Under the pieces are notes generated by a model, which worked only from the letters and a program-made list of their open reading frames with translations, was not told the origin of the DNA and ran no database searches. From NCBI GenBank assembly GCA_005791535.1, contig SXWH01000253.1:1-39442 (forward strand): 39,442 bases of DNA. Direction: 5' to 3'. A program made the position numbers and the translations under genes. This document shows, piece by piece, positions 1-39,442 of the stretch (position 1 is its first letter; every line of letters begins with the position of its first letter). The DNA is from Verrucomicrobiaceae bacterium (GTDB lineage: Bacteria; Verrucomicrobiota; Verrucomicrobiia; Chthoniobacterales; Chthoniobacteraceae).

Positions 1-1
1 C

Positions 2-355
2 AACTTCGCGAACCCCGACATGGTCGGCCACACCGGCGTCGTCGAAGCCGGCATCCACGCCTGCGAGACCATCGACCTCGGCGTGCGCCTGCTCGTGGAG
101 CGGACGCTAGCCCTCGGAGGAAAACTCCTCATCACCGCCGACCACGGCAACTGCGAACAAATGCGCAACCCCGACGGCAGCCCCCACACCGCCCACACGA
201 CAAACCTCGTCCACCTCCTCTACGTCGCCAACGATGCCGCCAGCGTGAAACTGGAAAACGGCATCCTCGCAGACGTCGCGCCGACGCTGCTCGCGCTGCT
301 GGGCGTGGAGCAGCCGAAGGAGATGACGGGGAGGAGTTTGGTGGGCATAAAATGA
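2..355 (+). CDS. gpmI: 2,3-bisphosphoglycerate-independent phosphoglycerate mutase, C-terminal part
   Basis: This is the 3-prime end of a gene cut by the window edge; the open frame runs in from base 2. The visible part begins with NFANPDMVGHTG, followed by ITADHGNCEQM and a TAHTTNLVHLL segment. These are the C-terminal metal-binding and phosphatase-like blocks of the cofactor-independent phosphoglycerate mutase family (alkaline phosphatase superfamily). The enzyme interconverts 3- and 2-phosphoglycerate in glycolysis in the cytoplasm and needs manganese in related proteins. The Asp-His of ADHGN and the His of TAHT are expected metal ligands. The protein ends normally with a TGRSLVG-type tail, so the 3-prime end is complete. 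About 117 of the roughly 510 residues usual for the family are present. Confidence 0.95.
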   Translation, partial: NFANPDMVGHTGVVEAGIHACETIDLGVRLLVERTLALGGKLLITADHGNCEQMRNPDGSPHTAHTTNLVHLLYVANDAASVKLENGILADVAPTLLALLGVEQPKEMTGRSLVGIK

Positions 356-394
356 GGGAATCCTCATGGCGAACTGAGAATCAAATGCGGTTCC

Positions 395-979
395 ATGAAA
401 TCTTTTAAATTCTTACCTGATGAGTGGCAGTTCGGAACTGTCAAAATTAAGTGGCAGGAGATGGCGAGACTCAAATCGCTACACCAGACTTATGTCACAA
501 CGACGGCTCAACTCGAAATAATCGGAAGCCTTCTTGGTCAAACTGACTTTCCGGAACATCACCTTCGACAGTTTATTGAACACGTTTGCGGTTGGGGGTG
601 CTACCAAGGAATCGCTGGGAGAGTTTTACAGAGCAACCCGATTGACAAAATCCAAAAAGCATTTCGCTGCGCATGGGCTGCGAGCGATGCTGAAAAGGCA
701 ATGCGTTCATTGAAGCAAATCAAAGGATTCGGAGTTTCGTTTGCATCAAAGCACTTAAGAATGCTTCGGCCCGAAGTTTATGGGGTTCTTGATTCGATCC
801 TCTGGAACGTGGGCGGTGAAATTGGAACGCTACATAAACCGGAGTCTTATGGCGCTTTTTGCCGTGGTCTGACCTTGGTGGCGAAAAAGTACAAAGAAAC
901 AGAATGGGGTAGCCAAGAGTCGCTGTGGCGCGTTGCTGATGTTGAAATGGCTCTCTTTGCTAAATGTCGATGGACGTAA
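395..979 (+). CDS. HhH-GPD-like DNA glycosylase superfamily protein (distant), low GC
   Basis: A 194-residue protein of uncertain function. Residues 108-122 (KQIKGFGVSFASKHL) look like the helix-hairpin-helix of HhH-GPD base-excision glycosylases. Eleven residues later comes RPEVYGVLDSILWNV, where Asp133 falls where the catalytic Asp of that superfamily sits. The position that holds the catalytic Lys in bifunctional OGG1-type enzymes appears to be Ser115, so if it is an enzyme it would be monofunctional. The base composition is clearly poorer in GC than gpmI, obgE and later genes, with many AAA, TTT and ATT codons. It lies between gpmI and a repeat-rich non-coding stretch, which suggests recent acquisition. 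The ATG at 395 is used; no strong ribosome binding site is visible. The glycosylase link is inferred from short motifs only. Confidence 0.7.
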   Translation: MKSFKFLPDEWQFGTVKIKWQEMARLKSLHQTYVTTTAQLEIIGSLLGQTDFPEHHLRQFIEHVCGWGCYQGIAGRVLQSNPIDKIQKAFRCAWAASDAEKAMRSLKQIKGFGVSFASKHLRMLRPEVYGVLDSILWNVGGEIGTLHKPESYGAFCRGLTLVAKKYKETEWGSQESLWRVADVEMALFAKCRWT

Positions 980-1544
980 AGACACCCCACTCTCCTTATT
1001 CAGTATTCCGCCGATCCGGAGCGTAAGCGTGTTCTCATTACGGCGGTTTTGCCGACTAAAGTCGCAGACTACGTTCGCAAGCGCGATGCGTTCGCCTCTC
1101 GCGAGAGCGGTGCGAGGCACGCTTGCGAACGTAGTTCACGACTTTAGTCAGCGCGGCGCGGCAAGCAGAGTGCCCATCGAAGCTCGCAGGCGGCGTCTCT
1201 CTGTGGAGTGCTGCCTCCATCTTTTCGCGAGGGGTTAGCTGTTTGATGTCGTCCCGTTCCTCCTCCTTTTCGCAGAGCGCAATGTCCCTTAAAGAACGCG
1301 GCTTTTCTCTGTAGGATGTCGCATTTTTTTTCAAAAGACTACGTCATGTTTGCAAAAGATTGCACATTGTTTGCAAAAGATGACGCATCTTTGACTAAAG
1401 ATAACACCCCATCTACCAAAGAAGCCGCATCATTGACAAAAAATCGATTGTGGGAATTCCCACATTGCATTTTTTCAGCATGTTTTGGTATCCTTTTTTA
1501 GTAATGAAGTATCTTTTTTCAGCGGTGGAGTATCCTTTTTAGCG
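980..1544. other. Gene-free stretch with two repeat structures
   Basis: About 565 bases without a convincing gene. It contains a long imperfect inverted repeat near 1054-1149 and an array of 21-bp units at 1330-1550, both described separately. The short open frames here (933-1238 and 1316-1501) are explained by the repeats or lack start signals. Composition changes from GC-rich around the inverted repeat to A/T-rich in the array. Confidence 0.6.
1054..1149. repeat. REP-like inverted repeat (30-bp arms)
   Basis: The left arm at 1054-1083 begins GACTAAAGTCGC and ends ACGTTCGCAAGCG. The right arm at 1120-1149 is its reverse complement at 27 of 30 positions. The three mismatches are consecutive and would form a small internal loop. 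The 36-base centre is itself partly self-complementary (CTCTCGCGAGAG at its middle). A transcript would form a long hairpin. Arm length, GC-rich centre and intergenic position resemble REP/MITE-type dispersed elements. Only one copy is visible here, so family membership is an inference. Confidence 0.75.
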
Positions 1545-1550
1545 ATGAAA
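1330..1550. repeat. Mirror-symmetric array of 21-bp degenerate repeats around a perfect palindrome
   Basis: Six forward units with a C(A/T/C)AAAGA-like core start at 1332, 1353, 1374, 1395, 1416 and 1437, an exact 21-bp period. The centre is a perfect 16-bp palindrome, TGTGGGAATTCCCACA, at 1449-1464. On the far side the same type of unit occurs in reverse orientation. GTATC repeats at 1488, 1509 and 1530 (again exactly 21 bp apart), and T-runs lie at 1470-1475, 1494-1499, 1514-1519 and 1536-1540. The reverse units sit in register with the forward ones when reflected about 1456/1457. The 21-bp period equals seven codons, so the forward half reads as heptapeptides of the type FAKDxxx in one frame. 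The array ends at the start codon of the next gene. Confidence 0.8.
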
Positions 1551-2231
1551 ACGGACCGGCGTCTTATTGCGTTGCTTTCGGATAGGGTGCGGAAGATTTC
1601 GAAGCATTGGGCGGTGGTGGATGAGGTTTTGCCTGCGCAGTTTCCGCTGGTGGTGCTTTCTTTTTATGACCGGGCGGGGTTTTTGGCGAAGTGGGCGTCG
1701 CGGTCGGAGGTGGATGCGGGGTTGGCGGCGGAGGTGCAGGGTGTGAAGTTGGCGGTGGGGCGTTTCAAGCTCGCGAAGCGGAAGCTTTTTGCGCGGATGC
1801 GGGTGTTCCGCGGTCTGATGCGGGCGTTTTGGGCGAGCTCGGAGTTTTATCCGGCGACTCCGTTGTTGCCGGGTGCGGGTGCGGGGGATGATGTGTTCTT
1901 CGATGCGGCGGAGCGGATGGCGATTGTGTGGCGCTGGCTGGGAGAGGTGGACCCGGTGCCGCCGGGCCGGATGGTGGCGCTGAATGACGGGTATTCGGGG
2001 GCGGATTTTGCGGTGGATTTGGCGGCGTTGCGCGGGCTTGCGGATGAGGTGCGAGAGGCGCGGCTGGAGATGCGCATCGCCCGCGGCCGGGTGGAGGTTT
2101 TCCACGCGGAGATGGTGAAGCTGGTGATGGCTTACGGGCACTCGGTACGCGGGCGGGTGGGCACCGGGTCGCCGTTGCTGAATTGGTTGCCGCGGACGTG
2201 GCCGGAGCGGCGGGAGCCGGGGGGCGCTTAG
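1545..2231 (+). CDS. Hypothetical protein of unknown function, preceded by repeat array
   Basis: A 228-residue protein that I do not recognise. It has no signal peptide or membrane segment. It is rich in Arg, Ala and Val and mostly alpha-helical by appearance. Residues about 60-105 and 170-215 contain helical stretches with alternating charged and hydrophobic residues (for example GVKLAVGRFKLAKRKLFARM), compatible with a helical bundle. The frame stays open upstream to 1485, but that part is the reverse half of the 21-bp repeat array (VSFFSNE, VSFFSGG, VSFLAMK). I therefore place the start at the ATG of MKTDRR. Its stop overlaps the convergent stop of obgE by 4 bp. Codon use is extremely G-rich at third positions, unlike the low-GC gene before it, which supports coding. 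No function is proposed. Confidence 0.7.
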   Translation: MKTDRRLIALLSDRVRKISKHWAVVDEVLPAQFPLVVLSFYDRAGFLAKWASRSEVDAGLAAEVQGVKLAVGRFKLAKRKLFARMRVFRGLMRAFWASSEFYPATPLLPGAGAGDDVFFDAAERMAIVWRWLGEVDPVPPGRMVALNDGYSGADFAVDLAALRGLADEVREARLEMRIARGRVEVFHAEMVKLVMAYGHSVRGRVGTGSPLLNWLPRTWPERREPGGA

Positions 2232-3349
2232 GCGGGATTGAGGACGAGTTCGCCGAGGCGTTTGATGAGCGGTTTGATGCCTTTGTCGGAGTCGCTGCCG
2301 ATGGGGAAGATTTCGAGCTTTTTATACCGCGTGCGGAAGTGCTTCAGCTTTTCCTCGGCTTCGGGAAGGTCCATTTTGTTGGCGACGACGATCCATGGGC
2401 GCTCGCTGAGGAGGGGGTCGTAAAGGTCGAGTTCTTTGCGGAGTTTTTGCAGGTCTTCGAGGGGCTCGCGGCCTTCGCTGCCGGCCATATCGAGGACGAA
2501 GATGAGGAGTTTGCAGCGGACGATGTGGCGGAGGAAGTCGTGGCCGAGGCCGACGTTGCTGTGCGCGCCTTCGATGAGGCCGGGGATGTCGGCAACGGTG
2601 ACGCGTTCGAATTCGCCCAGCTCGACGACGCCGATGTGCGGGGTGAGTGTGGTGAACGGGTAGGGCGCGATGCGCGGGTGGGCGTTGGAGATGCGGGAGA
2701 GGAGGGTGCTTTTTCCGGCGTTCGGGTAGCCGACGAGTCCGGCGTCGGCGATTTTGCGAAGCTCGACGTAGAATTCGCCTTCTTCGCCTTCTTCGCCGTC
2801 GGTGTATTGGGTGGGGACGCGGTTGCGGCTGCTCTTGAAGTGGACGTTGCCTTTTCCGCCGTCGCCGCCTTTGCAGAGGATGAACTCCTGGCCGGGCTCG
2901 GTGAGGTCGGCAACGAGTTCGAGCTCGTTGAGGTCCACCTTGGGCTTGTGTTTTTTGCCTTCGAGTTTGGCGGCTTCGTCGTCGGTGAGCGTGGAGAGGT
3001 CCACGTAGGCGCTGGTGTCGCGTGGCGCGGGCTCTGCGTCGGCGCTTTCAAACGGGAGGCGGTAGATGATGGTGCCGACGGGGACTTTGTAGATCTGGTT
3101 CTCCGCGGCGCGGCCGTAGCAGTTCTTGCCGGCGCCGGGTTCGCCGGCTTTTGCGCGGAGGTTCGGCTGGTAGTAGAAGTCCACGAGGTTGTCCACGTTC
3201 GGGTCCGCGACGAGGATGATGTCGCCGCCGCGCCCGCCGTCGCCGCCGCTCGGGCCGCCGCGGGGTACGAATTTTTCGCGCCGGAAGGCGACGCAGCCGC
3301 GACCGCCCTTGCCGGCTGCCGCGTGGATTTTGATGTGGTCAACAAACAT
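2228..3349 (-). CDS. obgE: GTPase Obg/CgtA with an insert in the Obg domain
   Basis: A 373-residue ribosome-associated GTPase acting in late 50S assembly and stress response. The glycine-rich Obg fold begins at MFVDHIKIHAAAGKGG and contains GGPSGGDGGRGG (31-42) and KGGDGGKGN (160-168). The G domain has the P-loop GYPNAGKS (207-214), switch II DIPG (254-257) and NKMD (324-327), so all nucleotide-binding motifs are intact. Between VGTIIY (91-96) and VADLTEPGQ (about 146-154) there is an extra segment of roughly 45 residues, rich in charged residues, that E. coli Obg lacks. The open frame extends 25 codons further upstream, but homology starts at the ATG at 3349, so that start is chosen. The usual rplU-rpmA partners are not adjacent here. 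Confidence 0.95.
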   Translation of the reverse strand: MFVDHIKIHAAAGKGGRGCVAFRREKFVPRGGPSGGDGGRGGDIILVADPNVDNLVDFYYQPNLRAKAGEPGAGKNCYGRAAENQIYKVPVGTIIYRLPFESADAEPAPRDTSAYVDLSTLTDDEAAKLEGKKHKPKVDLNELELVADLTEPGQEFILCKGGDGGKGNVHFKSSRNRVPTQYTDGEEGEEGEFYVELRKIADAGLVGYPNAGKSTLLSRISNAHPRIAPYPFTTLTPHIGVVELGEFERVTVADIPGLIEGAHSNVGLGHDFLRHIVRCKLLIFVLDMAGSEGREPLEDLQKLRKELDLYDPLLSERPWIVVANKMDLPEAEEKLKHFRTRYKKLEIFPIGSDSDKGIKPLIKRLGELVLNPA

Positions 3350-3457
3350 GATGAGAATTGGATTTCGTGTCAGCAGTCCGCTCCCACGAACGACATGAAT
3401 GACCGGAAACTCCGGCGACGACAATGCTGCGGATCAAAGAATCTCGCGGGTCCGGAT

Positions 3458-3913
3458 TTAGTCGCGCTTGGGCGGGAGCTCCACGATTTCAAACCAGTAT
3501 TTCTCCAGCGTCTGGAGAATGTCGACGAGCGCCTCGAAGGTGACGGGTTTGACGATGTAGCTGTTCACGCCGAGGTCGTAGCTGCGGTAAACGTCTTCGT
3601 CGTCCTTCGATGTGGTGAGCACGACGACGGGGATGGAGCGGAGCGCGGGGTCTTCTTTGATCTCCTTCAGCACCGTGCGGCCGTCTTTGCGCGGCATGTT
3701 TAAATCGAGCAGGATGAGGCCGGGGCTCGGCGCGTCTGCGGTGGCGTACTTGCCCTGCTTGCGGAGGTAGTCGAGCAGCTCCTCGCCGTTTTCGACGAAG
3801 CGGATGTCGTTGATGAGCCGTGCTTCCTTGAGCGCATCCGCCGTGAGCAGGCGATCGTCCGGATCGTCGTCGGCCATGAGAATGGTGATGGGCTTTGTCT
3901 CTGCTGCTTTCAT
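3458..3913 (-). CDS. Rcp1-like single-domain response regulator
   Basis: A 151-residue stand-alone receiver domain without an output domain. Acidic residues Asp15-Asp17 (ADDDPDD), the phosphoacceptor Asp70 in LILLDLNMP, Thr100/Thr101 and Lys122 in the YIVKPV turn are all present. It should therefore be phosphorylatable. The long loop with the LDYLRKQGKY motif (47-56) is typical of the Rcp1/CheY-like regulators that pair with phytochrome-type or CHASE3 kinases. Its start overlaps the stop of the kinase gene at 3910-5742 by 4 bp, so the two are probably translationally coupled and form a two-component phosphorelay pair. With no DNA-binding domain, output is by protein interaction or phosphotransfer; the target is unknown. 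Confidence 0.9.
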   Translation of the reverse strand: MKAAETKPITILMADDDPDDRLLTADALKEARLINDIRFVENGEELLDYLRKQGKYATADAPSPGLILLDLNMPRKDGRTVLKEIKEDPALRSIPVVVLTTSKDDEDVYRSYDLGVNSYIVKPVTFEALVDILQTLEKYWFEIVELPPKRD

Positions 3914-5742
3914 GTGGTGGCTTGCGGTTGATGGATCGGGAGCGTGACGATGAACGTTGTGCCTTTCCCCGGCTCGCTCTCTGCCACGATTTTCCCGTGG
4001 TGGCGATCCGTAATTTTGCGGCAGACGCTGAGGCCGATGCCCGAGCCTTCGAATTCCTCGCGGGTGTGGAGGCGTTTGAAGGCGCCGAAGATTTGCTCGC
4101 TGAATTTCTGCTCAAAGCCGATGCCGTTGTCGCGCACGCGGAACTCCACGAGCGGCGCAGCGTGGGCGCTGGTGGGGAGTTCGCCGTGGAGATTCAAAAT
4201 CACCGCACCGGAGACGTGGACCTCGGGCTTTACGCCGGGGCGCTGGAACTTGAGGGCGTTGGAAATCAGATTTTGCAGGAGCTGGCGCATCTGCGTGGGG
4301 TCCGCATCGAGAAACGGGAGGCCTTCCACGGTGACGGTGGCGTTCATCGAGGCGATCTGCACTTCGAGGTCCGCGAGCACGCCCTTTGCGACCTCCGCGA
4401 GATCGCAGTGCTCGAAAGGCTGGGCGCGTGTGACGATGCGCGAGAGCTGCAGCAAATCCTGAATGAGCCGCTGCATGCGCTCGGCGGCGTTGAGCATGCG
4501 GGCGAGGTAGTCGCGCCCGCTCTCGTCGAGCTTGTCGGCCGAACGCGAGCGAAGGCGGTCGCCAAACGCCTGGATCTTCCGGAGCGGTTCCTGCAGGTCG
4601 TGCGAGGCGACGCTGGCGAAGTTTTGAAGCTCCTCGTTCGATTTTTTCAGCGCATCCGCGTAGTGCATCAGCTTCTCCTCATACTCGCGGCGGCGCGTGA
4701 TGTCGGAGCTGATTCCCACGAGCCCGATGAGACCTTCCGTGGCGGAGAAGAGCGGAACTTTTGATGTCTCCAGCCACACCGGATGCCCGCTGAAATCGCG
4801 GCTCGGCTCCTCCTTGTCGAGCTGCGCCTTGCGCGACTGGATGACCGCGAGGTCGTCCGCACGGTAACGTTCGACGAGCTCCGCCGGGTAGAAATCCGCA
4901 TCCGTCCTGCCTTCCACATGCGCGGCACTTTCGCGCCCGACGAACTGTGCGTGCGCGGTGTTCGAGCGGACGTAGCGGCCGCTCAGATCCTTTACGTAGA
5001 TTTGATTGGGGATCGTATCCATCATCCGGCGAAGGAGGTTTCGCTCCATCTCCAGTTGGTCGTCGATCAAGCGGCGCTCGCGGATGTCGCGGAGAATCAG
5101 CAGGCACGCGATGAGCAGCGTGATGTACGTGAGCGATGTCCCGCCGAGAACGAGCGAGGTGTTCACGCGTGCAATCTCCTCGCGGCTCTCCTGAAGCTCC
5201 GTCTCTTTGCGCTTCTCGAATTGGTCGAACTCGACGAGTTCGTCCGACATTTGGGAAAAAATACCGGCTGCGCGCTCGGCCGTTTCCGGGTCATTGAAAA
5301 TGGCGACGGCCCCCTGAATCCCGCCATCGCGCCGCTCCGAGATATACGAGCCAAACAGAGCCGCGATGTCGCCCACCAGCTCCTGCAATTGCGCGAGCCG
5401 GGCCGATTGCTCCCCATTTCCCACCGCCTCTCTCAGACTGGCGATGTCATCGATGATGAATGAAAGCCCGTGCGTGTAAGGCACCAGCATGTCGTCCTTT
5501 CCCGAGAGCATGAATCCGCGAACGCCGTTCTCCATTTCCACGATGTGCCGCTGCATGAGTTCGCTCCTCAGCTGGATCTGCCTGCGTTCCGCGATTTTTT
5601 GCGAGGCCTCGAGCAAACGCCGCGTCGTCATGAAGCTGGTAACGGCTATCATGCCCAGCATCAGGAGGGTGATTCCGGCTCCGATGATCACTTTCCGCGA
5701 GATGGAAAGTCGCTCAGTCATCGGTGGTGGATTCTCGGGCAT
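3910..5742 (-). CDS. CHASE3-PAS sensor histidine kinase
   Basis: A 610-residue membrane sensor kinase. A first membrane helix lies at about 17-37, and a helical CHASE3-type sensor at about 40-190 contains ENGVRGFMLSGKD. A second membrane helix is at about 197-217. A PAS domain follows at about 235-355 (PNQIYVKDLSGRYVRSN, then a C-terminal ITRRREYEEKL linker). The HisKA domain carries His381 in ASHDLQEPLRK. The ATPase part has an N box around Asn491-Asn495, G1 at DNGIGFE (538-544) and G2 at GSGIGL (566-571), so it should be active. It is coupled to the downstream receiver protein by a 4-bp overlap. A second possible start is the Met at residue 8 (5721). No Shine-Dalgarno is visible for either. 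The signal sensed is unknown. Confidence 0.92.
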   Translation of the reverse strand: MPENPPPMTERLSISRKVIIGAGITLLMLGMIAVTSFMTTRRLLEASQKIAERRQIQLRSELMQRHIVEMENGVRGFMLSGKDDMLVPYTHGLSFIIDDIASLREAVGNGEQSARLAQLQELVGDIAALFGSYISERRDGGIQGAVAIFNDPETAERAAGIFSQMSDELVEFDQFEKRKETELQESREEIARVNTSLVLGGTSLTYITLLIACLLILRDIRERRLIDDQLEMERNLLRRMMDTIPNQIYVKDLSGRYVRSNTAHAQFVGRESAAHVEGRTDADFYPAELVERYRADDLAVIQSRKAQLDKEEPSRDFSGHPVWLETSKVPLFSATEGLIGLVGISSDITRRREYEEKLMHYADALKKSNEELQNFASVASHDLQEPLRKIQAFGDRLRSRSADKLDESGRDYLARMLNAAERMQRLIQDLLQLSRIVTRAQPFEHCDLAEVAKGVLADLEVQIASMNATVTVEGLPFLDADPTQMRQLLQNLISNALKFQRPGVKPEVHVSGAVILNLHGELPTSAHAAPLVEFRVRDNGIGFEQKFSEQIFGAFKRLHTREEFEGSGIGLSVCRKITDRHHGKIVAESEPGKGTTFIVTLPIHQPQATT

Positions 5743-5751
5743 CGAAAGAAG

Positions 5752-5839
5752 TGGCGGAGGGAGTGGGATTCGAACCCACGGGGCCTTGCGGCCCGCCGGT
5801 TTTCAAGACCGGTGCATTAGACCGCTCTGCCATCCCTCC
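5752..5839 (-). tRNA. tRNA-Ser (anticodon UGA), CCA encoded
   Basis: Read on the minus strand it starts GGAGGGATGGCAGAGCGG. The 7-bp acceptor stem GGAGGGA/TCCCTCC closes, with discriminator G followed by an encoded CCA. The anticodon stem CCGGT/ACCGG holds loop CTTGAAA with anticodon TGA. A long variable arm (GGGCC GCAA GGCCC) is present, as expected for serine tRNA, and the T arm contains GTGGGTTCGAATCCCAC. The encoded CCA ends only 9 bases before the histidine kinase start at 5742, which implies a shared transcript or a promoter inside the tRNA gene. Confidence 0.97.
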
Positions 5840-5851
5840 GGCGAAGCGGAG

Positions 5852-5880
5852 ATACAAGCGGCATAGGCCAATCTCGGCAA
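5852..5880 (-). promoter_or_regulatory. Possible promoter of tRNA-Ser
   Basis: On the minus strand, TTGCCG (5875-5880) and TTGTAT (5852-5857) are separated by exactly 17 bases. They lie so that transcription would begin about 5-6 bases before the mature 5-prime end of the tRNA. The -35 match is good and the -10 match is modest. No closer promoter is visible for the kinase gene that follows the tRNA. Confidence 0.4.
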
Positions 5881-6014
5881 GCGTTCTGTGGAACGATGAA
5901 TTTCGGGTGCTACCGGCTCTGTGAGAATCCTCTGGCGGAGCTACGGTTAAGATCGTCGCCGGATGGAGCGAAGCAGCGAAAGCGCTACCGTGTAAAGTCG
6001 GGCCCGAGTCGCGC

Positions 6015-9000
6015 TTACTCCGCGAGCAGTCTTGCTCTGTAGAAACGTTGCAGACCCTGCGTCATCACGTTGATCCCGATGGGACCCGCGGCGCGCGGAA
6101 TGCCGTCGTTGCCCGGCAAATCGAGAGGGTTCCAGATCTGGAGGTCCGCGGATTCCTCGATCAGAAATGCACGGTTGTCCGGAATCGTGAAGCCAAGTTG
6201 AAGCAGATTTCCGGACTGCTGCGGCTCAATCCTGAACACGCTGGCAGGTTGGAGGGGATTCGTCATCGCGACGTATTCGTCGGCGTTCACGCGTCCGTCT
6301 CCATCCGCATCAGCCCAGGCCTCACCTTCCGGACTCGTATTGTTTCCGAAGATTGAAGTCCGCCATTGATCGTAAGTCTGCCGTGCCGGGAGCGCGTTGA
6401 TCCATTCGGACAGCAGCGCGATTGCTCCGGCGTCAAGCTCGGTGCTGCCGAGCGGTGGCATCCGCGTGAAACCGTTCTGCACCGCGACGCGGTTTCGCAC
6501 GATGCTGTGGGATAGATCGCCCGGGACGATCAGGCGGTTCAGCGGGTCGCTGCCGTTCTGGGTGGCGACTCCGTTGAGCAGCCCCGTTTGCGTCAGTGTG
6601 AGATGCGCGCGTGCGTCGAACGACTGTGGAGCTCCGCCGCTCGGCCGGTGGCAGTTTGCGCAGTTCACATCGAGGTAGCTGCGGGCACGCGTCTCGATCG
6701 AATATTGGGTCTCATGAGCGGCCACATGGCGCGGCAGAAGATTCGGCGATTCGATGGCGTTGGAAAAATAACCCGCCGCCTGCAGGAGCGAGAGTTGGTT
6801 TCCGTTGAAGCCATGGATGTTCTCCGCGCGGTTCAACTGGCGGGTGTTGAAGGACAGAGCGTGGCCGGCGGCCGGATTGTGGCAGGTGATGCATTCGCCG
6901 CGGCTTGGGATGCGGTACGTTTGCACCCGTGGATTCCCGTTCTCGACTACGTTGATTGGAAAAGTCTCTCCCGCGTCGGCGACGAGTGTCGCATCGGTTT
7001 GCTGGGCGTTCCACCGATAGCTCACGCCATAGCTGCCGGTTGCATTTCGCACGAGCAGCCGTGTCTCGATGCGCTGCGATGTGGCGGCATTGCCGCGTGT
7101 GGTCTCCAGATCGAAGTGTTTCACCCAAATCGTGCCATTCGGAAAAGTGAACGCGCTGTCGCGATTCCACGTCATCGAATCGGATGCACCGGGAACGATG
7201 AACCACCGGCGCTTCTGCGCAAAGTCGCTCCAAAATGGAACGTTCACGCCATAAGGCAGCAAGCCCGGCGCAGGTGCGAGATCCGTGAGATCGGCGAAGA
7301 GGCCTGTTGCGCTGAGCGTTGCCGGGAAGTTCCCGGTATCCGTTCCCGCGGCGAGACGGTAGATGCGACCCTCGACGATATCCGCGGCGAGCACGTCACC
7401 ATTCGATGGATCGGACCGGAATGCTGCGAAGCCCGCGTTTCCCGTGAGGCGCTCGACGGTGACGGAAGGCGTGCGACGCAGTGCCCAGACGTGGCCGTCG
7501 ACGTAATCGGCAAAAATGTAGGCACCGTTGAGTGCGGGAAGGTTCGCGCCGCGGTACACGATGCCGCCCGTGACGCTGTGCCCTTCGAACGTGCCATTCC
7601 CGATGACGTATTCGTAGAGTGGCGGAGTTGGCGTGAAGCCCGGGAGTTGCTCGGCCACGTTCGGGCCGTTCAGCGTGCCTTCGCGCCACGACCAGCCAAA
7701 GTTCGCGCCGTTTGCGGCGATGTTGATTTCCTCGCGTGCATTCTGGCCGACGTCGCCGATGAGGATCTCGCCCGTCGGCGAATCAACGGAGAACCGGAAG
7801 GGATTCCGCAATCCGACGCTGAAAAACTCCGTTCGCACGTTCGTCGCCGGAATGTTCTGGCCGTTGAACGACACGGTCGGGCTGGCGGTGACGAACGGAT
7901 TGTCTGCGGGCACCGAATAGCGCGCGAGACCGGCATCGCGCGGCACGCTGGCGTGGACGTTTGGCTCCGGGTTTCCGGGCAGTTTGTCCACATCGATTCG
8001 TAGCAGCGCGCAGTGAAAATCGAGATCGATGCGCTGGCCGTACCGGCGCGAGTCGTTCTGACCGCCGCCATCGCCGGATGACACGTAAAGGTAGCCATCA
8101 TTGCCGAAGTGCATGTCCGTCCCGAGGTGATAGCCATTTGGTTCCAGTTGCTGAATGAGCACTGTTTCGCTGGCGGTGTCCGCGGCGTTTGGGTTTCCCG
8201 GTTGAACGCTGAAGCGGGAGATGCGGTAGTAGTTCTGGCCGCCCGCCGCGACGGAATACCAGACGAAGAAACGCCGGTAGCCGGTGTGCGTCGCATTCGT
8301 GTGTTGCGGGTGAAATGCCATGCTCATGAGGCCGCGATCCACGTTGTTCAGGAGCGTCTCGCCGCGTGATGTGCAGAGCGCCGCGAGATTTAGAAAAAGC
8401 GATGACGCCGGCGAGGCGGCCGTGACATTTGGGATCACGCGAATGCTCCCAGTCCGTTCGACGACAAAGAGCCGCTGTGCATCGCCCGGCACGGTCGCCA
8501 TATTGATGGGCTGGCTGAACGTCAGCGCACCAAAGGCCGGAATGGTCGTGTAAGTCGTCGTGGGAGGCGTCGCGGGCACGTTCAGGTTTGAATTCGGAAT
8601 CCGTAGCGAGTTCGAGAATGTGAGTGTGACGGACACCGGCGTTGCGAAGCCGAATGCGCTGTTCACGCGGTAAGTGAAGCTGTCCGTAGCCGGGGTGCCG
8701 GTCGTGTGTGTGTACAGAATCCGTCCGTTCGAATCCGGAACCGCCGTGCCGTTTGCGGGCGGCGTCACCACCTCGACAGTCGCCGGATTTGCCCCCGCGC
8801 CGTCATTCGCCAGCACCGGAATGCGCACTTTCTGGAAGTGATGCAGTGTTGCGGAATCCGGCAGCAACGCCGGCGGAGCAAAGGATGCATTCTGTCCTGC
8901 GGCAAAGCTGGCGCTGACTTCGCCGGCATTCATCGCGTGATCGTAAATGCGAACCTCGTCGTAAGCGACGTTGCTGGTGGAGTTCGCCGACCATTGCGAG

Positions 9001-9683
9001 CGCCCGAGCCAGTTGTTCACGTCCTCGATGGCGCTGAGCGGGAAAGGGATTGAGCCTGTGCCGACGAGCACACCGTTTCGATACCACGCGGTGGCGCCGT
9101 TCGACTGTGCCGTGATGACGTAGTGGTAAGTGGAACCTGCGGCAGTCGTCAGGGACGACGAAATCGCGGACTGAAACCCGCCGTCGATCATCACGACCTG
9201 GTATTGGGAATTGAGATTTCCGCCCTGCTGAATCGAGCATCCCAGCAAGTCGCTGCCCTGCGAATTCACCGGGCCGGCGATGGAATTGCCCGTCCACTCG
9301 CCCGGAGCGCCAAGTCCGTCGCCCGCAGTGTTCATGCGGCCGAATTCAAAAAGTGGCTGCCAGTTCCGCGATGAAACTGGCGCGGCCCAAATCTCGATGG
9401 TGATCGCGGTCTTCGACGATACGATGCCGTTCGGGAGGTCGAGGTATGCCGATATGGTCGCGTCGGCGTTTGCGCTCGTCGTTGTTCCGGGAAGCACGAC
9501 ACGCGTCCCGTCGAGCGCCGCCCCCGCTCCTTTTACCTGCATCTGCGCGCCGCCGACCGTGTCGTTAAACACCATGCCCGCGGGAGCTGCCGACGCCGGT
9601 GCATTGAACGACCAGCGGTGCACGAGTGCGGCCTCGGCAGACGTGGCGCATGCGAGGATAAGGGCGAAAAATCGAGAGTTCAT
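6015..9683 (-). CDS. Secreted LamG / GSDH beta-propeller / di-heme (TIGR03806-like) protein
   Basis: A 1222-residue secreted protein. A signal peptide (about 1-19) is followed by a LamG/concanavalin-like domain (about 20-260, ending YDEVRIYDHAMN). Next is an Ig- or cadherin-like module (about 275-355, with the DSFTYRV ending), then a glucose/sorbosone dehydrogenase-type propeller (about 385-775). The propeller shows GTDMHFGNDGYLYVSSGDGG, VGLRNPFRFSVD and IGDVGQNAREEIN. After it comes a cytochrome-like region of the TIGR03806 kind with two CxxCH heme sites, CITCH (931-935) and CANCH (1008-1012). A calcium-loop motif DADGDGRVNADEY (1125-1137) and a beta-rich tail finish it. It is probably a periplasmic or outer oxidoreductase passing electrons from a sugar-type substrate to heme. 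The substrate and the PQQ dependence are inferred. It lies 103 bp after the kinase gene on the same strand. Confidence 0.9.
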   Translation of the reverse strand: MNSRFFALILACATSAEAALVHRWSFNAPASAAPAGMVFNDTVGGAQMQVKGAGAALDGTRVVLPGTTTSANADATISAYLDLPNGIVSSKTAITIEIWAAPVSSRNWQPLFEFGRMNTAGDGLGAPGEWTGNSIAGPVNSQGSDLLGCSIQQGGNLNSQYQVVMIDGGFQSAISSSLTTAAGSTYHYVITAQSNGATAWYRNGVLVGTGSIPFPLSAIEDVNNWLGRSQWSANSTSNVAYDEVRIYDHAMNAGEVSASFAAGQNASFAPPALLPDSATLHHFQKVRIPVLANDGAGANPATVEVVTPPANGTAVPDSNGRILYTHTTGTPATDSFTYRVNSAFGFATPVSVTLTFSNSLRIPNSNLNVPATPPTTTYTTIPAFGALTFSQPINMATVPGDAQRLFVVERTGSIRVIPNVTAASPASSLFLNLAALCTSRGETLLNNVDRGLMSMAFHPQHTNATHTGYRRFFVWYSVAAGGQNYYRISRFSVQPGNPNAADTASETVLIQQLEPNGYHLGTDMHFGNDGYLYVSSGDGGGQNDSRRYGQRIDLDFHCALLRIDVDKLPGNPEPNVHASVPRDAGLARYSVPADNPFVTASPTVSFNGQNIPATNVRTEFFSVGLRNPFRFSVDSPTGEILIGDVGQNAREEINIAANGANFGWSWREGTLNGPNVAEQLPGFTPTPPLYEYVIGNGTFEGHSVTGGIVYRGANLPALNGAYIFADYVDGHVWALRRTPSVTVERLTGNAGFAAFRSDPSNGDVLAADIVEGRIYRLAAGTDTGNFPATLSATGLFADLTDLAPAPGLLPYGVNVPFWSDFAQKRRWFIVPGASDSMTWNRDSAFTFPNGTIWVKHFDLETTRGNAATSQRIETRLLVRNATGSYGVSYRWNAQQTDATLVADAGETFPINVVENGNPRVQTYRIPSRGECITCHNPAAGHALSFNTRQLNRAENIHGFNGNQLSLLQAAGYFSNAIESPNLLPRHVAAHETQYSIETRARSYLDVNCANCHRPSGGAPQSFDARAHLTLTQTGLLNGVATQNGSDPLNRLIVPGDLSHSIVRNRVAVQNGFTRMPPLGSTELDAGAIALLSEWINALPARQTYDQWRTSIFGNNTSPEGEAWADADGDGRVNADEYVAMTNPLQPASVFRIEPQQSGNLLQLGFTIPDNRAFLIEESADLQIWNPLDLPGNDGIPRAAGPIGINVMTQGLQRFYRARLLAE

Positions 9684-9786
9684 CGAATGCTTATTGGGTA
9701 TCCGGCAGGCTTGGTTACACGGAGATTCAGGATTTTTACCTTACGTTTTGGAACCAAGCGCGACTGCGCCGGCCTGCGGGTGCGCG

Positions 9787-11322
9787 TCATCGTGCCCGCC
9801 ACTCGACTTTCTCGAAGCGTGTGCTGCTTTGGTAGCTCCCGATGGCGAGAGCAGTTGTGCGGTCGCCCTTGTTGAGTTTCCATGGATCGACGATTCCCAG
9901 TTTGCGGCCACCGATGGCGAAGGATTTTCGGAAAACGCCGTCCACGCTGACACGCACCTCCGCAGGGCGCACTTCGACACGCATTTCGGAAGTCTGGCCG
10001 TTCCGCAGAGTGTGTCGGAAGCCGTAGCCCCTGCGCAGATCTTCGCCGTCGATGCTCTGGACGCCAGATAGGCCCTCGCGCCATCCATCCAGGTCCACGC
10101 TTCCGAGGCCGCCGTTTGCGAGGAAAAAAAGTGCTATCGAGTCTCTGCCCGTCACTCGAGTAAAGCGGATGTTTACGTCGTAAGCATCGGGCATGGCGGT
10201 CTCGAGGCGAATCACACAAATCTGGTCGCCCGAGGTCAGAAGTCCGTTCTCGTACGTCCAGTCGCCGGCGAGAACGTCCTTGTGTACGACGGTCCCGGCG
10301 AGCGCGTCACGCCATGGACCTGGCTGGCGTTCCGCGTTGGGCATGTCGGGAGGAGAAGGCGGTCTGGATGGGTTGTATAACGCCAGCGCGCCCAATGCTG
10401 CGAAGCTGGCCGCCGCGAAGGAAAACACCGCGGGCCATCTGCGCCGCGCTCGTTTTCTGAGCGCGACTTGAAAGGATTCTACGCTCGAGAAGCGTTCCTC
10501 TGCGCGTGGACGAAGAGCACGCATAACGGCATCTCCAACGTGGCGCGGAACCGCGGGACGAACACGATGTGGTGCGTCGAAACTGCCGCAGGGCGTATGT
10601 CCTGTGAGCAATTCATAGGCGATGACTCCGAGCGCAAAGATATCCTGCCGGGCGTCTCCGTCGGTTCCGTCGCGGCGCTCCGGTGCCATGTAGTCCACGG
10701 TTCCGGCGACGGTGCCGGTCAGAGTCAGGCGCGCAGTGCGGTCGTGGATCGGAAGTGCGAGCCCGAAGTCCGTCACGCGGGCAGTTCCGTCGTGAGCAAG
10801 CAGCACATTCTCAGGCTTCATGTCCCGGTGGACCACACCGGCGGCGTGGGCGGTTCGTAGCCCTTCGGCGATCTGGTCCACGATCGCCAGCGCCTCGGCG
10901 ACCGGCAGACCGCCTGGATGGGTGCGCAATCGTTCCCGCAGACTTCCGCCTTCCACGAACTCCATGACGATCGCCGCTCCGCCATCTGGGAGTTTGTGAA
11001 AATCGTGGACGCCGACAATGTTCGGATGTCGAAGGCGTGCCATCAATCGAGCCTCCCTTTCGAGACGTTCAATAAAGAGCGGATCTGTCGCCAAGTCGGA
11101 TGCGAGCACTTTGATGGCAACTTCGCGATCGAGACTCAACTGACGTCCCAGAAAGACCTCGCCCATGCCGCCGCGGCCGATCGGTTTCTCCAGCCTTACT
11201 CCGCCAATCTTCGCCGGCGTGGCGTCTGCCGGTTCGCCGCCCACCGCCTGCGCCATTAATGCGCCCGGGTCCAGACCGCAAAGCCTGCGGTGAGGTGTCG
11301 AGGATTGCAGAGGAGCGGACAT
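9787..11322 (-). CDS. Membrane serine/threonine protein kinase with C-terminal LamG/DUF1080-like domain
   Basis: A 511-residue Hanks-type kinase. The glycine loop IGRGGMGEVFLG (48-59), Lys71 in VAIKVL, HRDMKPEN (165-172), DFG (185-187) and the MAPE motif (about 212-215) are all present, so it should be active. A single membrane helix at about 298-316 follows a basic stretch (KRARRRW). The C-terminal 170 residues are beta-rich (TYENGLLTSG, RVSVDGVF, LAIGSYQSSTRFEKVEW) and resemble the concanavalin-like DUF1080 fold, placed outside the membrane. This could bind a carbohydrate or other envelope ligand. The gene starts 23 bp after the ECF sigma gene, a pairing common in Planctomycetes and Verrucomicrobia, and the two are probably co-transcribed. 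Ligand and targets are unknown. Confidence 0.9.
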   Translation of the reverse strand: MSAPLQSSTPHRRLCGLDPGALMAQAVGGEPADATPAKIGGVRLEKPIGRGGMGEVFLGRQLSLDREVAIKVLASDLATDPLFIERLEREARLMARLRHPNIVGVHDFHKLPDGGAAIVMEFVEGGSLRERLRTHPGGLPVAEALAIVDQIAEGLRTAHAAGVVHRDMKPENVLLAHDGTARVTDFGLALPIHDRTARLTLTGTVAGTVDYMAPERRDGTDGDARQDIFALGVIAYELLTGHTPCGSFDAPHRVRPAVPRHVGDAVMRALRPRAEERFSSVESFQVALRKRARRRWPAVFSFAAASFAALGALALYNPSRPPSPPDMPNAERQPGPWRDALAGTVVHKDVLAGDWTYENGLLTSGDQICVIRLETAMPDAYDVNIRFTRVTGRDSIALFFLANGGLGSVDLDGWREGLSGVQSIDGEDLRRGYGFRHTLRNGQTSEMRVEVRPAEVRVSVDGVFRKSFAIGGRKLGIVDPWKLNKGDRTTALAIGSYQSSTRFEKVEWRAR

Positions 11323-11345
11323 GCGGCGGTTAATGAAAGCAGCGT

Positions 11346-12074
11346 TTATGGGCCGCGCAAGGCATCCATCAAATGCCTCATCTCTTCATCCACGGACGAC
11401 TCGTCCGGCTGCGTATCCGCGACCTCGGCGCGAAGAGCTTCGCGGAACCGGCTGCGCAGGCGATGCACGGCCACTTTGAACGTGCTGGCGCTCATACCCA
11501 ACTGCGCGCCCGCCGATGCGTAATCATTCGCGGTGCCCTCGCGACTCAGAAAGGGTTTCATCACCTCAAATTCATCCTGCTTTGAACGCGCGCCGGCGTG
11601 GGCTTCGAGCCGCGCGATTGCGCGCTCGAGTACGGTGAGCGCCCACTGCCGGTCGAACATGCTGTCCGGTGATTCACCGTCGCGCTGCTCTGCGATGTAC
11701 CACGATTCCGCGTCGGCAGCGTTGAACGATATCACGTTTCCGCCGCCGCGCTTCCCGCGGGAAAGCTTCGCCTTCTCGTCGCGCACATGTCTTCGAAACG
11801 CGGTGATCAGAAATGTCCGCAGCCTGCCCAGATTGGGGTCGGCGCTTGCGAAGAGCTTGCGGGAGAGAATTTGAACAAAAAAGCCCTGCACAAAATCCTC
11901 AGCGTCTTCCGGCGAAGCGCCATATCTGCGGCTCCACGAATAGAGCGGAAACCAATATGCGCTGCACAGCGTCTCGAGCGCACTCCTCGCGTCATCACCG
12001 TCCCCGCGGGTTTTGATGACAAGACTCCATCGGGTTGGTAGGAATCCGTCGGCAGCAGCGTTGTGTGAAGGCAT
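11346..12074 (-). CDS. ECF-type RNA polymerase sigma factor (TRWSLV class), kinase-linked
   Basis: A 242-residue sigma-70 family protein. The N-terminal signature TRWSLV (14-19) opens it. The region 2-like segment (about 25-110) includes AYWFPLYSWSRRYGASPEDAEDFVQGFF and LGRLRTFLITAFRRHVRDE. The region 4-like segment (about 165-215) has LGMSASTFKVAVHRLRSRFREAL, a helix-turn-helix expected to contact the -35 element. It is longer than most ECF factors (usually about 170-200). No anti-sigma gene is next to it; the neighbour is a membrane Ser/Thr kinase, so regulation may be by phosphorylation. The start is the ATG at 12074, just before the TRWSLV block. A paralogue of the same class occurs at 22559-23308. 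Confidence 0.9.
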   Translation of the reverse strand: MPSHNAAADGFLPTRWSLVIKTRGDGDDARSALETLCSAYWFPLYSWSRRYGASPEDAEDFVQGFFVQILSRKLFASADPNLGRLRTFLITAFRRHVRDEKAKLSRGKRGGGNVISFNAADAESWYIAEQRDGESPDSMFDRQWALTVLERAIARLEAHAGARSKQDEFEVMKPFLSREGTANDYASAGAQLGMSASTFKVAVHRLRSRFREALRAEVADTQPDESSVDEEMRHLMDALRGP

Positions 12075-12176
12075 TTCGGGTGCGCGGTGATACTGCGCCG
12101 CGAGTTCAAAAAATGCGAATCGAAAGCCAATCGCGGTGGAGCGCCCCGTTCGTGAGATCGGGGAACTGTCCGCACT

Positions 12177-12269
12177 ATGAATGATCCTGAACTTTGGGCA
12201 CTACTCGGCTTTGGCATCGCAGCGGTTTACGCGCTTGGCGTTTTCATCAGAATTTCGCGTCTGTCGTAG
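12177..12269 (+). CDS. Possible 30-residue single-pass membrane peptide
   Basis: An ATG at 12177 opens a 30-codon frame ending in TAG. The peptide starts MNDPELW, has a hydrophobic run LLGFGIAAVYALGVFI, and ends with a basic RISRLS tail. The charge layout fits an N-out, C-in single membrane segment. A purine-rich GGGGAA lies about 11 bases upstream. It sits in the divergent gap between the ECF sigma gene and murI, 83 bp before the murI start, so it could be a leader peptide or small membrane protein. It may also be the remnant of a longer frameshifted gene. It rests on sequence appearance alone. Confidence 0.35.
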   Translation: MNDPELWALLGFGIAAVYALGVFIRISRLS

Positions 12270-12352
12270 GCTCGGCACCGCGGTGGATCGCGGACGATGC
12301 GCAGTTTTTCCTTTTTCAGAAGGCGGAACTGCGGCTCATTCGGCGCGATTCG

Positions 12353-13192
12353 ATGCCTAGGAAAACACCCGCTGCAAAAACTGAGGAAGCACCGCGCCCT
12401 ATTGGCGTGTTCGATTCCGGAATTGGCGGGCTCACCGTCGTTGCTGAATTGCGCCGGCTGCTGCCGGGCGAAAGCATTTTCTACATTGGCGACACGGCGC
12501 GGGTTCCTTACGGCGGCAAGAGCCAGTCCACCATCGTGCGCTACAGTCAGGAGCTCGCGGGTCTGTTGCTCGCGGAGCGTGCAAAGCTGATCGTCGTCGC
12601 TTGCAACACAGCCAGCGCACTTGCGGTGCAATCACTGGAGGAGACACTGCGCGTGCCGGTGACTGGTGTGATCCGGCCCGGCGCGGAGGCTGCGGTAAAG
12701 GCCACGCGGAACGGGAAAGTGGGCGTGATAGGAACGAGAGCCACGGTTTATTCAAAGGCGTACGAACGTGCGATTGAGGCGCTCGATGACGGGATCGAAG
12801 TGATCGCGGAACCATGTCCATTGTTTGTCCCGCTCATCGAGGAAGGCTGGCTGGATGATGAAGTGACGGACCGGGTGATTGCGCGGTATCTGGAGAAACT
12901 GCTGCGCGCCGGAGTAGATACGATCGTGCTCGGCTGCACGCATTATCCTTTGTTGAGAGGCGCGATTCAGAAATTCGTCGGGCCGGGCGTGAAGCTTGTG
13001 GATTCCGCGCAGAACACGGCGATCGCGGTGCAGAAGTTACTGAAGCAGCAGAAGCTCACCGCTCCGCGCTCCAAGCACCCGGCAAAGCTGCAGGTCGCGC
13101 TGACGGATCCCGGCGCGGCTTTCCTCAGGGTCGCCGAGGAAGCGCTTGGGCTCGGTATCGGCGAAGTGCTTGGCCGTGCGGTCCAGAAGTAG
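12353..13192 (+). CDS. murI: Glutamate racemase
   Basis: A 279-residue enzyme converting L- to D-glutamate for peptidoglycan in the cytoplasm. The signature GVFDSGIGGLTV (18-29) and GDTARVPYG (46-54) are present. The two catalytic cysteines are Cys84 in VVACNTASA and Cys195 in LGCTHYP. The frame is open 53 codons further upstream, but homology begins shortly after the ATG at 12353 (MPRKTPAA), so that start is chosen. The length is normal for the family (about 260-290). The next gene follows after 36 bp on the same strand. Confidence 0.95.
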   Translation: MPRKTPAAKTEEAPRPIGVFDSGIGGLTVVAELRRLLPGESIFYIGDTARVPYGGKSQSTIVRYSQELAGLLLAERAKLIVVACNTASALAVQSLEETLRVPVTGVIRPGAEAAVKATRNGKVGVIGTRATVYSKAYERAIEALDDGIEVIAEPCPLFVPLIEEGWLDDEVTDRVIARYLEKLLRAGVDTIVLGCTHYPLLRGAIQKFVGPGVKLVDSAQNTAIAVQKLLKQQKLTAPRSKHPAKLQVALTDPGAAFLRVAEEALGLGIGEVLGRAVQK

Positions 13193-13228
13193 CGTGCGTT
13201 TGGTCGCGAGTGGTGCCAGAGTCGGAGC

Positions 13229-13966
13229 ATGATTCCCGGACCCGATATCATTCTGGCGTGCCCGCACTGCGAGGCGCTCGCGAAGCTGCCGACGTTTGAT
13301 TACGTCGATCCAACCGGCGCGCTGTCGTGGACGGACGGCTATCAGGAACTGCCGGGCGTCCCGCGACAGCCGAATGTGGTGCGCTGCCACGCGTGTTCGA
13401 AGGTTTACTGGCTGGCGGTTGCGCCGCAGCTTGGGTTTCTGAATCCCGGGGAAGTTGGCGAGGGCGATCGCGCTGCATGGAACGATCTTCCGGCGGTGAC
13501 GCCCACCGACGAGGCGGGATATTTTCAAGCGCTCCGCGAGGGGCTCGCTGCATTTCCCGAGCAGGAGTTGGAACTGCGCGTGTTTGCGTGGTGGCGTGGC
13601 AACGACCGGTTCCGCGACTGCAAGGACGACGTACGGTATCCCACGAACCCGGAGGCCATCGCGAATGCCGAGCGGTTGATCGAGTTGACCGAGTCCGGCG
13701 ATCACGAGCTGGTGCTCTTTCGTGCGGAAGCGCTTCGGCAGCTCGGGCGTTTCAAAGAGGCTGGCGAGGCGCTCTACGGATTGTGCAGTGATTACAACCT
13801 CGCGCGCGAACGTCAGCGGGAATTGATAGCCGCTGGCTCGCGCAATCTCGACGTGCTTTTCACCGAAGAGACACTCAACCGACTCGCTGCGGAGCAGGAG
13901 GCTGCCGAGCGTGAGTATCTCGCGGAAGCGCAGTCATCGGACGGCGATGATGTGGTGAAAAGTTGA
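13229..13966 (+). CDS. Hypothetical zinc-ribbon protein
   Basis: A 245-residue protein without a recognised family. It begins with a CPHC pair (Cys11, Cys14) and a second pair CHAC (Cys53, Cys56), a spacing compatible with a zinc ribbon. The middle part contains acidic and aromatic segments (VFAWWRGNDRFRD). Residues about 145-190 (ANAERLIELTESGDHELVLFRAEALRQLGRFKEAGEAL in part) look like one or two TPR-like helical hairpins. The C-terminus is acidic (about 215-245). No signal peptide or membrane segment is visible. It lies 36 bp downstream of murI and may be co-transcribed. A role in protein-protein contact is plausible from the fold types, but no substrate or pathway can be named. Confidence 0.8.
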   Translation: MIPGPDIILACPHCEALAKLPTFDYVDPTGALSWTDGYQELPGVPRQPNVVRCHACSKVYWLAVAPQLGFLNPGEVGEGDRAAWNDLPAVTPTDEAGYFQALREGLAAFPEQELELRVFAWWRGNDRFRDCKDDVRYPTNPEAIANAERLIELTESGDHELVLFRAEALRQLGRFKEAGEALYGLCSDYNLARERQRELIAAGSRNLDVLFTEETLNRLAAEQEAAEREYLAEAQSSDGDDVVKS

Positions 13967-14054
13967 AGGCTTGCGATCGAAGAGACCGTCTTTTGTGAGG
14001 ATTCCGGTGTGCCGGTGAAGATTGAAACGCCTCACAGCCGAAGAGCGGTGCCAT

Positions 14055-15158
14055 TTATCGCGACGATTGCGGAACGACAGGCGGGAGCGGCACAATTTGC
14101 CAGCCATCGGTTCCCAGGCGGAGGTCGCGCTCGGTGAATTCCCACACGACGACCTTTGCGTTCTTGAGCAATTGCGCACGGCGAAAGAGTTCCTGACGTA
14201 CCAGCGTGGATGCTCCGCCGTCGCTCACGAGACTTGCCACTGGCTGGCCGAGATGCCTCGCGAGATGCGCGATGAATCCAGAATCGTGGGGTTCCTCTGT
14301 TTGGAAGATGCGCGAGAAACTGTCGCCGAGAACGAGCACCGAAGCGGTGTCGGACGAAGTGCCGGGGACTTGCGTTGTCTCGATTTGCTCGGGGGCAAGA
14401 TGCGATTCAAGGACGGGCGATTGCAGCATCCGTACGAGGTCGCCGTGTGTGGTGACGGACGCGGCTCGTGTTGCAGACTGTGCATTGCCGCGGAGGCCGA
14501 TGCGCTCGGCGACGGCGCGAGCGGCGACGTCGATTCCGTGCGGCGACCAGTGCGTATCCTGCCGGAGATAGTATGGAATGCGGCTGATTTCCCGATAACG
14601 TGCGAACAGATCCACGACTTCCACGTCCGCCGCCGTGCAGCCGTCGAAAAATGCGCGCGTCTCAGGATTGATGATGCGCATGGGCGGCTTGCTGTGGTAC
14701 GACAGCCATTGCGGATACACGCTCTCCTTGTTGGGAACTGGCACGACGATAAGACGGACGCCGCGCGCTTTGAGCGCGTCGCGGAATGCGACGACTGCGG
14801 AGATTGCATCGCGTGGCGTGCTGTCGCGAGGCTGCGGCCGCTGTGTAATAGCGTTCACGCTGGGCGTGTAAAACAGCCAGCCGTTTCGTCCGACGTGGAC
14901 CTTTGCGCCGCCGTCGCCGAGCGCGAAGAACTGCCCGGCTTGCATCCACGGACGCAGCGTCTTCGCGATCACGCTCGCATCTTCCAGCGAGCGCTCGAAT
15001 GCGGCGAGCGATGCGCGCGTGGGCCGTTCGCGGAAAACGCGGAGCACACCGGGAGTCTCTCCACGCCGCAGTTCCACGATGCATTGAAGCAATGGAACGG
15101 CGGCAATCAGCGCCACGAAGGCGATGATAAGTGTGCGGCTGGCTGCGGTGGAGTTCAT
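14055..15158 (-). CDS. AlgJ/AlgX-like SGNH acetyltransferase-type protein
   Basis: A 367-residue protein with an N-terminal membrane anchor (about 8-27) and an exported SGNH-like domain. Motifs match the AlgJ/AlgX family: GRNGWLFYTP (90-99), VPVPNKESVYP (139-149), DTHWSPHGID with Asp201 and His203, and VLGDSFSR with Ser280. These form the expected Ser-Asp-His triad for acetyl transfer or esterase chemistry. It would act on a polymer in the periplasm, receiving acetyl groups moved across the membrane by the MBOAT protein encoded just upstream. Its ATG shares one base with the MBOAT stop codon, so translation is coupled. The frame is open for 38 more codons upstream inside the MBOAT gene, but the coupled ATG at 15158 is preferred. 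The target polymer is unknown. Confidence 0.88.
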   Translation of the reverse strand: MNSTAASRTLIIAFVALIAAVPLLQCIVELRRGETPGVLRVFRERPTRASLAAFERSLEDASVIAKTLRPWMQAGQFFALGDGGAKVHVGRNGWLFYTPSVNAITQRPQPRDSTPRDAISAVVAFRDALKARGVRLIVVPVPNKESVYPQWLSYHSKPPMRIINPETRAFFDGCTAADVEVVDLFARYREISRIPYYLRQDTHWSPHGIDVAARAVAERIGLRGNAQSATRAASVTTHGDLVRMLQSPVLESHLAPEQIETTQVPGTSSDTASVLVLGDSFSRIFQTEEPHDSGFIAHLARHLGQPVASLVSDGGASTLVRQELFRRAQLLKNAKVVVWEFTERDLRLGTDGWQIVPLPPVVPQSSR

Positions 15159-16567
15159 CAAAACTGAAAGTAGAGAAACGGATTTGATGCCTGCGAAAAC
15201 AGCGCGAGCAGCGACAGCAGGAACAGCGGAAATGCGATGGCGACTTTTCGCCATGTGAGCGTGGCGCTCCATTCATGCGCTTGCTGACGGGCAAAGAGGA
15301 AGCCCACTGCGAAGGCCATAACGGCGAGCTTGCCGGGAGCGAAAAGTTGTCCGGCGAGAAGCGCGGTGACTTCCGACGATTCTCCGCCGCCGAGCATGGC
15401 GCGGAAGTAAGCGAGCGCATCGGACAGCGTCGCCGCGCGGAACCACACCCACGAGCCCAGCACGAGAATGAACGTCGTGACGATTCGGGCCGGCTTTGGC
15501 AGTCGCTGATACGCGGATTTTCTCCCCGCCCACCGCTCGGCGATGAGCAGGGCGCCATGCCACGCACCCCATGCGATGAACGTCCAGTTTGCGCCATGCC
15601 AGAGCCCGCCGAGCAACATCACGATGCCGAGGTTTGCATACGTTCGCGCTGCCGTGCCGCGATTTCCGCCGAGTGGAATGTAAAGATAGTCGCGCAGAAA
15701 CGTGCTCAGCGAAATGTGCCAGCGTCGCCAGAAATCAGTGATGCTCTCCGCGCGATACGGAGCGTCGAAATTCTTCATGAACTCAAACCCGAACATGCGC
15801 CCGAGCCCCACTGCCATGTCCGAGTAGCCGCAGAAGTCGAAGTAGATTTGCAGTGCGTATGCCGTCACGCCAAGCCACGCGCCCGCGGCGTCCAGCGACT
15901 GCGCGCCGAACGCCGAGTCGGCGACCGTGCCGAGCGGATTGGCGAGCAGCACTTTCTTGGCAAAGCCGAGCATGAAAAGCGCGACGCCGGATGCAAACTG
16001 CGCCGTGTTTTCCCGCCGCTCGACGAGTTGTTCTGCGACTTGTGAATAGCGCACGATGGGACCGGCAACGAGTTGCGGAAAGAGCGCCACGTAGCATGCG
16101 TAGTCGGTCAATGAACGCGCAGGCCGCGCATCGCCGCGATAAACATCCACGCAGTAGCTGAGCGCCTGAAACGTGTAGAATGAAACGCCGACCGGCAGCA
16201 CGATGCCCCACACGCTCCACTGCGGGCCGCCGAGAAGATGCGAGAGCGCGCCGAGATTCGACAGTGCGAAATCGAAGTATTTAAAAAAGCCGAGCGCGCC
16301 CAGACACGCGACTACTGCGCCTGTCAGCAAAGTTTGCCGCCGCGTGGACTCCGCCGGTGCCCGTGCGATGGCCGCTCCGGCAAAGTATGTCACCGCGGTG
16401 ACGGCGAGCATGAGGAGCAGAAACTTCGGCTCCGCCCACCCGTAGAAAATCAGGCTCGCCAGCAGCAGCCACGCATTCCGCCACCCGGAACGCGCGGGCA
16501 TCGCGTAGTATCCGGCGAGCACGAGCGGCAGGAAATAGAAGATGAAAATGTAGCTCGTGAAAACCAT
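15158..16567 (-). CDS. MBOAT family O-acyltransferase (AlgI/DltB-like)
   Basis: A 469-residue polytopic membrane protein starting MVFTSYIFIFYFLPLVL. MBOAT hallmarks are present: GVSFYTFQALSYCVDVYRG (127-145), ALQIYFDFCGYSDMAVG, the FWRRWHISLSTFLRDYLYIPLGGNR block with His284, and GLWHGANWTF with the conserved His324. In alginate and teichoic acid systems such proteins carry acetyl or alanyl groups across the inner membrane. It is followed directly by an AlgJ/AlgX-like gene and preceded at 4 bp by a small lipoprotein gene, which makes this an O-acetylation cassette. No alginate polymerase or other glycosyltransferase is in the window, so the acceptor may be made elsewhere. The ATG at 16567 is chosen over an upstream in-frame start. 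Confidence 0.93.
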   Translation of the reverse strand: MVFTSYIFIFYFLPLVLAGYYAMPARSGWRNAWLLLASLIFYGWAEPKFLLLMLAVTAVTYFAGAAIARAPAESTRRQTLLTGAVVACLGALGFFKYFDFALSNLGALSHLLGGPQWSVWGIVLPVGVSFYTFQALSYCVDVYRGDARPARSLTDYACYVALFPQLVAGPIVRYSQVAEQLVERRENTAQFASGVALFMLGFAKKVLLANPLGTVADSAFGAQSLDAAGAWLGVTAYALQIYFDFCGYSDMAVGLGRMFGFEFMKNFDAPYRAESITDFWRRWHISLSTFLRDYLYIPLGGNRGTAARTYANLGIVMLLGGLWHGANWTFIAWGAWHGALLIAERWAGRKSAYQRLPKPARIVTTFILVLGSWVWFRAATLSDALAYFRAMLGGGESSEVTALLAGQLFAPGKLAVMAFAVGFLFARQQAHEWSATLTWRKVAIAFPLFLLSLLALFSQASNPFLYFQF

Positions 16568-16571
16568 CCGC

Positions 16572-17033
16572 TCATTCGGCCGGATTCGTCCACACGGCCC
16601 AGAATGCCTGGCCTTCGCGCTTGCCGAAATACTTGTCCACGATGCCCCCGAGGTAGTGTTCATCCATCGGAGTCTCCAGCGCCATCCGATGCAACTCGCC
16701 CGCGCGGAACTCGCGCAGCGAGCCGCCGATGTCCTTCATCTTCTTGTCGGCAGCTTCAGCGCGCGGTTTCCACGGATTGTAGTGTCCGATGTAAATCGTC
16801 GCGCCCTTCGCAAGGCTGCCGCGATGCACGGCGGTGACTTCATATTTCAGAATCCCCGCGTAGTCGTAGAGGTCGCGTTTGAAGATGGCGCCCTCGGGAA
16901 TCTCAACGAGCCGCGCTGTGACTTCGACGGTGCCGCGGGTGGAGAGTTGCGGGTCGGGTGCGGCGGGCTTTTTGTCGCATGCGACGAACATCAAACTGGC
17001 GAACAGCAGGGCGATGAAATGGCGGATTCTCAT
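16572..17033 (-). CDS. Small lipoprotein in the O-acetylation operon
   Basis: A 153-residue secreted protein. MRIRHFIALLFASLMFVAC forms a lipoprotein signal with Cys19; the lipobox is unusual (FVAC), so acylation is likely but not certain. The mature part has beta-rich segments (GTVEVTARLVEIPEG, GATIYIGHYNPWKPR) and a Lys/Glu-rich helical piece. The family is not recognised. The start at 17033 overlaps the stop of the upstream TolB-like gene by 4 bp, and the stop lies 4 bp before the MBOAT start, so all are in one operon. A role as an envelope accessory to acyl transfer is an inference from position. Confidence 0.85.
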   Translation of the reverse strand: MRIRHFIALLFASLMFVACDKKPAAPDPQLSTRGTVEVTARLVEIPEGAIFKRDLYDYAGILKYEVTAVHRGSLAKGATIYIGHYNPWKPRAEAADKKMKDIGGSLREFRAGELHRMALETPMDEHYLGGIVDKYFGKREGQAFWAVWTNPAE

Positions 17034-18076
17034 TTGGCAAAAGTGATTTCGTGGAATGTCCAGCACGGCTCCCAGCCTTTGGGCAGCGTGAGCACCGGTC
17101 CTGATTTGGCATTCGGATGCAGCCTGCGCAGGACTGCGCTGTCGCCGCCGATAATCGGCGCATCGGCGATGCGCATGAGCGCCATCGGCGCGCCGCCGTT
17201 TGCGGGGTCGCCGTCTTCCTGCGGATTGCCGGTGAAGAGCACGTATTTCCCGTCCGGCGAAACATGCCCGCCATAAATGTGCCTGCCGTCTTCAGCATAA
17301 ACGAGCTGCGGATTCTTGCCGTCGGCGTCGGCCATCCACATCTGCGTCCAGCCGGTTTTCCCGAGCGCTACATCCGATGCGTGGCGGTTCGCAAAAATCA
17401 TCCGCTTGCTGTCCGGAAACCAATCCGGCGTGCAGTTGTCCGTCGTGCTCACCGCATTCGTTTCGCCGGTGAGCGCATTCATGCGTGCGACACTCCACGC
17501 GGCTCCAAACGAGTTCGACACGCCGCTCAGCCAAACGCCGTCCGGCGACCAAGTGAGCTGCTGGAAGAAGCCGTTTCGTTTCAAAGTGCGCGTCACTTTT
17601 CCCGTCGAAGCATCGACGAAAGTCACACCCTTGAGTGACAGGCAGGCGAACTCTTTTCCGTCCGGACCCCAACTTGCCCACGGCAGGTCGCCTTCGCCGC
17701 CCAGCGCTTTGGCGTCGGTGCCATCGCTCTTCGAGACCATCGGCACGCCCTGTCTGCCATAGTCATTTCCGTCGATATTCTCTCCGCGCGCGAGCCGTCG
17801 GAAGAGCAGCCGTTTGCCGTCGCGTGAGAAGAGCGGGTACGATTCATTCGCATCAGGCGTGTTCGTGATATTGCGCCGCTCCGAGCCGTCGGGCCGCATG
17901 ACAAAAAGGTCCCAATCGCTTTTCTCTGTCCGCGCTGGAAACACGATCCAGCCTTTGGATTTCACCTCGGCGGCCAGAGCTGCGGTATCGGCGAGGAGCG
18001 TCGCGGGATCATGCAGGAGGGATATCACAACGAGTCTGAGGAGCTGAATCGGGATTGATGAATTCATTCGGGTCAT
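17030..18076 (-). CDS. TolB-like beta-propeller secreted protein
   Basis: An exported protein of about 348 residues. After a hydrophobic N-terminus (MTRMNSSIPIQLLRLVVISLL) come repeated propeller blades of the PD40/WD40-like type. Examples are WDLFVMRPDGSERRNITNT, YPLFSRDGKRLLFRRL, ASWGPDGKEFACLS, LTWSPDGVWLSGVS, DWFPDSKRMIFANR and GHVSPDGKYVLFTGN. Six blades are visible. Such proteins usually bind other envelope proteins or ligands. It is the first gene of the operon that continues with a lipoprotein, MBOAT and AlgJ-like protein. The start is ambiguous between ATG at 18076 and 18067; the earlier one is used. The 182-bp gap upstream should hold the operon promoter, but I see no clear one. Confidence 0.85.
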   Translation of the reverse strand: MTRMNSSIPIQLLRLVVISLLHDPATLLADTAALAAEVKSKGWIVFPARTEKSDWDLFVMRPDGSERRNITNTPDANESYPLFSRDGKRLLFRRLARGENIDGNDYGRQGVPMVSKSDGTDAKALGGEGDLPWASWGPDGKEFACLSLKGVTFVDASTGKVTRTLKRNGFFQQLTWSPDGVWLSGVSNSFGAAWSVARMNALTGETNAVSTTDNCTPDWFPDSKRMIFANRHASDVALGKTGWTQMWMADADGKNPQLVYAEDGRHIYGGHVSPDGKYVLFTGNPQEDGDPANGGAPMALMRIADAPIIGGDSAVLRRLHPNAKSGPVLTLPKGWEPCWTFHEITFAK

Positions 18077-18258
18077 TTTTGCAGGTGATGCCCTGCAATG
18101 GACATGAGCAGCGGCGAACGCCGGTGTTAGATTCCGCGACCGATGATCGTAACGGATTTCAGAGGGGCGGTGTGGCAGCAATTCCGTGCGAAATCACCCG
18201 GCGACAGCCGAAGCCGCTTACGTTTCACTCCCGCTACAGGTGAGGTGCCCGCAAACAG

Positions 18259-18777
18259 CTACAAGTCGCCAGCCAGCTCCAGCGCGAGTTTCTGCGCGGC
18301 GACCGAGATCGCGTGCCGGTAAAGCGCGGGGTCTTTTACAAACTGATCGAGTGTGTGAATTTCGCCCGATGTCGCGGAGTGGCTTCTGCGCAGCAGTTGC
18401 TCGCCCTTCATCCCGGTCGCACGGATGTCCGCTTCTACGATGGGTGCGTAGAGGTCGCCGCCTGCGGAAGTGACGCCGTACCGGATTGCGTCGAACGTGA
18501 TCGTGGCATCCGAGCCGTTTGGTGCACCGCGCTGAAAGCGACCGAAATGCTTGATTGCATCGAGGGTGCTGCCCCGCAGTTCGCGCTCGATTTGTGCCGA
18601 CTCACGAGCGGCGAAGGCGGAAAATTCCGTCGCTTTCGCATGGGCGAGAACTTTCGTGCGCTTCAGAGATCCGTCGGCGATCGTGATTGTTTGGATTCGA
18701 TTGGCGAGGTGATTTGAACTGGCGCATCCGGTGAGAAGAGCGGCTGCGGACAATGATACGAACAGAGCGGATTTCAT
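18259..18777 (-). CDS. Hypothetical lipoprotein
   Basis: A 172-residue protein with a standard lipoprotein signal: a basic start, a hydrophobic stretch and the lipobox LLTGC with Cys18. The mature part has a short beta region (TITIADGSLKRTKVLAHAKA) and a helical central part, and ends with amphipathic helices (KDPALYRHAISVAAQKLALEL). The family is not recognised. It is divergent from sufT across an 85-bp gap and is separated from the TolB-like operon by 182 bp on the same strand. It is most likely anchored in the outer or inner membrane. No function is proposed. Confidence 0.85.
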   Translation of the reverse strand: MKSALFVSLSAAALLTGCASSNHLANRIQTITIADGSLKRTKVLAHAKATEFSAFAARESAQIERELRGSTLDAIKHFGRFQRGAPNGSDATITFDAIRYGVTSAGGDLYAPIVEADIRATGMKGEQLLRRSHSATSGEIHTLDQFVKDPALYRHAISVAAQKLALELAGDL

Positions 18778-18862
18778 TTCGCGGCGAGCTTTAGCGGGCG
18801 GGAAACTCTATGGCCAGCCGGAAAACGCTGGCAGTGCTAACGAACGCGGCTACGGTTTCGGC

Positions 18863-19405
18863 ATGAGCGAAGACAGTTATCTAACCCTGACGCGTGACGT
18901 CGATGCCGTGCAGATCCCGGCGGGAACGCCATGCGTTTTACCCGAAGGCACGCAAGTTCACATCCATCAGGAACTCGGTGGGACTTTTACTGTCGTCGCG
19001 CCGAGCCATGGCGGATTGTTTCGCATTCAGGGCAAGGATGCGGATGCACTTGGACGCACTGCGCCTGCACAAACCGAGGCCACGGGTCCTTTTGAAGTCG
19101 ACCATGTTTGGGCGAAACTGCGGCAGTGCTACGACCCGGAGATTCCAGTGAATATTGTGGATCTCGGGCTCATTTACGATGTCGCCGTCGAGGAGGATGA
19201 ATCGGGGAAGGGCAAAAATATCGCGGTGAAAATGACCCTGACCGCGCCGGGATGCGGGATGGGGCCGACGATCGCAGCGGACGCCGAGCAGCGCATTCTT
19301 CTGCTTCCGGGTGTGGCGTCCGCGCGGGTGGAGGTCGTGTGGGACCCAGTGTGGAATCCTTCGATGATTTCGCCCGCGGGCCGCGAGCAGCTCGGCATGG
19401 AATGA
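18863..19405 (+). CDS. sufT: Fe-S cluster assembly protein SufT
   Basis: A 180-residue protein of the SufT family (MIP18/DUF59 domain). The N-terminal part (1-65) is the SufT-specific extension with VQIPAGTPCVLPEGTQVHI. The DUF59 domain has WAKLRQCYDPEIPVNIVDLG and the conserved Cys131 in LTAPGCGMG. In other bacteria SufT supports iron-sulfur cluster maturation or delivery. The ATG at 18863 fits the family start; an in-frame upstream start at 18731 would run into the divergent lipoprotein gene. It overlaps hslR by 4 bp (ATGA), so they are coupled. No other suf genes are in the window. Confidence 0.92.
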   Translation: MSEDSYLTLTRDVDAVQIPAGTPCVLPEGTQVHIHQELGGTFTVVAPSHGGLFRIQGKDADALGRTAPAQTEATGPFEVDHVWAKLRQCYDPEIPVNIVDLGLIYDVAVEEDESGKGKNIAVKMTLTAPGCGMGPTIAADAEQRILLLPGVASARVEVVWDPVWNPSMISPAGREQLGME

Positions 19406-19767
19406 GGCTGGATCAATGGCTCTGGGCCGTCCGCATTTACAAGACGCGGAGTAATTCGGCTGACGCAATCAAAGGCGGCCACGTTCAGATCAATGGCCAG
19501 CCCTGCAAGCCGGCGCGGGCGGTGAAAGCCGGCGACCTCATCGTGGCCCGCGTCGGCATCATCACGCGCACGGTCAAAGTGATCGCCAGTCCGCCATCTC
19601 GGGTCGGTGCGCAGCTGGTGCCTCAGTTCGCCGAGGACCTCACGCCGCCGGAGGAATTCCAAAAGCGGCTCGCGCCTGATATGCTCCCCGTAATGCTTCG
19701 TGAACGCGGGGCGGGCCGTCCGACGAAGAAGGACCGTCGGGACCTCGATGGAGAGTTCAGTTTCTGA
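19402..19767 (+). CDS. hslR: S4-domain RNA-binding heat shock protein Hsp15
   Basis: A 121-residue protein beginning with MRLDQWLWAVRIYKTRS and an S4 RNA-binding fold (about 1-65), including GGHVQINGQPCKPARAVKAGD. This is the Hsp15/HslR pattern; the E. coli protein binds free 50S subunits carrying nascent peptidyl-tRNA. The C-terminal tail is basic (GRPTKKDRRD) as usual. The ATG at 19402 overlaps the sufT stop by 4 bp, which fixes the start and indicates coupling. The gene ends 16 bp before the first copy of the duplicated intergenic unit, which is oriented against it. Confidence 0.92.
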   Translation: MRLDQWLWAVRIYKTRSNSADAIKGGHVQINGQPCKPARAVKAGDLIVARVGIITRTVKVIASPPSRVGAQLVPQFAEDLTPPEEFQKRLAPDMLPVMLRERGAGRPTKKDRRDLDGEFSF

Positions 19768-19786
19768 CCACCGACAGAATCAGGGC

Positions 19787-19831
19787 AAAAAAGTGCGGCC
19801 CCCCGATGACGATTGCCATCAGAAGGCCGCT
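19787..19831 (-). terminator. Rho-independent terminator of copy 1
   Basis: A 6-bp GC stem at 19825-19830 pairs with 19795-19800, with an inner GATG/CATC pairing in the loop. It is followed on the minus strand by AC and a run of six T (19787-19792). It can also stop transcription arriving from the PP2C gene. Confidence 0.65.
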
Positions 19832-19848
19832 GTTCCCCCCAGAACGAT
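19787..19848 (-). ncRNA. Candidate small RNA, copy 1 (about 62 nt)
   Basis: On the minus strand a -10-like TATATT (19855-19860) precedes the unit by about 7 bases. The predicted RNA has a 5-prime hairpin GTTC-TGGGGG-GAAC with a G-rich loop. A terminator hairpin GCGGCC/GGCCGC follows, with an inner GATG/CATC stem, then AC and six T. It is probably an autonomous small transcript; expression is not shown. The alternative is a duplicated terminator element only. Confidence 0.5.
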
Positions 19849-20087
19849 GGTCAGAATATACGTAGGCGTAGATTCCGCAAGAACTTTTTGTATATTTTTT
19901 CGGTGGGGACTTTTCAGAGAAATTGGCTCCCGCGGCAGGCTTGTGGCGTCACAGAAGGCGCGGATCGTCGTTCGTGGACTGTGCACCGTTTTGCGTAAAC
20001 GGCTCCCCGCGGTGCTCGGCCTCTGCCGTTCCTCACCCGGCAACAGACTGCGGCTTTTGGCAAACTTCCGCATGGACACTTCGGGGC

Positions 20088-20132
20088 AAAAAAGTGCGGC
20101 CCCCCGATGACGATTGCCATCAGAAGGCCGCT
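20088..20132 (-). terminator. Rho-independent terminator of copy 2
   Basis: Stem arms at 20126-20131 and 20096-20101 form GCGGCC/GGCCGC, followed on the minus strand by AC and six T (20088-20093). It lies downstream of the PP2C gene in the same direction and may serve that transcript too. Confidence 0.65.
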
Positions 20133-20149
20133 GTTCCCCCCAGAACGAT
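20088..20149 (-). ncRNA. Candidate small RNA, copy 2 (about 62 nt)
   Basis: Same predicted RNA as copy 1. A perfect TATAAT (20156-20161) and a TTCTTG (20179-20184) with a 17-base spacer lie just upstream on the minus strand. The RNA would start near 20149 and end in the T-run at 20088-20093. The G-rich loop of the first hairpin is a candidate contact site for C-rich targets; that is speculation. Transcription has not been shown. Confidence 0.55.
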
Positions 20150-20155
20150 GGTGAG

Positions 20156-20184
20156 ATTATACGTAGGCGTAGATTCTGCAAGAA
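20156..20184 (-). promoter_or_regulatory. Promoter-like element of copy 2
   Basis: Perfect -10 TATAAT at 20156-20161 and a weak -35 TTCTTG at 20179-20184 with 17 bases between. Copy 1 has TATATT at the matching place (19855-19860). An A-rich tract (GAAAAAATATGC on the minus strand) lies just upstream, like an UP element. Confidence 0.5.
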
Positions 20185-20244
20185 CTTTTTTGCATATTTT
20201 TTCGAAGGCCCCGAATCGCAGTTTAAATATTACCGCCGAGAGCC

Positions 20245-21084
20245 TTAGAATGCCTCGATAAGCAGTGCCGTCGTGTTGTCGCGACCGGAATTTTCCACGG
20301 CGGCCAGCACCAATCGCTCTGCGGGATTGCGTTCCGCCTCGGCTGGGGAGGGGTTTCGAATGAGTTCCTCAATCTGATGGTTGAAAAGACCGTCAATCAG
20401 TCCGTCAGAGCATAGGAGAAAACGGTCGCCCGGTTCAAACGCGACCGCGCCGAGTTGCGGATCGACGAATTGATTGCCCGCGCCGAGCGCCTTCTCCAGC
20501 GAGGTCCTCGCCGGGTGGGTGCGTGCCTGGCGTTCGTTGAGCTTGCCGTTGCGAAACAGCCAGCCCACATAAGTGTCGTCCTCCGTGACCTGCTTCATGC
20601 CGCCCGCGGCCGGGAGGTAGTAGATGCGACTGTCGCCGATGTGGGCGAAGAAAAGCCAGCCGGGCGAAAACCAGCCAAGACTCAACGTGGCCCCCATTCC
20701 TGCGCATTCCTCGTAGCTGCGGCCGAGGGCGATCAGCGCGCCGTGGATTTGATGCACCAGTTCCGTGAGCACGTCGTCCACGCCAGCCTCAAGGCCCGCG
20801 GCTGCGAGTTTGAAAGATTTCGGGAGCAGTCGCGTGATTTTGTCGACCGTAATCTGGCTGGCAAACTCCCCGGACTTCGCGCCGCCCATACCGTCGCTCA
20901 CCGCAAAAGCGAAATCCATATCGTCGAGTGAGGCTTCGCCTAGCTTTCCCAGACGATGCAGTTCGTGCGCGTCGAAGCGCAGACCGACAAAGGAATCCTC
21001 GTTGTTTTTGCGAAATCTCCCCGTGTGGCTCAAGCCATACCAGCGAAGTCCCGCGACTGCGGATGCTCTAGTGCGCGGCTCCAT
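20245..21084 (-). CDS. PP2C-type serine/threonine phosphatase
   Basis: A 279-residue phosphatase of the PPM/PP2C (Stp1/PrpC) kind. Metal-binding and catalytic motifs are intact: NNEDSF with Asp30, VSDGMGGAKSGE with Asp64, HIGDSRIYYL with Asp151, CSDGLID with Asp227, and GRDNTT with Asp269. It would remove phosphate from Ser/Thr in the cytoplasm, the counterpart of Hanks-type kinases such as that at 9787-11322. The chosen start, ATG 21084 (MEPRTRASAV), overlaps the upstream kinase-like gene by 17 bp; a longer start at 21126 would overlap by 59 bp. The two genes are surely co-transcribed. Confidence 0.93.
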   Translation of the reverse strand: MEPRTRASAVAGLRWYGLSHTGRFRKNNEDSFVGLRFDAHELHRLGKLGEASLDDMDFAFAVSDGMGGAKSGEFASQITVDKITRLLPKSFKLAAAGLEAGVDDVLTELVHQIHGALIALGRSYEECAGMGATLSLGWFSPGWLFFAHIGDSRIYYLPAAGGMKQVTEDDTYVGWLFRNGKLNERQARTHPARTSLEKALGAGNQFVDPQLGAVAFEPGDRFLLCSDGLIDGLFNHQIEELIRNPSPAEAERNPAERLVLAAVENSGRDNTTALLIEAF

Positions 21085-21475
21085 CGGTTTTCTTCTCAAC
21101 TTCGGGCAGGATAGTTGCGAACTCAAAGTCGATCAGGCAGAAACGCCCGTCGGAAATGCGGTAGGTGACGTTGCGCATGAAGGGATCATCGTGGCGTACT
21201 CCATAGGGAATCAGGTCTGCAAAAAGCTCCGCAACGCGTGCCTCGTCGAGGTGATCCACGCGAGCCCCGCAATTCGTGGTCACGATTTTGAGTTCCTCCG
21301 GATGAGCCTCAAGCACCCGCGGCACGAAAGGGCATCCTTTTTCCTCGAGGTGACGAAGTACGCGAACTTCGTTGTCAAAACGCTCCTGCGCCTCGGGACC
21401 GCGGAAGATTTTGTAAACCCTGCCGTCGTATCCGATGCGCACAAGGGACCGGACCGTGTCCTTTACTTGATTCAT
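21068..21475 (-). CDS. Miniature kinase-like protein paired with PP2C
   Basis: A 135-residue protein with pieces of a protein-kinase-like fold of the RIO/Bud32/APH type. It has RIGYDGRVYKIFRG with Lys22 as possible ATP-contact Lys, and Glu36 in the following helix. RHDDPFMRNVTYR (94-106) looks like a catalytic loop with Asp97 and Asn102. LIDFEFA (114-120) has Asp116 where the DFG Asp sits. It is about half the size of normal members of this superfamily, with most of the C-lobe missing. The gene overlaps the PP2C gene and is divergent from the AEC transporter gene. The pairing suggests a small reversible phosphorylation switch. The kinase activity is inferred from motifs; it could instead be a non-catalytic binding protein. 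Confidence 0.8.
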   Translation of the reverse strand: MNQVKDTVRSLVRIGYDGRVYKIFRGPEAQERFDNEVRVLRHLEEKGCPFVPRVLEAHPEELKIVTTNCGARVDHLDEARVAELFADLIPYGVRHDDPFMRNVTYRISDGRFCLIDFEFATILPEVEKKTDGAAH

Positions 21476-21559
21476 TGGGAAGTGACGCTACGCGGCCTTC
21501 GCGGTCGGGCAAAACTTTTCTGTGTTCATCGCCGCCCCTCCATTGCAGCCTGCAGCGTC

Positions 21560-22510
21560 TTGAATACCGATTTCTTCACACTGCTCGCCGCTGTTGCGCC
21601 CGTCTTCATAGTCGTTGCGTGCGGTGCGAGTTTGCGGATTCTTGGAAAACTCAAGCAGTCGGCGGATTCCAGCCTGCTCTCGGTCGCGGTGAATTTTCTG
21701 TATCCGTGCTTCATCGCGGACGTGGTGATCAACAGCAATGCGCTTCGCAACCCGGGCAATGTTGTCTTCGCGCCCGCCGTTGGCTGTGCAACGCTATTGA
21801 TCGGATTTGCTGTGGCATTCGGCGTCGCGATCCTGATGCGTCTGAATCGCCCGCAGCCGGCGCGCACGTTCGCATTTGCGTCGGCGATACCGAACTGGGG
21901 CTACCTCGCGATCCCCGTCGTGCAGAATCTTTTTCCCACCCAGAAAAACGACACGCTTGGCGTGCTCTTCATCCACAACATCGGGCTGGAACTAACGCTG
22001 TGGTCGGTCGGTGTGTGGTTGCTTGCGGGCGAGAAATCTTGGAGGCGTGCCTTCAATATCCCGTTTTTCGCAATCCTCGGTTCGCTTGTGTTGAGCGCGG
22101 TACGTGCCAGTGAATGGCTGCCCGCGTTTGTTCTGGAGTCGCTTCACCTGCTCGGGCAGGCCGCGCTTCCGCTTTCGCTGTTGCTGACCGGGGCGACATT
22201 CGCCGACCAGCTTCAGCAAAGGGATGCGCCATCACGGTGGTCTGCGACGGTCGCCGGCGTGGTCGTGAAGCTATTGGTTCTTCCGCCGATTTTTGTTCTG
22301 GCCGCACGCTGGCTGCCGTGTTCGGTCGAGCTGAAGCGTGTGATGATCGTTCAGGCCGCAATGCCGACTGCGATGGTGCCGGTGATTCTCTCCCGAATAT
22401 ACGGCGGCGATGCGAGCCTCTCGCTGCGGATTGTGTTTTCCACTACCGCGCTCGGTCTGGTCACGATCCCGCTGTGGCTGCGAATCGGACTCGATTGGAT
22501 CGCGACGTAG
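21560..22510 (+). CDS. AEC family permease (auxin efflux carrier type), TTG start
   Basis: A protein of about 316 residues with roughly ten hydrophobic segments, from FFTLLAAVAPVFIVVACGASL near the start to a C-terminal LVTIPLWLRIGL. It matches the bacterial AEC/malonate-type transporter family, including an N-terminal half with FLYPCFIADVV, IPNWGYLAIPVVQ with a mid-helix Pro, and MPTAMVPVILSRIYGGD near the C-terminus. The substrate is unknown (organic acids are common). There is no ATG at a sensible place; the TTG at 21560 agrees with the family start, and a GTG at 21482 would give a 26-residue non-hydrophobic extension. It is divergent from the mini-kinase gene. Confidence 0.85.
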   Translation: MNTDFFTLLAAVAPVFIVVACGASLRILGKLKQSADSSLLSVAVNFLYPCFIADVVINSNALRNPGNVVFAPAVGCATLLIGFAVAFGVAILMRLNRPQPARTFAFASAIPNWGYLAIPVVQNLFPTQKNDTLGVLFIHNIGLELTLWSVGVWLLAGEKSWRRAFNIPFFAILGSLVLSAVRASEWLPAFVLESLHLLGQAALPLSLLLTGATFADQLQQRDAPSRWSATVAGVVVKLLVLPPIFVLAARWLPCSVELKRVMIVQAAMPTAMVPVILSRIYGGDASLSLRIVFSTTALGLVTIPLWLRIGLDWIAT

Positions 22511-22558
22511 GAACGTCGGACTCGTCTGCCGTCTGCCGATCGTTGCTCCGAAGTATAG

Positions 22559-23308
22559 TTAAGAGCGGAGTGCTGCGAGCAGGCAGCGGATTTCGTCCTC
22601 CACCTCCTCGGGCGTCCCGACCGTCTGAGCGATCTCGTGGCGCACCATTTCGCCGTAGCGCTGGCGGAGTTTGTGAATTGCGGATTTCACCGCGGACTCG
22701 GTCAGACCGAGGGCGCGCGCGGTGTCGATGTATGGGACGGCGTCGCCGCCGCCTAGCAGATAGGATTTGAGCGCTTCGAACCGTGCGGTCTGGCTGACAG
22801 CCTCGTATTCCCGGCGAAGACGGGTATTCACCCGGGCGAGAAGCGTCTCGGCCCATCGGCGCTCGAAAAGCTTGTCGGGAGTCTCGTCGGAGCGGGGTTC
22901 CATGGCGTCGCGTTCGATTCCCTCCACGGAATCTAGCGAGAACACAGGCTGCCCGCCGCCGCGTTTTTGGGCGCGGGCGCGGTGCCATTCATTGGCAAGG
23001 AAGTGCTTTAGAGAACCGAGCAGGAATGAACGAAACCGGCCCTGGGCGGGATTTGCCCGGCCGACCGAACCGTAGCGCAGCATCCGCGCAAAGAATTCCT
23101 GGGTGAGGTCCTGCGCTTCTTCGACAGCGTGCCCCTGTGAGCGGACCCATGAGTAGATGGGCGGCCAGTACGCACGGCAGAGTTTCTCGAGGGCGTCGCT
23201 GGAGTCCGCGCCGGAACCTCCGGCCCGCAGGACCATGCTCCAGTGCGTGGTTTCAAAGCTGGATGCGGCTTTCGGCTTTTGCGCGCTGTTTTCGAGTGTG
23301 GCGGCCAT
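22559..23308 (-). CDS. ECF-type RNA polymerase sigma factor (THWSMV class)
   Basis: A 249-residue sigma factor of the same class as that at 11346-12074. The THWSMV block (21-26) is followed by CRAYWPPIYSWVRSQGHAVEEA, DLTQEFFARML and GRFRSFLLGSLKHFLANEW. The C-terminal helix-turn-helix is LGLTESAVKSAIHKLRQRYGEMV. Here the adjacent genes are a transporter (convergent) and a secreted hydrolase (divergent), so no kinase or anti-sigma partner is next to it. The start is the ATG at 23308; an upstream in-frame start at 23395 would only add a Cys/His-rich tail with no homology. What it controls is unknown; the divergent secreted-protein genes are a candidate. Confidence 0.9.
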   Translation of the reverse strand: MAATLENSAQKPKAASSFETTHWSMVLRAGGSGADSSDALEKLCRAYWPPIYSWVRSQGHAVEEAQDLTQEFFARMLRYGSVGRANPAQGRFRSFLLGSLKHFLANEWHRARAQKRGGGQPVFSLDSVEGIERDAMEPRSDETPDKLFERRWAETLLARVNTRLRREYEAVSQTARFEALKSYLLGGGDAVPYIDTARALGLTESAVKSAIHKLRQRYGEMVRHEIAQTVGTPEEVEDEIRCLLAALRS

Positions 23309-23454
23309 GTCTGGCGCACTATGTAACGCGTGAGGTGCATTGGTGCAACCGGCACCGGTTCGTGAAATGTTTACGGCATGGTAACCGTACCCCACGGGTC
23401 TCGTGACGCGGAATAGTGCTCGCCACGCCCGAAAGGGGACGTATTTCTCGACGC

Positions 23455-25359
23455 ATGAAACGACTCGCTCCGTTCATCGTCCTCTCCATTTCGTCGCTTG
23501 CATTCGCGGAGGTCCGCCCGGCTCCGGATGAAATATTCACGCAGGCGGTGGAGCGATTGGTGGACGTGTATGTTCCCGCGAAGCAGCGCGAACCGCGGAC
23601 CTTTTCCACAACTCTGAAAGTTTTGCGCGCGCCGATAAGTGAAGTAGCGGGACGGGAAGCTGCGCTGGCGTATCAGGCTCCGGATCGCCTGCGCCTTTCG
23701 GCAGAGGTCGATGGCTCGCAATATGCGCTGGGCCGCGACGGCCAGGAGGTCTGGATGCACGCTGCCGGGAAAAAGTGGGGCATCGTGGGCAAGCCGGGGT
23801 TGCAGCGTTTCTCGACAAACCCCGGCAGCGTGGATCACACGACGCTGCCGCCTTTCACATTTGCGGAGCGTGCGAAAGTCGCTCTTTTGCCGACGCTGTG
23901 CACTTTTGAAGAAAAGACGCCGGAAACCGTTCAGGGAAGGGCCTGCCGAGTGGTTGTGGCAACGCCGACACCGGCGACGCGTGAGGCTTTCAGGATTCCC
24001 GCGCTGTCGATCTCGCTCGCGATTCCGCAGCCGTTTGAGGCGGACGATGTGCCGCTGCGAATTGCCGTGAGCGATGGTGCGAAGCTCGATGTGGCGGTCG
24101 AGCTCGCCGATGCGAAGTTTGCCGCGCCGCGCGCGGCTGCGGAGTGGAAGCTGCCCGCGAAGGAAGGCGACCGAGTGGAGCAGACGGCTGTAAGTCATTT
24201 TCTCCGCGCTGCGCAGGCTGCGGCGAGCGGCTTGAACTCAAAGCTCCCGACGCTTCCTCCGCCGGACGGCAAGCGCGAACTCATCGCGACGGAGGGTAGG
24301 GGCCGGCTGGAGGTGCACGATGGAGTGCGAGTGCTCTTTCTCGAAGGAACGCCCGAGGAAATGGGACGCCAGCAGGGCTTACTGGTGAAGAAAGAGGTGC
24401 GCAATTTAATCGACCGGATTCTTTACGGAGTGGGAGTCGGCAGCTCGATCGCGAAGGGACGGTGGTTCTTCGGTGAAATCGAGGAGGCGCAGTCCCGGCT
24501 GCAGAAGTTCATGGACCCGCGGTACCTTGCTGAGATTGACGCGATGTCGGACGCGGCAGGGGTGCCGCGCGAGGAGGGACGGCTCGCGAATTACTTTCCG
24601 GAGCTGTTCCACTGCTCGGGTTTCGCGGTGCTCGGCTCTGCGACAACCGATGGACGCATCTATCACGGGCGCGTGCTGGATTACCTGAAAGGCGTGGGCC
24701 TTGAGCAAAACGCGGTGGTCGTGGTGTGCAAGCCGGACGTCGGCAATGCGTGGATTAATGTCGGCTATTGCGGTTTCGTCGGCAGCGTGACGGCGATGAA
24801 CGAGAAGGGAATTTCGATGGGCGAAATGGGCGGTCGTGGCGAGGGGAATTGGGACGGGAAGCCAATGGCTCAACTCATGCGCGAAGTCATGGAGAAGGCC
24901 AATACGCTGGAGGAGGGACTCGCAATTCTTCGGAACAGCCCGCGCACCTGCGAGTACTACTACGTGCTCGCCGATGCCAAGGCGAAGCGCGCTGTGGGAA
25001 TCAAGGCGACGCCGCAGGCCCTCGAGATTATCGAAGCCGGGGCCACACATCCCCAGCTTCCGGAGGCGGTTAAGGACTGTGTGCTAATGAGTGCCGGCGA
25101 CCGCTTCAAGGAGCTCGCCCGCCGCGCGAAGGATGGATACGGGAAGTTTGACGCCGAAAGCGCGCGCGCGCTGATGACGCGCCCCGTTTGCATGAACTCA
25201 AACATCCACAGCGTTCTTTTTGCGCCGGATACCCTCGACCTGTGGGTTGCGAATGCCGATGGCGAGAATGTGGCGAGCCACACCCACTACCGGAAGTTCA
25301 ACCTCGGCGAACTGCTGAAAGCCGCGCCTTCACCTCAGCGGACGACGGCGGCCAAATAG
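23455..25359 (+). CDS. Secreted C45-type (acyltransferase/hydrolase) protein with N-terminal extra domain
   Basis: A 634-residue exported protein. The signal peptide (MKRLAPFIVLSISSLAFA) is followed by an N-terminal domain (about 30-265) with beta-rich segments and a LolA/outer-membrane-lipoprotein-carrier-like look (STTLKVLRAP, YQAPDRLRLSAEVDG). The C-terminal domain (about 285-620) matches the C45 Ntn-hydrolase family. It has LFHCSGFAV with nucleophile Cys387, HGRVLDY (404-410), NEKGISMGEMGG and a late MNSNIHS block. Such enzymes self-cleave at the Cys and act on amide or phospholipid-like bonds; the substrate is unknown. A start 13 codons earlier (23416) is possible. It lies 60 bp before the lamin-tail protein gene. 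Confidence 0.85.
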   Translation: MKRLAPFIVLSISSLAFAEVRPAPDEIFTQAVERLVDVYVPAKQREPRTFSTTLKVLRAPISEVAGREAALAYQAPDRLRLSAEVDGSQYALGRDGQEVWMHAAGKKWGIVGKPGLQRFSTNPGSVDHTTLPPFTFAERAKVALLPTLCTFEEKTPETVQGRACRVVVATPTPATREAFRIPALSISLAIPQPFEADDVPLRIAVSDGAKLDVAVELADAKFAAPRAAAEWKLPAKEGDRVEQTAVSHFLRAAQAAASGLNSKLPTLPPPDGKRELIATEGRGRLEVHDGVRVLFLEGTPEEMGRQQGLLVKKEVRNLIDRILYGVGVGSSIAKGRWFFGEIEEAQSRLQKFMDPRYLAEIDAMSDAAGVPREEGRLANYFPELFHCSGFAVLGSATTDGRIYHGRVLDYLKGVGLEQNAVVVVCKPDVGNAWINVGYCGFVGSVTAMNEKGISMGEMGGRGEGNWDGKPMAQLMREVMEKANTLEEGLAILRNSPRTCEYYYVLADAKAKRAVGIKATPQALEIIEAGATHPQLPEAVKDCVLMSAGDRFKELARRAKDGYGKFDAESARALMTRPVCMNSNIHSVLFAPDTLDLWVANADGENVASHTHYRKFNLGELLKAAPSPQRTTAAK

Positions 25360-25419
25360 CCTGTCCGCCGACGTGGGACTTTTGTTGCGCGGAGAGGCGA
25401 AATCGGTACGGTCTTCGCC

Positions 25420-28400
25420 GTGAACTCACGCGTTTCTCTCATCACCTCAGCGTCCCTCTGTCTTCTCTCTGTGCCTGTTTTTGCCGAGCAGGTTGTTGTC
25501 TCCGAGATCATGTATAACCCGCCGGGCGCACTGCCGGAGTTTATCGAGCTCTCGAATATCACGGCGACGCCTCTCGACATGGCATTGTGGCGGTTCAGCG
25601 ACGGTGTCGATTTCACGTTCCCGAATTTCAACGCGGGAACGCCGTCCGCGCATTTGCTGCTGCCTTACGAGAAGATTTTGATTTCCTCGGCTAGCGACGT
25701 GGCGACGCGTGCCGCTTACCCGGGGATTCCCGGCGGTGTGCGGATCTTCGGTCCCTGGAGCGCGCTAACTTCGCTGGATAACAACGGCGAGCGCATCACG
25801 GTGAAGGACAAGAACGGCGTGATTGTGTGCAGCGTGAGCTACAGCGACGGCGGGAAATGGGCCGTCGCGCCGGACGGGGCGGGGCATTCACTCGTCCTCG
25901 CAGATGAGGATCAAACAATCGACAACTGGCGTGTGTGGCGCGCGAGCACAAACCGCCTCGGATCGCCCGGCGTTGCGGACCCGGCGGCTCCGGCTGCCGG
26001 ATTGGCGATCAACGAAGTGCGGTTCAATACAACCACAGGTCGTGTGGAGTGGGTGGAACTGCGGAACAACTCCGCCACGACGACGGTTTCGGCTACGTCG
26101 ATGGTTTTGTCGGCTGCCACGGATTTATCGAATCCCGTTGCACTCTCCGGCAACGTGACGCCCGGCGCTGTGGTGTCTTTCAATGTGGATTTCGCGACGG
26201 ACAACGGCGGCAATGTCCGTATCCATCTTGCCGATGCGGCGGGCAACGTTCGGGACGCAGTGAAAATTACGCGCGTCGCCGGGCGGCCGTCGCAGCAGGT
26301 TTTTCCGGCAGGTTCACGGCAGTGGTTCAGTGATACGACGGACACGCGTGATGCACAGAACAATCCCGTGCGGAACACGGATATCGTGATCAATGAAATC
26401 ATGGCCGATGCTCCGAGCGGCCAGCGCGACGGCGAGTTCATCGAGCTGTACAACAAGGGTGCGGCGGCGGTGAATGTGGGCGGCTGGCGGCTGGACGACG
26501 ACGTCGATTTCACCATCCCGGCGAACACGACGATCGCGCCCGGCGGGTATCTTGTTCTCGCGGCAAACGCCGCCTTTTTAAACGCAAACTACTCCGGTCT
26601 TTCGGCAATCGGAAATTGGAGCGGCTCGCTGGCAAACAGCGGGGATCGCGTGCAGCTCAAGGACGCTTTTGGAAACCTTGTGGACGAGGTGGATTTCCGT
26701 TTCGGCGGCGAATGGCCCGAGCTCGCGGCGGGCGATGGGAGTTCGCTGGAGCTTGTGAATCCCGAAGCCGACAACTCGATTGGTTCGTCGTGGCGCGACA
26801 GCGATGAGAGCGCGAAGAGCTCATTCGCTGCGTTCACGATCAATGGCGGGAACTACAAGCGAATCGTTCATAATTCGCTGAACGATGACGAGATTCAGAT
26901 GTGGCTTGTGGGCGATGGACACATGATCATCCGCAATGCCCAGCTTCGCCCGACTGCCGGAGGGGCGGACCTTTTTGTGAATGCCGGAGTCACGACGCTG
27001 AACGCGAACAATACGGACGGCTGGCGCTCACGAGGCAACCACTGGGCCACATTTCACGACGCCGAGGGCGTTCACATTCTGGCGGACGGCGGTGGTGACA
27101 GCAAAGTGAACCACTTGGAAAAAGACGCGACCGGAATGGCGGCGAACACCGATTACACGCTCACGTTTGAAGCGCGCTGGGTTTACGGAAAGCCGCGGAT
27201 TGTGGCGCAAAGTTGGGACATGTCGTGGGGCGGCACCGTCCTTGCACCAATACCGCAGAATCTCGGAACGCCGGGCGCGCAAAACTCGCGCTTTGTCGCC
27301 GCCGCGCCTCCGGCGATCACGCTTTTGAATCACAGTCCGGCGACTCCGCCGACCGGATCCACTGTCACCGTGACGGCCCGGGTCTCCTCGTCTTCGCCAT
27401 TGGCTGGCGTGCAGCTTTTTCACCGGCTCGACAATGTGACCTATTCGGGGACGTTTACCGGCACCTCTATGATGGATAACGGCACCGGCGGTGATGCCCT
27501 TGCGGGCGACGGGATTTATACCGCTCAGGTGCCGCTCGCTTCGTTTGGATACGACACAGCAGGCGCTGTTGTGGAGTTTTACGTGCGCGCCACTGCATCA
27601 AACGGGCAGACGGCGGATCTGCCGCGCGGTTCCGTGAACGGCGAGCCTTACGCCACGGCTCAGCCTAAGCGGGGCCTCTGGGTTGTGGATAACCAGACGA
27701 CGAGCACGGAGTTGCGGAGGCTGCGCGTGGTCATTCCCAGTTACTGGCTTGAGGCACTGAATACGCCGGATGTAACAGCGACGCCTGCGGGCAGTGGAAT
27801 CCCGGCGACCGGGGGCGGCTCCGCGATTTACAACTACAAGTTCCCGAAACACAACAGCCACTACTTCCCTTGCACCGTGGTGATGAATGACAGCCGGGTT
27901 TTCTACGGTGCGTCCGTTCATAAGACGGGAAGCCCGTTTACCCGCACGACCAACAACAGTCTGGATCGTGGGCGCTTGGCGCTTCCGGGCGATCGCCCTT
28001 ATCGCGGGCATGGGAAGATTTACTGGGACAATGACGCAGCCGGCGGAAGCATGCTGCATAACCGGGCGAATCGTTATCTCCTGTACCTTTGCGGCGTCCC
28101 GGCGAATGAGAACGAGGTCCTGAAAGTCACGCGCAACAACGCGACGTACGCGGTGCGGGAATCGAATGAGGTTTTTGACAAGGACATGCTGAACCGAATC
28201 TGGCCGGGCGGAAGCTCCGGATACTTCTTCGAGAACGACGATGCGCACGTGATTGGCGACGATGGGAACGTCCGGATGAACAGCGTTGAAACGGCGTGGG
28301 ACTATAATCCGGCAAACCGTCCCGGTGCCGAGAATCCTGTGAGTTACCACAACAACTTCGTGCCCGGTTCGCGGGAGGTCGAATACGACTTCGCGCCTGT

Positions 28401-30915
28401 CTTTGAATGGAACAAACAGATCGAGACCAACACGGCGACAACCGAGCAGCTTGAGCGCATGGCCGACACCCGGGCGATGGCTGCGTATGCTGCGGTCCGT
28501 GGATACACGGCAGACTGGGACAGCATCACGCTGAGCCGTGCAAAGAACGGCTATTTCTACAACCGGCCCGACGACCACAAATGGCTGCTGATTCACTGGG
28601 ACAGCGACAATTCCTTCCAGGCGAATCATATCAACGACGCATTCATCGGTGCCGAAATCAACGTCCCGAACTACTACAACCGGTCGTTTGTCCGCAGGCA
28701 GGTGTACTATTACATGACGAAGTTGATGGGCGACTATGCGATGAATGGCCCGCGTCTCGCGGCGTGGCTCGCGGCCGAGGAAGCGGCTTCTCCTTCGTTT
28801 AATGTGCCGGCGATTTATGCAAGCTGGCCGACGACGAATGCGTCAACCGGCACCGTGCAGACGCGGGTGGCGGTGATGCAAACGTTCATCGGCGCGGCCC
28901 TGACTGCTCCATTTGCGCTGACTGCCCCGCCGGCGACGACCACGAACACGGTGCTCACGATCAGCGGTACCGCGCCGGCGAACGTGTTCCGCATTGAATG
29001 TGTCGGGCATCCCGAAGCGACATTTGCATGGACGGGCACGAGTGCATCGGACACGGCGCCGTGGGCGTTCAGCGGGCTTCGCCTGCGGAACGGTTCGAAT
29101 ACGCTGATCTTCCGGGCGTTCGACGAGGACGGAGTGCAGCTCGGTGCAGATCTGACTCACACGATGACGAAGACCAATAACGCACCGCCGTATATGACTG
29201 CGACCGTCAGTCCCGGTTCGCAAAACGCGGCGCTCGGCGAAGTGGTCGTCATCGATGCATCAGGCAGCTTCGATCCGGATGGCACGCCATTGACATTTAC
29301 GTGGACGATTTCGCCTTCCGTCGGATTTACCACCGTGGCTTCCACGGCATCGAGCCGGACTGTGCAGTTCACCACGCCCGGCAATTACTCATTTACAATC
29401 AGAGGCTCGGATGGGGCATCGAATCAAACAACGGTCCGTGAAATTACGGCGTACAGCACCTCCGATTTCACCTCGTTCGGTACGGATTATCTCGATCCCA
29501 GCTTCACGACGAACAACGTCGAGCTGCTCGACAATTTCTCGCCTGATTCCTGGTATTCATTGAACGAAACAAGCGGCAGTATTGCTCTAAATTTAACGGA
29601 TACGGTCTCCCGTCCGTTGACCAACACGGCGCCGACATTCCCGATCATCGCACGCCCGCTGCCGGCTTCCACCAACTGGATTTTGGCGACGAGCATTACG
29701 CCGGAGAATCGTGCGTATGGCAGCTTCCTCAGCGGGCTGTATTTGGAAACTGTGGAAAGCGGAGTAACGACCCGTTACGCATTTGGATATGAGGGAGGGC
29801 TGAACTGGAAGGCATTCAAAGCTGTCGGTGCGGGTGCTTATACGCAGATTGGAACGACGGTCGCGTTCACTCCGCCGGATACCACGATTCGCATCCGTCG
29901 GTCCGGAAACAGTCTGTTCTTCGAATACCGGCTGAATGGAATCCAGTGGGCGAGCGTCGCTTCCGCTTCGATGGTCGCGGGAAGCACGACGACCCGCGGG
30001 GGCATTTTTACGGCCACCGGTGCCGTGGGCGCGGCGCCGAGTGTTCCGGGCGTCGGGATTCGCACGGCTTTCGACTATTTGTTGTTCAGCGACCCGGGAA
30101 ATACCGCCGACCTTTTCAACAGCCTCCGCATTACGGAGATCATGTACAATCCGTCAGGTGTCGGTGGAGTGGAGTTCATAGAACTCCGAAACATCGGCGC
30201 CTCCGCCATCAATTTGAACGGCGCGTATTTCGATCAGGGCGATCCGTTCTCGAATGCCGCCGGCGATGGCCCGTTTACGTTCGGAGCGGTCACATTGCAG
30301 CCGGGTCAGTATTGTGTCGTGACGAATAACATCGCTGGATTTACCGCGCAGTACGGGACCGGGGCGCTGATCGCCGGGCAATACAGTGGCTCCCTCAATA
30401 ATGACGGCGAACACATCACGCTTCGCGATGCGGATGGAAACGCTGTGCACGATTTCAATTACAGCGACCTCGCGCCATGGCCAGTTGTGGCCGACGGCGG
30501 CGGACCAAGTATTGAGGCATTGAGCACGACGCTCGCGCTCTACGGTACCGGCACGAACTGGCGTGCGAGTCAGGAAATAGGTGGCTCGCCCGGGTACCTC
30601 GGCTTCGCTACGGATTCCGATGCGGACGGCACGCCGGATAGTGTGGAGCTTGCATTTGGCAGCAATCCGAACAGCGCCTCCAGCACGCCGCAGCCGCCGG
30701 TTTCGACGCGCGATGCCGGCACCGGCGCAGTGACGGTCACGTGGAGCTCGCTTAGCGGAAAGGCCTACACGGTTGAGTACCGGGACGACCTCGCCGTCGG
30801 GACATGGCAGTCGCTCGCGACCGTGACTGCGGCGGGCGCGACTTCGAGCTACACGGACACCACCGCAAACGTCGCCCCGCAGCGGTTCTACCGCATCAAA
30901 GCGCAATTCCCTTAG
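25420..30915 (+). CDS. Giant secreted lamin-tail / CotH-kinase / PKD protein
   Basis: An 1831-residue secreted protein with a GTG start and signal peptide (to about 22). Lamin-tail domains begin at VVSEIMYNPPGALPEFIEL (about 25-165), near LAINEVRFNTT (about 195-310), and at DIVINEIMADAPSG (about 322-455). A Y-domain-like region with LLNHSPATPPTG follows. A CotH-type kinase-like domain spans about 750-1120, with FKDMLNRIWPG-like segments and LLIHWDSDNSF near residue 1055. A PKD domain at about 1265-1345 has VVIDASGSFDPDGTPLTFTW. A fourth lamin-tail domain begins RITEIMYNPSGVGGVEFIEL (about 1570-1720). A calcium loop DSDADGTPDSVE and a final Ig-like domain end it. It is probably a cell-surface or secreted adhesion, degradation or spore-coat-like kinase protein. 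ThuA follows after 41 bp. Confidence 0.9.
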   Translation: MNSRVSLITSASLCLLSVPVFAEQVVVSEIMYNPPGALPEFIELSNITATPLDMALWRFSDGVDFTFPNFNAGTPSAHLLLPYEKILISSASDVATRAAYPGIPGGVRIFGPWSALTSLDNNGERITVKDKNGVIVCSVSYSDGGKWAVAPDGAGHSLVLADEDQTIDNWRVWRASTNRLGSPGVADPAAPAAGLAINEVRFNTTTGRVEWVELRNNSATTTVSATSMVLSAATDLSNPVALSGNVTPGAVVSFNVDFATDNGGNVRIHLADAAGNVRDAVKITRVAGRPSQQVFPAGSRQWFSDTTDTRDAQNNPVRNTDIVINEIMADAPSGQRDGEFIELYNKGAAAVNVGGWRLDDDVDFTIPANTTIAPGGYLVLAANAAFLNANYSGLSAIGNWSGSLANSGDRVQLKDAFGNLVDEVDFRFGGEWPELAAGDGSSLELVNPEADNSIGSSWRDSDESAKSSFAAFTINGGNYKRIVHNSLNDDEIQMWLVGDGHMIIRNAQLRPTAGGADLFVNAGVTTLNANNTDGWRSRGNHWATFHDAEGVHILADGGGDSKVNHLEKDATGMAANTDYTLTFEARWVYGKPRIVAQSWDMSWGGTVLAPIPQNLGTPGAQNSRFVAAAPPAITLLNHSPATPPTGSTVTVTARVSSSSPLAGVQLFHRLDNVTYSGTFTGTSMMDNGTGGDALAGDGIYTAQVPLASFGYDTAGAVVEFYVRATASNGQTADLPRGSVNGEPYATAQPKRGLWVVDNQTTSTELRRLRVVIPSYWLEALNTPDVTATPAGSGIPATGGGSAIYNYKFPKHNSHYFPCTVVMNDSRVFYGASVHKTGSPFTRTTNNSLDRGRLALPGDRPYRGHGKIYWDNDAAGGSMLHNRANRYLLYLCGVPANENEVLKVTRNNATYAVRESNEVFDKDMLNRIWPGGSSGYFFENDDAHVIGDDGNVRMNSVETAWDYNPANRPGAENPVSYHNNFVPGSREVEYDFAPVFEWNKQIETNTATTEQLERMADTRAMAAYAAVRGYTADWDSITLSRAKNGYFYNRPDDHKWLLIHWDSDNSFQANHINDAFIGAEINVPNYYNRSFVRRQVYYYMTKLMGDYAMNGPRLAAWLAAEEAASPSFNVPAIYASWPTTNASTGTVQTRVAVMQTFIGAALTAPFALTAPPATTTNTVLTISGTAPANVFRIECVGHPEATFAWTGTSASDTAPWAFSGLRLRNGSNTLIFRAFDEDGVQLGADLTHTMTKTNNAPPYMTATVSPGSQNAALGEVVVIDASGSFDPDGTPLTFTWTISPSVGFTTVASTASSRTVQFTTPGNYSFTIRGSDGASNQTTVREITAYSTSDFTSFGTDYLDPSFTTNNVELLDNFSPDSWYSLNETSGSIALNLTDTVSRPLTNTAPTFPIIARPLPASTNWILATSITPENRAYGSFLSGLYLETVESGVTTRYAFGYEGGLNWKAFKAVGAGAYTQIGTTVAFTPPDTTIRIRRSGNSLFFEYRLNGIQWASVASASMVAGSTTTRGGIFTATGAVGAAPSVPGVGIRTAFDYLLFSDPGNTADLFNSLRITEIMYNPSGVGGVEFIELRNIGASAINLNGAYFDQGDPFSNAAGDGPFTFGAVTLQPGQYCVVTNNIAGFTAQYGTGALIAGQYSGSLNNDGEHITLRDADGNAVHDFNYSDLAPWPVVADGGGPSIEALSTTLALYGTGTNWRASQEIGGSPGYLGFATDSDADGTPDSVELAFGSNPNSASSTPQPPVSTRDAGTGAVTVTWSSLSGKAYTVEYRDDLAVGTWQSLATVTAAGATSSYTDTTANVAPQRFYRIKAQFP

Positions 30916-30956
30916 TCCGGTGCTTGCGCGGGGAACTGTTTCCTGAGAGGGAAGCG

Positions 30957-31829
30957 ATGCATTTTATGAAACGCATCGCACTTCTCTCCATCGCCGCCTT
31001 CACCGCAAACGCCGAGCCGATCAAGGTTCTGCTCGTGGACGGGCAGAACAATCACAACTGGGCCCAGACTTCGCCGGAGATTAAGGCGATTCTCGAAGAA
31101 GGTGGTCTTTGCAAAGTGGATGTCTCGACAGCGCCTGATAACAAAGCCGGCGATGACAAATGGGCTGCCTGGCGGCCGAAGTTTGGCGATTATCAGGTCG
31201 TGGTGAGCAACTACAACGGCAAGCTCTGGCCGGACGAGGTTCGCGATGCTTTTGAAAAATATGTGGCTGACGGCGGAGGCTTCGTGCCGATTCACGCGGC
31301 GAATAACTCGTTCCCGGAATGGCTGGCTTACAACCGGATGATCGGCGTCGGCGGATGGGGCGGGCGCTCGGAAAAGAGCGGTCCTTATCTCCGCCTCCGC
31401 GACAACAAGTGGACGCTCGATACCACGCCCGGACGCGGCGGCAGCCATGGGAAGAAGCACGAGTACGTGATGAATTCGCAGAATGCGCAGCACCCCATCA
31501 TGGCCGGTCTCCCGGCAAAATGGCTGCACACGAGCGATGAGCTTTACGATCGCCTGCGCGGTCCGGCACAGGGTGTGACGGTCCTGGCGAGCGCCACGTC
31601 GACAAAGGAGTCGGGCGGCAGTGGCGAAGAGGAGCCGCTACTGATGACGATCGCATACGAGAAGGGCCGTGTATTCCATACGGCCCTCGGCCACGATCTC
31701 GTCTCGGTGAAATGTGTGGGCTTTGCCACGACGCTGCGCCGCGGAACCGAATGGGCTGCGACAGGGAAGGTGACAACGCCGGTGCCCGCGGAGTTTCCGA
31801 CGGAGACTGCGATCAAGGCGCGGCCGTAG
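30957..31829 (+). CDS. Secreted ThuA-like domain protein
   Basis: A 290-residue exported protein (signal peptide MHFMKRIALLSIAAFTANA). The mature part matches the ThuA-like fold seen in planctomycete and verrucomicrobial sugar-related proteins. It has VLLVDGQNNHNWAQTSPEI, YQVVVSNYNGKLWPDEVR, KYVADGGGFVPIHAANNSF, HPIMAGLPAKWLHTSDELYD and GRVFHTALGHD. The class I glutamine amidotransferase-like fold is expected, but its Cys-His catalytic pair is not evident. A ribosome site (AGAGGGA) lies 4 bases before the ATG at 30957; another ATG at 30966 is less well placed. It is 41 bp downstream of the giant lamin-tail gene and probably in its operon. Confidence 0.9.
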   Translation: MHFMKRIALLSIAAFTANAEPIKVLLVDGQNNHNWAQTSPEIKAILEEGGLCKVDVSTAPDNKAGDDKWAAWRPKFGDYQVVVSNYNGKLWPDEVRDAFEKYVADGGGFVPIHAANNSFPEWLAYNRMIGVGGWGGRSEKSGPYLRLRDNKWTLDTTPGRGGSHGKKHEYVMNSQNAQHPIMAGLPAKWLHTSDELYDRLRGPAQGVTVLASATSTKESGGSGEEEPLLMTIAYEKGRVFHTALGHDLVSVKCVGFATTLRRGTEWAATGKVTTPVPAEFPTETAIKARP

Positions 31830-31834
31830 CCTAG

Positions 31835-32899
31835 CTACTTTTGATTTCCGAGCTGGAGGCCGGCCTGTTCGCCTGTGTTGAGAAGATCCTCGCCGGTAGA
31901 TGGTGTCGCGCCTGTTCCGGTCGGGCTTTCTCCGGGGGTGATTTTTAACGTGAGCCGCTTTCCGGCGCGAGAGACGAGGACGTCGAGCGGTTCCTCGGGC
32001 TGCACGTAGAATGATGCATTCAGCACGTCTTCGGGCGCGGTGATTTTCCATTCGCCGACCTGAATAAGGACGTCGCCCGGGCGCAGACCGCCGCCGTAGC
32101 CGGGGCCATTGAGCCGGAGGTTTCGCACGCGGATACTGCTTCCGTGTTCCGGCGCATCGGTGAGCCGCACGTCGGCTCCAAGCCAGCCCTGGCGGATTCG
32201 GCCGTGGGCGAGAAAATCGTGGTAAACCTTGTCCACCGCCTCGCCGGGCAGTGCGAACAGTCCGGCACCGTTTTCCAAAGTGCTGATGATGACGCCGGCG
32301 ACCTCGCCTCGTGCATTCATGAGCGGTGCGCCACCCTGTCCGCGCTGGACGGGTGCGGTTGCGCGGATGTGGCGCGCTGCGAAGAAGCGCCCGCCGTGTC
32401 CCATATCGAATCCGGACACCACGCCGAAACTCGGCGAGAGCGGAAACTCAAGCGGATAGCCGATTGCGATAACCATCGCGCCGATTCCGAGACGGTTCGC
32501 TTTTCCGAGCCGTAGGAACGATGTGGGTTTGTCGGTGTCCGCTTTGAGAATGGCGATGCCGCTGCGGCGGTCGGCCATGAGGCGCTTAAGCGGCACGCGG
32601 TCATCTCCTATGATAGCGAAGATTTCTTCGGATTCGCCGAGCACTGCGTAGCTGGTAATCAGAACGCCGTTTGGCTCGATGAAGAATCCGGTTCCCGCCA
32701 TGGCGCCGCCGTCGTCCTCTGCTTCAATTCGCACGATCGCGTCGCGCGAACGGGCGAAGATCCCCTGGATTTCGTTCGAGACCGACTCGAGAACCGACTG
32801 CGTTTCGAGCGGCGCTTTTGCAGGCTCTGCGGCAAGGCATTGCAGAGCAAAAGCCGCGAGCGCGGACGAAATGCTAGAAGCGGATCTGAGTAGCCTCAT
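31835..32899 (-). CDS. HtrA/DegP-like pseudoprotease with PDZ domain
   Basis: A 354-residue exported protein. After a signal peptide (about 1-24) comes a trypsin-like domain (about 45-225) and one PDZ domain (about 235-320, YGGGLRPGDVLIQVGEW). Alignment by eye with DegP shows that all three catalytic residues are replaced. The His position is Ala85 in GVLITSYAVL, the Asp position is Gly114 in RRSGIAIL, and the Ser position is Gly189 in RGQGGAPL. The fold motifs around them are kept (IAIGYPLEFPLSPSFGVVSG, APVQRGQ), so it is likely a folded but inactive binding protein. The start at 32899 overlaps the upstream membrane-protein gene by 26 bp. It is third in an operon after the ECF sigma factor (33377-34093) and a probable anti-sigma factor, like an RpoE-type envelope stress circuit. 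A role as a stress sensor is inferred. Confidence 0.88.
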   Translation of the reverse strand: MRLLRSASSISSALAAFALQCLAAEPAKAPLETQSVLESVSNEIQGIFARSRDAIVRIEAEDDGGAMAGTGFFIEPNGVLITSYAVLGESEEIFAIIGDDRVPLKRLMADRRSGIAILKADTDKPTSFLRLGKANRLGIGAMVIAIGYPLEFPLSPSFGVVSGFDMGHGGRFFAARHIRATAPVQRGQGGAPLMNARGEVAGVIISTLENGAGLFALPGEAVDKVYHDFLAHGRIRQGWLGADVRLTDAPEHGSSIRVRNLRLNGPGYGGGLRPGDVLIQVGEWKITAPEDVLNASFYVQPEEPLDVLVSRAGKRLTLKITPGESPTGTGATPSTGEDLLNTGEQAGLQLGNQK

Positions 32900-33371
32900 A
32901 GCTCGCGGGTAGTCCGCCGCCGACGAATTGCGGTGCGGGCTGCGTGCCGGACCGCGCGGGCACAACGACGCGCTGGAGTGGAGGCAGGAGTTTCTGGTCC
33001 TGCACATTGAGGGTCAGCACGGGTTGCGGCGGTGTCGAATGCGCGGCGACCGGCTGGGCATTGAGCGCCGGATTTGAAGTCGCGATGGCCGAAGGCCGCT
33101 GCTTGGGCATCGCAATCTGGATGATGCCGACGCCGGTCAGAAGGATGCCCGCCATGGTGCCGGCGTAGCGCCAGTCCACACGCATGGATTGGAAAAAGGT
33201 TTTCACGCGCTCGACGGCGATGCGCCAGGCTGGACGACGCAGCATCTCCTCGCGCTGCCGTTCATGGATGCCGGCGAGGAGGTCGTTGAAGTAACCCGGA
33301 GGCGGCTGTTCGTACCGCTTGAGCCGGAGCAAGGCTTGGAGTTGTTTCTCGTTGAGTTGCTTGTCTGCCAT
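32874..33371 (-). CDS. Single-pass membrane protein, probable anti-sigma factor
   Basis: A 165-residue protein with an N-terminal cytoplasmic part (1-68) that is helical and starts MADKQLNEKQLQALLRLKRYEQPPPGYF. One membrane helix (about 69-88, YAGTMAGILLTGVGIIQIAM) follows, then a Pro/Gln-rich exported tail (90-165). No HxxxCxxC zinc anti-sigma motif is seen. It is encoded 5 bp after the ECF sigma gene and overlaps the HtrA-like gene by 26 bp. The position and topology match RseA-type regulators: the cytoplasmic part would hold the sigma factor and the external tail would meet the HtrA-like protein. This role is an inference from context. Confidence 0.75.
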   Translation of the reverse strand: MADKQLNEKQLQALLRLKRYEQPPPGYFNDLLAGIHERQREEMLRRPAWRIAVERVKTFFQSMRVDWRYAGTMAGILLTGVGIIQIAMPKQRPSAIATSNPALNAQPVAAHSTPPQPVLTLNVQDQKLLPPLQRVVVPARSGTQPAPQFVGGGLPASYEATQIRF

Positions 33372-33376
33372 GGTCT

Positions 33377-34093
33377 TCAGGGTGTCGGGTTGGGAGCGAA
33401 TTCGCCCAGCCAGCCTTGGAGTTGTTTGTGGGCGTAGAAAAGACGCGAGCGCACGGTACCTTCGCTGATTTTCAGTATCTCCGCGATTTCACCGTGGGAC
33501 ATTCCCTGAATGTCGAACATCGTCACGACCGCGCGGTGCTCGGGGGTGAGTTTCATCATGGCCTCGTTGATCTTGCGCTGCATTTCGGAGAGGTCTGCAT
33601 CGCGCACCGGCGTGCTTTGCGTGGTGAGTTCGGCGAATTCCTTGTCGTTGGAAATTCCGTTGTCCACATCGTCGAGGCTCATCGTCCAGCGGCGCCCGCG
33701 CTTCTGAACAAAATTGATGGCAGTGTTCGCGGCGATGCTGTGGAGCCATGTGGAAAACGCCGATTTGCCCCGGAACCCTTTGATGTTGCGGTAGACCTTC
33801 ATCCACACGTCCTGCAGCATGTCATTCGCGTCGTCGTGGTTCGACGTCATGTGGTACATCTGCGCGTAGAGCTTCGGGCTGTGTTTGACGACGAGCGAAT
33901 CGAACGCTGCGGAATCTCCCGCCTGGGCCCGGGCGACCAGCGCCTCGTCCTCGCGGCGGCTGGCCTCCTTTTCTGCAGCGACAGGGTCGATCTCTCCGGC
34001 GGCCATTCCGGCGGAGAAAGCGGGCGCTGAGGCTGGAAAAATGTTATGCAAGCTGGGGAAGAGTGTAGTCGAGTTCGGTAAAACGGCAGCCAT
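33377..34093 (-). CDS. RpoE-like ECF sigma factor
   Basis: An ECF sigma factor of about 238 residues. The region 2 segment has ALVARAQAGDSAAFDSLVV, SNHDDANDMLQDVWMKVYRNI and AFSTWLHSIAANTAINFVQKR. Region 4 has KLTPEHRAVVTMFDIQGMSHGEIAEILKISEGTVRSRLFYAHKQL. Together these form the classic group IV pattern. It differs in type from the two (T)RWSLV/THWSMV sigma factors elsewhere in the window. The start is uncertain: GTG 34099, ATG 34093 or ATG 34006 (MAAGEIDPV); only the last 210 residues are clearly homologous. It is first in the operon with the membrane and pseudo-HtrA genes. A possible self-recognised promoter is at 34166-34189. Confidence 0.93.
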   Translation of the reverse strand: MAAVLPNSTTLFPSLHNIFPASAPAFSAGMAAGEIDPVAAEKEASRREDEALVARAQAGDSAAFDSLVVKHSPKLYAQMYHMTSNHDDANDMLQDVWMKVYRNIKGFRGKSAFSTWLHSIAANTAINFVQKRGRRWTMSLDDVDNGISNDKEFAELTTQSTPVRDADLSEMQRKINEAMMKLTPEHRAVVTMFDIQGMSHGEIAEILKISEGTVRSRLFYAHKQLQGWLGEFAPNPTP

Positions 34094-34165
34094 TTTCACA
34101 ATGTTTCCGAAGTTCGAAAATCGAGGATTTCAGGGTGCGGCTGGCGCTTCATCGTATCCCTATGA

Positions 34166-34189
34166 GACAGGCACATCGGGAAAACGTTC
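34166..34189 (-). promoter_or_regulatory. Possible ECF-type promoter upstream of the sigma operon
   Basis: On the minus strand GAAC (34186-34189) and GTC (34166-34168) are separated by 17 bases, the general AAC/CGTC spacing of ECF promoters. It lies about 70 bases before the sigma gene start. If real, it suggests autoregulation. The match is short and could be chance. Confidence 0.25.
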
Positions 34190-34256
34190 AAAGAATTTGA
34201 CCGTTCGTGCGGGAGCCGCGGTGTTTGTGTGTCGAATTGGGAACGGTCCAAGCTAC

Positions 34257-34262
34257 GGAGGT
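34257..34262 (+). promoter_or_regulatory. Strong ribosome binding site for the CNB-domain kinase
   Basis: GGAGGT at 34257-34262, five bases before the ATG at 34268. It is the clearest Shine-Dalgarno sequence in the window and fixes that start. Confidence 0.8.
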
Positions 34263-34267
34263 AGCCG

Positions 34268-35401
34268 ATGGCTGCGCGAGCGATTCAATTTATTGATAAC
34301 GACAGTGTTCGAACGAACCGGCTCTTTGACGGCATTCCTTCAGAGTTGCTGACGAATGTAAGTCAGGGGTTGCAGTTTTTCTCCTATCGCTCGAACGAGA
34401 TTATTTTCCGCGATGGCGACCCTGGTGATTGCCTGTTTCTGGTCTGTGAAGGGAGCGTTCGGATTTCGAAAACCGGTCGCGGCGGCAATCAGGAGACACT
34501 GGGATTTATCCAGAAGGGCGATTTCTTCGGCGAAATGGCGCTCGTGGACGGACAGCCGCGGAGCGCACAAGCCTGTGCGAGCGAAGATTCGGTGATTTGT
34601 CGTTTGGACCAGGCCGCATTTGACCGCATCCTCGCTCTCGCGCCCGGGCACGCCCACATGAACTTTCTCCGTTCGGTCGTCGCGCGATTGCGGAGCGTAA
34701 ACAGTCAGTTTGTTTCCGAACTCATGCGCAACGAGCGCATTAACACGCTCGGGACCATGGCGAATTCGATCATTCACGACCTGAAAAGCCCGATTACGGT
34801 AGTTCGTTCGTGCTGTGAGTTACTCGCGAACCGGTTTCAAGAGCCGACGGTGGTCGACCTCTGCCGGCTTATGAACAAATCGGTGGACGGGATGCTGGAT
34901 ATGATTCAAGAGCTGCTCGATTTCACGCGTGGCCAGAGCAGCGTCCAGCTTGTCCGAAGGCCGGCGAACGAGGTTCTCGACGAGCTCAAATCGACGCTTC
35001 CCCGCCTGCTGCCGACGTCGATTCACCTCATTCTGGAGGATGGGTGTACCGATGAGATTCTCATCGACGTGGGCCGCTTTGGACGCGTGATCCTGAACCT
35101 CGTGAAAAATGCCGTTGAGGCCATGAAGAATGGCGGAATCATCTGGGTCGGCGTGCGACGCGAGGGCGAGCACGTGATTTTCAAAGTTGGCGATACCGGC
35201 TGCGGTATCCCGGCGGCGTTGCAGGCGCGGATTTTTGAGCCGTTCATCACACACGGCAAATCGAGCGGCACCGGCCTCGGGCTGGCGATCGTGAAGAGCG
35301 TGGTCGATTCGCACAACGGAACGATTTCCCTGCACAGCAAGGAAGGAATCGGAACCACGTTCGAGATTTCTCTCCCGGTTGCAAAGGCCCTGACTTCCTA
35401 G
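34268..35401 (+). CDS. Cyclic-nucleotide-binding-domain histidine kinase
   Basis: A 377-residue soluble protein. A CRP-like cNMP-binding fold is at about 15-140 ([34 protein letters not shown]), with FGEMAL and the PRSA cassette in the phosphate-binding position. It is followed by HisKA with His170 in [13 protein letters not shown]. The ATPase domain has N-box [10 protein letters not shown]1 DTGCGIP and G2 GTGLGL, and is intact. There is no membrane segment and no helix-turn-helix, so a soluble cAMP- or redox-type signal may control the kinase directly. No response regulator is adjacent, so its partner is elsewhere. Its stop shares a CTAG with the convergent DUF1501 stop, a 4-bp overlap. Confidence 0.93.
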
Positions 35402-36867
35402 GCGAGCACCGGCTTTACGATGGTGCCGTGGATGTCCGTGAGACGGAAGTCGCGGCCTTGATACCGGAAGGTCAGCCGCTCGTGGTCCACGCCGAGCAGG
35501 TGCATGATGGTCGCATTGAGGTCGTGCACGTGAACGGGGTTCTCCACGATGTTGTAGCAGTAGTCGTCGGTCGCGCCGTACGTCGTGCCCTTCTTCACTC
35601 CGGCACCGGCCATGAGCATCGTGAAGCAGCGCGGGTGGTGATCGCGTCCGTAATTCGTCTCGGTGAGTGCACCTTGCGAGTAGATGGTGCGCCCGAATTC
35701 GCCGCCCCAGACGATGAGTGTGTCATCGAGCAGTCCGCGTTGTTTGAGATCGGTGAGTAAGGCTGCGGTTGCCTGGTCGGTGTCCTTGCACTGGCCTTTC
35801 AATGCGTTCGGCAGGCCGCCGTGGTGGTCCCAGCCCATGTGGAAGAGTTGCACAAATCGCACATCCCGCTCCGCGAGCCGGCGGGCGAGAAGGCAGTTCG
35901 AAGCGTAGCTGCCCGGGCGTTTCACGTCGGGGCCGTACATATCGAGAATCGATTGCGGTTCCTTCGAGATATCGAGCAGGTCGGGCACGCTCGCCTGCAT
36001 CTTGAACGCCATTTCATACTGCGCGATTCGCGCCTGGATTTCCGGGTCGCCGACAGCGTCGAAGCGGCTTTTGTTCAAAGCGGCGAGTTCGTCCAGCGTT
36101 TCGCGGCGCGTCTCGGTGTCCATCCCGGGCGGATTGGAAAGATAAAGAACGCGGTCACCTTTGTTGCGGAACTTCACGCCCTGATGTTTTGAGGGCAAGA
36201 AGCCCGCGCTCCACAGCCGGTCGTAGAGCGGCTGGTCGTCGGGACGCCCGCTGCCGAAGGAGGTCAGAACAACATACGCGGGCAAATCGCGGTTCTCGCT
36301 GCCGAGTCCGTACCCGACCCACGATCCGATGCTCGGCCGTCCGGCGAGCTGCGAGCCGGTTTGCATGAATGTGATGGCAGGATCGTGATTGATCGCCTCG
36401 GTGTGCATGGACCGAATGATCGTCCACTCGTCGGCGAGCTTGCTCATGTGCGGCATCAGCTCGCTGAACCACGCGCCGCTTTTTCCGTGCTGTGAGAACT
36501 TGAAAATGCTCGGTGCGACGGGAAATTTCGACTGCCCCGAGGTCATCGTCGTCAGGCGCTGGCCCTGCCGGATGCTCGCGGGAAGGTCCTCTCCGCGTTT
36601 GCCATTCATCGCGGGCTTCGGGTCAAAGAGATCCATCTGCGACGGTGCACCGCTCTGGAACAGATAAATGATCCGCTTTGCCTTCGGTGCGTAGTTTGGA
36701 AAGCCCGGAAGCCCGGTTGCCGGTGCCGCAGAGGCCGTATTTCCAAACAGCGAACCAAGCGCGGCGAGTCCGATTCCGCCTGCGGAACGGGTGAGGAAAG
36801 TGCGGCGCGTTACGGCGCGCTTTGCGTCGGCGTTGAGGGAAAGGAATGCGTGGTCATTGCAATTCAT
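35398..36867 (-). CDS. DUF1501 secreted protein (Tat signal)
   Basis: A 489-residue protein of the DUF1501 family, of sulfatase-like fold. The N-terminus carries a twin-arginine signal: RRTFL (21-25) and [13 protein letters not shown], so it is exported folded. Family blocks include [59 protein letters not shown] and [14 protein letters not shown], then [19 protein letters not shown]. In Planctomycetes and Verrucomicrobia such proteins are usually encoded next to a DUF1549/DUF1553 cytochrome protein, but none is adjacent here. The start is taken at [10 protein letters not shown] (36867). The stop overlaps the CNB-kinase stop. Confidence 0.93.
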
Positions 36868-37019
36868 ACGGGTGTTATAGCCCTGCGCGGCGGCCGCTGC
36901 CAACGGCGAGTTCCTGGTTGCTCATCGGTATTTATACCGACACCGGACCCGCCCCGGCCGGAGTCCCGGCGAATGTAAATTGCCTCGCCTCTCCGCCGGA
37001 TTACGCGCAGTTTCAGCGC

Positions 37020-38057
37020 ATGATTCGCTTCACGTTCATCGCGCTCCTTGCATTCGCGGCGGCTGTTTGCGCGCAGGAGGAGAAAGTGACGGCATCTGCA
37101 AAGGATCTTGTCACGGTGGATTCCGCGACGGAGCAAATCATCAACGGCGGTCTGCGCTGGCTCGCATCAAAGCAGCAGCCGAACGGTTCGTGGAGCGCCT
37201 CCGAAGGCCGGCGCGATGAGCATCCCGTGGCGATGACCGGCTACGTGCTCATGGCTTACATGGCTGCCGGAAACCTGCCGGAGCAGGGTGAATTTGCAAA
37301 GCAGGTCAAGGGAGGCATGGACTTCCTGCTCGATAGCGTGGGCACCGATGGCCAGTACCGCGGCGTGGATGGCAGCAAATACATGTACAACCACGGCATC
37401 GCGACCATCGCGCTTGCCGAGCTTTACGGCGAGACGCGCCATCCCGGCATGCGCGAGAAGTTAAACCGCGCGATTCAGTTGATCGTTACATCCCAGAGCG
37501 ATCAAGGCCGGCACAAGGGCGGATGGCGTTATCAACCGCGCCCCGGCGATGCGGATATCTCGGTCACGGTTTTGCAAGTCGTCGCGCTCCGCGCTGCAAA
37601 GAACGGGGGAATCGATGTGCCGCAGCAGACGATCGACGACGCCGTGGATTATGTGAAACGCTGTGCGGTTGGGAACAGCGGCGGCTTTGCTTATCAGGCT
37701 GGGAGCTGGGGTCCCGGCTACGCGCGGACGGCGGCCGCAATTTACTCTCTGCAGGTTTGTGGATTGTACGAAGACCCGATGGTGCCGAAGGGCAGCAAAT
37801 TTCTTTTCGATCAGCGTTTTGACCGGCGCCACTGGACCTATGGTTCAAACTACGCAGGCCCGGCGCAATACATGATCGGCGGTGACACCTGGCAGAAATG
37901 GTACGACTACATGAAGCAGGTGCTCGTGCCTTCCGTGCAGCGGAACGGCGAACTGTGCTACTGGCAGGAGAACGAGGTGGGGCCGGTTTATGCGACGGCG
38001 TGTTTCGTCAGCATACTTGCGATGCCTTGGCACTACGTTCCGCTTTACCAGCGCTGA
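37020..38057 (+). CDS. Secreted prenyltransferase/squalene-cyclase-repeat protein
   Basis: A 345-residue exported protein (signal peptide MIRFTFIALLAFAAAVCA). The mature part is an alpha/alpha-toroid of the prenyltransferase/squalene oxidase repeat type, with QQPNGSWSA (53-60), GTDGQYRGVDGSKYMYNHGIAT, QGRHKGGWRYQPRP, and GFAYQAGSWGPGYARTAAAIYSL. The aspartate-rich catalytic motif of true cyclases is not seen, so it is more likely a non-catalytic repeat protein like those common in Planctomycetes and Verrucomicrobia. The in-frame start at 36846 would put 58 non-signal residues before the signal; the ATG at 37020 is chosen. It ends 1 bp from the convergent rodA stop. Confidence 0.9.
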   Translation: MIRFTFIALLAFAAAVCAQEEKVTASAKDLVTVDSATEQIINGGLRWLASKQQPNGSWSASEGRRDEHPVAMTGYVLMAYMAAGNLPEQGEFAKQVKGGMDFLLDSVGTDGQYRGVDGSKYMYNHGIATIALAELYGETRHPGMREKLNRAIQLIVTSQSDQGRHKGGWRYQPRPGDADISVTVLQVVALRAAKNGGIDVPQQTIDDAVDYVKRCAVGNSGGFAYQAGSWGPGYARTAAAIYSLQVCGLYEDPMVPKGSKFLFDQRFDRRHWTYGSNYAGPAQYMIGGDTWQKWYDYMKQVLVPSVQRNGELCYWQENEVGPVYATACFVSILAMPWHYVPLYQR

Positions 38058-38058
38058 A

Positions 38059-39222
38059 TCACGCCAGCGCGAACTCCTTTTCTTTCGTCGAAACCGCCTG
38101 ATTTCGATGAACCCAGACGCTGTTGATCAGGCCGAAAGTGAACATCAGCATCAGCACAAAAGTTCCGCCCGAACTGATGAGCGGAAGCGGAAGGCCTGTG
38201 ATCGGCATGAGGGCGATTGTCATCCCGATGTTTTGATAGGTGTGAAAAAAAACCTGTCCCGTGATGCCTGCCACAATCAGCAATCCGAAGGCATCTCGCG
38301 CCCGGAAAGCAGTAAGGACCATCGCAAGAAGCAGGATGCCAAATGCCGCGATCACAGCGACGCCACCGAGGAAGCCCCACTGCTCGGCGATGGTTGTGAA
38401 AATGTAATCGGTGTGCGCGACATCCGCGGGGATGAGGCCGAGTTCGAGTTGCGTCGGCATCGGCTCGGCGCCCGGCGGTACTTCCGCCATGCGCTTGCCG
38501 TTGAAGCCTGCGGAACCGACGGCGATGAGCGATTGGATGATTGCGTAACCCGTTCCGCGCGGATCGATTTCCGGGTCGAGAAACGCGACGATGCGGCTCC
38601 GTGCATACATCTCCAGCTTGAAGCAGATGACCAGCGGCAGGAGCGTGAGTCCGACGAGCACGAGTGCCGCCAGCCAGCGTTTCGGGATGCCGCCGAGCCA
38701 CAGCATCGCCATCACCGTGGGCACCCACACGAGCGTCATGCCGTTGTCCTTCTGCAAGAGCGTCAGGGCCATCGGCGGCAGCGTGATGATGCCTGTTCCG
38801 CAGAGACGCCAGAATGCGTGGAGATTCGGGAACTGGCTCAAAAAGAGGGCGAGCACGAGGATACCGGAAACGATCGCGATCTGAGACGGCTGGAACTGTG
38901 GGAGTCCCGGCAGTTTCAGCCAGCAGACGGCGCCCTTAACCTCGACGCCGAACTTCGTGAACGTAAGCCCGAGCAGGATCATGCTCACGACGTAGAGCGG
39001 AATCGCGAGCCACTTGACCCAGCGGTAATCCGTGAGCGTCACAGCGAGAAAAATGACCAGTCCGAATCCGACAAAACGTGCGTGGTCCTGCCAGTAGGTC
39101 TTTTCCGACGTGAAATGCTCCGTCGCGCCCTGGATGAAAAACACACCGGCAAGCGAAATGACGACGACCGCCGCGAAGAGCAGCCAGTTCATTCCAATCA
39201 ATTTTCGCAGAAACGGTGTCAT
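38059..39222 (-). CDS. rodA: RodA-like SEDS glycosyltransferase
   Basis: A 387-residue membrane protein with about ten hydrophobic segments. It shows the SEDS hallmarks GLPLPLISSGGTF near the C-terminus, the AHTDYIF region with Asp272 and the PRGTGYAIIQSLIAVGSAG block. It would polymerise lipid II during wall elongation together with a class B PBP. The usual QPSE motif is QPSQ here (Gln114 instead of Glu) and is followed by IAIVSG rather than the usual K-containing stretch; the nearby GARRWL-type motif reads GAVCWL. This may be clade-typical. No mreB/C/D or PBP2 gene is in the window. Confidence 0.92.
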   Translation of the reverse strand: MTPFLRKLIGMNWLLFAAVVVISLAGVFFIQGATEHFTSEKTYWQDHARFVGFGLVIFLAVTLTDYRWVKWLAIPLYVVSMILLGLTFTKFGVEVKGAVCWLKLPGLPQFQPSQIAIVSGILVLALFLSQFPNLHAFWRLCGTGIITLPPMALTLLQKDNGMTLVWVPTVMAMLWLGGIPKRWLAALVLVGLTLLPLVICFKLEMYARSRIVAFLDPEIDPRGTGYAIIQSLIAVGSAGFNGKRMAEVPPGAEPMPTQLELGLIPADVAHTDYIFTTIAEQWGFLGGVAVIAAFGILLLAMVLTAFRARDAFGLLIVAGITGQVFFHTYQNIGMTIALMPITGLPLPLISSGGTFVLMLMFTFGLINSVWVHRNQAVSTKEKEFALA

Positions 39223-39262
39223 GTCTGATTAACGCGGTTCCGCGCAAAATCTTGCAGCGGAA

Positions 39263-39442
39263 TCACGCGATTTCCGGCACCGCCGCCAGCAGCTTGCGCG
39301 TGTATTCGTGCTGCGGGTTTTCGTAAATCTCCTCGGCGCTCGCGCTTTCCACAATCTTGCCGTGATACATCACCAGAACCTTGTGGCTGATGTGCTGCAC
39401 CACCGCGAGGTCGTGCGCGATGACGAGATAAGTCAGGCCAAG
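39263..39442 (-). CDS. Oligopeptide/dipeptide ABC transporter ATP-binding protein, C-terminal part
   Basis: The last 59 residues of a gene cut by the window edge. They begin [20 protein letters not shown], which contains the switch His of AHDL, followed by [30 protein letters not shown]. This pattern is that of the OppF/DppF family, whose proteins energise import of peptides or nickel. The catalytic Walker A and B and the signature motif lie outside the window. It is upstream of rodA on the same strand with a 40-bp gap. Confidence 0.9.

Follow-up and report, generated by a model that had tools for sequence, protein, structure and literature searches.

A conserved pseudoprotease in an ECF sigma factor operon suggests that many Verrucomicrobia sense stress by gripping an inhibitor's tail rather than cutting it

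An HtrA-like protein encoded beside an ECF sigma factor is almost certainly a conserved pseudoprotease, and comparison of its operon across relatives suggests that many Verrucomicrobia may sense stress by gripping the tail of an inhibitor, not by cutting it. The window, i.e. the whole 39,442-nucleotide stretch of Verrucomicrobiaceae DNA that was analysed, is contig C240 of a draft genome that is 86.6% complete. It carries three genes on the minus strand at positions 31835-34093, which encode the ECF sigma factor, a single-pass protein and the HtrA-like protein (Table 1). Most of what is known about envelope-stress sensing comes from proteobacteria, in which the anti-sigma factor is cut by an active HtrA; the PDZ domain of DegS binds Phe-ended OMP tails, which switches on proteolysis. 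For the window operon we propose a sigma-E-like OMP-stress circuit, in which a DegS-like sensor would have turned into a pseudoprotease that holds the anti-sigma tail via its PDZ domain, a reading to which we give an even chance.

Table 1. Features of the operon in the window.
Feature	Position	Strand	Basis
Predicted ECF promoter, TTTGAAC-N16-TGTCT	34165..34192	-	exact match, 71 nt upstream of the sigma ATG
ECF sigma factor, regions 2 and 4	33377..34093	-	Pfam
Predicted single-pass anti-sigma factor, 165 aa	32874..33371	-	position, conservation, zf-HC2 in relatives
Predicted transmembrane segment, about residues 70-88	33108..33164	-	hydropathy 1.71 over 19 residues; N-side more positive
Anti-sigma C-terminal tail GGGLPASYEATQIRF-COOH (I-x-F end), putative PDZ ligand	32877..32921	-	conservation
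HtrA-like pseudoprotease, putative signal sequence, 354 aa	31835..32899	-	Pfam, alignments, AlphaFold, Foldseek
Trypsin-like domain, residues 69-203, catalytically dead	32291..32695	-	Pfam Trypsin_2, 1.5e-15
Ala85 codon, position of the catalytic His	32645..32647	-	alignments
Gly114 codon, position of the catalytic Asp	32558..32560	-	alignments; Gly in 44/44 of the first set
Gly189 codon, position of the catalytic Ser	32333..32335	-	alignments
PDZ domain, residues about 240-320, GWLG stretch at its start	31940..32182	-	PDZ_2, fold

The original prediction of an operon for an RpoE-like sigma factor, a single-pass protein and a DegP-like protein holds for the three genes. The sigma protein matches Sigma70_r2 (1.6e-17) and r4_2 (2.7e-14) in Pfam and clears the cut-off of the ECF family TIGR02937 (105.9 bits vs 42.9), but stays below that of the RpoE equivalog TIGR02939 (129.9 bits vs 236.15). 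Its sigma group may already figure in the ECF reclassification. The ATG at 34093 is favoured as the start, because L009 and L010 share its context. The genes had also been described as tied by overlap, which is correct for the anti-sigma and htrA genes, sharing 26 nt (32874-32899), while the sigma and anti-sigma genes are separated by a gap of 5 nt.

No Pfam or NCBIfam family, those of the RseA type included, matches the single-pass protein of the window. In agreement with the earlier reading, a Pfam scan finds neither zf-HC2 nor its HxxxCxxC motif in it; that reading does not extend to the relatives, since members of two other family codes possess the zinc motif. HxxxCxxC is present in 8 of 95 anti-sigma relatives, and the three of these that were scanned (L075, L080 and L228, from family codes f14 and f18) all match zf-HC2 above the Pfam cut-off. 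Because relatives carry zf-HC2, we take the middle gene for an anti-sigma factor without a zinc site. In 93 of the 95 a transmembrane segment is predicted (hydropathy >=1.4). The proposed topology requires a more positive charge on the N-side than on the C-side; this is seen in only 62 of the 95 and fits a periplasmic C-terminus moderately well. An RseB/MucB domain was sought in the three operon proteins at E values up to 1, and Pfam gave no match.

The HtrA-like protein has the architecture of the S1C/HtrA proteases, a trypsin-like fold followed by a PDZ domain, according to Pfam, AlphaFold and Foldseek. Its AlphaFold model (pLDDT 87.4) is matched by Foldseek to DegQ, DegP, MucD, AlgW and DegS; the signal sequence was judged by eye. 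In the window protein Trypsin_2 clears the Pfam cut-off and PDZ_2, at 1.7e-4, falls under it; in all six relatives scanned PDZ_2 lies above the cut-off; the GWLG stretch is presumably the carboxylate-binding loop. The His-Asp-Ser triad of the S1C/HtrA proteases is missing. As originally predicted, the catalytic positions are occupied by A85, G114 and G189, both in phmmer alignments to the HtrA structures of the PDB and in a MAFFT alignment with the active HtrAs of the same genome, and these alignments gave no sign of a triad elsewhere in the protein. An alternative triad and a misalignment were both rejected, because both alignments and the fold matches agree. As the triad is lost, proteolysis by this protein would not be expected. 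It also falls under the cut-offs of DegP/HtrA Do (TIGR02037, 116.9 bits vs 416.2), DegS (TIGR02038, 72.3 bits vs 422.95) and MamO (NF040961, 27.4 bits vs 800).

Close relatives of the dead HtrA were found in 44 of 57 genomes of an order-level sample and, at E <= 1.8e-56, in 131 of 286 genomes sampled from the class (hand counts), so that a large share of the class has parts that look the same, the enzyme among them being dead and under selection. Matches to the sigma factor at E<=1e-55 occur in 247 of the 286 class genomes; since these are commoner than matches to the dead HtrA, albeit at different thresholds, we argue that the dead HtrA is a modulator and not an essential protease. Members of the family were gathered from 43 loci at the order level and 60 loci fetched for the class matches, from 16 further loci (7 members), from 62 loci of named records (42 new, 20 repeats of earlier loci) and from 35 loci picked by their sigma gene (4 strongly decayed members), which together with the window gives 157 members from at least 38 family codes. 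One of them, L112, comes from outside the class. The window belongs to family code f1, which includes Chthoniobacter: the member L031, of genome G024, matches a protein encoded on NZ_ABVL01000006.1 of Chthoniobacter flavus Ellin428 with 100% identity along 368 residues.

This survey of the gene order in Verrucomicrobiota, a check proposed with the original prediction, located the sigma gene in the same stretch for 151 of the 157 dead-HtrA members, and an active protease in the same gene order in none of the 157. The fetched stretch lacks the anti-sigma gene in L057 and L084 and gives neither an anti-sigma nor a sigma hit in L163 and L189; in L228 the anti-sigma gene runs off the contig, and L229 shows htrA alone. 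The catalytic Asp is found in none of the 157 members, the His in one (L172, with HGE at the three positions) and the Ser in 10, never two of them together. HtrA hits from outside the operon keep an HDS or HES triad in 9/9 fetched cases. A tree with 111 dead proteins and 13 active ones puts the dead ones on one side of a branch with an SH-aLRT support of 96, and the protease domain has dN/dS values of 0.02-0.26 in 15 pairs, with dS saturated in some. Because of this one-sided branch, the invariant Gly114 and the low dN/dS, it is probable that catalysis disappeared a single time and that the protein has been retained ever since.

The second conserved element of the operon is the end of the anti-sigma factor. 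At the order level its strongly conserved tail typically reads RYVxDxRPVSYExxxSF, and the last residue is Phe or Tyr in 154 of the 155 anti-sigma factors that accompany a dead HtrA. This holds for 102/102 among L001 and L009-L111 (91 F, 11 Y), for 40/40 named-record loci and 6/6 sigma-chosen loci, and for 6/7 in the remaining subset; the one exception, L115, has a dead HtrA and an anti-sigma factor ending in Met. Position -2 is F, I, L, V, Y, M, W or A in 79 of 95, a count in which L108 is misread (its anti-sigma gene crosses a run of N, and the tail was read by eye in another frame). The terminal Phe is encoded by TTC in 52 and by TTT in 33 of the 95. For comparison, the remaining 520 long six-frame ORFs of these loci, some of which are not genes, end in F in 3.1% and in Y in 1.3% of cases, and at the same loci such an end occurs in 1/100 sigma and 0/104 HtrA proteins. 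The hydrophobic-x-Phe tail looks like the PDZ ligands of DegS and AlgW, whose pockets accommodate large aromatic residues at positions 0 and -2 (WVF, YQF) according to the accessible text of PMC8545111.

In most overlapping loci the htrA ATG sits in the SYE codons of the tail. Conservation of the tail merely through this overlap was rejected, because the F/Y end is also kept in ten non-overlapping loci (L034, L037, L038, L089, L093, L094, L098, L105, L109 and L111) and in an unlinked one: in genome G180 the dead htrA (L057) is on another contig, and the anti-sigma factor beside the sigma gene (L226) ends in TYVAF. Binding of the anti-sigma tail by the PDZ domain of the dead HtrA appears likely to us. 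AlphaFold, run on tail and HtrA joined in a read-through fusion (145-row alignment), left the tail disordered (pLDDT <50); since a PDZ domain needs a free carboxylate, which the fused tail does not have, this is weak evidence against binding.

Upstream of the sigma gene, TGAAC-N15..17-TGTC is found in 33 of 208 loci, the 20 repeated named-record loci included, vs 1 of 208 control stretches. This operon promoter is present in each of the ten loci from the window's genus and in 6 of 7 from genus code g5. The first promoter guesses, GGAAC and GAACTT, were at or near chance and were dropped; a count of gapped dyads gave GAAC-N16-TGTC. The window's genome contains 24 sites with at most one mismatch vs 4 in a backward control, a list that for the most part defies interpretation; of its two perfect sites, one precedes a PurK-like reading frame, probably by chance.

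Another of the 24 near-matches lies before skp (OmpH, 7.5e-23), a known sigmaE target, and skp is present in 37 of 38 genomes searched. TGAAC-N15..17-[TG]GTC occurs upstream of skp in 14 of 30 fetched genomes, the window's own included, in each of the 14 with a copy 42-86 nt from the start; shuffled sequences gave a mean of 0.085 and a maximum of 2, and the reverse strand gave 1. These sites offer fair support for an OMP-related regulon, and with it some support for the analogy to the RpoE circuit on which the original prediction had drawn. On the other side, 16 of the 30 genomes have no such site and 13 of the 14 sites read GGTC in place of the TGTC of the operon; another ECF sigma factor could read them. 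That the circuit answers OMP or envelope stress seems to us reasonably probable, a judgement held slightly less firmly than it would otherwise be because of the deviating GGTC.

These elements can be combined into a scheme. The single-pass anti-sigma factor would hold the sigma factor and expose a periplasmic C-terminus whose hydrophobic-x-Phe end mimics an OMP tail. The secreted dead HtrA would grip this tail by its PDZ domain and so shield the anti-sigma factor. When unfolded OMPs pile up, their Phe-terminal tails would compete for the PDZ domain and free the anti-sigma factor, which an active periplasmic protease encoded elsewhere and an RseP-like protease would then destroy. The end of contig C193 carries a candidate for this RseP-like protease (103.7 bits, under the family cut-off and cut by the contig end). 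The sigma factor would then activate skp, an OMP chaperone gene whose site we infer it reads, together with its own operon. With shielding, competition and the choice of protease all taken as just described, the whole scheme remains tentative, and we rate it slightly below an even chance. In evolutionary terms, catalysis may have been lost for good before or early in the class and the anti-sigma factor may have gained an OMP-mimicking Phe tail that plugs the PDZ domain, with unfolded OMPs read by competition in place of an allosteric activation of the protease; this history, too, we hold with a little less than even confidence.

The dead HtrA might instead be a regulatory subunit in mixed oligomers with an active HtrA, presenting the tail or activating its partner as in the pair MamO and MamE, which we regard as unlikely. 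Candidate partners exist, since four HtrA homologues of the same genome have HDS intact; a fifth shows H and D before the contig end cuts off the rest, and two weak matches, L007 and L008, are left out of this triad reading. Beside the operons themselves, an unsystematic look brought no second HtrA gene to notice. The anti-sigma tail could recruit substrate, and MamO, a dead HtrA, activates MamE-dependent proteolysis in the accessible text of PMC4794232. A regulatory subunit should, however, conserve its oligomer interface, and the protease domain shows extreme decay in four loci of family code f15 (L206-L209). Here the HtrA is far more decayed than elsewhere and all four anti-sigma factors end in F; in the three HtrAs scanned, Trypsin_2 was unmatched or under the Pfam cut-off and PDZ_2 was above it. 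A fifth f15 locus, L205, has neither a dead HtrA nor an F/Y end.

Loci in which the sigma and anti-sigma genes have no dead HtrA beside them bear on a further alternative. The Phe tail could serve as a tag recognised by an active site-1 or tail-specific protease whose gene lies elsewhere; the dead HtrA would then be an independent periplasmic chaperone under the same promoter. Genus code g27 would fit this, as the Phe end is retained there with no dead HtrA next to it, and in the one g27 genome checked (G120, L119) the only HtrA match at E<=1e-20 has an intact triad. Yet 30 of 35 tails from such loci end in neither F nor Y, and a protease tag should have stayed, since those genomes have HtrA-type hits (triads mostly not read); we consider the tag quite improbable. 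The five F/Y ends all belong to a set of 27 loci (three g27, one f35, one f41); they stem from the three g27 genomes and from L202 and L213. In genus code g5, sigma and anti-sigma genes adjoin without a dead HtrA in 7 of 8 sampled genomes, and none of eight tails (one from a second copy in G030) ends in F or Y, with the upstream part of the motif remaining in several. When htrA was lost, the overlapping tail could have been cut by a purely mechanical effect, and g5 counts as one event. A sigma tree (146 loci; L063 left out) gave five independent pairs, in which the tail followed the dead HtrA in 3.7 on average and never went the opposite way (median p 0.125, underpowered), so that the co-change is suggestive and not significant.

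In general, the tail end is mostly missing from lineages without the receptor, and in one lineage little more than the PDZ domain is left of the receptor. The original suggestion of a sensor that works by binding, not cutting, is favoured by the conserved F/Y end, by its usual absence where no dead HtrA adjoins and by a PDZ domain and tail that outlive the protease domain in L206-L209, and is slightly weakened by the undocked tail of the AlphaFold fusion. That the protein is the product of a decaying pseudogene, or an active protease that was misaligned, is highly improbable: the window protein has none of the three catalytic residues left, but the dN/dS values indicate purifying selection, by which a pseudogene was rejected, and the class-wide spread, the one-sided branch, invariant dead-site residues such as G114 and the confirmed alignment and fold speak against both.

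A search of an open-access library of papers brought up no prior account of this kind of circuit in Verrucomicrobia, and no ECF sigma system in which a pseudoprotease acts as a receptor. The reading that the dead HtrA holds the anti-sigma tail would offer a natural separation of HtrA PDZ-sensing from cutting, with the anti-sigma C-terminus as a directly testable putative ligand.

Among known systems, MamO has an HtrA fold with a degenerate active site and a non-catalytic role (PMC4794232). At the triad positions it keeps a His and an Asp, with Thr in place of Ser; it binds metal and serves biomineralisation; here the Asp is lost in every member, and the partners are a sigma and an anti-sigma factor. 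The class I zinc anti-sigma factors have zf-HC2 in common with the f14 and f18 relatives; the window protein and most of its relatives do without the zinc motif and carry a conserved F/Y-ending tail. The closest parallels are sigmaE-RseA-RseB-DegS of E. coli and AlgU-MucA-MucB-AlgW of P. aeruginosa, which likewise pair an ECF sigma factor with a single-pass anti-sigma factor, and DegS and AlgW share the periplasmic HtrA fold with one PDZ domain. The accessible text of PMC8545111 describes both as active HtrAs of proteobacterial envelope-stress sensing that take hydrophobic-x-Phe C-terminal PDZ ligands, a role that is putative for the tail seen here. The window proteins differ from RseA and RseB/MucB in that the anti-sigma factor has no RseA-type and the HtrA no RseB/MucB-type Pfam match. 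Unlike DegS and AlgW, the HtrA is dead and encoded inside the sigma operon, and unlike in the sigmaE and AlgU systems, the anti-sigma factor itself carries the Phe-ending tail.

The genes flanking the operon in the window are listed below. The gene with the HisKA and HATPase domains is divergent from the sigma gene and its start adjoins the sigma promoter, and the intergenic stretch possibly contains a control region common to this gene and the sigma operon. The ThuA-domain gene is convergent with htrA, with 5 nt between the two stops.

Genes flanking the sigma/anti-sigma/htrA operon
Gene	Position	Strand	Basis
Cyclic-nucleotide-binding + HisKA + HATPase domain gene	34268-35401	+	domain matches
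ThuA-domain gene	30963-31829	+	domain match 1.8e-30

Elsewhere in the own genome, a one-mismatch promoter site, TTTGAAC-N16-TGTCG, is found shortly before an M16 peptidase reading frame (locus L253, contig C181), which is a possible further member of the regulon.

In genus g27, three loci (L222, L223 and L225) have no adjacent dead HtrA, yet the Phe end of the anti-sigma is kept. The sole HtrA match at E<=1e-20 in the single g27 genome examined, L119, carries an intact HDS triad, and this active HtrA may have replaced the dead one. In family f15 (L206-L209) the HtrA has decayed to an extreme degree; in the three of these loci that were scanned, the protease domain is missing or under the Pfam cut-off, while the PDZ domain is over it.

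Genome G044 has the anti-sigma and dead htrA genes on one contig and the sigma gene on a different one (L199, L200), so that its operon seems broken apart. In one genome, G284, the dead HtrA is encoded twice, each time on a different contig. In genus g5, genome G030 contains a second copy of an anti-sigma-like gene (L201), whose neighbours we take, by eye, to resemble XRE regulator and metalloprotease reading frames.
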